From assembly GCF_000499845.2 (NCBI RefSeq), contig NC_023749.2, forward strand, positions 4,373,030-4,437,029: a stretch of DNA of 64,000 nucleotides. Direction: 5' to 3'. The notes under the pieces were generated by a model that saw nothing but the letters and a program-made list of their open reading frames with translations, did not search any database and was not told the DNA's origin. The translations under genes and the position numbers were made by a program. This document shows positions 1 to 64,000 of this stretch, one piece after another. The stretch's first letter is position 1, and each line of letters opens with the position of its first letter. This DNA is from Phaseolus vulgaris (Eukaryota; Streptophyta; Magnoliopsida; Fabales; Fabaceae).

Positions 1-82
1 TTTTTAAGTTTAACTCAACTTTACAAAACTGACTTCTAAAATAAAGTTTGCACGGGAACTAAACTTATATTCGAAAATGTTG

Positions 83-381
83 ATGTCTAAGAGTTTTAAG
101 ATGCTCTAGTACATCAACTACCGACTCGCACCACCATTTAGAACGGACACCAACTCATCAGAAAATTTATGGCGTTTGACCGCCACACGAATCTCGTTCT
201 CGGTGACTATGAGGAGTTATGCAAGCTTCCTCCGGCCAAGGGCAAGAAGCCCGTCGACGGTGAGGACAGTGAGAACCGTTGCACTCTTGGTCTTGTCCTC
301 CTCCACGGTGAGGAGGTCATCTCCATGACCGTCAAGAATCCACCGTTGTCAGAAGAATCTATCTTAACGAGAGTTTATTGA
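83..381 (+). pseudogene. SmB/SmN spliceosomal core protein pseudogene, 5' part only
   Basis: The translation matches the N-terminal Sm domain of the U snRNP core protein SmB. ATG at 83 opens with residues like the SmB start (MSKSFKML), then hits TAG. The next piece, YINYRL, is followed by a frame change, then TI-stop-NGHQLIRKF. From 169 an open stretch reads MAFDRHTNLVLGDYEE, then KLPPAKGKK, TLGLVLLHGEEVISMTV and PPLSEES, ending at the stop 379-381. No intron is visible across the Sm domain, and the proline-rich C-terminal half of SmB is missing. There are two in-frame stops plus a frameshift, so it cannot make SmB. This is most likely an old retrocopy fragment; that origin is inferred. The open 70-codon part is probably not a gene. 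Confidence 0.8.
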
Positions 382-1015
382 GTCTAACGTGTCACCTCTT
401 GCTATCATATCATTTATAAATATATGATCTCACGTACTAGTTGTCTCGTAAGGAAGTAAGTTAAAATAAGTTGAGTTAATAGTATATAAGTGAATATAAT
501 TATTTAAAGTAACACCTTAAAATAGTATTTTTATTAAAATTACTTGTATTACATTATCATTCTCTCATGTTTCAATATAAAAAAACATTTACATTTTTCT
601 CTTATAAGTATTTTTAAAATACTAATTTATTTAATCAATTAGTAAATTTTAATTAAAAAGCATAAATCAACTTACTTACTGTAGATGGAGAATTCACTTT
701 ACCTAACATAACTAATATTTATCCATATCTTTATTATTATTATTGCTATATAACATCATAACTTCATTTTGTTTCTATAGTATCATCATCTTTCGGCCTC
801 TTACTTTGTAAAACTTGTCATAAAATTTATTGCAGAAACTGAGTGTTAATCTCTGAACTCAGAACGGGTTGAAATGTGAGAAGTGATGAGATAGTTGGAA
901 GCACATTGAATTTGAGATTGACAGCATCTGAAGCAAAAGAAATTTAAAGTAGTGAAGCGAAGTTTACAAGCTTAAAAGTGATTAAAGTGAAAGATTGTGT
1001 TCCATGGCGTGATGA
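382..1015. other. AT-rich intergenic stretch
   Basis: No coding potential is seen. The end nearest 1015 probably holds the 3' untranslated region of the minus-strand DC1 gene. Confidence 0.6.
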
Positions 1016-1741
1016 TCAAGCCCTGGAGATGAAGGAGCCCACAATGCCTGCAATGAGAGCCGTTGGATCTCCCAACACAGCTGATATCACAACCTGCACA
1101 GCGAAACCAGCAATTTCACAGCACTTCTTCACCTTCCCTTTACTCCTCCTACTGTTGTGAGGAGTGTACAGTGTATTCCTCAGACTAGGAACGTTGCTAT
1201 TCACATTCCTTCCTTTGCAGCGTCCAACATACACCTCGTGCCAATTCTCCACCAACATGTCCCTCACACACGCCACATGCAGATTGTAGTTCTTGCACTT
1301 TGACCTGTAACTCCAGCTACGCCCTTTTCTGCCACAACGGTGACAGCACGAACTAACTTTCCTGTACAAGTACAGCTTCACTTCACCGTCATCAAGGACC
1401 ATTGGTAGCTTGGCACAGCAAGGGTGGAGGTCGAAGCCGCATGCTTTGCAGTGGTACACGAACCCACTCACGTCCTTCTCGCATGCGTTGCAGTAACGAG
1501 GTGTGTCACCTGGAGGTTTGGACATGAACTGGAAGGTGCATTTGGTGTAGAAAGGGTGGAAAAGAGTGGGGGAGGTTATCATGGCACAGTGCATGTGAAG
1601 GTCGAAGTCACAGATGGAGCATTTGTAACGCGACCCTATGCCTACTTCCTTGCACCCATCACATTTGAAGGGGAATTCCGAGTACTCAAATCTCAGCTTG
1701 TGTTGTGGGTGGCTGAAATGGGATATCTCACTGTACTTCAT
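1016..1741 (-). CDS. DC1 domain (cysteine/histidine-rich C1) protein
   Basis: A single-exon gene for a plant C1-like zinc-finger protein of 241 residues. It has three zinc-binding modules: the first starts at HPQHKLRF with CDGCKEVG, then YKCSICDFDLHMHC; the second has CNACEKD and YHCKACGFDLHPCC; the third is partial, with CHRCGRKG then KCKNYNLHVAC. The C-terminus, after basic SRRSKGKVKKCC, is a hydrophobic segment (FAVQVVISAVLG to GIVGSFISRA) that could associate with a membrane. The ORF can be extended to an ATG at 1798, but a TATA-like box at 1819-1827 places transcription initiation near that codon. The ATG at 1741 (MKYSEISHFSHPQHK) is therefore the better start, and to my recollection it matches the usual start of this family. 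DC1 proteins are plant-specific and linked to stress and hormone responses; the substrate or ligand of this one is unknown. Confidence 0.88.
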   Translation of the reverse strand: MKYSEISHFSHPQHKLRFEYSEFPFKCDGCKEVGIGSRYKCSICDFDLHMHCAMITSPTLFHPFYTKCTFQFMSKPPGDTPRYCNACEKDVSGFVYHCKACGFDLHPCCAKLPMVLDDGEVKLYLYRKVSSCCHRCGRKGRSWSYRSKCKNYNLHVACVRDMLVENWHEVYVGRCKGRNVNSNVPSLRNTLYTPHNSRRSKGKVKKCCEIAGFAVQVVISAVLGDPTALIAGIVGSFISRA

Positions 1742-1818
1742 GCTTGGTTCTGTATGAAATATTGAAGCTTTGATGTGGTGAAAATGCTGGTGTAGCATGC
1801 GTTTTGAAAGGGTGATTG

Positions 1819-1827
1819 TATTTATAT
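1819..1827 (-). promoter_or_regulatory. TATA-like box of the DC1 gene
   Basis: The minus strand reads ATATAAATA about 80 bases upstream of the ATG at 1741 and only about 25 bases from the upstream ATG at 1798. This spacing decides the start choice. Confidence 0.5.
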
Positions 1828-3767
1828 GTGGAGGGGGTGAGTGATGTGGATTTCTGTTGCATGAGGGGTAATCAAAGACATGTGAGAGATCTTAGATTTT
1901 GTTTGAGTTTTCGGTTCATTTTGGCTTATGGTAGAAGCTACTGAAAAGGAATTATGCCTCCTCGGAAGATGGTTGTGATGGTGTTAAATAGACACTTCAT
2001 GAGAATCACCACGTCAACGGGAAGGAAAAGAGCTAGACATAAGGCATAGTGGTCCGTGCCCACCACAGAATATATACCACTTCTTATTTTCATTATTATC
2101 ATGTATACTTTAGTTTAACTTGTTATAGCCTCTGCATAATTTTCAATCTGTACATAAATTTAACAACTGGTTTATTACTAATTTGTTATCATGTTATGTT
2201 ATGCATGCAGATCATGTACAAAATAAAATCAGTGTGTTTTATAACTTCTCTAAAACATGAAGAAGGAAATGAAGATAAGATTGCAATCTAGGGACTTTTG
2301 ATTGCATTACAGAATAAGAATTTTAGCATCTACCGAATTGGGTTTACTTGGAAATAGTTTAGTGTCTAAATGAGGTGGTACAGATAACTTCGGTATTCAT
2401 TGAAGTTTGGCCAGTGTTTTCAAAGTACGCAAAGAATCAAAGGCTTTGTTTGGATATAGATAATTGGATTTGTTTAGGTGAAAGCTAAGGATGATTGAGA
2501 ATCACACGCAGGCTTCTTCCGTGATTGAAGTTTTGAAACCAAAAAAAATGGAACAAGGGAATAAATGCCTCTTCATAATTATTAATAGTTTCGAACCTTC
2601 TAATCTTTTGAGTCCACTCGGTTCTAGCTTGGAAAGAAATTATGCCTGATTTAAAGTATTATCCATTTGTGTCTTCACCAAGAATGCTAATGACCCATGA
2701 TGCAATTTTGAGGAACTGATTCTCTGATACTTATTACTTTAATATCTATAGTACATGGCAAGTTGGACTGTGAGGGTATGGGGATTTTCTAAGCAAAGCA
2801 TTATCATCACCAATTCATAAAGGCGTTTATTTGAAGCTGCACAGTGATTGAAACGTGTTACAATGTCATAGATGTATAGTGGTAGAGAAGAACTTATGCT
2901 ACATACCCTTTCTCAATTCCATTGCTTCTAGGTTCTTGAGGAACAAATGCTAGAAGAATGAATCAACCCAGTTGAACAATAATGACGAAATACTACTTTG
3001 ATCCTTTTTCTATCCTTTAATTTTTTGACCATTTTTCTTTTTGTTTCTTTTACCACGGAAACAAACATCTGGAATCTTTAGTTATTTGGTTGGTAACTTT
3101 CTCCCTTCAATTCTTCTACAGCAATGGTACTACTAGCATGATCTTCATCTAAAGTGAAAGCTTAATATGATTCTCTTTCTGGTCTCTGTTATTTGTGCTG
3201 ATCTCTGATTTGTCCTTATCGACAAAAAAATTATTCCTTCCAACTTCCCTCTCTCAGCCTTTCAAACTAACCATCTTTGGCAGCTGATAAAAAACAAAAT
3301 ACAAAACACTTCATAATATTAGAAGAAAAAAATCCCAAGGCCTAAGCAATTTAAGATATAAGAATAGTGCTGTTTAGTGTTTTGCTTCAGTTGTTTGGTC
3401 AAAGCATCTGCTTTTGGTTACACATTCATGTTTAAGTAGGGAAATTTGATTCCCATTAGACCATAAGATATTCACAAACTGTTAGTAATTATTGATTTTT
3501 TTTTTGCTGGTGCTAAAGAAAGTCTTCCACTTGCCTCCAAAAACGACATAATCAACTTATATTTAGCTTAGTTTATTGATGTTTTTCTTATTCCAATCAA
3601 TTTGTTACTTGCTGCATTGTCTGCCTCTAATGGATCTTCACAAGGTAGTAAGATATCTGTATAGTAGTTTAACTTTTTTTCCCCAAATGAAATAATGATA
3701 ATAAAAACGATTTCTTTTTAGATATTATGGAAAACGATTTTCCAGAGCAGAGAAGTGGGAGAAGTGA
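1828..3767. other. Intergenic region between DC1 and PPR genes
   Basis: Divergent upstream regions of the DC1 gene (minus) and the PPR gene (plus). Only short AT-rich ORFs are present, and no repeat or RNA gene was recognised. Confidence 0.5.
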
Positions 3768-5231
3768 ATGGCGATTCAAGTCCTTAAACAGTTTTGCAAA
3801 ACACCGAGACCCAAAGCATGGGCTCTGTTATTTTCTTCTTCTTGTTCAAATCATGATTCCCAGAGTTTTGTAACAAATGTGGTTACAATCCTTATCAATC
3901 ACCGTTCCAAGTCACGTTGGAGCAATCTCCGTTCGGCGTGCCCCAACGGCATAGACCCCCTTGAGTTTTCCCAAATCACCCTCCACCTCAAGAACAAACC
4001 CCAACTCGCCCTTCGCTTCTTCCTATGGACCAAATCCAAATCCCTCTGCCACCACAACCTCGCCTCTTACTCCGCCATCATCCACCTCCTCGCGCGTGGG
4101 CGCCTCTCCTCAGACGCTTCCCACGTCATCCGAACGGCAATTCGCGATTCCGACCAAACCGACGACCAAAATTGTCGTTTTGCCTCGCCGCCTCTGAACC
4201 TTTTCGAAACCCTAGTCAAGACCTACCGAGATTTTGGCTCCGCTCCATTCGTGTTCGATTTGTTGATCAAGGCGTGTTTGGATTCCAGAAAGGTTGACCC
4301 TTCTGTTGAGATCGTTAGAATGCTGCTCTCTCGCGGGATTAGCCCTAAAGTTAGCACCTTGAATTCTTTGATTACTGGGGTTTGTAGAAGTCGAGGGGTG
4401 GATGAAGGGTATGCAATTTACCGCGAGTTCTTTCGGTTGGATGAGGAAAAAAGTGAAATTTCGAGAAGGGGTTGTAGTTTAAGGGTCACACCCAACGTCC
4501 ATACTTATAATGAGTTGATGCTGTGCTGCTACCAAGATGGTTTGGTGGAAAGGATGGAGGAACTTTGGCATGAAATGAGGAGTAACTGTAAACCCAATGC
4601 TTATAGCTACAGTGTGTTGATGACTGCTTTTTGTGATGAAGGGAGGATGGGGTATGCAGAAAAGTTGTGGGAAGAAATGAGAAATGAGAAAATAGAGCCT
4701 GATGTTGTTAGTTATAATACTATTATTGGTGGGTTTTGCAAGATTGGAGATGTTGCTAGGGCTGAAGAGTTTTTCAGGGAAATGGCGTTGGCGAGTGTTG
4801 AGACCACTGCTTCAACTTATGAACATCTTGTGAAGGGATATTTCAGTGTTGGGGATGTTGATTCGGCTGTTCTGGTTTATGAGGATATGTCTAGGAGAGA
4901 TTTAAGGCCTGATGCTTCAACCCTTGACATGATGGTTAGGTTGCTTTGTGATAAGGGTAGGGTTCAGGAAGCTCTGGAGTTTTTGAGGTGCGCAGTTAGT
5001 AAATATGACTTGATTCCAAGGGAAAAGAGTTATGAGGTCTTGATGAAGGGGTTGTGTTTTGAGGGAAGAATGGAAGAAGCGTTGAAGCTTCAGGCAGAGA
5101 TGGTAGGAAAAGGTTTCCAACCGAAAGCTGAAATATATGGTGCTTTTGTTGATGGATACATTCGACAGGGGAACGAGGAAATGGCAAGAGCTTTGAGGAA
5201 AGAAATGCTCCAAAATGAGATGCAGAGCTAA
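3768..5231 (+). CDS. P-type pentatricopeptide repeat protein, probably organellar
   Basis: Intronless gene of 487 codons, as is common for PPR genes. The N-terminal ~40 residues are basic and Ser/Arg-rich (MAIQVLKQFCKTPRPKAW), resembling a mitochondrial or plastid targeting peptide. From about residue 190 to the end there are tandem 35-residue PPR motifs, for example NVHTYNELMLCCYQDGLVER, NAYSYSVLMTAFCDEGRMGY, DVVSYNTIIGGFCKIGDVAR and KSYEVLMKGLCFEGRMEEA. No E, DYW or SMR domain follows; the protein stops shortly after the last repeat, so it is P-class. Such proteins bind single-stranded organelle RNA and aid processing, stability or translation. It resembles the Arabidopsis At2g15980 group, but that is from memory and no target RNA can be named. 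The minus-strand ORFs inside it are shadows. Confidence 0.92.
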   Translation: MAIQVLKQFCKTPRPKAWALLFSSSCSNHDSQSFVTNVVTILINHRSKSRWSNLRSACPNGIDPLEFSQITLHLKNKPQLALRFFLWTKSKSLCHHNLASYSAIIHLLARGRLSSDASHVIRTAIRDSDQTDDQNCRFASPPLNLFETLVKTYRDFGSAPFVFDLLIKACLDSRKVDPSVEIVRMLLSRGISPKVSTLNSLITGVCRSRGVDEGYAIYREFFRLDEEKSEISRRGCSLRVTPNVHTYNELMLCCYQDGLVERMEELWHEMRSNCKPNAYSYSVLMTAFCDEGRMGYAEKLWEEMRNEKIEPDVVSYNTIIGGFCKIGDVARAEEFFREMALASVETTASTYEHLVKGYFSVGDVDSAVLVYEDMSRRDLRPDASTLDMMVRLLCDKGRVQEALEFLRCAVSKYDLIPREKSYEVLMKGLCFEGRMEEALKLQAEMVGKGFQPKAEIYGAFVDGYIRQGNEEMARALRKEMLQNEMQS

Positions 5232-6158
5232 ATGAATAATAACTTTTGTGCTTTGCCTCATCCGGTGAAAATTATTTTCTTGTAAGGTTCTGAGGCCATC
5301 AATGAAAGAACTTGTTGGGGGGTGATGATGAACTATATCCTTATCTGTTTTTTTCCTCAGCCTACATTCTTAATGGCGGTTTTCTATCGATAATCTGTTT
5401 GACAATGATATAATAATTCTCGAACTTAATATAGATGGCACGCACCCAATTGAACATAAGTCTTGCACAATTTGTATGAAATTTTGTTCTTAGCGAATCG
5501 GATGCAGTTAACTCCATTTACTTGTGTGATACACACGGTTTTGGATGTCAAAAGCTGGATTTTTAAAGGGTACATCTCAGGGAATGACAATAAATCAATG
5601 TAGACACTGGCTTGATAGCTATTTATTGAAACTAGTATGCTCGTGTCAGTAACACTTCAATTTAATATGTTCAACTTTGAAGGTTGCTTTGGGTGTTTGT
5701 AAAAATGTAAAGGAAGAAGAAAGGCCATCTTTGTGATCTGGTGCCAGTTCAGGATCAAGCTGTACTTCGAAAATTTAACTATTTATTTTGTTTGTTGGTT
5801 CTGTGTATCACTGCAACTTCTCAACAAGACCACTAGAGGACTCAGTGGCAAATGTTGATGGTGAATTACCAAACGACAGAACTGAAGTGTGCCCTCTTTA
5901 CATTTTAGTATTTACAATCATGTAACTGCTATGAGGTTGAGCATGACATTCATTGGACTCAAGATGTACTTTGCTCCAGTGTAAAGTTTAACATTTAGCT
6001 TCTCTACACTTTGAACTTCTCCAAACAGACTTTTGTAATTATAAATATACATCATTTGAAATCCTGCACCCTGGTATTTTACAGGCTATAACTGAGCGGG
6101 AAAATTACAAAACAAATAATGATTAATCTAATAATTTTACAGGGGAATTAAATGAGAA
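5232..6158. other. Convergent 3' flanks of PPR and CASP-like genes
   Basis: Holds the 3' ends of two convergent genes. No ORF or repeat of note. Confidence 0.5.
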
Positions 6159-7750
6159 TCACAAAGAGGGTAATAGCCAAAGGTTAAATAGAGAGGATGC
6201 CAAAGACAGAAACCATGACAAAAAGGCCATAATTGCTGATATCCTATACCTGCTACAGAGCTTTGGAGGGCAAAATGACCCATGAGTACTGAGCAGAAGA
6301 TCCACAACACTAGCTGTTGAGCAAGCTGCTGCCAGTGTGAGGGTTGATAATACCTATAGCAAATGAACTGAAGTCACTAACAGATGGTTGCCATTATCTA
6401 TCTACATCAACTGATACATAGCACCTGGATCAGAAACTACATACCCAATCTCCCACAACAATAATCAATAGAATTCCTGGTTGACGAATGGGGCATTTGA
6501 GAAGAACCGAATATCCATCTACTAGTGCTAATGAGAAACTCCATGGTATGACCAACCCCATAATTGTCACCAAATAGCTAGGACATGCATAGTAAACACA
6601 AAAATAAACCAGATAATTAACAGAACAATCAACAAATTCGATTGTACTAATGATGCCTGCTCAGCCCCTACCATTTAAGTGATGCAAATAACACAAGCAG
6701 AATTGTATAACAGATATAAGAGAACATTATCAATAAAAGATTTTAATGTGCTGACAACCTGAACTGCGACTTTGTAGTGTAAGTGGAGAGACAAGAGAAA
6801 AAAGTTATTCCAGTAAAACTTCACAAGATGTGCTTGGCAATCCATAATCCAAAGTAAGCTTTTGTTTTAGGATTTAATAGTCACAAACCTTCTATAAAAA
6901 ACTAATAAAACGACTTTCTTGCTGATATTATGTGCTCTCTAGGAGAAAAGATTGTTATAATTTGATAAGAAATTTTAGACAAGTCCTATACTCTTGTGTC
7001 GTTTCTAACTAATTGGATCAACAAAGATCACTGTGATGCCAATTCATTATACCGACCAGTTCTTAACACTACGTGAACAGAGCTTTACCGCTAAGTTGAT
7101 TAGATCATTCTATGGAATACAGGTTTTAGTAGCAAATTGTTCTTATTAAAGAATGTAAATAGAACAATGAAATGCAGCATCTTCTGTCCCATCACTCGGG
7201 GCAAAACAATAGTCAAAGGGTGGAGGAAATTAAAAGGTAAATAATTGAATCCTCTCAGCCAGTCTATAGAAATGACATCACTACAATTAAGCTACCTGAT
7301 CTTAATGAGTTGAAATGTCTAATCCAAGAGGAACATTACTAAGGAATTAATCATCCGTAAAATATTCACCAATATCATCCTTGGCGTAAAATTAGTAACC
7401 TTTTGCTATTCTAGAGCTCAAACTCAGTGCTAGATTATCTCGAATAACACATATATGGAAGAAAATGATAGAGAAGCTAAAACACTGCAGAATGTCGGGG
7501 AGAAATCATTGTAGAAAATCAAGCCATAAAAAAGGAACATAATGACAAACATCAACTACCCTTTTAGATCAGAATAACAACAAAGCGGGGGTGCAAGTAA
7601 AAGGAAAAAGAGAAGGTACCAGAAAGCCGTGTAGCTGTAGAATTCAACCCCCAGAGACATGAAGAGAAGGGAAGCAGAGGAGAACATGGTCTGGCCAATT
7701 CTCAGACTGAAGCTAGCGCTGGTGCCCAAGGAGCCAGGTACTTCATCCAT
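6159..7750 (-). CDS. CASP-like membrane protein, subfamily 5
   Basis: Three exons with GT-AG junctions: 7620-7750, 6445-6577 and 6159-6353, together 152 codons plus stop, the usual size of CASPL5 proteins. The start MDEVPGSLGTSASFSLRIGQ is typical of the CASPL5 group, likely 5C. Four membrane segments follow: around FSSASLLFMSLG, YLVTIMGLVIPWSFSLALVD, LLIIVVGDWVLSTLTLAAAC, and AIMAFLSWFLSLASSLFNLW near the C-terminus. The extracellular loop before the last helix carries CPPKLCSRYR. CASP and CASP-like proteins are MARVEL-related four-helix proteins; CASPs organise the Casparian strip, while CASPL5 members have little known function. Exon phases fit exactly (TG|C restores a Cys codon at the first junction). 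Only exon 1 is visible as a simple ORF. Confidence 0.9.
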
Positions 7751-10700
7751 TTACTTAGTGCATGGGATGTACTAATACTGTATTAATTCTATTTATGGAC
7801 TTTCCTCTTTCCTTGTGATGTTCTTCTGTCATATTTGTCCTTCAAGATCAAACCAAACTCATCTTGTGATCATTGTTTACTTCTTTCAGCTGAAACCTTC
7901 TAGTGGTACAAAAACATTATCTAAAGTAGATGAGATCTCACAACTCCCTAGCTTGTATGAAATCCTTGGCCCCTTATCTCCCCTTGTGTCAAGATTGAAA
8001 CAAGCTAAGGAAGAAAAGAAAGAAAATCCAATATGTAATAAGCACATGGGTTGCACTTTATGACAATGAAGACCTCTCTTTTCCAAATAGAAACTTCACG
8101 ATAGAATTCCGGCAAGTTTATGTTAGGTGCAAGTTTGGACTATGTGCATAGACTTTTTCTGTCTGCTGATTTAGCAATAATGTTGTTGCTTTAATTAAGA
8201 TGATGGTGTTGACACATGGACTACTTCGTCATTCGGTGCCGCTAAGTATTTGAGGCTTCTTTGACAGGACTCTAATAAAGGGGTGAGTTCTAACTCTTCT
8301 GTCAATAGCAGAACGTTTTTGCCTTCTCCACTCTAGCCTCATCATGATGGAAAGAAGAGTAAAATATTTTTAAGATGAGATATATTCAAAAGGGTGATGA
8401 AAAGATGCGTTTTTTGCTTTAAGATTTGGTTCTTTTTTCCATTGGAAAATTTGGTTATATTATTTTTTTATGGTTTAGAACGGTCGTTAGTCTTTCTTAA
8501 TAGGGACCAGACATGACAAGAGATGCATCTGTGTCCAAAATGAATTTATGAATGGAATGACTAGCGGCAGATTGTGTGGCAGTGCTTTCTAAAGAGGGAA
8601 CTCAGATTCGCCAATTGTCAAACTAGTGTTGATCTCATTTTCATTGGAAAATGATGTTATCATTGGATGCAAGTGGGAGCGGAGTAACTAGAATGGTGGG
8701 ACAAAAACCTATAAGGACTCTCAATTCTCTATGCTTTTGTGATCAACTCACTATCATTTAGTCTCAGCTTAGCTTCATAGCTTGTGAAGCTTTATTTCTT
8801 AGGTGATAAACAAAATGGTACAAGACTACTGCAACATCTCCATGTGGGCAAGGAAACTCGACTCTTGCAATGTCTCTTAGCTGCAACTATGAGCTACTTT
8901 CATTTTGGTTTGGTTTTCCTGTGTTGTTCTTTTTATGGATACAGGAACTACTACCGTGAAAACAAACCGTTTCTTCTCTCTCACATAACTTCAACCGTCA
9001 ACTTTACTACCTACCCCTCCGGTCACATCGTTAATCTGTATGATGTAAAATTATTATTATTAATAATAATATTATTATATTAATAATAATAATAGTATGA
9101 TTGAAAAATATAGTGAAAATACGGACAATAACGGAGTTTTATTTATTTTATCGAACAAAATGTAAACAAAAGGAAGAGAGAAAATAAATTTTAAAAAATA
9201 AAATATTCTTTAAATTTTTTATCCACTTTGAATTTTATTTACATTATGGTCATCAGTTGAAAACCGGAATTGAAGTGTACAAAATTGAATTCCCGTTCCT
9301 CCGTAGCTCATGGTAGAGTTACAAGCTATATTAGTGGAATTTAATATAAAAGAAATGTCAATTTTTTATCTTCGACGAAATTTAATAATTGAGATAAAAT
9401 AAAAATAAATTTACGATAACTTTATATCTCAATTTCTTATTCATTAATTCCCAAATATTAAGAATAAAAATTCTTTTTTTTTCCTTCTCTTCTAAAAATC
9501 GAATAAAGATAGTTCCTACTTGAGTATATGAATAATGCCGAATATATGCCTACGAAATAGACCTAAACATTGAAAAGAAAAATCAAAAAAATAAAAATGA
9601 AACACTCCTATTTTCAAAAAAGTAGACTGATTATAGTTATTTCTTTTATTGTCTGACAAAAACAACAATAATCATTACATATAATTTTAACTATTTCTAT
9701 CGCAAAAAAAGTAACTAAGAAGTTGTTAAATATTAACATTTAATTTTCTAGCTAGCTTTTGTTTTCTCAATTTAAACATCACTAATTTTAAAACGCAAAA
9801 TTAATTGGTAAGAATAGTTACACACTTTTTCTTATAATTTATTACAAAAATATTTCTCTTTTATTTCTCACATGTATCTTCAACAATCCTATTCAAACTC
9901 TACCTCGTTAAGATTAAACCCAACTCTAGTTAATTTTGAAACATTATTCTTTGTAGAGTAGTAAAAGAAGATATTTAGCTTAAAGCCATCCTTCACCTGT
10001 CACATCTACAAATAATTTTTCATATCTGTAATCGATTATTGAAAATAGAAAATGTCTATTTTCTCACCAATAATCCAAACACAATTATATTCCAAATACA
10101 AAAAGGAAATGTAATTTCTCCATGATTGTACCGAGCCCTAGGACCCATCCTACTCCTCAAGATCCGCTGCAGCAAAAAAAAATGTCAACATTAACAGGGA
10201 AAAGGGCAGCCATGAGCTTAACATTTATATGTTCACTTGGAATTAAAATAAGCAAATACAAGTAAATTAATGCCATAAACTTATACAGCATTACAGGGGT
10301 AGAGATGGAAGACAGACAACTGGAATTTCTTTGTGTTGGGAAAAATGACAGCGGAAAAGGCCATAATTAAATAGAAATGTTCAGTTCAACACCATAAACG
10401 AATGATATTTCTACTAAAAGGTCACAATTAAAAGAAAGTGTAGAATAGTGAGTGTAACGATACACTAAAAAACAGGTATTGCAAGTGTGATACACCTCCT
10501 GAGCCAAAAAAATTATGTATTTTGATACTTAAGCAGTATTTTAACAGAAGTTAAACTCCAAAAAAATAAAGCATAAAAACACAAGACAGGAATAAAATTA
10601 CCACCATTCAAACTACCAGTTCATGTTATGGCATATCCTTCCTTATCTATAGACCAAGAAAAATCCAATCACTTGCCACTTAAGCCAGCAACAGCTAATT

Positions 10701-11722
10701 TTAGAAGTCATACTACTTATTAAAGTAATGTTCAATGCTTACAAAGATATAAACCCAATAAGAAAAAGATGTCCTTCTTACTTATTGTAAACACTAAATG
10801 CAATATGTGGTTTCCAACACTATTAATTTTCTTAAAAAATGAAAAACAGAGCAATAAACAGTTAGGAGAGATTAAACCGTTCATCCTATTATCCAACGAT
10901 CTTTCAATAAACCGATACTAATTTTATCATTTGAATCTCCCTTTTCATTTCAGTTGGATCACAATACACATATCACTCAGGCACGCGTGACAAAACTATA
11001 TGTCTAAAAAAAATATAGTCACACGTCAATCAAAATTTACAGCCTCCAGACTAAAATATAAGTTTCTTGATTTCATATAAATAGACCTATAGTTCCTTAA
11101 CTACATTTAATAAAATTTATTGGAGTAGACGAACTAATTTAAGAATATTCTTGGAATAATTATATTAAATTAACTCATAATTCAATTCAACAAACTTGAT
11201 ATCTTTTGGCTGGGAGTCCAGATGTCACCAAAACCACCTATAAAAGGTTTGCACAAAGGGAGTGATGCAAGTGTGCAATTGACATGAGTAATAAGTTTTG
11301 TGCTCTATCAAAGAATGCAACAATTACTAAAAAATAGCACAATTTCAAGATGCAAATACCCCAACAACAAAAAACTTGTTTGCTATATTCATTATTTTGA
11401 TCCAAATTACTGCAGCTAATGTTATAAATTTCTGGGTTTGGTTATAGAACAGTTCCCTACCCAACACGAAGCATATATCGCCCGCTTGCATTATGAAATA
11501 ACCCAGTATGCTTGGGTTTTCAATGTCAAGGGACAAAGACAATAAATTGAAAAGATTAGCAAATTCCCCTATTCATATATTAATTTAGCATTTTTAATAA
11601 AGTTCCCATAACTTTTCACTACAACAGATATACAGTTCACAAAATATGATAGTGAGTTGCAGAAACTGTTGATGTAAATTGAAAGCAAACGATGAATGTA
11701 CCAGGCGAGGAAGCGTGAGAAG
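7751..11722. other. Intergenic region between CASP-like and TOM6 genes
   Basis: Nearly 4 kb without a gene I can defend. A 7815-8063 ORF contains a charged stretch (LPSLYEILGPLSPLVSRLKQ) after a plausible splice acceptor near 7890; it matches nothing I recognise. An (ATT)n microsatellite lies at about 9045-9098. The 3' end of the TOM6 transcript probably lies just left of 11723. Confidence 0.45.
9045..9098. repeat. (ATT/AAT)n microsatellite
   Basis: Runs of ATT and AAT trinucleotides forming an imperfect palindrome of about 50 bases. Confidence 0.8.
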
Positions 11723-11887
11723 CTAAAGCTGGAGCTTGAGTTCTTCTTTCTCGGCAGTAAGAAAGTGAAGAACGTAAGGGGTGACTCGAATAACAACAAC
11801 CCATGCCCCGAACATGGTAACGTGAGATTTCAGCTGCTTCAGTGCTGCAGCTTTGTCAGGCTTCCGCATGAACATCCCTGGAAACAT
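11723..11887 (-). CDS. TOM6: TOM6, small subunit of the mitochondrial protein import (TOM) complex
   Basis: A 54-residue protein in one exon, easily missed because of its size. It begins MFPGMFMRKPDKAAALKQLK and continues HVTMFGAWVVVIRVTPYVLH before a charged end (EKEELKLQL). That is the full length and pattern of plant TOM6. A short cytosolic N-terminal part is followed by a single tail-like membrane helix (about residues 24-42). TOM6 sits in the outer mitochondrial membrane and stabilises the TOM40 pore complex. The first ATG at 11887 is used. About 30-180 bases upstream are two telo-boxes and three site II elements, the promoter layout expected of plant mitochondrial housekeeping genes. 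Confidence 0.93.
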   Translation of the reverse strand: MFPGMFMRKPDKAAALKQLKSHVTMFGAWVVVIRVTPYVLHFLTAEKEELKLQL

Positions 11888-11914
11888 GATGCCTTCCCCG
11901 ATCAGATCAGGCTT

Positions 11915-12065
11915 AAACCCTAACTCTCAGTCTTCTCTCCTCTTCTGATTAGGGTTTCTCTATTGCGATCTCTCTCTTCAAGATTTTTTTGCTTTTGCAA
12001 ACCAACACCACTATGGGCCATAACGATAATGGGTATACACTGCCCAATGAAGGGCCCATTGGGCC
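11915..12065 (-). promoter_or_regulatory. Telo-box and site II promoter of TOM6
   Basis: Telo-boxes: AAACCCTAA at 11915-11923, and its complement TTAGGGTTT at 11949-11957. Site II elements (TGGGCC on either strand) at 12014-12019, 12053-12058 and 12060-12065. In plants, site II (bound by TCP factors) combined with telo-boxes marks promoters of ribosomal and mitochondrial genes. Confidence 0.7.
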
Positions 12066-12075
12066 ATTCGACCCT

Positions 12076-15000
12076 TTCTTTATCCACGTCCACCTCAATG
12101 GAGCAAACCTAGATTTCAAGCTACGATCCTTTAATACAAAATACATACATAAATGGTATTTTAATTTGTACAAGATAAATTTTAAAGTATACAACTATTT
12201 TTAAAAATTAGGAAAAACAAATTTTAAATTATAGGAAATAAAAAACAATTTTCAAAATTTAGAACCAAACAAGATTTGAGTTCAATTTGACACAATAAAA
12301 GATATTTAATGATGGTACTAACATGTTATACTCAAATCTCCGTAGTAGAAACTGAGATACTCTCTATTAACCAGGTTTTAAAATGTTCATAACGTTATTA
12401 AATAATAATTAGAAACTAAAATAAAATTATTAAATTCATAAAAGATCATTAAATTTGATAAACTAAATATATATTTATCTTAAATTTCATAAACTAAAAT
12501 TATAATTAATTTTATTCACACTCTTATCAAAATATCTTCTTTCAATAATTTTATATTTAACTTTTTATATTCCATCATAGTATCCATGACTTTTTTCTTT
12601 TAAATTATTGAAAATTTAATTCCCATGATTTTACTAATTTTATAGTTAAAATAAAACACATTGAAAATATTTTAAATCATTAGCAAATACTTTTTATTAA
12701 TTAATATTTATGAAAAACTTAAAGTGTTACAGTTTTTACAATATGTATATATTGATATAATATTTGAAAATAACTTTTTTCTCAATGAAATTAAATTATA
12801 AAAATAATAGTTGTGCATATTTAAAGGTAAAATAAATAATAAATGGTAGAGACTACATGTATATTTTATTTTTCTTCAGCTATAGACTATCAAATTTGGT
12901 CTACTTATGTAATATAACTATAGGCCTTTTTACAATTGGGTCTAGATTATTGAATGGATAAATTTTAAGAAAATGATGTAATTGGGTAAGTAGTGCTGCA
13001 AGTCTTAGTTTGATAAATTTACTAATGTCTCTTCTAAAGTCATGTATATTTGAAATATTTTTTTTAATATTTTGATAAAATGGTGTTATCAAGCACGTTT
13101 TTCAATTTCTTTGTGCTTTTTTTTAAAAAAAAAAGTTTAACTATTTGAATTTTTTTAATTCTGTCGAAGTCTTATTTGGTAACATGTTTTAAAAAAATAT
13201 ATTTTCTTTTTGTGAAGTCGTGCTTGTTAGCACCATTTTTTTTTCATTTTTCTAATAGAGTTTCTTAAAACTTTTTTATTTTCTTATTGTTTATTTGATT
13301 TTGTATGTTTTAAATTTTTTTAAATTTAGATAATGTAATTAATTTTTTATTTATATGTTAATTGAGTGTATTTTGGATTATTTGAAATATTAATATAGTA
13401 AAATATATTTAAATTAAATTTTTTAAATAGTTAAAAATTTGGTTAATTTAATTAATTAATGAAATTAATTATGTTAATGGAAAGTAATTTTGAAAACTTA
13501 AAGCAGTGTCAGTAAAATATATTTTATTATTGAAATAAGATTAATTGAAATGAAAAAAAAATATTAATAGGAAAAAATATTTACCTAAATGTCACAACTT
13601 GAATTTCTAAATTGTTTTCTTGACGTTCTACGTGTTTCATGTTTGGTAGATCAGTGAGATGAAGGTGGAAATAGTGCTTCATATTCATTGTGATAATCTT
13701 TCTTTTCATTGTCTTCACTTCCATTATCAAATGTTTACAAAGACATGACTCATCCATAACAATTCAAGGATGATATTTAATTTATCTAACTATATTAATT
13801 AAGGTTATTAAGGTTATGAAATGAAACAACTAATTATTCAAATTAAATTATCACTTATGAGATTAGAGTTTTGAATGATAATTTAATGGATAAATTAAAT
13901 ACCAAAATAAAACTAGACTCAAACATTTGATGGAGGTAAGATGTATGGACATATGACAACTAACTTAACAAAATGCAAGTCTTTCAAAGAGAGCACAATC
14001 TTTACTAAATTTTGCTATTGTTAAAATAAACTAAGAACAAATTCTTAGTTTATTGAAACATGGATGAAGACAAAGTGTGTATTGCGAACAAGACATAAGT
14101 ACCTTGAGAATATCATAGTCATACTAAAAAAAATTAACATAAATCGATTATGTGTCATGTTTAACGCTGTAATAGATAATGATAACGACTCATAACTTAA
14201 CTGACAACCAATGTTATACACAGTTCAATTAAATGATTGGTGGTTGATTGTGGGCCATTTCAAGCTCTTTGAATGTTTTATCCTCATGTAATTATCCGTT
14301 GTTCCATTTTTCACATACAATTACTAACATACTGACCCAATTTATAATCTACAAATGCTTACTAAGTTTAATTTTATCAAGTCCAAAATAAAGATTATTG
14401 GTCAACATATTCATTCATGACCTTCACATGCACCATCAACAGTCGGAAACACCGATCATTACTCATATCTATAATAAAATGATAAAATGGATCAACTAAA
14501 TCAAAATAATCCAAAAAATATTCTCATTGTTTTATTTCGCTTTTGATATTTGAATGATAATATATATATATATATATATATATATTTAGTAACATTATTC
14601 TAAATTTTTAAAAATTGCATTCAATTAACATAATTTAATTAATTAAATTATCCAAAGATTTATAATTTGTGCAAAAAACCTATAACTATATATTTTAATT
14701 TTAATTTAAAATTGAAATTCATTTTTCTTCAAAATATTAAATAATAAATTATATATAATTAATTGATTTAAATAATGTTTGAAGTTGTGATAAATTTAAA
14801 TATATTTAATTAAGTCTTTATTAAATATGTTTAATCTTCTTAATCTTTTAAATACTTATAAATAGTATATTTTCCAATTGAGTTATGTTGACTTTTTATG
14901 TTAAATGATTGAGGTGTATGGGATTGCTTTATTACCTTACTTAGTTGTCTTTACATTTTAGTTACTTTTATTGTTTGATTACCATGAAAAAGGAAATTAA

Positions 15001-15120
15001 ACTTTGAGAGTTTAAAATTTGATGAATCACATATGAGATTAGTGATGAATCCATTAAGAAGTGGGGAGAATAGGATGGAAGAGTGGGGAGAAGCACAGGG
15101 GAAAAAAAGCCTTGGTCTGA
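12076..15120. other. AT-rich intergenic desert
   Basis: Very AT-rich with many homopolymer runs and no convincing ORF. A pure (AT)n tract lies at about 14557-14586. Confidence 0.6.
14557..14586. repeat. (AT)n microsatellite
   Basis: About 30 bases of uninterrupted AT dinucleotides. Confidence 0.85.
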
Positions 15121-15122
15121 AC

Positions 15123-15140
15123 TTGACCAAAGTCCACGTG
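15123..15140 (+). promoter_or_regulatory. W-box and G-box upstream of the ATL gene
   Basis: TTGACC (W-box core, WRKY site) at 15123-15128 and CACGTG (G-box, bZIP/bHLH site) at 15135-15140, about 240 bases upstream of the ATG at 15382. The motifs are seen; their use is inferred. Confidence 0.4.
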
Positions 15141-15381
15141 TCTGAACGGAGGCATAGTGGTAAGTGAGTGAGTGGGGGAAAAAGGGAAAATGAAAGATGA
15201 TAATATTAAAAAAAGGATAAAAAAGAGAAACACACAACCACAGTCAACGCTTTGTATCTGCTGTTTGCATTAAACCCAATTGCACAGTTTTCTCTTTCAC
15301 TCAATTTTCCACAACTAAAACCCTACTCTTCTACTGCTATTCTTCTTCTTCTTTCTTCTTCTTCCCATTCTCATCACCATC

Positions 15382-16569
15382 ATGACTCCTTCTCAGCCAC
15401 CCCATTGGGCCCCATCTTCATCTCCATCTCCAACCCCAACACCAATATTCAACAAATCATTCTTGCCACCACCATCCAACTCGCCGGCGGTTGACTTCAG
15501 CCCTCCCTTGATAGCAATGGTCGTAGTCGTCGCCGCCGCCTTTCTCGTCGTAACCTACTCCCGCCTCATCGCGCGCCACCTCAGGCCGCCACTTCACCGC
15601 CTTCTCCACCGCTTCCGGCGGCGGAGATTCCCTCCGTCTTCCGTCGGCGACCTCGAGTCCCTACCCTACGAGTCTCCCTTTGACGGCTCGCGCGTCTTCT
15701 CTCCCTATGGCTTAGACGAAACGGTGATTAAAACGATACCGTTTTCGCTTTACACCGCCAAATACGACGCGCGTTTCGAAGAGTCTCGCAACGACTGCGC
15801 CGTTTGCTTGCTGGAATTCGAAGACGAAGACTACGTGAGGACGCTTCCCGTTTGTTCACACACGTTCCACGTGGACTGCATCGATGCGTGGCTTCGATCG
15901 CACGCTAACTGCCCTCTCTGCCGCGCTGGAGTCCTCTGCGCCGATTCGCCTTTCACCCCGATGATGGCCGCAAGAATCCGACCAAGCCTCGACGACGACA
16001 CAATTCTCCACCGCATTAGCTTAGACCCTCTCCTCGACCCCCCACTTCCTCTGGCAATATCCGCCGTGCCGGAGATAACGCCCTGCATCGACGAGCAATC
16101 TCCGAGGAGGAACCAGAACCAGAGCCACGCGAACGTTAACTCGGAGGATTGTTTTAGGGATTTTCTGCTGAAGAGGTCTTATTCGTTTGGGTTTGAACGG
16201 AGTGTCGCGTCGGAGAGGATGGTGATGGAAGCCGCCACTGCGTCGCCGTGGCGGTACCGAAGAGGGAGTAACAGTTTCTGGAGCAAGAGGCCGTCGCCGT
16301 TTGGGTCTCTGGGGAAACCGAGGGTGTTTTCATTTCGGTATTATAGAGGGATGAAATCACCGTTCTTCCGGCGGAGGGGATTCTTCCCGCTGTCGGAGTC
16401 CAGCGTGAGGTACGGCGGCGGCGGGAGCTCATCGCGGCGGAGCAAGTCGATTGCCAGCCCAATGTTTCTGCGGTCGTCGGGGCTGGCAGCGGCGGCGTTC
16501 TCGTCGAGCCGGCTGAGGTGCGGGGATCCCGAGGCGCTGCTATCGCCGGAGAGATTTAACCGGAGGTGA
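15382..16569 (+). CDS. ATL-family RING-H2 E3 ubiquitin ligase (ATL65-like)
   Basis: Intronless 395-codon gene, as is usual for ATL genes. Layout: a Pro/Ser-rich N-terminus; one membrane helix at about residues 41-63 ([15 protein letters not shown]); a basic stretch; the GLD signature at 110-112; then a canonical RING-H2 at 139-180. The zinc ligands are C139, C142, C158, H160, H163, C166, C177 and C180, with P178 before the last Leu-Cys and W170 in the E2-contact position. The remaining ~210 residues are Ser/Arg/Pro-rich with no known fold. ATL proteins are membrane-anchored E3 ligases, many of them fast-induced by elicitors. The long C-terminus and the sequence around the helix recall ATL65, from memory. 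GC content is much higher than in the flanks, which is ordinary for this family. Confidence 0.93.
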
Positions 16570-19500
16570 TGCAAGGAAGGTAAAAAGCAAATGTTGGAAA
16601 TTTGTTTCGGAAATGGAAATGGGCAGCAAGAGAACACGTGGCGGCGCGTGATTGTTAGATGGGTGTGGGAGCATGATCGGAGATGGGTGGAGAGTGGCGG
16701 TGTGGGTCAGGTCAAGAGGAATTAAATGGAGGTGGTCGCATGCGGTTTAATTTAATGAGACGGTCTGGCAATTTGTAGAGAGTTATTAATGGATGGTAGA
16801 AGAGCATTTAATTGGAGAGAGAGAACTAAGACATTTCATACTCATAAGGGAGAAAAGAAGTAAGAAGAGTGTTTCTCTCTCTCTTTCTCTTTCTCTCTGT
16901 GTATAAAAATATATGTATTATTCTCTGTGCCTATGCTCAGACTGTGGTGGGGGGAGAGGGTTTTAAAGAGGAAGCTCATAAATGAGAGAGGAATGGATAG
17001 AGGCTATTGGCATTGGCTCAAGAACTAGTTTCTTTATGCCACCGACTGAAGGCCCCCATGTGAATGCACTGAAGATGCAAAACACACATTAATATTGGTT
17101 ATAGTGTCACCTAGCTCACTCTCTATAGCTTTATGCCCACAGACGCAAGGCATTAATTGTGGCATTGGGTATGCTGACAAGCAACATTGCTTCATTCGTT
17201 TTAGTGCGTGACTCTGCTGTGAATTCTTTCATCGTCAGATAATTAATGCCATTTACAACATTTTGAATTTCGAATCTTTTCTGATCAATGCACTTTCAAC
17301 TTGTTTTTTATTTCTTCAACTCATGGGGGATTGCCCAACTTAAACAAACTCACCTTTTTTCCTCAAATAAATACACTCTTGCTATCTTGCTGTAAATACA
17401 ATTTTACTTGCCTCTTACTGGTTTAAACACCTCCTAATCTGTATAGTTAAGGAGTTGTGGATGATGACATACAAAGTCTACATTGCAAATTGAAAAATTA
17501 AGTGTATTCTGATATTTGCTGGAACGTTCTCTGTCTACCTCAATTTCTATCCAATTCCTTTCAATGGTAATGTTTGTGAATCTGCCCATGAGGGTTTTCT
17601 CAAAGTGTGATCTCCATGAATCCATTGTTTTCTTCTTTTGACAGAACAGATATAAAAACATAGACTATAGTAGCATTCTTTTTGGTGTCTTTTCCTTTGA
17701 CCCATAATTAGCAACTCTTTTTAACTTGTGGAGCTATCATATGCACAGACAACGCAGTTACTCTGAATTTCACAATGTGTCTTGAAGCCCAAACCAATTC
17801 TCCAGAGTTGTAACTGTACGATCCAGCCCAGTAGATTTCATGTTGGTCCAAAGTGCATAACGAAATATAGAATTCATCTGAGACATGCATTCAGACCAAG
17901 TTAAGAGGTTATATTATCAAAATTCTGTAATATCTATCTGTAGTGGTCACATGCATTATTAATGTTGCAGCCAACATTAAAGCTAGCGCAAAAAGTTAGG
18001 TATGGATTTTATTTTTTGTTTCGCATTGCTGTGAAAGATTTGAATTGTGATTGAGTCTTAATGAGAAAGTAAGAGAATACACACACATAAAACAAATTGA
18101 TTTAGTTTTGAAAGGCTTAATGTGGAAAGGTATTACGGAAACCATATTCTAAAATATAATTTAACACCAATTTCAAATAGGCCTAATTTGAGAAATTTTG
18201 GCACATCAAAATCTGGAAAAAAAACCACCCATCAACTCTCTTCTCTCTACAAACCATGTTTAATAACACACTGAAAAACCACAAGAAAATAACCAAAAAT
18301 ACATGGATGAATCAACAACACAAAACATCCATAATTAACATTCAACAACTGCCGAAATAGTGTTCTTCAATGCAATATTGAAAAAATCAAAACCCTAAGA
18401 CTTTTTAAAAAGTATGATGGTATTTCTATCATTTTAGTTCCACAATACAATGAAGAATGCAAAATGATATAGTGCAATGAGCAAAAGCCATAGAGGATTG
18501 GAAAGTTTGAGAATTGACATAGATGTTTGTTTGATAAAGGGTCCACATCATGTGCTTTGGCAATAATGAATAGTATGAAGTTAAATGCATAGGTTTTAGA
18601 TTTCAAGAAAATGCATGCATTCCTATCCAATGTACGTGCAGGTAGGTCACTCCCCACTTTCTAACAAGTCCAAACGCACACGCAGATTCATTTTCTCAGT
18701 ATTCAACAAGGTTACCTCAATTCTTATCACTATTTTGGAAGTCACAGTGAAGATATAAAACATATAAAAGAGAAAAAAAAAGAAAGAGGTTGACTTTGAT
18801 ATTTATGCTGATCAAATTCTTAAATTCTACAGGAAATTAAAGAAGATGAACTATGGGTCCCAAGATAATGGTGAGAAGTGGGTATATGACACTTTCATGC
18901 TTTAATTCATTCATATTTATAAGAAAAGAGACAGAAAATTTCACCTATTAACTCACTCTTTGCAAATAATAAATGTCCATATATTACTGTTCTTTAGGTA
19001 TTAATGATAAAGAATGAAAGTAATAGGAGTTTTAAGTAGTGATTGATTACTATTAAAAGTATTACTAACTACTCATAGAATTTAGTAGAAAAGACCTAGA
19101 TTATATAATACAATTTTCTTTTCTGTAATTTATTACTAGAGACGTTTTAATAATCATTCAAGTTTATTCTTTAATATCAATTTTCATATATGTAAGCGAG
19201 TCATTATTATTTAAAAATATTCATTAAAACTGTTATCCTGTTGTTTCCATTTTTAATCGTGTTTTTCAGTTGACTCTAGTATTAACTCTCAAATGGAAAA
19301 ATCTTGCAGTAAAAAACATTGAAAAATCATTATAAGAACTATTTTTATAAAATAATAATCACCTATTTGAAGGAGTAAGAGCGTAAGAATACTCCTGTTG
19401 ATTCAATTTGAGCTCTTTTGAATTTTTTTTTTCAACTTCAATATATGAATTAACTAATCATAACTATATTTGGATCAATATGAACTAAGTATGATATGTT

Positions 19501-20950
19501 ATTAAAAAACAGGAATAAAAAATAAGAAAAAAAAACAAGTCAATAAAATTAGCGTGTAAATATTTTTTCTCTAAAATTATTACTTCGTAATGAGAAAAAA
19601 ATGTGAATAAAATAAAAAACACAAGCTATTTTTTTTCTTCTTTTATCATCTTTATAATACTTCCAGTGTGTTTCAAATGCAAATATAATTTATATTTTGT
19701 AACAGAAAAATGGAGGATTAGAAATAATCAAATTTAGAAAATAGTGTGTAATGGTTTTTTTTTATCAATCTAGACTATTTTATTAAAACTAGGCTGATTT
19801 TTTGGTCATCCAATTTCTATAAAATAAATTACATTTTCAAAATTGTATTTTTATATAATTTTTTAATGTTTCTAGGACAGACTGAAATGAATAATACTTA
19901 GTGAATGATTTTTATAATATAATAGAAAACCAACATTTTTTTTACATCCAACTCCACAGCTAACAATATTATTATTTTAATATTTACTTATATTATTTAA
20001 TTAAAAAGTTTACTCTTTATATATATATATATATCATAAATAGTAAATAAAAATGTTTATATATAAATTAAAGTGTTCTTTTTAAAATATTTTCCCATTC
20101 TTTTTACATATTATCACGATGTAAAAAAAAGTAGTCACTAATTTTTTTCAAAAGTAAAGAAAATATTTTATTTAAAAAGTAGACACTAATTAAAGTTATA
20201 ATATTTTAAGAAAAGCATAATTAAATGCAGTAGGTTATACTTATATTCAATAATAAGAAAAACATGATTTCCAAACAAATTTTCAATTATTTTGTTTCTA
20301 AGTACCATTTCAATTTTAACCAGAGTTACTGAATAATTGAAAATTTTGCAAATTGATCGAAATCCTAAGTTTAGAGAAAGTAATTTTTTCATGCAAAAAA
20401 TCATACATAGTATACACAAAGTATATGAATACTGTGTTTCTTTAGCAACTTCTCTTAATTAGTAAGTAACCCACCACTAACCAGTGTGAAGACATTTGAA
20501 TGTAATAATTTGGATATGAGCATTTGTTTTAATATCTTAAACACATTGAAGTTGCATAAACACTGCATCCAAACCCAGTAATTAGATAAATTTCTGGTTT
20601 TGGTTTCATTGACAGAAACAGTAGCAGAAGAAAATTGTGAAGTTGTGTAAATGAGAGATAAAGGGAAGGCATAAGCTTTACACCAAACATGACAGAGAAA
20701 AATAAATGCTGTGAAAATGGTTTGTCTTGCTGAAAATAGTGAGTGTTGCAAACTGCATAGAGAGGCTCATAAAACCTCATTACTTAAAATGTTGGAATTT
20801 ATTGCTTTAGCCTTCAGCTCAACTAACTCTTTCAAAGCCATGATCTCTTGTTAAATTCATCTACCAGTTTCTCATACCATTCTTCAAGTTCAAAGGCTTT
20901 TTAGAGAAGAAAACAGCACCATTTGTTAGCAAGCATATTTTCTGTGCATA
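16570..20950. other. Intergenic region between ATL and LACS genes
   Basis: The ATL 3' flank contains a CT-rich tract at about 16869-16901. From about 18 kb to 20.4 kb it is AT-rich with a short (TA)n tract near 20018-20034. No gene was recognised. Confidence 0.5.
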
Positions 20951-23900
20951 ATGGCTGAGGTGTACACTGTGAAGGTGGAGGAGGCAAGGTTGGAAACTGA
21001 TGAAAAACCATCAGCAGGTCCTGTGTACAGGTGCATTTATGCCAGAGATGGCTTGATGGAATTGCCTTCTCATTTTGAATCTCCATGGGACTTCTTCAGG
21101 TCACTTTCACTTTCTGTTTCAACTTTTCATTTGTATAAACAAAGGGTTCAATGTTACAAAATTTATGCATAATGTTTGTGTTGTGATGAACTTTTTGTCT
21201 CCAAGATTCAGGGAAGAAGCTATTTTCTTCATATTGTAAAACATAAAATCAAAAAGTTTACAAATGGCCCATGCAGGTCTCGAACCTGCGACCTTCGCGT
21301 TATTAGCACGACGCTCTAACCAGCTGAGCTAATAGGCCATGTGTTAGAATGTTTATACTTTGTTTAAATGAGGATGGTTAAAACAGTGTACTCTCTGCTG
21401 AGATTTTCTGTAGTGGTAGTGAGTTGTAGTTGTAGTGGGGTTTTGAGAATTCGTTCTTAGTAGTTTCGATGGATCTGTCTGCAGGGATACGACCAAGAGG
21501 TGCCCCAGCAACCCTATGCTGGGTCGGCGTCAAAAAACTGATTTGAAGGTACCAACTTGAATGTGGTTTTGTTTCTTCCATCATTTTCTGGCAATTTCAG
21601 TTTAGGATTAAGTTGGCACATGCCAAATTTTTGTAACTTAGCTCCTTGTTGTTATTTATATTGAAAAAACTTAGATGCTGATAGGGAACATGTGTTCTTC
21701 TGAGTATAATTAGAATTCTAATCTGCATAATTAAAAGATTGTTTTCAATATTAATGCATATTAGTGAGATAAAACTCAATCTAGTACTAAATTTAAGTTT
21801 TTTTTTTTATATGTCGAGGGAGTTAAATTAATAATGAACATACAAGTAGATGACACAGCTAAACTTTTTGAGACAGCTTAGTATCCAATAAATAAATAAC
21901 TTTCTGTTGCATTGGGTAAATTATACAATTATTGAACTGATTTTGCAGGCTGGTCCTTATGAATGGATGACATATCAGGAGGCTTATGATGCTGCCATCC
22001 GAATGGGTTCAGCCATGAGGAGCCGTGGTGTCAATCCTGTAATCAATCTTGCTCTTTTTTTAAGATAGTATGTATAGGAAAATATATTTGCAATTAATCT
22101 AACTCAGTGCTTTTGGACAACAAGGGAGATCGTTGTGGCATATATGGGTCTAACTGCTCTGAATGGATACTTGCAATGGAGGTATGACACTGAATTTTGT
22201 AGGAGAAATTGCACTTAATCAGTTGTTTTATTATATTAATCCCAACCCGGGACAAAATTAGAATGAGTGGTTATTTTATTCATGAGAAATGCTAACAACA
22301 CATGCTTTCCTATTAGAGAATGCGCTCATGATATTTAGGGGTGTACACATTGGAAATTCATTCAATAATTAAAGAGTTGAGTTTATAAAGAATGTATTGC
22401 TAGCATTTTTCTCTCATTCCTAATTATGATTTGACAACTAAAAAGTTCACTAACCTTGTTTGTATTATTGTTCTTCACTTAACATCCCAAGAGTTGAAAC
22501 ATTGTTACCATATTGTATGATTATTCCAATGGGACTTGAGTGGCTTGACTCAAATTTTATGTTTGCAGGCTTGCAATAGCTACGCAGTAACATATGTCCC
22601 ATTATATGACACCCTGGGTTTGTGTTTTGTTCCTTTTCCAAATCATTCTCAGTGTGCTTCTTTCATTTTTTTCAAAACCAAAGAAAGAACTGAAGAGTTT
22701 GTTACATGTCTTTTGCACTCATGTTGTCATTCAGCTAGATATGCCTTTAAATTTATGTGCAACAGGTGCTAATGCCGTGGAGTTTATCATAAACCATGCT
22801 GAAGTTTCGATAGCATTTGTACAGGATAGCAAGATTCCTTCTGTAAGTTCCATCATATTCTTGGTGCACAAATCTTTTATTGTTTCCTTGGTGGGAATTT
22901 AATTTTAGCCAGATGAACTTTGAATTTTTTTTCCCTCTGTTGTTCTGGATGCCAACTTCCTTGTATGTTACATACCTTCAACATATAATTATTTCAGTTG
23001 ATGATCAACTAACTTCGTAATAAATTGTAATATGAGAAAGTCATTTGCCGTTTCTAAAATGAGTTATATAAATTTATTTTCTAATATTTCTGTTAGTCAC
23101 TTGCTTAAAACAGTAGTCAAAATCAGATATTCTATTCTAAACTGATAGAATGTTGCAGATACTGCTAGTCCTTTTTACGTTGCTATTTATTGTACTTCTT
23201 GTAACATTTTGAGTTATCCATTGAGCTTCTTGAAGATAATTAGCTTATCATACCTTAGTCCTTTTTCTCCATTCCTACTAAAGCAATGTCTGTTTCCACA
23301 GGTTTTGTCATGCCTTGGTCGCTGTTCAAATCTTAAAAGTAAGTCAAATGTGTATTTTCTTCCTGTTCCTGTCCCTGTTAGTTGAAGGGTTTTCCTTCTT
23401 TTAATGTAACAGGCCTCTTTAATTTACTGGTGTAGCTATAGTCAGTTTCGGTAATGTTTTAACTGCACAAAAGAAGGAAGCTGAGGAGTTTGGTGCATCT
23501 TGCTTCTCGTGGGAAGAGTTTCTCCAGTTGGTTGGAATCCTGAATTTCAGATTGATGTTTACAACAGACAGCAATAACCATTTCAACTGAGTATTGAGAG
23601 AAATATTTTTTAATATTTAATTTTGTATCTTCATTTTTTCAGGGAGATCTGGATTTAGACATGCCACTGAAAAAGAAGACTGACATCTGCACAATCATGT
23701 ATACAAGTGGAACAACAGGGGAACCCAAAGGTGTCATTATTAAAAATGAGGCTTTCATGGCTCAAGTGTTGTCTATTGACCAAATGCTTAAATTAACTGA
23801 CAAAGTGGTATGATAATAACTTTTCTCACTGGTTTCATGTTATATTTTTTTTGAAGTCAGGGAAAAATCTGCCATCCCACCCCCTCAGATCAGTGAAACT

Positions 23901-26900
23901 TTTATTAGTTGTTATTGTTGTTTTTTTGTTTCTTTATTTACAAGTGAGTGAGAAAAGTACTAGGTAATTATAGTTTCAGGCTTTATTTGCAGTTTAGTTT
24001 GTGCACTTTTATCTTGTCATTAAGGTCCTTATCTTTAGAGCTAGTACAAAACATGTGAGCCATATCTGTTTCCATTATTTGGATAAATGCATGGCCAGAC
24101 TTTATGAGTTTTCTTGAATTATGCTAGAGAAAGTAAAGCTCATGTCAAATGTGTTAGTCATATTCTAGTATAAGCTGATGAATGATGAGGAAAAGCACGA
24201 GTTTATCTTTTTTATGTATTGATATTGCTCACAAGACAGATAAATTATGTCTTATTGATAGGGAACAGAAGAGGATGTGTATTTCTCTTTCCTTCCTCTT
24301 GCTCATGTGTATGACCAGATAATGGAGACCTATTGGGTTTATAAGGGTTCTTCAATTGGATTTTGGCAAGGAGTAAGTTTTGGATTTAGTTCCTTTTATT
24401 AAGTTCTGGCTCATTGAATCTCTAATGTTGTCTCACTGATTTTTTTTTTCATGTCAATTCTGGCAGGATGTCAGGTTCTTGATGGAAGATATTCAAGTGC
24501 TGAAACCAACTGTATTTTGCGGTGTCCCTAGAATTTATGATCGTGTTTATGCTAGTAAGACTAGAATCTTCTTTTACTATTTCTCTTATCGTGTGTAGTA
24601 TAATGTTCTAAGTACTGAATTTAAGCTCCACATGCTTTTCTAATTACTAACTACAGTGTCCATTAAGTACTGACTATAAGCTTGGCACTTGAAGGCATCA
24701 GTAGCAAAATTTCATCTGCAGGAACACTGCGAAATACATTGTTTCAATACGCTTATAACTAGTATGTACTACAACCATACCCTACCCTTTTAAACTTCTA
24801 CTCTACTATCATAATTCAAACTGATACAGAATCTACATACAGCAAGTTGGGATATATGGAGAAGGGTCTTCCCCAAGACATAGCAGCACCTTTATTTGAT
24901 AAGTTTGTGTTTGATAAGGTATTTCATTTATTCTGTACCTCTTGTTCAGAAAGTCATTTGAAAATTAAAATATTGGTTTTACGGTAGATAAAACTAGCAT
25001 TAGGTGGACGGGTTCGCCTTCTGTTATCGGGAGCTGCTCCTTTGGCCAGGCACGTGGAGGAGTTTTTGAGGGTCACTTTTGGAGCTACTATGCTGCAAGG
25101 ATATGGTATTTGAATCTTTTGCTAAAATGTACTGGTGGATTGTTTTATGTCATTTTGATGTCAACTGCTCAATACAAAATTTTAAGACATGGTTTAGTTC
25201 TGTTAATCTGTTGCATGATTTTGGCATGTTTTTACCATTTTGGTTCTTAAATGCATTCTGTAGTAGTGGTCAAATGTTAATCTTAATCAATTTGTTTATG
25301 TGTGTATGCCATTCAATTATGCCATGTTAACTATAATCATTTTGATGTGACAGGTCTTACTGAAAGTTGTGGTGGGTGTTTCACTGCAATTAGCAATGTG
25401 TTTTCTATGATGGGAACAATTGGAGTCCCTACAACAACCATTGAGGCCAGGCTTGAATCTGTGCCAGAGATGGGATATGATGCACTCTCCACTGAAGCCC
25501 GTGGAGAAATTTGCCTGAGAGGGAACACCTTGTTCTCTGGTTACCACAAGCGTCAAGATCTTACTGAACAAGTTCTGGTTGATGGTTGGTTTCATACAGG
25601 TAAATGCTCATGTTGTGGATTAAACAAGTTCTCCATTTAACGATTTAGTGTTTAGTTGTTTAGACACTACTCAGAATCATGTAAACTGCTACTAGATAGA
25701 ATGGCACTCACATACAATCAAAAGAGTTTTATGTTGATCACTTGGTAATTTCCCAATATGCTGTGTAAAATCTTGTGTTGAAATGGTCAAGGGGATTTCC
25801 ATTGAAAATTGAGAAATCCAAAAAGATCTTCATTAAATAATTAGTTCAACAATTGTTATTAAATTTGGAATCCCAGTGAAGAAGGCACATAGGAGATCAA
25901 CTTAGGGAGTTTTATCATGAAGTTCTGACATTCTCCATCTTTGATTTTGGATTCCTTGCATACTGATTGTAGATTGTTGTAGTTGCTAATTTCCCCCTAA
26001 ATGTCGTTTGTTTTGGAATATTTGGAAAATTATTATAGGTGACATTGGAGAATGGCAGCCAAATGGAGCCATGAAAATTATTGACAGAAAAAAGAATATC
26101 TTTAAGTTGTCTCAAGGAGAATATGTTGCTGTGGAGAATATTGAAAACAAGTATTTACAATGCCCTCTTATAACATCGGTATGCTTATGCTTCAATAAGA
26201 GAACATTCAGTAAATTTAGAGCAACATGAATTGTGTTGGATGCCTAGTTTTAATGGGAAAGTGGACTTACAAATACCTCAATTCTTAAATATATGTGTAG
26301 TTCTATTAATAAATAAGTTTTTTATTCTACATGCAGATTTGGGTCTATGGAAACAGTTTTGAATCTTTTTTGGTGGCAGTGGTGGTCCCTGAAAGAAAGG
26401 CCCTTGAGGATTGGGCAGTGAAGCATAATTCTACAGATGATTTTAAATCTTTATTTGAAAATCCGAAGACAAGAAAATACATTTTGGATGAGCTCAACAG
26501 CACTGGTCGGAAACACCAAGTATGTGCATATAAAACCGAATTCCATGAATTTAGTTTCGAGTAAACTCGAACTAGTCATTGAGATTAGAGGGTCATGAAT
26601 ACTTTGTTCGTTTCTAGCGTTGCAAAAAGTCATTCACTTTTTTTTTAAGCTCTGTTTTCATTGTTGTTTTGCACTCAACAAGGACTAAAAAGTAGAATGT
26701 CTAATAATGCAAGGCTTTTGAAATCATAGGGATTAAATTACTCAACCTAAATAATCTCAAGGACTACCAAGAGCTTACTCGTAATTAGTTTCAATCGTGG
26801 TGTTATACTATATTTTGATCTTGCTGGGCAAATATGACGTTGTTGATATTCTCTCAGCTTAGAGGTTTTGAAATGCTAAAAGCTGTTCACCTTGAACCAA

Positions 26901-27125
26901 ATCCCTTTGACATGGAGAGAGATCTGATAACTCCAACATTCAAGTTGAAGAGACCGCAATTGCTCAAGCACTACAAGGTTTGTTTCATGTTCTGCGATCA
27001 ATATTAGTAGTATGGTTCATGGTTTGCTAAAATGTGCACCACTTTTGGCTAAATAAAATCTCACTCTCTGCCAACATCAATTACAGGATTGTATTGATCA
27101 ACTATACAAGGAAGCGAAGGCATAG
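20951..27125 (+). CDS. LACS2: Long-chain acyl-CoA synthetase, LACS2-like
   Basis: Nineteen GT-AG exons: 20951-21099, 21485-21548, 21949-22038, 22125-22181, 22569-22617, 22766-22842, 23302-23338, 23436-23530, 23643-23807, 24262-24372, 24467-24554, 24695-24761, 24843-24918, 24988-25105, 25354-25599, 26039-26178, 26337-26519, 26858-26977, 27087-27125. They join without a break into 656 residues. The enzyme uses ATP to activate fatty acids to acyl-CoA through an acyl-adenylate. The AMP-binding P-loop [11 protein letters not shown] is at residues 226-236; later come [31 protein letters not shown] and [16 protein letters not shown], the complete adenylate-forming set. The N-terminus ([15 protein letters not shown]) is closer to LACS2, which acts at the ER of epidermal cells in cutin synthesis, than to LACS1, 4, 6 or 9; this subgroup call is from memory. 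Intron 1 contains an antisense tRNA gene. Confidence 0.93.
21265..21338 (-). tRNA. tRNA-Ile (anticodon AAU), antisense inside LACS intron 1
   Basis: The minus strand reads GGCCTATTAGCTCAGC at the start and folds as a full cloverleaf of 74 bases including discriminator A. The acceptor stem GGCCTAT pairs with ATGGGCC (one G-U pair). The anticodon loop reads CTAATAA with anticodon AAT. The A box TAGCTCAGCTGG and B box GGTTCGAGACC are intact. A TTTTT Pol III terminator follows, 10 bases past the gene (21251-21255 on the plus strand). Nothing suggests decay. There is no intron. Confidence 0.96.
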
Positions 27126-29494
27126 ATGACGCTGAGATTATATATGCAATTATGATGATTCAGAAGTTTTCACATAAACCATTTTGATTTTTTTTGTACA
27201 CTTTGCTTCTTTCAGGAAAGTGAATAGCTGCAAACAAAACCTTATATTAATAGCAACTAAGCATATCCACTCATCCATTCATTCTTGAAAAAAAGATTAC
27301 AAAATGATCGTTTGAAATTCCGATAGGCTTGATATTTCGCGGGTAATGCTGGATCTGCACTATTTTCATGCTTCTCTTGACCTCTTGCTCACAATGCTTT
27401 GATTATATGTTATAATTCTTTTATAGTTTTTTTTTTTGTTTACAGAACTGTGTGTAACAAACCTGGTGAGCAAGGTTTGAGTCTATATAAGCTTTTTGAC
27501 TGGGATTGTTTTCAATAAGAAATTATTACATATATTCTACCAACATTGTGTTGTTGAGTGCATATCTTTGTGTGTGAGTGACCTTGAAGGAGTGTGTGGC
27601 GGTGTTGGATTTCTGGCATAGGTGGGTGCCTCTAGAGAGGATAAATGGGTGAAGTGTGGGATTGAAAAAAACATTTATAACAATAGAAGTGGCAGAAATT
27701 ACACTTTTGAAGTGTGATGAAAATAAAAATAGTATGCTAAAACCACTAAAAACTCCAACTTAGAAAGTTGCAGCTACTTTTAGAGTTCCTATAATTAGCA
27801 TGTTAAGAAAAACCTCTAGTATTACGAGGTAAAAACACATAGATATATAAATAGTGAAATTTTTTCGGATTGAATTTTTTTTATATAGGTAGTGAGATAG
27901 AAGTATAACTTTGAAAAAAAATTGTGCAAAAGTTGTACATGTGTGATACCAAATTTTTTTAACATTAAAGTCGTGGGTGCAAATCAGGATTTCAGTTTGC
28001 CGAGTTTTTTTTTTGAAAAAAAAATATTTGTTTTTATTTTTCTAATAATTAGAATAATTAATTAAATTATTAATTTGAGTTTTTTTTATATAAAATGAAT
28101 AAATATTTAATTATTTTTTAATTGAAAAATTAATTAAAAAAATGAAGTTAAATCCTAAATCTTTTACGGTAAAATATAAACTCTAATAAAATTGTCACAA
28201 CTAAAATCTAACCCTAAACTCAAAGGTAAAAAAAAATCCTATCTAAACTCTAAATAATAAAATGTAAATATAAATCCTAAAAAGTAAACTAAAAGTCTAA
28301 AATATAAAAAAAAAATACTAAAAAAGTAATATATTTTTATTGAAATTTTGGTATCTCAAACTAACTATTAGATTTTTTACCTCATTTCGAATAACTTTTA
28401 ATATTAATACTATGAGTCTTGGTGTGCATTCACAATTTTAATTTTAGTGTAAATTTCATAAAACTGAAGTCAGTTTCACAAAATTTTGTTTAATTTTTTC
28501 AAAATGTTTACAACTAACTTAGTTTCAATAAGTTTCACCATTTATGCTTTTGCCGTACTAGGCAGATACTTAAAAAATTAAAAAAATGTGTCATACCCAT
28601 GTTGGATACTCCTTGTATACTTCGGTATACGTATCCGAACAATATCTAATTTCTTTAAATTTTTAATTTTTCCCCATATACTTACAGGGTATTTTTGAAA
28701 TACTTCAATGCATGTAAACACATTCTGAAAGTATATAATTTATAGGGTACCTAAATCCAACATTAACTGATATGGGAAGTTGGGTGTAGTATTTAAGTGT
28801 TTCATTCCTTCTCTTTAGTAGCTAACTTTTTAGGACGAGTTTCTCAAATGTTTGAGAACTCATCATTGCTCATAGATGTTTTTTTTATAAATTGTGATCA
28901 TTGCAGAGCGTTAACATCTGTTTATTTATCAGAAATTCTACATGTATATGAAATATTGTATAAATTTTTGTTGATGTATCCATGACATATTCTACTGAGA
29001 ATTTAAAAAAAAAATTGATGTGTTGCTGAGTTTATCTTGTTCTTGTCTTCCTAAGTGTGCATGGGGTTTCATATCTCTAGTGTCTTGACATTGTTATTTC
29101 ATTTGGCATTTTGAGTTTACATGTTCAGAGGGAATTCTGTTGTAGTTTCTAGAACTTCTTTTTCTGGAAACAAAATGGTGTAATAATGCAGAGCAGAAAC
29201 AAATGTAAATTTATATTACAAGAGTACAACGGTTTTCCTAAGTGATACATGATCTGTGAATACTAGACAGCTAAAACGATACAACAAAAATCATCTTCAT
29301 CTTTGTTTTTTACTTTCCATGAAACCCAAAAATCTTACTGAGATTTGATTCCACTTTTGTAGACATGCTAACTTCATGACAGGTGAATCATAAAACAATG
29401 CAAGGTGCTTATACATACGAAGTTCCAACAAATGAATGGCAGAGAAAACAATTGGTTTAATTCACACATATCAACCAAGTCCAAGTGGTGCTTC
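27126..29494. other. Convergent gap between LACS and COR413 genes
   Basis: LACS 3' untranslated region, then AT-rich DNA. About 28141-28340 is a degenerate run of CCTAAA/CTCTAA-like units. No ORF is worth calling. Confidence 0.5.
28141..28340. repeat. Degenerate CCTAAA-like tandem tract
   Basis: Repeated short units such as AATCCTAAA, AAACTCTAA, TCTAACCCTAAACTC and ATCCTAAAAAG, separated by A-rich spacers. It looks like a decayed short tandem array and is too irregular to assign. Confidence 0.35.
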
Positions 29495-31451
29495 CTAAAA
29501 GAGTATGACCACTAACGCCCAGATGGGATAGACCAACAGAAGTATTATGCCAATGGAATTTGATATGCCGTGGGCTTTAGTGAAGGAGTTTCTAAAACCA
29601 CCAGAAGCCCGAATATGTTCTTGCAGCAGATAGCATGCAATGATGAGACACACTACCACCCCAACAATGTTGTTTCTAAAGGTGCTTGCAATTAGAGAAG
29701 GAGCTACAACGATAAGAAGAATCAAAGCACCAGGCAATTCCAGCCAATCTGCAGTAACAATCATACCTCGTTACTAACCTTACACTTAATTCTAAGCATT
29801 GTTAAGAAGTGGGAGAGTAACCAAATCGATAAAACTTAACATGAAGTTTCTTAATTACTTAATTACTCTTTTGGTATTGTTCTCCAATCGAAATTGAATC
29901 ATTTTGATAATTTATGCCAACTTTTATTATGCGGATTAACCTTATTTTTTGAGCAGTTATAGCATACCAGGGAAGTGTCTTGGAAGGAAAAGGCGCAATA
30001 CAACAGCAACAACAGCAATCCATTTTCCAATCTCTCCTCTACAAGTAGAATGGTAACAAGATGGAAATTCAATATTAGAGAAAATGAAGGTACAAAATTG
30101 ACATGATAATGCGTAATAGACTAATCACCTGAAGACATCAAAAACTATTGAAGGCAAGCTGAAGAAAATGTATGGAATGAGTAGTCCTGTGAGAATATTT
30201 GTCTTCCAGTTTGTACGATCCAAAATTAACAGATAACTGCGAACAACATGATAAAATAATGGGTGAAGTCACAGAAAAACTAGAAAGCAAACACCAAGTA
30301 GTACCTGTCAGAAAGAATGTGCTTAACAGTTTATGTTAAAAAAAACTTGATTAGCTTTCAAAAGTTTTGGTTGCACCTTACCTTTTTCTTGGATAAAACA
30401 AAATTGATCTATTCTGAATAACCTTAAAGACATAAACTATACCAAAAGATACTCAGCCAGTTAACATGGGGAGAGGAGATGAGATGGTGGACCTCCTAGC
30501 TTTAATAATAGCTTCACTATTGGATGAACCTTTATCCACACTCATAACTCATTTCATCATCCACCCTCTTTACTTAAACAACTTGTTTTGTTTGGAAAAC
30601 AATCTATGATTCTATTATAACTATTTGCATCAATATCATTATTATATTAAAATGAAAGAGAACACAGCAACCCATTACACGACATTTCAAGTCAAAAAAA
30701 GTATTTTATGCATACGATTTAAATAGTTATTTAAAAGAAATCGTTTCCTGAAGCTAATTATATACTGTAACATTCACAGAGTTATATCAATTTTACATTT
30801 TTTCAATCAACCTAATCAAGGTCATTTAAGAAAAATAGATCGAATCAGCTTAATCTTTTTTTTAAGCAATTCAATAACCGGTTCATAGCACATCATGCAA
30901 ATAATTTATGTAGCTAAACAAATTCTCAACAAGAACGCCCTAGTACAGAGTTTGAATGCATTATTTTACCATTCTTTAAAAGAAAAAACAAAACGGATTT
31001 ACACTCTCTTATATTAAGTACACAATGTTATATTACAAGACAAAAAGACACGAAAGCAAAAATTACTGCAAGAAGTCATATTACTACTTTTATAGATCCA
31101 ATCTCAGCAGCATCTTTATAAATTCATTCATTCCAGTTTCCACATGATCCATAATTCAACTGAGTGATAAAGATAAAGGTGATTAGTTATATAGTAATTA
31201 AATGAAGTTGATATAGCAGAAAATTTTAGTCAGAAAAGTATAAGAAGATAGGGAAGTAGTAAATAGAGTAAGAAGAGAAGGTACATAGCAGCAATGGCAG
31301 CAATCAATCCGAAAAAAGAGGCTCCAAAGCCTATGCCACCAAGTTTGACGAGGTGATTGCCTAATTGATTAGCAGCTAGACTTAGGTCTCTGAAATCAGA
31401 GTTGATCAATTGAACTACTGCTTCTTCTTCAAAACCCATTTTCTTCCACAT
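29495..31451 (-). CDS. COR413 plasma-membrane type cold-regulated protein
   Basis: Four exons: 31285-31451, 30129-30236, 29968-30038 and 29495-29748, joining in phase to 199 residues. The fragments LVKLGGIGFGASFFG, YLLILDRTNWKT, IPYIFFSLPS, VVLRLFLPRHFPDWLELPG, YLLQEHIRASGGFRNSF and GISNSIGIILLLVYPIWAL are hallmark COR413-PM sequence. About five or six membrane helices are visible. COR413 proteins are multispanning plasma-membrane (or plastid inner envelope) proteins induced by cold, drought and ABA; the biochemical role is not settled. No plastid transit peptide is seen, so the plasma-membrane branch is favoured. The start was set at MWKKMGFEEE (31451), which fits the family length. An open extension to 31559 is probably 5' leader. 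Confidence 0.92.
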
Positions 31452-31556
31452 TTTTTTTCTTGGCAACTCAGAAGATGCAGAGATTGTGAATTGGTATGAA
31501 ATCAAGAGATGAGGATCTGCATAAGGTATATGCAGGTGTTGCAAGGACTCAAAGGA

Positions 31557-31562
31557 CACGTG
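31557..31562 (-). promoter_or_regulatory. G-box (ABRE core) just upstream of COR413
   Basis: CACGTG about 106 bases before the chosen ATG. G-box/ABRE cores bind ABF/AREB bZIP factors, which suits a cold and ABA responsive gene. Use is inferred. Confidence 0.45.
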
Positions 31563-31885
31563 GAGACTAATGGTTTGGCAATAATGTAAAACGGATATAG
31601 ACGCGCTGGCGTGTGAGTTTTTGGCAGCTGTCCTTGCTTACTCTTACAATCTCTTATTAGGAGCCAAAAATCAGTATTTTTTTATATCAATCAATTTGGT
31701 ACTCAATCTCTTAAAAAAATACACTTCAATTTAATTTAACTAACTTATTCTAGAAAAATATTTCTAAAATACAAAAAAATATATAATTTAAAAATGTATT
31801 TTAAACAGGAGATTCCAAAAGGGTATTAAAAAAAATTACGAAATGTTGAAAATCACATATCAAATAGAGATGAAAATATTTTATT

Positions 31886-31983
31886 ATATATAAGTGGCTG
31901 CAAACCTTACCTCATAAGTTGGTTTTATAGGGTTGAATAGGCTTAAAATTCACTTCTTAATATGATATCAAAGTCATTTAAAG
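31886..31983 (+). repeat. LTR-like (TRIM-type) remnant with possible primer binding site
   Basis: TATATAAGTGGCTGCAAACC, then TAAGTTGGTTTTATAGGGTTGA, matches the block at 60410-60485 (same order, about 80% by eye). Just after it comes ATGATATCAAAGTC, close to the initiator-Met-tRNA primer binding site TGGTATCAGAGC. The match between the two copies is seen; the TRIM assignment is inferred. Confidence 0.5.
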
Positions 31984-32268
31984 TCTATTCTATCAAGTGT
32001 TTGTTAAGTCTATTACTTTACCGTCCATAATATGTTGTTTAACGTCCTATCTAAGCCTAATTCTTATTACGAAATTCAAAAATGTATTTCAAACTAATAA
32101 ATTCAATATATATTTTAATACGTATTTCCTTTTATTTTAAAATTAAAAATAATTTTTATCATTTCAAATAAAAAATTGGGTGCAAATTACAAAATATAAA
32201 CACATGGTGCCATGTGCACCTTTTCCTTGTTTTTTCCAGAACAGTTTTCAAAGAGACCGTGTGTGGGT

Positions 32269-32282
32269 GTCGGCCACGTGGC
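32269..32282. promoter_or_regulatory. Abutting DRE/CRT and ABRE sites upstream of COR413
   Basis: GTCGGC (complement GCCGAC, the CBF/DREB core) at 32269-32274 directly abuts CACGTGGC (ABRE) from 32275. This lies about 820 bases upstream of the COR413 ATG on the correct side. Confidence 0.4.
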
Positions 32283-33329
32283 AAGACGAACCTCCCTCCC
32301 GTCGTTTGGGCCAACATGTCACACTGGACCGACAGAATAGCCTGCAGTTTTTGTTTGGGCCAACAAGGTTTTTTATGAATGTGCTGTTTTTTGTTTGAAT
32401 TGGTTTGTGCCGACATTGCATTGTATACATTATAATAATGCGAAATGATTGGGTTACTAACTTGTTCTAAATTTAGATGAGTAATCATGAATTGTTCATT
32501 ATTAAATACTCAGAAATGGAATGCTTTAGCTGATTAAAGAGGACAGGTGTAGGAAGATTTGAAAGGAGGATGTGACAGCACCTATTATGAAAATGTTTAA
32601 GTTGTTCTAATTTGAGTTGGATAAGCTATCCTTCATTGTTAATTATTAACATAAACAAGCTTAGTTTAATTAAAAATGACAAGTGTAAGAAGTTGATCAA
32701 ATGGAAATATGTGGATGCTTCAGAAATCTGCTTGATTCTGACATTCTCACATTCTTTAAGAGAAAATTGTGATAGTGAAAATGTTGAATTTTATTTTAAT
32801 AAACATATACATCATTATTCACACTTTGCTCTTTATTTTACTTTCTTTCATAGTGTAGTAGAAGAAAATAAAACAAAGAAACATCACAATGTATATATTA
32901 AATTTAATATATTATATCTAACACAATACAGCATCAAAGTGTATACAAATTATTTTCTAATAAAGACTTTTCTTGTGAAGTTGACACGTCTTATCCACTT
33001 TTTTTATTGTGAAATAAAAAACATATTACATTATTAATATAACTAAAGAATATACACGTTTATGATCAAATTGTAAACAATTCTCTTTTTCTCATAAATA
33101 TGGAATATTTTGTATATTCAAATGAACTTCTCAATAACTTTAAAATAATCCTATTTTTTTTATCAGTAATAAAAAATAAATAAATGAAAATCACTTCAGG
33201 GTAGTCTAACCCTTATACACAAAGAGCTAGCGCTTTATCAACCTCTTACCAAGGGACACCTTCCAACTTAAATAAGGAACAACCAAACCAAACTCAAGAA
33301 AACATTAAACAACCAGCCTCATACAATCC

Positions 33330-33730
33330 ACTAGTTCAAAACCCAGTTGGGATACGTAAAACCCAAATCGCCCTCCAAACGTCATTAACCACATCAAAAG
33401 TCGAACACAACCTGAATTGTTGGAAGTTTACCGAAGGGTCCTTGTGGATAACAAACGACACTCCTAGCCACTCAAAACAAAAACATCACACCCACCAGGT
33501 AAACTTGCAGACTAAAAACAGATGACTGGACGACTCTTTCACCTTCCCACACAAACCACACATTGGATTCTCTACCACCACCCCTCATCTTTCCAAATTT
33601 ACCCTAATAGCAATCTTATTCTTCATCACCCTCCAAACAACGACCAAAACGGAAGACAAAGCTTTACACCTCCACAATAAACTGGAGAAGCCTCTCCAAC
33701 TCTATCCTTCCTAACCCAAAATCATCCTCA
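33330..33730 (-). pseudogene. LINE-type retrotransposon remnant, zinc-binding (zf-RVT) region
   Basis: Minus-strand reading gives fragments RVNLERRGVVVENPMCGLCG, then KVKESSSHLFLVC, then FEWLGVSFVIHKDP and VVNDVWRAIWV, with stops and frame changes. This is the zf-RVT domain found near the C-terminus of plant non-LTR retrotransposon polyproteins. No reverse transcriptase core is seen nearby. Confidence 0.6.
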
Positions 33731-34619
33731 TAATTTCATCAATTATAGCACATAAACATTTTATATGATATAACCTTAATAATTCATATAACTTTTTTGT
33801 TACACTCTACACATATCAACATTCTTTATTTGTCATAGTTTCTACAAATTGAAAAGAACATATTCATCATATTGGTATCTATTTATCCCAAATTCATTAT
33901 CATTAAATTGGTATTTCGTAATGACACATTTACTATTTCAATGTCTCTTGATTTTGTTATTTAATATATATTCCCAAAATATAGACTTCGTAAGTTTTTT
34001 CTAAATTGCTTGCAAATCGAATGGTCAAACACGACATTTCTAGTTTTTTTAATTATAGTGACATCTTAGATGTAAAAACCTTATTGCATTATTGACAAAT
34101 TGGTTTTCAAAGGCCAAATTAAAAAACTTGTTTAACCGATCCAAATATTTTATCGTATTTCATGACGTATTAATCCTTTATTTATTCATCATTATATCTA
34201 TCTAGCTAGATGCTTTATGTTTAAAGTATATTATTTAATAAAAATCATCCTGAAAGTGTTGCTCTTGGAATTGTTAACACATTATATCAACATGAGTATT
34301 GTTTTCATTAAATGCATTTCTTATTCAAGCTAAATATGATAGTCTCATATGTCAAAAAAAAAAAACTATATATATAATAATAATAATAATATTAATATGT
34401 TGTAGAGAATATTTACTATTTTCATCTATCAATAAACACAAGAAATTATTAATTTATCAAGGGAAAAATTACTAAAACGATATTTATTAGTAATTTGATT
34501 TTATCGATAAAGATGCAAAATTAAAAATTTATCAAAAATATTCGTTGATAATTGAATGTCAATCCATATCCATCAATAATTTGATGTCAATAAATATTTA
34601 TCGATAATTTGACGTTATA

Positions 34620-34900
34620 CACTACAAGAAAAAATGATTTTAACGGGTTTTATTTTTACATTATTCAAAATTAAAATCACTATTAAGTCGTTTACCCATG
34701 GTTGCAGTTTTCTCACTAAACCATCCCAGGAAACATGTTCTGGAGTTTTTTTTAAACCTCAAGAAAAGTCTTTTAGAACCTCTGTTAAATACCATGAGTT
34801 TAAGAATTTCTATAAAATATCATGAATTTAAGAATTTCTATAAAATATCACGAGTTTAAAAATCTCCGTTAAATATCATGAGTTTAACAATTATGACTAA
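34620..34900 (+). mobile_element. CACTA (En/Spm) transposon end with 28-base subterminal repeats
   Basis: CACTACAAGAAAAAATG at 34620 is the CACTA terminal signature. At 34787, 34815, 34843 and 34871 begin four copies of a 28-base direct repeat (AAATATCATGAGTTTAA-like). CACTA ends characteristically carry subterminal repeats. I found no matching opposite end, so the element is truncated or its other end has decayed. Confidence 0.55.
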
Positions 34901-35660
34901 AACTAAAATTGAACATAAAATATTGAGAGCATTTGTTGATTAACAAATGTTGTTGTAATTGGAGGGTGATATTTTAGGTTGAGTTTTCTTTTTTCAGTCT
35001 TCAATGAGAAACAATTTGGTGATTTAATCATCCATCACCCTAATTTAATTTTTTAGGAGTTTGAAGGTTGTGCATTATCCTTGATTGACTTTTTTGTTGA
35101 AAGTTGGATTGTCTGTAAATCAGGTTTCAGCCATGCTCCACGAGTTTTCGAAGATTCAGGTTGTGGTTTTTGTTCTTGACTAATATTGAGATGGAGATAA
35201 ATTTATCGCGTTTTCCCTTTCCAACACTCGCTTTTAGATACTCTTCATTTTTTCGAAACTTGTTCTTAAATCAAGTTCAAACACTTCATAGTGAACCAAT
35301 ATATTGTGGAAGCATTCCAAGAAAAGAGTTGCAATCACATCATAGATTTTATAATCAACCAAATCGACACTCTTACATACTTTTGTATTTTGTTCTAGTG
35401 GTCCTCCCTCTTTTCAACTCATTAAATTGTACTTCTAACAATAAATAATAAGATTATCAAACTCTAGGGTTAACTCGTAAACACTTACGAGTTTAAGAGT
35501 CAAATGAAAGTTGATGAGCTTCTTTTTTGAGTAAAAACGAAGTTGACTCGGTCAAACTCGACCAAACTCGCGAGTTTAAGGACGAGTTACCGAGTTGCGT
35601 AAAATGAGTTCAAGATGGTGTGTTTCTTTGTGATTATGTTATATTTTTTTAGGGTTTTAT

Positions 35661-35790
35661 AGTTCGTCGCACAGCACCGCGCCACGCCGCTTGTCGCACC
35701 GTACCGTACCGCGCTGTGTCGCTCGTTACATCGCACCGCTGGTCGTTGCACCTCGCCTTGCCGCAATCTTTATCACAGTGCGCCGCGAAA
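35661..35790. repeat. GC-rich low-complexity patch
   Basis: Units like CGCACCG, CCGTACCG and GTCGCAC recur in a strongly AT-rich setting, e.g. CGCACCGTACCGTACCGCGC. It is flanked by repeated ACTCG/CGAGT words (35460-35620). It may be the core of a decayed DNA transposon, but no terminal repeats or target duplication could be fixed. Confidence 0.35.
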
Positions 35791-37897
35791 CACTTAAGTC
35801 ATGTTGCTGCGGTGAGAACTGATTGGGTTAGGATTTTTAAAATTAGGTTTGAGGTTTTAAAAATAGGTTGTGGCTTTTTTGTTCATTGGGTTTGGGGCAA
35901 ATTTTTGGGCATCCTGACAGATTGATTTTTTTTTTTTTAATTTTAGGATAGATTGGCTAATTAATTTTTTTTAGGGTTAAATAATTTTATGAGAGAATTA
36001 GATGAATAGGACTTTTAAATTATAATATTTGTGTTATTTTAATTATTTTATTAGTATATAAACTTATTTATTTCAATATTATGAATTTTGTATCATAATT
36101 ATTATTTTTTTTAAATTTTTTTTTATGTGAAGTAAGAGTTTACTTGACTCTCACAAGTCAAGAGTCTGATAAGCTTGGATAACTCAAAATAAATTTTTGA
36201 ACATTCATACATATCGTGTCACGTGATCATTTATACTATTATATCGTCATCTTCTGAATAGTGTGAATACCAATTAAAAAAGAAGAAGATATTATCTCCT
36301 TTCAAATAAAATGGAGATTGAATTGAGTTAAAAATAATTGAGAGATGAAAATTTCACATATATTAAAATGAAAAGTGATATTAGACCTTAGTGATAAGAA
36401 GGATTAAAATAAGTGTACTGAGGAGAAAAAAACGGAGCACTGTAGATTCTGGAGGATCCAGTGAAACATACATTTGCTAGAAATAATAATAAAAAATAAA
36501 CAGATTATTTTCTCTTACTTACTTGTGAGTGCAAGCAAACATGCGCCATTTTCTTCACATCCATCCAAATTCAATCAATTCGTTGGTTTTACCTTTTTAA
36601 TATTATCTCAATTCTCACCTTAAACTAAAACACTAAGCAAACTTCTGCATATAATTAAACAGATATAAAAATCTGATAGAGATTAAATAAAGGTGAAGGT
36701 GAAAGATATTTATGTAAGTTTTACCATACAAAGGAAAAAAAATGAGGATTAATAATATATGCATTAAATGTAAATGTTAAGTAAATATTATTATTAATTC
36801 ACTTGAATTTAAGTTTTTTATTATGTGATGTAGCATGTGTTGTCACATCCACATTGGTTTATATCAGTGAATAGACACGTGAATTTTTTTGGGTAGTGTA
36901 GGTGCTGTTAATATTGAGATTCAATGGTCTTAAAATATTGTAAATCATCTTCATTTATCTTTATGTCTATATAATTATTTGTGTCAGTTTCTGAATGAGT
37001 TTCTAATAGTTTTTTTTTTAAGTTTCAGTGATTTAATCTTCGAAAAATATTCAAATCAGCAATAATTCAAAATTTAAAGGTATAATATAAAATATAAATT
37101 ATAGTATTTAATATATAGATTGAATTGTAACTTATTTATTTTTAATTATAATTCTATATTAATTAAGTGAATAAAATTAATTGATTGAGATTTCTTAACT
37201 TGTGTTTCCGTAATTAAATACATAGATGAAAAAATAATCATAAATAATTAATTATAGGAAAAATTAATCAATTATGCACCTAAATATATGGTATCTTATC
37301 AAAATTCAGAAGTTGTGGCGAGCAATTTCTATTCATAACAAATCTTTCATTTTCTTTTTCACGTCAACTATTGTTTTTATAAGTCAACTATTGTTTTATT
37401 TTCCACTTCTTTCAATCCATAAAAAAAAAAACTTATTTTAATAATAGAATAGTATACTCGTGAAAATTAAGAAATAAAATAATGAAATAAATAGTTATAA
37501 AATTTAAATGATTTATGTAAGTGGTGTGAAATATGATGATTGTCACTGACAACCTTAATTTATGTGTGGACATGTGAAACATCGAAATTTGTGGGTTAAG
37601 TTAACGTAAACATTAACAACTAATAATTAAAAAAGCCTACAGCAAGGATAATCAGTGTGGTTCAGTTGTTGTTGTCGTTACTTTAGAAGACAAAACGAGA
37701 GGAGTTATCGAGAAATATCAGTGAAAGAGATGTTTATAACGAAAGAGAGAAAAAAGCGAATAATACATTGAGCAATGAAACAGCAGAAAAGAAGGAAAAA
37801 AATTCGAAACATACATCACTCAGAACGTGCAGAATGAGAAAGATATTTACTTTACTTAATCTGGTTTATTTAATTGATAATAGAGATTAGTGGAGGG

Positions 37898-39435
37898 TTA
37901 GTAGGATGCTTTGAGGAGTGACTTGATGGTAATCTCGGGACCCAAAACGGCGAGTTTAAAGTCGAAGCTAAAAGTATCGTATCGCAGGAAGAATTCCACC
38001 AGGTATAGCCTGCACAGGAGCACCACCAGATTCTTGGCCGGGCACTGTTTATTATCCGGTGTGGGCTCCTCCGTCTCGCGTGCATTGGACCACAGCACGT
38101 GATTCAACAACTTCTCTCCATCAGGCCCCACGAACCTGTTGGCAACAAACTCCTCCGGTTTCTCAAATATCTTAGGATCTTTGGTAGCGAACGGCTGATA
38201 TCCAAAGATCATCTCGCCCTTCTTGATCTCGTACGCCGCATCGTGGCTCTCCACCACAAGATCTTTCCTCGCCTTGGCGTACTGGAACGGCACAGCAGGC
38301 TCTATCCTCATCGCCTCGTACACCACAGATTTAGTCAAAGTCATCCGATCCAACGCTTGGAGACTCACCCCGTTTTCTTCCTTAACAACGCTCCTGATTT
38401 CCTCCGCAAGCTGTTTGTGCAAACCTTCCCCGCCCAACCCGACCCATTTCATCAGAATCGGAAACTGGTTCACGAAGCCTCCTTGGGCGTTGAACCCTAA
38501 CGTGAACACCAGGTTGTGGCACGCTTCGTCTCTCTTAATCCCCAACCGCTCCGCTTCATCCAGCACCGACGAACCTATATACATCACAGTCTAAACTAGA
38601 TAAGGAAAACTTGAGATTGTAATAACACGTTAACGTTAACTGATTCAAAGTAAATGACGATTGTAGTACCTGCGCTGGCAAAACCGTTGTAGAGTTTCTT
38701 GTAGCTGGATTTCACAGTCCACGCAGGGAAGGGGAGTGTTCTGATCAGGATATCTTCTACGTAGTTGAAAATCCAGGGTAGACCTAGAGTGGCGAGTGGA
38801 GCGAGCTGCGCTGCGAGCCAGGTCGTGACTAGGCTGGGGCCGTCGCTGCCGATTACGGTTGAGGTGGGATCTTGACCGGTGAGGAGGCGGAAGAGGAAGT
38901 TGAAGGAGGCGGAGCCGACGGAGGTGTTGAAGCTGACCTTGGAGGATTTTCCGGCGAGCTTGTCCTCGAGGTCGGCGAAGTGTTCGGCGAGGTTGTTGCG
39001 GAAGAGCGGGATGAAGGAGGCGTGCTTGGAGGCGAGGAGGTTGAGGTAGAAGGTCTTGATGAGCGCGTGGGAGGGCTCGGTGGTGTCCTGGAAGGCGCAG
39101 ACGCGGTAGCCGCCGAAGAAGGAGGTGGACGGCATGAAGGTGCCGTCGAGAACGTCGCGCTTGTCGACCTTGGAGTTGTCGAAGAGGATTGGGAAGGAGA
39201 CGGCGTCGAGAAGAGCAATGACTCTAGGGTTTGAGGAAATGAAGGGACCCGGTGGCATGTTGGTTCTGATAACGGTCGATTTGTACTTCTGGATTCGCGT
39301 GGCGAAGAACTTGTCGCGTCCCTGGTGGTAGAAGTAGTCGTGTCTGTCACTCATGGGTCCGAAGAAGGGGATGCCATAGCTTCCAGGGATCTGCTTGAGG
39401 GGAAGCTTGGTGCCGTTGGTGTCTGAAGAAGCCAT
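37898..39435 (-). CDS. CYP74C-type cytochrome P450 (hydroperoxide lyase / allene oxide synthase)
   Basis: Two exons, 38670-39435 and 37898-38574, give 480 residues. CYP74 enzymes rearrange fatty-acid hydroperoxides without O2 or NADPH, making aldehydes (HPL) or allene oxides (AOS). Family marks seen: IPGSYGIPFFGP, NMPPGPFISSNP, LLDAVSFPILFD, MPSTSFFGGYR, HNLVF before FNAQGG (catalytic-region Asn about residue 284), LTKSVVYEAMR, GYQPFATKDP, HVLWSNARETE, and heme ligand Cys433 in NKQCPAKN. Overall wording (DEAERLGIKRDEACHNLVF) is closest to CYP74C. These often act on both 9- and 13-hydroperoxides, so HPL versus AOS activity cannot be told from sequence. There is no obvious plastid transit peptide. 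The start is the ATG at 39435; the reading frame remains open to 39450 but without an ATG. A TATA-like box lies at 39511-39518. Confidence 0.9.
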
Positions 39436-39510
39436 TGATGATTGCTTCAACTGTAACTTGGTGCTTAGTATGTAGAAGGAGGGTTGAGCTCAGAACTATG
39501 TCTCAACAAT

Positions 39511-39518
39511 CTATATAA
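39511..39518 (-). promoter_or_regulatory. TATA box of the CYP74C gene
   Basis: TTATATAG on the minus strand, about 76 bases upstream of the ATG at 39435. Confidence 0.5.
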
Positions 39519-42500
39519 CTATGTTAAGAACTCAGCAGCGTGGGAAACGTGTGCTGTCGACCCTATAACTATTTTTTTAAATATTATATTATAGTTTATT
39601 TTCGTATATATATAGTTTGATCCCTTAATAATTGATTTAATGAGTTTAAGATTTAGGTTAAGGATTAAGAAGAAAGAGAGTTTATATATATATATTTTTT
39701 TTCTAACAAAATTGTGACGAGCACTGACGTAGATAATACTTTAAATGCGATAATATTTCGAATGCGATGATAAATCGAATGCGGTGATTTAAGATCCTCT
39801 CCAACGCACTTAACTTTTGAACATTCAGATTTCTTGTAACTCTTTGCAATATAGTCGTTAACAATTAATCCAGCAAATTAGTTTTCAAGAACAAAACACA
39901 CATAATATTTTAAAGCTGATTAATTCTGGCAATACTATTTCATATTTTAAGTTGGAATCGGAACAGAATAATATTAATATTTTTTATTATACGTTAGCTA
40001 GCTTTATCAAAATACTCACAAATATGTAAAGAAATGTAATCTCACATTAATTAAAAGATAAGAATATTACGTTTTTCTTTTTTATCGAAAGTACAGTTAA
40101 CAGTGATTGAGAGAGAGACGAAGGGAGGGGCCTACACGTTGGCACAAGGTAATAATTTAACGGATAAGATTGTAAAAGAAAAAGTAATAAGATAAGATAA
40201 TATAGAAAAAGAAAGTTTTTACCTTGTACGTCCTCATAAATAGACAAGGCTGTCACTGTAACTTTTAACTCATGTTTTTAGTTTAACCACTTTAAGTTGT
40301 GCAAATAAGAAACATGTATGGTGTGTCACATCAACTCTTATTGTTTGTTTTCTACAGACACGTGAAGGACAGTTTTTTTTTTTAATTTTGTTTAGTTGGA
40401 GGGAATACGAACAAATAATTTTAAAAACTAGTAGGACAAACTGTATTATTTTTATTCATATTTCTACACTTTTTATTAAATATATATTGTCATTTCTAAG
40501 CTATTTATTTTTTTACCCTGGATTCAAGGTTTATATATTTTTTAAATTGATTTTTCTAGAGTTTGATAAACACAAAATTTATGGACTTTCTTTTTATACT
40601 TTTCAGAATGGAAATTCAAACTTATTTTGCCTTCTTACATAGAAATTAAGGTGCATTTATATGAAGAGATCTATTGAGTAATTATTGAATTATTTATCAT
40701 GTGAAGTCTTTTAATGCCTTTATCGTATCCTTAACTTAAATGTCATCAATGTAATCACGACACTTTTCAGATAAAAACAAAAAAATGTTTTGACAAGTTT
40801 CTTTACTTTAAAAATAATTTAAATAAAATAATTTATGATAATCATACAGAAATTTCTCCAAAGTAATATCAAATTACAAATTTAATTAAAAAATACTTAA
40901 TTAATTTGAAAAATAATGATGGTATTTGCCATTACAGAAGAAGACATAATTTTAAAACTTGAATTGGATTTGCATGAGACATCTGGCAGATATTCTGTTG
41001 TAGATATCATTGTTTTTTTTTATATAAGAAGTAAAAAACAATGTCATCAAAGGAAAATATTTTTTCAAACACAAACTATATTTGTATTTATATTTATATG
41101 TGTATTAACTATTTATAATATTTCTATATGATTAACCCTCTAATAAATAAGTATTTCATTTATATTTTATTTTTTTCATAATTTACATGTGTACACGGTT
41201 TTCTCTTGGTGTGTTTGTTTTTAGATGAACTCAATCAATCAATTGTAAATCAATCACACTCTTTAACTCTACTTTTTCATTTGTCTTAAATGATGTTTTG
41301 ATGAAAACAAATACACCCTTAAGACATGTTTGGAAATGCGTTTTCCACTCCGGAAATCACGTTATATAGGTTAAATAAAAGATCATTTTTAAATGAAAAC
41401 CAAAACCTATTTTCTGGTAACTACGAAAAAAATTGTCCGTGCCAAACACTCTCACGTGACTGAATCCATCTTAACTACTTTTATCTTTTTACAAACAGAT
41501 CAACGGTAGAAAATTAAACACGGAACTTCATAATAAATCATTTGTTCCATTTGTCAACAACATGTTTGACAAGTCATCTCTGTCTTCTGTATTTGTCGTT
41601 TTGTGGAGCTGGAAAGTTTTGGTACCAGAAGTTATTATTACTTCATAATAATATAGTTTTATTAAAATTTGTATAATATGTAATTGAATTTAAACAAAAT
41701 ATGATAAAATAATTGTTTTGGTACAGTGCATTTGTAGCACGGTAATAAAAAATCATTTATTTAATTACTTTCAATTTGATTAAATATAATATATAACAAT
41801 AATATATGCGTGTTATATTGTTTTATTTTACTTCACTTTATCCTTTCTGATAGATTACTAATTTAAGTTTAAAATAAAGATAAAAATGGTAAAGTAATTA
41901 AAAGATCGCATAGAAATAAATACTTTTAGTTAGTTTTATAGATTTAGAGGGTAAAAAATACATATAAAAAATATAAGTATTTAAAATATATAATTAGTAG
42001 ATTATAATTTATAATATACTATTAAGGAGTTAGAAAAATTGATAATGGGATGGGGTTGTACTTTATTGTTTCATTAATAGTAATTGATTTTGAAGTAGGT
42101 TAGATTAATTGAACACACTTAAAATTAAATTTAGCTTTTTGAACCTAATTTAGACTGAGATTTTTAGTTCTACCCAAATATATTCATGTGTTTAACTTGC
42201 AAAATTAGGTCAAATTTGGGATATCTTTTATCCCCACCTCTTTTAGTTTGCAACCGCATTTGTTGGATTCATTTAATTTTGGATAAAGATTGTTTAGACT
42301 GGTATAAAAAATAAAATATTTTTTCATTAGACTTTTCAATATTTTATAAAAAGTTAAATACAATTAATATGTTTAAAAACAAAAAGATATATAATACTTT
42401 TCTTTCTAGATGTCAATTTATTAACGTAAAAGAGAAACTTCCACAAATAAATAACAATATTTAAATTATAAAGTTTAACAAGTAAACGTTGAACTCTAAA

Positions 42501-43228
42501 TCTCTAAATTGCTAAACTTTTGATAGTTGAAATATTTAAATTGTTTGTAAAGTGTTGGATACGATAATTATATAAAAAGTATAACGCACAAGGCAGACAA
42601 GAATTATTATTTGAAGAATAACCAAACCTAGTAATATTAAAAGTGCAAAGTATAGGCCAATATTATATGTTTCATATAATAATTGATGTTTGCCAACCAC
42701 TAAAGTTATACTTTTTCTCCTCTTTTTTTTTAAAAAAAAATAAAATAAAATTACAAGAATTATAATAAAATAATTGTATAAATAAAATTACCCCATAAAT
42801 TAATCCTAGTCGTTTTCGGAGCTCACTTGTAGTTTAGATCTCTGTAAGAAAAAATCTAAAATTACCTCTAAAAGAAAAAAAATCTAAAATTTGACATATG
42901 ACGATCTGTCTGGTCTCGGAAAGTAATAGATTGTGTCAAAAAATGTTTGCTCACTGTTCCCATTCCAGTGACAAGTTCCACTTTCAATTGAAGTTACAAT
43001 TCCACCATAATAAATTCTTACATAGGACCACTTTAGTGTTTATTTAGAAATGCAAAACTTGATGAAAAGAAAGGAGTTATAAATAGTATTTGACACTTTA
43101 ATAATGAAATTAAAAATATAAGAACTTCAAATTAAAGGTAAAAGGGTTTTCCCAGAGAGAGAAGATTATAAGAAAATATTTTCCCATTTGATTTTACAAA
43201 TTACATGAATCAAACTACGTAACTAGCC
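39519..43228. other. AT-rich intergenic region
   Basis: About 3.7 kb lying between the CYP74C 5' side and the PAC2 3' end. ORFs at 40388-40642 and 40916-41131 have AT-rich random composition and no domain. No repeat structure was recognised. Confidence 0.55.
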
Positions 43229-46200
43229 TTAGAAGATGGACACATCTGGGGGCGGTCCATACACACTCATCCAAGAAAGTGGAACTCGCCATTTACCACC
43301 TTCAATTCCTGAAAAGGCAATCATATGAAATATTAGCAACCAACTCTTAAGATTTTTTACTTGCAAATATGTTCACTCACTACTCAAAATTAAATCTTTA
43401 ATTTGTCAAAAATGACAGATGTGGCTCATAGCAGAAATAGTAAGAGATATTGTATCTTAAAATAAGAAAGCCTTGGAAGTGAAAATACATGCTACAAAGA
43501 TGTTCTAATACAAGAAATTCATCAGATCCAGAAAAATGAAAATAGTATCAGTAGTAGGACGATGGACAAAGGATTCAGAAAATATTAATTTTTAAAATCC
43601 ACCTTTCCGAGCAGAAATATTATTCAGTGACAATTTTTGGGAGTTAAGAACAGTGAATCATGATATCCTTGAAAAAATATATTACGTACAATCATTAGTT
43701 GTCATGATAAAACAATTTTTGTATGAATAGTAAAAATAGATAAAAAAAAAACAATAAAACAATATAAAAGACGACAAAGGTAAGTTAAGTATGAAAAGAA
43801 TAAAAAGACACCAAAGAAAAAGAAAGCTCACCAGCGGTAGGGTTAGTGATCTGGAGAAGTTTACATGTTGCATCGGCTAATTGAAAAGCATCGGATATAT
43901 TGTCCCCTTCCGAGCAATAACACAACAAGCAGGTGACCTTCAAACCTTTAGCCTGATACATCGAAATCAACACCTCATATCCATCAATCCATGTATCCCA
44001 ATATTAATGTTTTATTTCTACAATTTTGTAATTAAAAAGGTAAGGGATAGCCATCCTGCTTTATTTATTTTTAAATGGTGATCAACTAAATAAACTACAT
44101 TCTCTAGCATGGCCTCATCTTGTTTATTTATTCTTCATAAGAAAACAAAATCCCAAATGCACCTGGCCTCATCTTTCGCAGCAATCAATCCAGGTAGAGA
44201 GCCTTAATCATTTTCATGCAAAAAAATAGAGCATACCATGTAATTAAAATTACTTCCAATTAGAAGGAGTTACTTTTAAAGAAAGTTTATGACAACAGGC
44301 ATCAATCCAAAAAAAAGTTTACATACAAATGGCTTAAGGATTAACAAGAAATGTAGCATCATGAAATTTAAATGCATACAAGTTACCTTGAGAAAAGCAA
44401 AAAGTGCAGCAAAAGGCAAGCTAGCATAATAATTTTCTTCTTCTAGCTCATCTTCTACAGAAATAATATCTTCCAGTGTAGCATTTCCTTCAGCTAAATC
44501 ACTAAGATATTTCCAATGCTTTTGAGACGGGTCATACTCCTGAAGTTTCTTCCATCCAAGCTGTTCACAGTTTTCATCAGTTCCATTGCTGTTGGCACTA
44601 GAAAGGTAATAGATCTGCAAACCACTAATGTGATAGCCAACAGATATATCAGAATGGAAAGAATCACAACAGTTTCCTAGAGCAAGTTGGATTTTTAAAT
44701 GCTACATAAATGAAATAGTGAGAAAGCTCATAATCTACGGAGGGTAATTTGAACAGAGTTAGAATCACATAATTGAATGAATTAAATATCTTAACCACAA
44801 AGAAGGGAAATTTCAAAGTATACAGCTCCTCACCCTGACATGTCAACTTTTTGCCACTTTCCAAAATCTAAGCTGGAGAGAACAATAATATGCTTCTTTC
44901 CACTGCTGGCAAGAAAATCAGCCATGTTTTTTGCAAACTCAACCATCATACCCTACTCAAATGACCATATATTAGTGCAATTTCTTCTTTCTTACAGTTT
45001 CCAAAACTATTTGTACAAATTCCATCATTAAATTTAATAGAAAACATTAAAGTGAGGTATAATACAAAAGCATCAAGATTGAAATTAACAAGTGACATGC
45101 ACAGTAGTTCGTGCTTACACCAACCAAACCACAAGTCAAATACCCACAGTTCTGTTATTGTTAATCCAAATGTTAAGCAGTAATTAATTATACATATTAC
45201 TCTTTATGACTACCCTAAGAATCAATCTGGTAATTGTCATGCACTTTTAAATTAGAGTGTGAATTATTTCGGAATACAGTTGTTCTTTCATACAGTGCAC
45301 ATCCTTGAAATTTTCACCTCCATTTCAAAGAGGATAGCAAACGAACTGTATTCTTCGGAGGAATTACTTGGACAGTTAACCGAGTAACCCATAAATAAGA
45401 GCAATATTTTACAGGATAAGTTACTCGGAAGTTGAGGTAAAAGAAAGGTCAGTGATTAGAGGGATAGAATCATTCAAGGAACAATTGAGAAAAATATTGA
45501 GTTGAGAGAGTGTGTTATTGACAGGTTTAGAACCTTGAATTACAAACAAGGCAGAAAAATAGAGAAACGGAAGAGGTCAAACACAAGAGGAAGTGAGATC
45601 CCACCATTCATTCAAGAAGTTGAACTTCAGCTTTTCATGTTACAACACTAACCATAAAGAAATACACGCAGCCAGGGACGTTTATGGATTAGTAAGGCAA
45701 CTACGATGATGTCGGACATGAAAATACATAAAAAAAGCTACCAGTCTAGTAATCCGTATATTAATAACCCTATGATAATCTATTGATTCACCCAAAGGAG
45801 ATAACAATGTCCATCGTTGCAGGGAATAATAAAAAGAAGACAACAAGCATAAACACTAAATATCACAAACTTGAATGATAAGAAGGGGGCAGAAATTGAC
45901 ACTCAAGCACGCACAAATTTAAAATAAAAACGGTATCACTGAAGTCTCAGCTTGTCCATATTCAAAATTTACTCCCAACAACTAAGCATAAGCATATAAG
46001 GAACAATCCACACATTGCAAGTCACTTAATGATCCGCTAGCTAGAAAATCAGCACATTAGATTCAGCAAGCAATATCAAATTAAAGGAACAAAATAGACG
46101 CTGCCTTGGGCAATACCTTAATCACCGGCGATCTCTGTTGGATGACAGTGAGAGCATTAGAAGGGGAATCATAGGCTGCAAAAAGTTGATGAGGAAGAGA

Positions 46201-46710
46201 ATAGAAAATGAAATTAACAAGAGTAATAGTGGTGAGATAACAAATAAAGATCAAAACAGAACAAAGGAGGACCTTCAAGGGGAAGTGCAACGTATCCTTG
46301 AGGAAAGGGTCCATAAGCATCATTTCCAACACAGGGCAAAACATTAGGATCGTCCAAATACCCAACTCTCTCTGAACCTATTGAAGAAATCAAAAGATCT
46401 GCAACTAGCTGCCCCACATTGCCAATCGACAGAGCAGGCTGAAAAAAACACACAAATTACAATGATGCAACATACACACACATGCACACTCTAAAGCACC
46501 AAATTAGTAGTTAACCACACACGCATTCTACAGCAATGAAATGAAAAGTCAATGTTTTTTTCGCAGAACAGAGTGATTATAGAAAGGTATAAAAGATAGA
46601 GTAGTGAATTGGGAATAAAGAAAGGGCGAAACCCTAGAACATGAACGCACTAAAATCAAAGTGGAGCAATCCTCGTGAAGGTGCTTGCCCTCTGCTGGAA
46701 CAAACTCCAT
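43229..46710 (-). CDS. PAC2: Proteasome assembly chaperone 2
   Basis: Seven exons: 46651-46710, 46273-46438, 46117-46175, 44834-44952, 44387-44624, 43832-43952 and 43229-43308. They join in phase to 280 residues, the expected length of plant PAC2. Diagnostic fragments: MEFVPAEGKHLHEDCSTLIL, PALSIGNVGQLVADLL, GYLDDPNVLPCVGNDAYGPF, IQQRSPVIKGMMVEFAKNMA, VLSSLDFGKWQKVDMSGG, LGWKKLQEYDPSQK, SLPFAALFAFLKAKGLKV, CLLCYCSEGDN and WMSVYGPPPDVSIF. PAC2 pairs with PAC1 and guides assembly of the alpha ring of the 20S proteasome in the cytosol and nucleus. It ends in Ile-Phe, so a strict HbYX C-terminal motif is not seen. Two TGGGCT site II elements and a telo-box near the 5' end suit a housekeeping gene. 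Confidence 0.94.
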
Positions 46711-46894
46711 TCTCAATGCTAATGCTGAAGTATTGTATCTGTCACTCCTTAAGCTCTTTCTTCCTTTGCTAATTGCCACCCTGTTTCTTTTCTCCCTTTT
46801 TCCAATTCTTCTGATCAACGTCAAGTTTTCAACTTGGGGAAGACGAAACAGAGGATCATCAGGTGGGCTTTTGAATCTGGACAACTAATGGGCT
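46629..46894 (-). promoter_or_regulatory. Site II and telo-box elements of the PAC2 gene
   Basis: TGGGCT at 46864-46869 and 46889-46894, about 155-185 bases upstream of the ATG at 46710, and AAACCCTAG at 46629-46637 in the start of intron 1. Confidence 0.45.
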
Positions 46895-49548
46895 TATTGA
46901 GGCCTTATAGCGTACTCAAATTACAGGCCTCCTCTTATTAGAAAATTAAAACCCACACCCCACTACTTACTCTTCACACTCTCAATTTTTTTAACTATTT
47001 GTCGTACCCTAACTACCCTTTTCGATCTTTCCTCCGGCCTCCTACAATCTTCATTTCTTTTCCTCTCAAAATCATTTTAGCATTTTTGGATCGACAATGT
47101 TTGAATCAATGATGTTTTTTAAATTATGTAAAATATATTTTTTTATTAATGATAAAATTAATTCAAATTCAATGTATTTAAATTTATTGGAAATTGTAAA
47201 ATTTCTATCTTAAACACCAGATTAAGAAAATTGGTTTCGAACTAATTTTTATATGACAAAAATTAATTTCTACGATGTAAATATATTTCAATATATTACG
47301 AAAACTAGATTCCATAATAAATTTATCTATTAGTGTAGTAGGAAATTTAATTTATATAATGCAGTTAGCCATATATTACTAAAAAAATACATAACAGAGA
47401 TTAGTTTTTAAAAACCACATTTTCATTTAAAAAATACAAAAAAAATATATGGTGTAAAGAGAAAAAAAATGGTTGCGATAGCATGGACCATCTATTTATT
47501 GGTATCATATGGCCCAATTTACATGCTCGATATATCCACTCTTTGGTTAAATTATACCCTTTCTTTAGTTTTTATTTATTTATAATATGAACAACTCATT
47601 ATTTAGTGTATCAAAATTGACATTGCTTTTATTTTGAAAAATAGTTAATCGCTTAGAGTTAAAAAAATAGTTATGTCTAAATATAATTTTAACATGTTTT
47701 ATTGGATAAAACTAACGTATATAGCAACTAAAAGCTCAGAACTTAGTTGATTGAATCAAAATCGTTTGATGAGATTAGCTAGTAAAAAGTGTATGTACTC
47801 AAAGCTTTGATCAAACATTCAGGTTATTACACTGAGAGAGTTAGAATAAACACTCATGTTTATTTTAATTAATACATTTTTTTACATAAAATCTATTAAT
47901 TTGTGCGTGAAACTATATATTTATGGATGATCCAATAACATTTTAACAATGAATGGTCTAATAAACTAAACAAACTTTTATTAGGACAGACTCTATGAAC
48001 TTTAAGTCTAATTCAATTTCATAAATCAGCTCTTAAAATAAAATTTATATACACTCAAATATTATTATGAAATATAAATATTATTATAAAATATTTTTAT
48101 CTTTAATCGATGTGAAATATCCAACCATCAATATTATATATACATTTGTTATTTGTTGAAGTGTATGTTAGATTTGGAAGTAATTTCACTTCCAAATGTG
48201 AATGGTTAAAATTCCTTAATTTACAAATTGATTTCACAAAAATAACTTGCACTTAAACCATATTTTCTAATTCAAACATAACTTATAAGAAGCTTAAGAA
48301 GTATGATAGTTCTAGAAACTGGTATGAAACAACATCATAGATGAATCTTGGTTCCATGATTGATGAAGAGGGAAGATATTTTGTTTGAGTGATAGAGGAG
48401 CTTCACTTCACTGCATGCATGCGTAGCCATCTGTAGAGCACTAACAGGGATTGGTGGCTATCTTTTTGGTGAAATTATGAATGGGTTCTACTTAGTTTGA
48501 ACACCCTTTTCTGTGTCCCAATTGCATCCAAATGCCAACATGGTCCAATAATTAGAAACATAACCCAACAACATAACACAATCTAACGTTGTTTTTCAAT
48601 CAAAAGTGCAAGTTTTTTGAATTTTTCTTTAAACTTGTCCATTTTTACATGTATGTTCTAACTTGAGTTTCGATACATAATACTTTAATAGCGTGCCAAG
48701 TGTACAACATTGGGTAGGATCAATGCTTCATTATGTATCATCCAGAACTACAAATAGAAGTTCTAGATCTCCTTGTAGTGCCTCTTCTACCATATCAACA
48801 TCCTAAATAATATTAATTTTATTTATTTTCTAATTTTTATACCTTTGTTAAGTGGAATGATATATTGATCACATCATTGCTCATGCTTTGAAAAATGATT
48901 TCTCAACAATGAAAATATGAAATGAATATAAATCATACTCACATTTCATTCAACAATAATATTATGAAAAGGAATATTAATACTATTTTAGTCTCTATTA
49001 AAAAACACTATATTGTACAAATTTTGTTATAAGACGCTCCAAATTTAGATTAACTTATTTAAATCATATGACAAAAAAAGAATACCATTGATGGTTTTTG
49101 TTTGTTGAGTTTAAAAGGGAGAATAATTTTACTTCTTAAAAAAAATAGTAGAGCTACATTTTTTAGAATTAGAACATTAATGGTTTCACAAACAATGACT
49201 ATTATAGTATACACAAAATAATATATTAATAGCAATATTATTAAAAGAATGTTAAAGATTGGAAGTTGCATAAACTAAAACGGTATATTTCTTTTCTCGC
49301 AATAGAAAAAGGCTTATGCATCATCCTATCACATTGCATATCCATCTATTATATCAACATTTCTCCACCTTTACCTATATATGTAGAGACATTTCAAGAA
49401 CCTCTCCCATAACTTTCAATGTTGCTACACAAATGCAACTTCAAACAAAAATTTCAATATTTTCAAATTTTCCTCTTTTAAAAGTGCATTCTCTCAAACC
49501 AAAAAAGTCTAATCTTCTTTGTTATTGTTCACTTATTCTCATTATTGA
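46895..49548. other. AT-rich intergenic region
   Basis: No gene or repeat recognised. The last 250 bases are the 5' flank of the plus-strand JINGUBANG-like gene, with a possible TATA-like CTATATATG at about 49374-49382. Confidence 0.5.
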
Positions 49549-52500
49549 ATGACAAATGCACATGGTGGCTCCACATTAGTGGAGCTAAATACACATAACA
49601 CCTTACACAAACCCAAATTCGAAACATTATCACATCCTGAACCTATTTCGTTTAGCAATTTTAATAATGAGGACGATGACTTCAACTTTAACCACAATAG
49701 CAGCACCACAAGTAGTAATAATGCCTCTCCCTATTCTATGTCCCCATGGAACTTCCAACCCAATACTTATTCTCCTCTCAACAAGTCCCCATGGTTATTA
49801 TTACCTAACTCACCCGAAAGTGTCTTCAACCACCACAACGAAGATAATCACCCTGAAACTGAGCTTATCGGATCGCTTGTCCGCGAAACAGGTCACATAT
49901 ATTCCCTGGCCGTTTCAGGGGAATTGTTATACACAGGCTCGCACAGTAAGAACATAAGAGTTTGGAAACAACTCAAAGACTTCACTGGTTTCAAATCAAG
50001 CAGTGGATTGGTCAAAACCATAGTAATATTCGGTGGCAAAATTTTCACTGGCCACCAAGATGGGAAAATCAGAGTGTGGAAAGTTTCTTCCAAGAATCCA
50101 AATAACCACAAACGCATAGGGAGCTTGCCCACGTTTAAAGAATACGTGAAAAGTTCCATGAACCCAAAGAACTACGTGGAGGTTCGGAGAAACAAGAATG
50201 CAGTGAAGGTGAAACACTTCGATGCCATTTCGAGTTTAAGCCTAGACAAGGAAGAAGGGTTATTGTACTCTGGTTCGTGGGACAGAACATTCAAGGTGTG
50301 GCGCGTGGCAGATTCAAAATGCTTAGATTCTATTAGTGCACACGATGATGCAGTGAACGCGGTGGTCACATTGTTTAACGGACGTGTGTTGACCGGATCT
50401 GCTGATGGGACTGTGAAGTTATGGAAGAGGGTGAATGGTCAAAAAGGGGAGAAAGGGGAGAAGGGAAAAAAGTCAAAGCATGTCTTGGATCGAATTTTGC
50501 TAAAGCAAGAGAATGCTATTACATCGTTAGCTGTGAATTGTATGGCCACAGTGGTTTATAGCGGTTCTTCTGATGGTTTAGTGAACTTTTGGGAACGTGA
50601 CCAAAAGGGTGAATACTTGCAAGGTGATGTTTTAAAGGGACATAAACTCGCTGTGCTTTGCCTTGCTGTGGCTGGAAACCTCATTTTTAGTGGCTCAGCA
50701 GATAAGAATGTGTGTGTGTGGAGGCACAATAAGAATGGTTTCCACACATGTCATTCAGTTTTGGTAGGTCACACAGGCCCTGTTAAGTGTATTGCCGTGG
50801 AGGAAGAATACTTGCAATCAAAGAAGTGTCATGAACAAGAACAAGGGTGGATAGTGTACACTGGGAGCTTGGACAAGTCAGTGAAGGTGTGGCGTGTGTT
50901 TGAACAAGTGTCAGAGGTAGGCACATTCCAAAGCAAGACCCCTTTGAATCATGTTGGTTCTCCCCATCATTCTTCTTTAGGAGGGTTAAATTATAGCTCA
51001 CCAAGAACAATGAATGTTAATTCTTCAATGACCGGAATGAGTTATTCGTCACCGCAAAAGGCCATTGTTAGCCATGAAAATGACCTTAACAACCAGAATT
51101 GCGATGCAACCAAGAACACTCCCAATGACAATAATAAGAATCATGATCATGCTAAAAGTAGTGAAAAAGGAGACAAATATTCCAATTGGGGTGACATTCA
51201 TGACAACAACTACAACAATGATAACAACAATGACTATGGTAGCACTAGAATCAATGATTCTCAAAGTAACAAGCGAAATAACGGTGATATCACTAAGAAT
51301 AATAACTTTACGGATAGTATCAATAATGCTAAAAGCATTAACAACACCAATAAAAGTGGGGATGCTAGCAAGATTGACATCAATAACAAAATAGGGGCAT
51401 GTAAAAACATTGGTAATAGCAACAACAATAATGGTGCTATTGGTGGGCGCATTGACAATAACAACAACAAAAATTACAACACAGATAGTCTAAAAAGTAA
51501 CAACAACAACAACAACAAAAATCATAATGTTGATGGTGCTTCTGTCAATAAGAAGAGCAATTACAACATTGATATTAGTAAAAGTAAGGACATTGACAAC
51601 AATAGTATTAAAAACATTAGCAATGACAATGACAATAGATACAACAATCATAACATTCCTATTGGTAAACACATTGACATTGACAACAACTGCAATATAG
51701 GTGCAAGTAAAAGCATTGACATTCGCAACAACAACAATAATGCAGATATGGGTAGACACATCGACAATGACAACAAAAATCACAACATTGATAGTCTTAA
51801 GAGTAACAACAATAACATCAACGACTATAACAATGATGATGTTTGTGTCAACAAGAAGAACAATTACAATATTAATGACACTAACAACAAAGACATTGAC
51901 ATCTATCAGTACAACAATGATAGTACTAAAAGCATTAGTAATGACAACAAATGCAACAACAATGAAAACATCTATGTTGATAAAAGAATTGACATTGACA
52001 ATAATCGCAACACAAGAGCAAATAAACAGATTGACATCATCAACAACAACAACAATGTCAATATTCGTAGATGCAACGAAAATGTCAACGACAACAAGTA
52101 TCACAATGTTGATAATCTTAAAAGCAACAATAATGATGGCCAAAAAGATAACAATGATAGTCTTCATGTCAACACCAAAAATTGCAATATTGACACTACA
52201 AAGAGAAAAAACTTTGACAACAACAACTACATCAATGATAGTACTAAAAGCATTGACAATAACAAATACAACAACAATGATAACATTGATGTTGGTAAAG
52301 AAATTAGTATTGGTGGGAAATCCAACACAAGTGCAAATGAAAAGATTGACAATATTATCATCAACAACAATATTGATATTAGTAGACGCAATGGCAATGA
52401 CAAAAAAGATCACAATGCTCATGGACTTAAAAGTAACAACAATGACAACAACAATGGTAAGAAAGATGGTGTAAATGTCAATAGCAAAAGTAATGGTATT

Positions 52501-55500
52501 ATTAACACCACTAAGAGTAAAGATATTGACACTAACAATTACAACAACAATAGTGCTAAAAGCATTGTCAGTGATGATTACAACAAAGACAACAACAATT
52601 GTAACATCAATGTTGGTAAAAGAATTAGCATTGACAAAAAGCACAACACAAGTGAAAATAAAAATATGGACACAAGTAACAACAAAAAAGCTGATATTGA
52701 TAGACATATGGACAATGACAACAAATATCATATTGCAGGTTGTCTTGAAAGTAATTATGGTGGCAACAACATCCGTAACAATGATGATAATCATGTCCAT
52801 GCCAACAAAATTTGCAACATTGATAGCACTAAAAGTAAAGACATTGACAATAACAACTACTACAATTATGGCATTAAAAGCATGAGCAATGACAATGAGA
52901 ACAAATACACCAACAATGATAACATTAGTGTTAACAACAATACTGATATTGGTAGAGGCATGGAGAATGATAACAAAAATTGGAGCTCTGGTGGTCTTCA
53001 AATAAATAATAGTACTAACAATACTAAGAGTAAAGACAACAACTACGACAACAATAAGATAAAAAGCACCACCAATGACATTGACAACAAAAATGGTAAT
53101 GTTGATGTTCGTAAAAGAATTAACATCGACAAAAATGACAATGACAATAGATATCACTATGTTAATGGTCTCAAAGGTAACAATAATGACGATACCAACA
53201 ATAAGAATGACAATGTTCATGTCAATAGCAAAAGCAATTGCATCATTGGCTTTACTATGAGTAAAGATATTGGCATTGACAATTACAATAGTGATAGTAC
53301 TAAAAGAATTGACAGTGGGAACGACTATAAATACAATAATTATAAAAACGATACTGGTAAAAGAATTGACATTCACAACAAGTACAATACAAGTGGAAAT
53401 AAAAAGATTGACATTAGTAACAACAACAATGTTGATATTGGTAGATGCATGGTCAATGACAACAAATATCACAATGTTGTGGATCTTAAAAGCAATTATA
53501 GTGGCGACGTCATCCACAATAATGATGCTGATAATGTCAATGGGAAAAGTGATTTTAATGTCAATAGAAATAATAGTAGAGACATTGACATAGACAGGTA
53601 CGACAATGATACCATTGATGTTGGTAAGAGAATTAACACTAGCAACAGTTGGAATACAAGTTCAAATAAAAAGATTGACATCAGTAACAACAATAATGTT
53701 AATATTGATAGGTACATGGACAGTGACAACAAAAATCACAACTCTGATTGTCTTAAATGTGATAACAATGGTGACATTATTCATAACAGTGATAATGATA
53801 ATGTCAATGACAAAAACAATTACAGCATTGATAGGTCAAAGAATAAAGTCAACAACTACGACAATGATATGATCAAAAGCATCACCAATGAAACTGACAA
53901 CAAAAAGGGTAACATTGATGTTCGTAAAACAATTAACATTGACAACAATCCCAACACAAGTTTCAATAAAAATATTGACAACATCAACAACAATAACATT
54001 CATATTGGTAGACACAATGATAATAGCAGCGACAACATCAATAACAATGATGATGATAATGTCAATTGCAAAAACAATTTCAACATTGCTAGCAATAAGA
54101 GTAAAGACATTTTGATTAACAAGTACGACAATGATAACATTGAAAGCATCACCAATAACACTGACAACAAATACAACAAAAATGGTAACATCGATGTTGG
54201 TAAGAGAATTGATATTAGCAATGGTTGGAATACAAGTTCAAATAAAAACATTGACAATATTAGCAACAACAATGTTGGTATTAGTACATGCAATGACAAT
54301 GACAACAAATATCGCAACATTCATCTTAAAGGTAACAACAATGGTGGTAACAATGATAAGAGTGGTGTTTATGTCAATAGCAAAAACAATTGCATCATTG
54401 ACTCCACTAAGAGTAAAGATATTGACATTAACAACTACAACAATTATAATACTAAAAGCATTGACGGTGGGAACAACAATATATACAACAACAATTGTAA
54501 CAACGATGTTGGTAAGAGAATTGACATTGAAAACAAGCACAACACAAGTGGAAATAAAAAGATTGACATTAGTAACAACACCAATGTTGTTAATGGTAGA
54601 CACATGGGCAATGACAACAAATATTACAATGTTGATGGTCTTAAAAGTAATTATAGCGACGACAACATTCATAACAATGGTGGTGATAATGTCAATGGAA
54701 AAAAGAATTTCAACATTGATAACACTAAGGATAAAGATATTGACATTAACAACTGCAATAATGATAGTACTAACAGTATTGTCAATGATAATGACAAGAG
54801 TGTTAGAACTAAAATCACTAAAAATAGGGACAACAACCCCAAAATTGATGGTGTTGAAAGCAATGGGAACAAGTACAAGAGTATTGATGGTGGTAAAAAC
54901 ATTGAGTATGAGGATAACAATAAACAAAAGGATGGAGATATTGTTAAAAATATCAACGTGAACTATAATAATTACAGTGCTAGAAACATTAATAGTGACA
55001 ACAATGTTCATAACAGAGGCAAAGATGGTTACAACTACAACAACAATAATGGTAAAAGCATTGATATTGGCAACAATCACAATACAGGTAAAAACATTGA
55101 CAGTGACAATAACAATTACAAGAGTGATAGTCTTAAAAGCGACAATAACCATAACAATAATGATGTTTATGCCAATGAAAATAATACCTACAACAATGAT
55201 AGAACTGAGAGATTTGGTAAAGAAAATACCAACAAAAATCATAAGAGTGTTAGAACTAAAAAACCTATTATCAATAAAGATAATAATTGCAACAATGATG
55301 ATTTTAAAAGTGGAAACAATATCAATAACCATGATGGTGTTTATGGCAATAACATTTATATGAATGGTGTTGTTAAGAGTGATGACAATGTTAGAAATAT
55401 ATGCATCAATGATAGTTCTAAGGGTTATACTAATCATGGTGGTACTTATGGAAAAAATATTTGCAACAATAATGATGTCAAAGGTAGTAACAATGATACT

Positions 55501-57066
55501 TTCAAGGTAAATGACAACAACATCAATTGTGATAATGTTTATGACAATAACAATCACAATAAGGATTATGCTAAAAGTAAGGACAATGAAAGCTACAATG
55601 ACAACACTTATAACATTAAGTGTAACAACAATGGTAATAGTAAAAATGATAGTGCCTATATCAATGGAAATAATATTTACAAGAGTGATGACACTAAAAG
55701 CGGTAGCAATATCAACAACACATGGAATAATAACAGTATCAAGAATGATGGTGTTAATGACTACAATATTCACAACTATGATGGTGTTAAAAGTTGCAAT
55801 AACATCAATAACCATGGTGGTGGTTGTGGCAATACTATTCAAAAGAATAATGATTCTAAGAGAAATGAAAATAGTAGTCATAACAACAAGAACAATAATT
55901 CTAAAAGTAGTAGCAATGACAAGATTAACTATGACAGTGTTTATGGAAATGTCAATAATAATCCAAACAATGGTGGTGCTAAGAGCGATGACAATGTTGG
56001 CAACATGAACACCAACAATAACTCAAAGAAAAATGTCAATGGTAGTAAATATCATGATATTGCTTATGGCAATAACATTCACAACAATGATGATGCTAAA
56101 ATCAATTGCAATAGTCGCAACACCAACAAAAATGATACTTCTAAAAGTAAAGGCCTTATTAATAACACACGTGATGATGCTTATGACAATAACATTCACA
56201 ATGTTGATTGTGTTAAAATCAGTGGCAATGACAACACCGTCACCAACAAAAATAACAATGATAATTTTAAAGGCAACAAAAAGGGAAACAACAATTATGA
56301 TGGTGTTTATGGTAGTGAGAATGACATTCACAACAATGATGGTGTTAAAAAAGGTAGTAGTGATAATTACAAGGGTAACAATGATAGTTACAAGAAAAGT
56401 GATGATAATAACAACAAATGCAACAAAAGTAGTGCTGGTGGCATTGCCAACTCTAAGAATGATCGTGCTTGTGAAAATGAGAATTACATATGCAACAATG
56501 ATGGTGTTAAAAGAAATGCCAATGACTACAACAACCTAAAAAATGATCGTTCTTGCGGAAATGAGAATTACATCTGCAACAATGATAATGCTAGAAGAAA
56601 TGTCAATGACTACAACAACCTAAAAAATGTTCGTGAATGTTTAAATGAGAATTACATATGCAACAATGATGCTACTAAAAGAAATGGCAGTGACTACAAC
56701 AACCTAAAAAATGATAGCGTTTGTGGCAACAACAAGAATAGTCATACTACTAAAAGCAATTCCAACCACAACAACAATAACACTAAAATCAATGATAGAA
56801 GCAGTCTCAATGATCACAGTGCTAAAAGCAATTCAAATAACAATTCTAATTATAGAAACAATAATGGTTTTAAAAGCAATGAGAACAGTATCAATCACAA
56901 TCGTGATGGTACTAAAAGCAATTATGATGTCGACAACAGTAAAAGTGATGCCAATAGCAATCATAATCATGCAAGCAATCTTCTCCAAAACAATAACAAC
57001 AATATTGTTGACTACCGAAACAAGAACGAGAGGCAGTTGCAAAGTAGAAATCAGTATTGTGATTAA
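49549..57066 (+). CDS. JINGUBANG-like WD40 protein fused to a ~2,040-residue Asn-rich repeat tail
   Basis: One uninterrupted 2,505-codon ORF. Residues 1-105 are the family leader ([17 protein letters not shown], two SPW motifs). About 105-455 form seven WD40 repeats: [23 protein letters not shown], then [60 protein letters not shown] and [12 protein letters not shown]. This matches Arabidopsis JINGUBANG, a negative regulator of pollen germination reported to bind TCP4. A Ser/Pro linker (about 465-510; YSSPRT, YSSPQK) follows. From there to the stop it is low complexity, rich in N, D, K, S, G and I, almost free of P, Q, L, A and E, with repeats of about 105, about 40 and 28 residues. The paralogue at 62150-63553 ends right after the WD40 part. 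Protein expression of the tail is unproven; a prion-like or scaffold role is speculation. Confidence 0.85.
50428..50475 (+). repeat. Small in-frame GEK-repeat insertion in a WD40 loop
   Basis: Codes for [15 protein letters not shown] between WD repeats; the paralogue has the shorter [10 protein letters not shown] there. Two GGGGAGAAA-type units make the extra residues. Confidence 0.6.
51664..54825 (+). repeat. Tail repeat family A, about 105 codons per unit, ten anchors
   Basis: The anchor GKRIDI (and close variants) begins at 51664, 51979, 52294, 52615, 53110, 53356, 53623, 53923, 54199 and 54511. Spacings are 315, 315, 321, 495, 246, 267, 300, 276 and 312 bases. A full unit runs roughly: [40 protein letters not shown], a spacer with DNVNVNSKNN, then [20 protein letters not shown] and a DN-rich linker. 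The 495 gap probably contains one degenerate unit lacking the anchor. Confidence 0.85.
55328..56370 (+). repeat. Tail repeat family B, about 35-40 codons per unit, about ten copies
   Basis: Units share a core like [17 protein letters not shown]: for example [68 protein letters not shown] and [19 protein letters not shown]. Between cores lie variable N/K/S-rich spacers. Confidence 0.7.
56479..56730 (+). repeat. Tail repeat family C, 84-base tandem repeat, three copies
   Basis: GAGAATTACAT begins units at 56479, 56563 and 56647, exactly 84 bases apart. Each encodes 28 residues beginning ENYICNND and ending in DYNNLKN plus a short variable part. It is the most recent-looking and most regular of the tail repeats and carries two Cys per unit. 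Confidence 0.9.
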
Positions 57067-59438
57067 TTATGTACAATATTTTATTAGTTTATTGTAAAAT
57101 CAAATTAATTAATGTTTAGGAATATGTGTATTAAAATGCAAAGTATGTATATAAAATGAAATCAGAGTAAAGACTAGTAGATGAAAAGATAGTGAAGCTT
57201 ATATAGAATTGTGACTTTGTATAGTTACATCGGATTATGATATAAAGATGTACTTAGAACTTGAGAAAAAAAATACAAAGAAATGCATTTGAATTATTTT
57301 GCATCTATGATTAGGTGAGAAATGGAAAGTAATTCCCCTATATCATTGCTTTCATCCATCCCTCACCTTCATTGTATAAAAAATAATCAATATGATATAT
57401 AAAGATATCTTATCTCATACGTAATTCCTCAAAATTCTAGTCTTACATTATGATAAGTTTATTTATATTATTTTAGGATATACTCTTAAGCTTATTGTTA
57501 TTGATAAGTTTATTTATATTATTTTAGGATATACTTTTAAGCTTGTTGTTATGAATTAGAGTGTATGATTTTCTGACCTTGTATATATACACAGCCTTAA
57601 TGTATACTTTTGATGATTCGTTTCTTTTGTTAATTTCATTTTATAATTTCTTTATCTTTTTTCGTATATTTCATTGACACTATTTTATGTTTTTCCCCTC
57701 TTTTAGTGTTTTGTAGGGCTCTCTCTTCCAATTTTATTTTTAAAAATGAGGTCATTCAAATATAAAAAAAAAATAGTGATTAATTATATTTCCAAATATT
57801 TTAACAAAATGGAAATGTGTTTGTTTGTTTATAATTATAATTTTGATTTATTTTAAAAAAATAACTGCTTTTTATGACGAGCTATCTCATTTAAAATAGA
57901 TTATATATTTTTTCCTTTTAATTATTTTGAAAAACTGAAATAAACTCATGAAAAGCTATTCAAATCTATTATTTTTAACGAAGAAATTATAAGAAACATT
58001 CTATAATCCATCATATTTGTCTTTTTCTATTTTTTCTACCTCGTTCGTTGGCTACGCTCATTTTACATGTATCTGAAGTGTGTGGAAATATAAATGTTTT
58101 TGTGCACATTCTTTTATACGTCTTTGTGAGATATTATAATTATATTTGCAAAAACTAAATTATTTAACAACTTCTAATATTTATTTCCGATTCACAACTA
58201 CTACATCTTGTTTTTATATCATACATATTCAAATATTATATTAGACATTCTTCGAGTCAAATCAAGAAGTCATATCCATCAATATATATGTAATAAAATA
58301 TTTTTTATACTATTATCAATGGAATAAAATATCTAATACAAAATAGTTCTAGCTATTAAATTCAACCATAAAAAAATATATAATATATTAAAATCTAGAA
58401 AAATTACTATTCATGATATAAACTAATATTTTCTATACCTAATTTCTGGATTTTTTTTTTTACTTTTTAAAAAATTAAATTTTCAGAAAATAGAGTTTTT
58501 TTTTACGAATATTTTGAATCAGATTTCTAACAAAAACATAATCTTGCATGGAGAGGTGGAAACTAACCTTCCTAAACAAAAAGTATAAATTTAACTAAAG
58601 AAAATAGGACTGTTATTTTTATTAAATAATTTAATGTGATAACAAATTTAAATTTTGATAAAAACAGCGTATTGTTTCTTGATTTATAAAAACTTGTTCA
58701 AATAATCTTAAGAATATTATTTTACCACTTAAGTAAAATTTAATTATTCTTAAAAATCCTAATTTTTAAGGTTTCATATTTCCAAAAATCATGGTTCTCT
58801 TCTTTATATGCCAAAGCATATTTCTAGTAAACGCTATCACCTAACAGATTTAATTACCCTCTCACAAATAAAAACTCGTAATTTTGGACATATTATTCAC
58901 GAGTATTCAATAGAGTTGAATTAGACCAAACTATAAAAAAAAAATGAATATAAAATTCTCTTGTTGTGAAAGTATCATTTCTTTTATTATAAATTTTGGG
59001 TTATTTGTGACTTGTGAACCTCTCTTTGTAACATGTAATGAGCTCATTTTTGAAGCATTAGTTTTGGAACAAAGAGCATGTAGCAAGCAATTTATGATGC
59101 ATTTATAGTGCAGAATATACATCTCAAAGTCTATATTTTTTATTAGAATAAGTGTTTTGTAGTCAGAATGGGACTTTTGTATCCAACTGTTTTACACTTT
59201 TTTTGGCGTAAGTCTGGTGTGTAGGTTTTAATATGAATCATTTTTTGTATTATGATTACAGTACCCTTAAGTGCTACTTTATATTAATTCATTATTTGCC
59301 TGTAAAAAAATAAAAAAATATTTTGGTACTCTTTCTCCTCAAACAATTACCAGTTTTCATTAGATGATTTTATTTTTAAAAAAAATTATGATTTGATACC
59401 CAATTTTATCTCTCACAATTCCTTCTAATAATAAAATA
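57067..59438. other. Intergenic, 3' flank of the long JINGUBANG-like gene
   Basis: AT-rich. Contains a 51-base tandem duplication at 57452-57553. No gene recognised. Confidence 0.55.
57452..57553 (+). repeat. 51-base tandem duplication, two copies
   Basis: GATAAGTTTATTTATATTAT begins both copies (57452 and 57503); they differ at a few positions, e.g. TACTCTTAAGCTTATT versus TACTTTTAAGCTTGTT. Confidence 0.85.
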
Positions 59439-59441
59439 TTA

Positions 59442-59817
59442 CACTACAAGAAAAACATGAAATAAAAATCAATTTTAGAGACAAAAAGTAATTAGTTGTT
59501 ATAGTAACTAAATTAGAGACCATTTTAAAAACTTAATAAAAATGGTTTCTAAATTAGTTTCTATAATTGTTAAATGGTTCCTAAATTGGTATCAAATTAG
59601 TTACCAAAGTTTTAACTATCAATTATTTAGATTTCAAATTTAGTAGCAAAAGTTGCTAATTTGATACCAATTTAGAAACCAATTAACAATGATATAAACT
59701 AATTTAGAAACCAAGTTTTTTTTTTAATCTCTAAAATTGTCTCTAATTTAGTCATTATTACAACTAATTATTTTTTGTCTCTAAAATTGGTTTCTATTTC
59801 ATGATTTTCTTGTAGTG
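59442..59817. mobile_element. CACTA-type foldback MITE (376 bases)
   Basis: Ends CACTACAAGAAAAACATGAA and its inverted counterpart TTCATGATTTTCTTGTAGTG. Flanked by a 3-base TTA target duplication (59439-59441 and 59818-59820). The inverted repeat extends inward through most of the element (TTTTAGAGACAAAAAGTAAT against ATTTTTTGTCTCTAAAA), so it can fold into a near full-length hairpin. It is non-autonomous, with no coding sequence. Confidence 0.9.
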
Positions 59818-59889
59818 TTATAATCAAATAATAAAAGTAAATTAGTAATATTTAAGGTGGTTAGATTATATGAAGGAAGTTCAAAAGAT

Positions 59890-60180
59890 GAGACTTATTA
59901 ATGTCTGACTGGAATGTGATTTCGCTTTGGTTTGTGATGCGTTTATTGTTAGGACTAATGTTCCTTGGATGCTTCGTCATCGGTGAAATATTTTTCTTGA
60001 TTACTTAATTAATGTGTGAAAATCAGATTTAGGATTACTCATATTTTTTCATGAAGGAAATGTGTTTGCTGATAAGTTTGCTAATTTAATATTTATTCAA
60101 AAAAGAATCTTTTCATTGGTATAATAGGTTATCATCTAGTATGTTCTTAAAATTCTTTATGAATAAATATAGTCTACATA
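59890..60180 (+). pseudogene. LINE RNase H-domain remnant
   Basis: Frame-shifted pieces in the plus direction read KIRFRITHIF, then (after a frame change) FADKFAN and ESFHWYNRL-like sequence. This fits the C-terminal RNase H (RVT_3) part of plant LINE elements. Multiple stops are present. Confidence 0.5.
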
Positions 60181-60375
60181 TGTATATTTTTTAACACGTG
60201 AGCTTTGGTCTAGTTTTCCATATTTTTGTATTTTTTTTAATAATACTTTTTTTTCATGTGATGACAAATGATTGTTGTTACTTGAGATGTCAACATAACT
60301 GAGATGTCAAGTTGCATAGTAATGCCTATCACGAAAACTTTTATTTTAAAAAAAAGTTGTTAGATGATAATACAG

Positions 60376-60505
60376 TGTTGTAAATCCCACATCGACTAGA
60401 TGGGGACAATTCATTGTATATAAGTGGATGCAAACCTCATCTCATGAGCCGGTTTTATGAGGTTGAGTTAGACTTAAAATTTACTTTGTAATATATAGTT
60501 GTCTA
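60376..60505 (+). repeat. LTR-like (TRIM-type) sequence, second copy
   Basis: Begins TGTTGTAAATCCCACATCGA, has TATATAAGTGGATGCAAACC, then GAGCCGGTTTTATGAGGTTG and GACTTAAAATTTACTTTG. It shares its second half with the copy at 31886-31983. The layout, with a TATA-like box inside a TG-starting element, suggests a solo LTR; the assignment is inferred. Confidence 0.5.
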
Positions 60506-61099
60506 TTACAGGTTCTTTATTTTGTTTTCATCCAACATAATTGAAGATTTTTTTTTTTTAAATTGAACAAATGACAACACCTACCACCACCACTAGAAGA
60601 AAATCATTTTTTTTCATTGAAAAATAGGTTTTATTTAATAATTTTTTTTAGTGTACAACTAAGTAGAAAATGAAAATATCCTAGTCATGATTTCTGGAAT
60701 TTGGTGTTCGCTAAACATTAATTTTGGCTGATTTTTTATTCTATAAGAAAAAATAATTAAAATTATTACTTAAAGAGAAGTGATTTGTCTTTAAAAAGTT
60801 TTAGCTTAAAGTTTTTAACCTTACGTAATAAAAATTACATTTGATTTACTTGCATTAACACGTTCCCTTCAAGAATAATATTTGAACTTTGATTTACGAT
60901 AATCGAAATATCTATGAAATTGTTATTAAAGTCACATTTACAAATAAATGCAAGTTTGGGGATACATGCAATAAGACCATGCGGTGGCAACATAAGTTCT
61001 AGCCTAATCAAGATTAGGTTAATTATCATTTCCTCCAAGATTTTTTCCTTAAGCATTACTGTTCAATCTCTTGGTCAATATTCGAAGAAATTTCTTGAT

Positions 61100-61950
61100 G
61101 CTGAAGACTATATGAGTGATGATGTTTGGCTGTTAAAATTTCGTGGTTAGCAACTCCATTACTGTCTACAGTGCACTCATCGCAGTCATCTATAAGGCCA
61201 CTGAATAAGATAAGAATACATATCAGTGTCCTCAAACATGTCCAACCACTTGAACCCTTCAAACATGTATACTGATTAGATGGTACCTGCAAGCACAAAC
61301 AAAGATTCAATGCACTGCCGAGTAGTTTTATTTTATCCATTACAGTGCATAACTCAAAAACTGAATATTGTTATCATGTGTTAGCTTAATGAAAAGAAGG
61401 GTGACCTGAGTGAAGGATCATGTTGATACACAGGGTCATAATCTATCGTGGAAATTTCAGCACCCTGCATCCGAAGGAACGTGTAGACAGACACTGATGT
61501 GATTGAGTAAATCCTATGTTACGTACATACAAAAATTCCACTCAGCTGATTGCGGTGGTAATCCATTGTGTAACTGAAATTAATCAAGGAAACATGGGAT
61601 TAAAAAACACAACAACAGTATTAAGAATTACGCTGTGTGATATGAGTTGCATGAAATGTTATAAAGTGTAGTAAGCTAGTGAGAGTATAGGAATGGATTA
61701 TGATGAGATGATGAATATGTGGAGGAGAAAACATTATCTCACCCGCTCTAGAAAATAATTCTCAGTAGATATTTTATGTTCATTTGTCCTATAGTATGTG
61801 GGTTGAGTGGTTGCATTGCATCCCTTCCAGTTCCCACCACTGGAGCAGCTGGAAAAATACTGTATCCAAGTTACATGGCATGGTGTATTTGAGTAGGTTG
61901 TGGTGTGAATAATTTCACCCTGTTGCAAACTAAACATCATTAACTTTCCC
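61100..61950 (-). other. Unidentified exon-like series, possible gene fragment
   Basis: The minus strand shows several short open pieces bounded by good splice signals. One ends before GTGAGA near 61741 (GEIIHTTTYSNTPCHVTW, CSSGGNWKGCNATTQP, TENYFLER). One runs from about 61579 to 61530 (YTMDYHRNQLSGIF, between CAG and GTATGT). One is GAEISTIDYDPVYQHDPSLR, ending before GTCACC near 61405. One is GLIDDCDECTVDSNGV, after TTATTCAG near 61204. The composition is protein-like rather than random. I do not recognise the family, and no complete frame from start to stop was assembled. It may be part of a gene, a pseudogene, or chance. Confidence 0.3.
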
Positions 61951-62149
61951 CCTTAAGATGAATTACCAATATATTGTAAAACTTCGTTCACTTTGCTAAT
62001 TAACTTTGCAATACTTGATACAAGGCTTATACAGACTCCTAGAGTGTGAAAAAATGCAATTAGTGATCACATGTGTATTTACAAGTTTCTGGATAACTCA
62101 GTTAATTAACAAAAACAATTTGTACGACAAGAACCAACCCTCACAAAGT

Positions 62150-63553
62150 CTATGTGGTAAATTGACCCGGAGTGGTCCAGCTCAACTCCGGCGTCTGTTC
62201 AGACACGCGCCACACCTTCACCGACTTGTCCAAGCTCCCCGTGTACACAATCCACCGCTGATCACCTTTCTGGCGAGGCTTCTCCTCTTGCGCCTGGTCC
62301 TCCTCCACGGCGATACATTTAACAGGACCCATGTGACCCGTCAGAACCGAATGGCAGGAGTGGAACCCACTCTCGTCGCGCTTCCACACACACACGTTCT
62401 TATCCGCAGACCCACTGAAGAGAAGGTTCCCCGCCACGGCCAGGCAGAGCACGGCTAGCTTGTGCCCTCTTAAAACGCCGCCGTGGATAAACCCACGCTT
62501 CTCGTCACTCTCCCAGAAGTTCACCATACCATCAGAGGAACCGCAATAAAGCACCGTGGCCGTAGGGTTCACCGCCAGCGCTGTAACCGCGTTCTCCTGC
62601 TCCAGCAAAATCCGGTCCAACACATGCTTTGGCTTCTTCCCCTTCTCATCGCGCACCCTCCTCCACATCTTCACCGTCCCATCCGCGGACCCCGTCAACA
62701 CCCACCCTCCGGACATCGCCACCACCGCGTTCACTGCATCGTCGTGCGCGTTGATCGACTCCAAGCACTTGGAATCCGCCACACGCCACACCTTCACCGT
62801 CTTGTCCCACGACCCGGAGTACAACAACCCTTCCTCCTTGTCCAGGCTCAAACTCGAAACGGCGTCGAAGTGCTTCACCTTCACCGCGTTCCGGTGCCGC
62901 CGAACCTCCACGTAATTCTTGGGGTTCATGGAACACTTGACGTAGTCTTTGAATGTCGGCAAGCTCCCGACGCGTTTATGCTTGCTTGGATTCTTGGACG
63001 AAACCTTCCACACTCGGATCTTCCCGTCTTGGTGGCCCGTGAAGATTTTTTCGCCGGAGATTATTATGGTTTTTACCAATCCACTGCTTGATTTGAAGCC
63101 AGTGTAGTCCTTGAGATGCTTCCAAACTCTTATGTTCTTGCTGTCGGAGCCCGTGTATAACAAGTCCCCGAAAACGGCCAAGGAATATATGTGACCCTCT
63201 TCGCGAACGAGGGATCCGATGAGGCTGTTTCCAGGAAAGTCGTCTTGTTGGTGGTGGAAGAGGTTTATCGCAGGTGAGGTGGGTAATAACCACGGAGACT
63301 TCTTGAGGGGAGATGAAGAATCGCGTTGGTAGTTCCACGGGGACATGGCGTAGGGAGAGACATTGTTGCTGCTGTCTGTGTAGTTTAAGTGGGCGGCGTT
63401 GCTGCGGCGGTTGTATTGGAAGTTATCATCGTCGTTGTTGGAGGGGTAAGGCGAGTTGGGTTCGGAGTGCAATAATGCTCCAAATTTGGGTCTGTGTAAG
63501 GCGTTGTTGTGTGTGTTGGGCTCCACCAAGGAGCCTCCCTGTGCGTTTGTCAT
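62150..63553 (-). CDS. JINGUBANG-like WD40 protein, tail-less paralogue
   Basis: Intronless 467-codon gene. Leader [20 protein letters not shown] with SPW motifs, then seven WD40 repeats: [83 protein letters not shown] and [12 protein letters not shown]. It stops 20 residues later ([10 protein letters not shown]), the normal end for the family. It is a close paralogue of the gene at 49549, in convergent orientation about 5 kb away. Its codons are GC-rich, whereas the long paralogue is AT-rich. Family members act as WD40 scaffolds; Arabidopsis JINGUBANG restrains pollen germination. A TATA box (63667-63674) and a G-box (63712-63717) precede it. The long plus-strand ORFs across it are shadows of GC-rich coding sequence. 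Confidence 0.93.
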
Positions 63554-63666
63554 TCAAAAATGAGAAAAAGCAATGAAGGAGAAATCTTAAAAATATTGAG
63601 ATGTGTTTATTGAGGTTGTGTTTGTTTGAGAGGATTGAAAGTTGAACAAGAGGTTGGTTACGCGGA

Positions 63667-63717
63667 TATATATAGCGAGAGGTGGAGGGAGATGGGGTGA
63701 TGGGTGCGCGACACGTG
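63667..63717 (-). promoter_or_regulatory. TATA box and G-box of the tail-less JINGUBANG-like gene
   Basis: TATATATA at 63667-63674, 114 bases before the ATG, and CACGTG at 63712-63717, about 40 bases further upstream. Confidence 0.55.
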
Positions 63718-64000
63718 TAATGAAACCGAAAATTGGAAGATTTTTTGTGGGAGAAAATGAACATTAGTTTTGTTGCGTAAGGAAGTGTGTTGGTTGCGCA
63801 TATGAATGAGCCATTGTTATGTTTGACTTTTCAATTTCTATACCATGAAGGGAAGGGAAGGGATCGTCTAATGTTGACCTTTTTGTCTTGTCAAAAAGCC
63901 GCTTTTTAGCTGATGCCACCATGACGTGTAATTCCCACTTGCCCTCTCCCTTCTGCTGGACGGTTTCAATAGATCTTCCCCAATTCTTTTACTCATAATA
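63718..64000. other. 5' flank at window edge
   Basis: Upstream region of the minus-strand gene; nothing further recognised. Confidence 0.5.

Follow-up and report, generated by a model that had tools for sequence, protein, structure and literature searches.

A JINGUBANG-like WD40 gene of Phaseolus vulgaris with a long asparagine-rich tail whose reading frame seems to be held open by selection

Introduction

A published account of Arabidopsis JINGUBANG (JGB) presents it as a WD40 protein that, together with TCP4, acts on the synthesis of jasmonate and on pollen germination (PMC8910673), and JGB genes appear among the candidates of a faba bean GWAS (PMC10965552). The Phaseolus vulgaris protein considered here shares with JGB a WD40 propeller and a similar size of that part, and differs from it by a tail of 2,000 residues. 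To our knowledge, Arabidopsis JGB has no comparable tail. In the open-licence JINGUBANG literature, searched by titles and the starts of abstracts, none of the titles listed concerned an Asn-rich JGB-like protein, and the open-licence literature yielded nothing on polyasparagine in plant proteomes; neither result proves absence. A survey of plant prion-like proteins names Phaseolus once, in a reference, and its main text does not contain WD40 (PMC8350573).

Two other described systems bear on this locus. The Asn-repeat proteins of Dictyostelium and Plasmodium falciparum are likewise otherwise ordinary proteins with long Asn-rich, low-complexity stretches, though those stretches are described as runs, of at least 20 residues in Dictyostelium (PMC3749963), whereas the longest N run in the bean tail is 6 and the tail is built of higher-order units of about 105 residues rich in D and K. 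In maize, 58 candidate pollen genes are marked by coding DNA that is methylated in the manner of transposable elements, and these genes tend to be intronless (PMC11436724).

Results

The window, by which we mean the whole 64,000-nucleotide stretch analysed (C11:4373030-4437029, in an assembly of 537,678,788 bases and 467 contigs), is free of any N. Its features are collected in Table 1. The long frame begins at an ATG with an in-frame TGA immediately 5' of it, and re-reading it upheld the original prediction of 2,505 codons without a stop. Because a single frame is open from ATG to stop, an intron is not needed for propeller and tail.

Table 1. Features of the tailed gene and its neighbour, in window positions
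Feature	Position	Strand	Basis or remark
Complete frame of 2,505 aa, followed by the stop codon (57064-57066)	49549..57066	+	
Seven-blade WD40 propeller, aa 104-452	49858..50904	+	Structure model, Pfam, Foldseek
Linker 3' of the propeller, aa 453-503, containing Ser, Pro and Asn	50905..51057	+	Alignment
Asn-rich tail, aa 504-2505, without in-frame stop	51058..57063	+	Stop counts
Twelve diverged repeat units of about 105 aa, aa 648-1750	51490..54798	+	
Looser repeats of about 40 aa, aa 1931-2252	55339..56304	+	By eye, with motif
28-aa (84-bp) tandem repeat, 3.1 copies, 86% matches	56458..56715	+	
Tailless paralogue, 467 aa, convergent	62150-63553	-	Separated from the stop of the tailed gene by 5,083 bp

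The propeller was modelled from a two-row alignment as 28 strands, that is, seven four-stranded blades, with pLDDT block means mostly of 67-96 and dips at residues 203-224, 298-305 and 423-430; over residues 455-647, where the modelled piece ends, pLDDT lies below 50. Pfam WD40 is found in 4 stretches (E 3.5e-31), the Foldseek matches are WD40 propellers, and a PDB sequence search also gives WD40. The seven blades claimed at the outset are thus borne out, while the label JINGUBANG-type came from resemblance and name, and we call the protein a JINGUBANG-like WD40 regulator on those grounds. The propeller is conserved, with omega of 0.084 across five family genes. Whether the propeller evolves faster in the tailed copy is doubtful, since unique propeller changes in the tailed copy and the paralogue number 24 and 9 when L011 is the outgroup (chi2 6.8), 15 and 12 with L013, and 8 and 12 with L015.

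The presence of a tailless paralogue some 5 kb away was correctly foreseen. It shares 74% residue identity with the tailed protein over residues 1-458, and in the alignment the linker has no clear counterpart there. With dN of 0.16 and dS of 1.05-1.15, the gene pair must be old. Of 21 matches in the bean genome, 11 loci were read for tails, the paralogue and ten more (L011-L019 and L021, of which L012 and L021 are partial frames); the weaker L022 and L024-L028, and one match without a locus, were left out. None of the 11 has an Asn-rich tail, as no 50 residues contain more than 11 N, and the same ceiling holds in any frame of the 1,356-1,497 bases downstream. Two family genes are each split over two frames, L012/L020 and L021/L023, which may reflect introns or breaks. 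Since the sister and ten other family loci are without a tail, the simplest history is that the tailed branch gained it. The suggested gain after the duplication therefore finds support within this genome; loss by the sister, which had been allowed for, is a less simple history.

The tail has 2,002 residues, of which 590 are N (29.5%), 236 D (11.8%), 200 K (10.0%), 170 I (8.5%), 169 S (8.4%) and 117 G (5.8%), with Y at 4.3%; the earlier estimates of about 2,040 residues and one third Asn were close. It is not a simple repeat, as the units of about 105 residues are followed by looser repeats and by 28-residue repeats. Among the twelve units, seven have 102-107 residues, three have 84-89, and two have 58 and 53, and a profile built from the twelve recovers the same twelve and nothing more above noise. 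The looser region gives autocorrelation peaks at lags 161, 324 and 39. The mean difference between units is 28% of bases (0.28 per base, 0.35 when corrected), with 18% for the closest pair, so that collapse of the 105-residue array in the assembly is unlikely; the 84-bp array is more exposed to assembly error. If bean sites change at some 8.5e-9 substitutions a year, the divergence of the units would represent roughly 20 million years, from which we predict that Vigna and similar relatives should carry the tail. About 400 bp 3' of the stop lies a 51-bp direct repeat in two copies with 96% matches (57451-57552), and elsewhere the most extreme GC skew of any kilobase in the window, -0.43, is at 33001-34000.

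An origin of the tail from a mobile element was considered and set aside, because in protein searches of the bean genome pieces of the tail match this frame alone: 8/8 matches for one unit (at least 12 scored candidates), 7/7 for residues 504-856 (at least 7) and 1/1 for the last 755 residues (at least 3). A blastn search of the rest of the window found no tail remnants at 1e-3. Beyond the paralogue there are just short matches of 13-23 bp with E of 0.23-0.82.

Is the frame open merely because of its composition? The six frames of the tail contain 0, 19, 534, 10, 106 and 174 stops. Against 0 in-frame stops in 2,002 codons, 2,000 shuffles that kept composition by codon position gave 22.0±4.2 (minimum 10), and a phase-specific Markov chain gave 23.3±4.7 (minimum 12 in 300). 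A neutral simulation along a tree of 11 units, the 53-residue unit 12 being left out by a 50% coverage rule, gave 8.6±3.9 stops and was stop-free in 1 of 2,000 runs (P=0.0005); its rates and branch lengths were drawn from the data, and would under selection be too slow rather than too fast. Maintenance of the frame thus goes beyond chance, and the tail seems to be held open by selection. The RNY codon pattern of the tail is no evidence for coding, because the neutral simulation reproduces it (T at position 1, 0.074 against 0.071 observed), and in-frame gap lengths were set aside as evidence since a codon alignment forces multiples of three. Two minus-strand open frames lie inside the tail, at 51490-53517 (675 aa) and 54238-55881 (547 aa); these read as shadows of the RNY pattern, as codons of the AAY and GAY type give no stop on the opposite strand. 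The motif AATAAA occurs 12 times in the tail against 20.7±3.3 expected; selection against early polyadenylation was rejected as the cause of this depletion, since AAT is no rarer ahead of AAA (11/38) than ahead of the remaining AAN codons taken together (odds ratio 0.98, P=1).

Constraint on the residues themselves is weak. Identity among the units at codon positions 1, 2 and 3 is 75, 71 and 69%. Two models that leave the transition rates free put omega at 0.82 and 1.04; fixing kappa at 1 brings it to about 0.58. In 500 stop-free neutral simulations, the N content, charged fraction and pairwise identity of the units came out as observed, while columns at 90% conservation numbered 15.0±3.4 against the 24 found, and local charge was less even (0.139±0.009 against 0.120). 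Third bases vary in the 24 conserved columns, with a heterozygosity of 0.21 against 0.30 elsewhere (P=0.06). These results suggest weak amino-acid constraint over a background of drift, and uneven mutability of sites could yield part of the signal. The tail has 260 positive and 265 negative charges, 26% of its residues being charged, and at windows of 10, 40 and 100 the two signs are intermingled more evenly than shuffling gives. Charge balance was discarded as proof of selection, as net charge does not vary significantly less from unit to unit than under neutral drift (9% of simulations show as little spread). One 105-residue unit, modelled with 10 units as the alignment, has a mean pLDDT of 38.6, a value that, coming from an alignment of 10 rows, is weak evidence of disorder. 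With no confident fold in that unit or in residues 455-647, the tail is probably unfolded and intrinsically disordered.

The third bases of the tail carry a further mark. Expressed as C/(C+T), third positions give 31/431 before G, 21/106 in CAG against 544/876 in CA followed by a base other than G, and 3/29 in CTG against 33/95 in CT followed by a base other than G. Stratified by codon family, the odds for C are 0.15 in CAG and 0.22 in CTG. The depletion cannot be put down to common descent of the units, because it is present within alignment columns that hold several contexts (CG 14/175, CHG 11/73, CHH 169/307). Avoidance of TpA too shapes these bases, and the third base of Asn codons tracks the base that follows, AAT making up 141/150 before G and 120/354 before A.

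Twelve control frames, ten from the family and two window genes, gave 394/747 for CG, 95/149 for CAG and 387/506 for CA without G, a CAG effect in the same direction but weaker (odds 0.54, P=0.003), and showed no CTG effect (51/105 against 258/536). The corresponding CG, CAG and CA-without-G counts are 20/74, 5/12 and 43/70 in the propeller part of the tailed gene, and 49/73, 8/8 and 43/53 in the paralogue. In the minus-strand mirror of the tail, a small check, CG is depleted (1/31) and CHG is not (5/16 against 91/299). Open frames in three mid-chromosome stretches, one with 2,877 masked bases, gave no CAG effect (68/95 against 241/322); young elements would not show one. The tailless copy has a CpG observed/expected ratio of 0.96 and a GC content of 0.55, and the propeller part of the tailed copy (49549-51057) 0.55 and 0.43. 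The plus-strand synonymous depletion of C before G and in CAG and CTG is such as long-term CG plus CHG methylation, of the transposon-like kind, would leave; the minus-strand check and the mid-chromosome stretches lend no support to the CHG part.

Discussion

What might the tail do? The reading we prefer, at a probability of about one half, is that the tail is a disordered, charge-balanced spacer, kept by selection on a JINGUBANG-like WD40 regulator and translated with it as one protein. A WD40 copy on this branch would have acquired a C-terminal region rich in Asn, Asp and Lys, which would then have expanded through in-frame duplication of blocks of about 105, about 40 and 28 residues. Translated within a single protein of about 281 kDa and intrinsically disordered, the tail would most likely serve as a bulky, soluble, polar spacer that alters how far the propeller reaches, its crowding or its valency for partners. 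Selection would hold the frame open, together with some positions, and let the other residues drift. Any role of the tailed protein in pollen is something that we infer. Counting against a selected spacer is that, with omega of 0.82-1.04 among the units, most tail residues look free.

That same omega near 1, and a composition such as neutral drift gives, would be expected if the tail were translated and tolerated without a role, in-frame slippage spreading its repeats, and the frame being kept because truncation or nonsense-mediated decay would hurt expression of the propeller. One would think, however, that an early stop in the tail is presumably harmless, since the other family loci that were read manage without a tail, and the excess of conserved columns and the evenness of local charge are also at odds with mere tolerance, so that we regard this account as possible but somewhat unlikely. 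It is highly improbable that the repeat is non-coding, open by composition and lying beyond the point at which the transcript ends or is spliced. The A-rich, RNY-patterned DNA does leave two more frames nearly open (19 and 10 stops), and AATAAA is present, but codon-position composition leads one to expect 22±4 stops, and the neutral simulation 8.6±3.9, where there are none. Plant introns are T-rich. In the tail A exceeds T (AT skew of about +0.3), and GTAAGT, GTATGT and AGGTAAG are absent, yet GGTAAG occurs 4 times and TTGCAG once.

It had also been speculated that the tail is prion-like, the Asn-rich region driving self-assembly of a WD40 scaffold. Long Asn repeats are described as prone to aggregate (PMC3749963), and in the bean protein 59 of 2,425 windows of 80 residues reach 30 Q+N. 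An approximate PLAAC-type score pulls both ways, the best 60-residue window scoring +10.9 and 15% of such windows lying above 0, against a mean log-odds of -0.12. The 2,002 residues include just 12 Q and 6 P, 26% of them are charged, and the N runs are short, a composition that departs from that of a canonical yeast-type prion domain, and we hold self-assembly of this kind to be improbable.

The spacer reading is concerned with the protein; could the DNA of the array matter as well? A distinctly tentative proposal, which we consider unlikely, is that the coding array is a methylation target, chronic CG plus CHG methylation of the tail silencing the regulator in the plant body and demethylation in pollen releasing it, while the array also encodes a disordered tail. 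The maize pollen genes offer a likeness in their intron-poor coding DNA with CG plus CHG methylation, to which the plus-strand C-to-T bias of the tail corresponds; they differ in being mostly directed at the cell wall, with WD40 unmentioned in the main text of that report (PMC11436724). We infer the link between the maize pattern and the tailed gene.

Are giant disordered tails selected or merely tolerated? A tail with higher-order repeats, matched in one gene of the genome and kept in frame while its residues drift, offers a natural test of that question, for which the neighbouring sister without a tail, at a distance of 5 kb, serves as an internal control. A real methylation footprint would in addition tie coding tandem repeats to epigenetic control of the pollen type. 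Were the methylation proposal true, the frame that encodes the protein would also act as an epigenetic switch, beside a CpG-rich, tailless sister without the switch.
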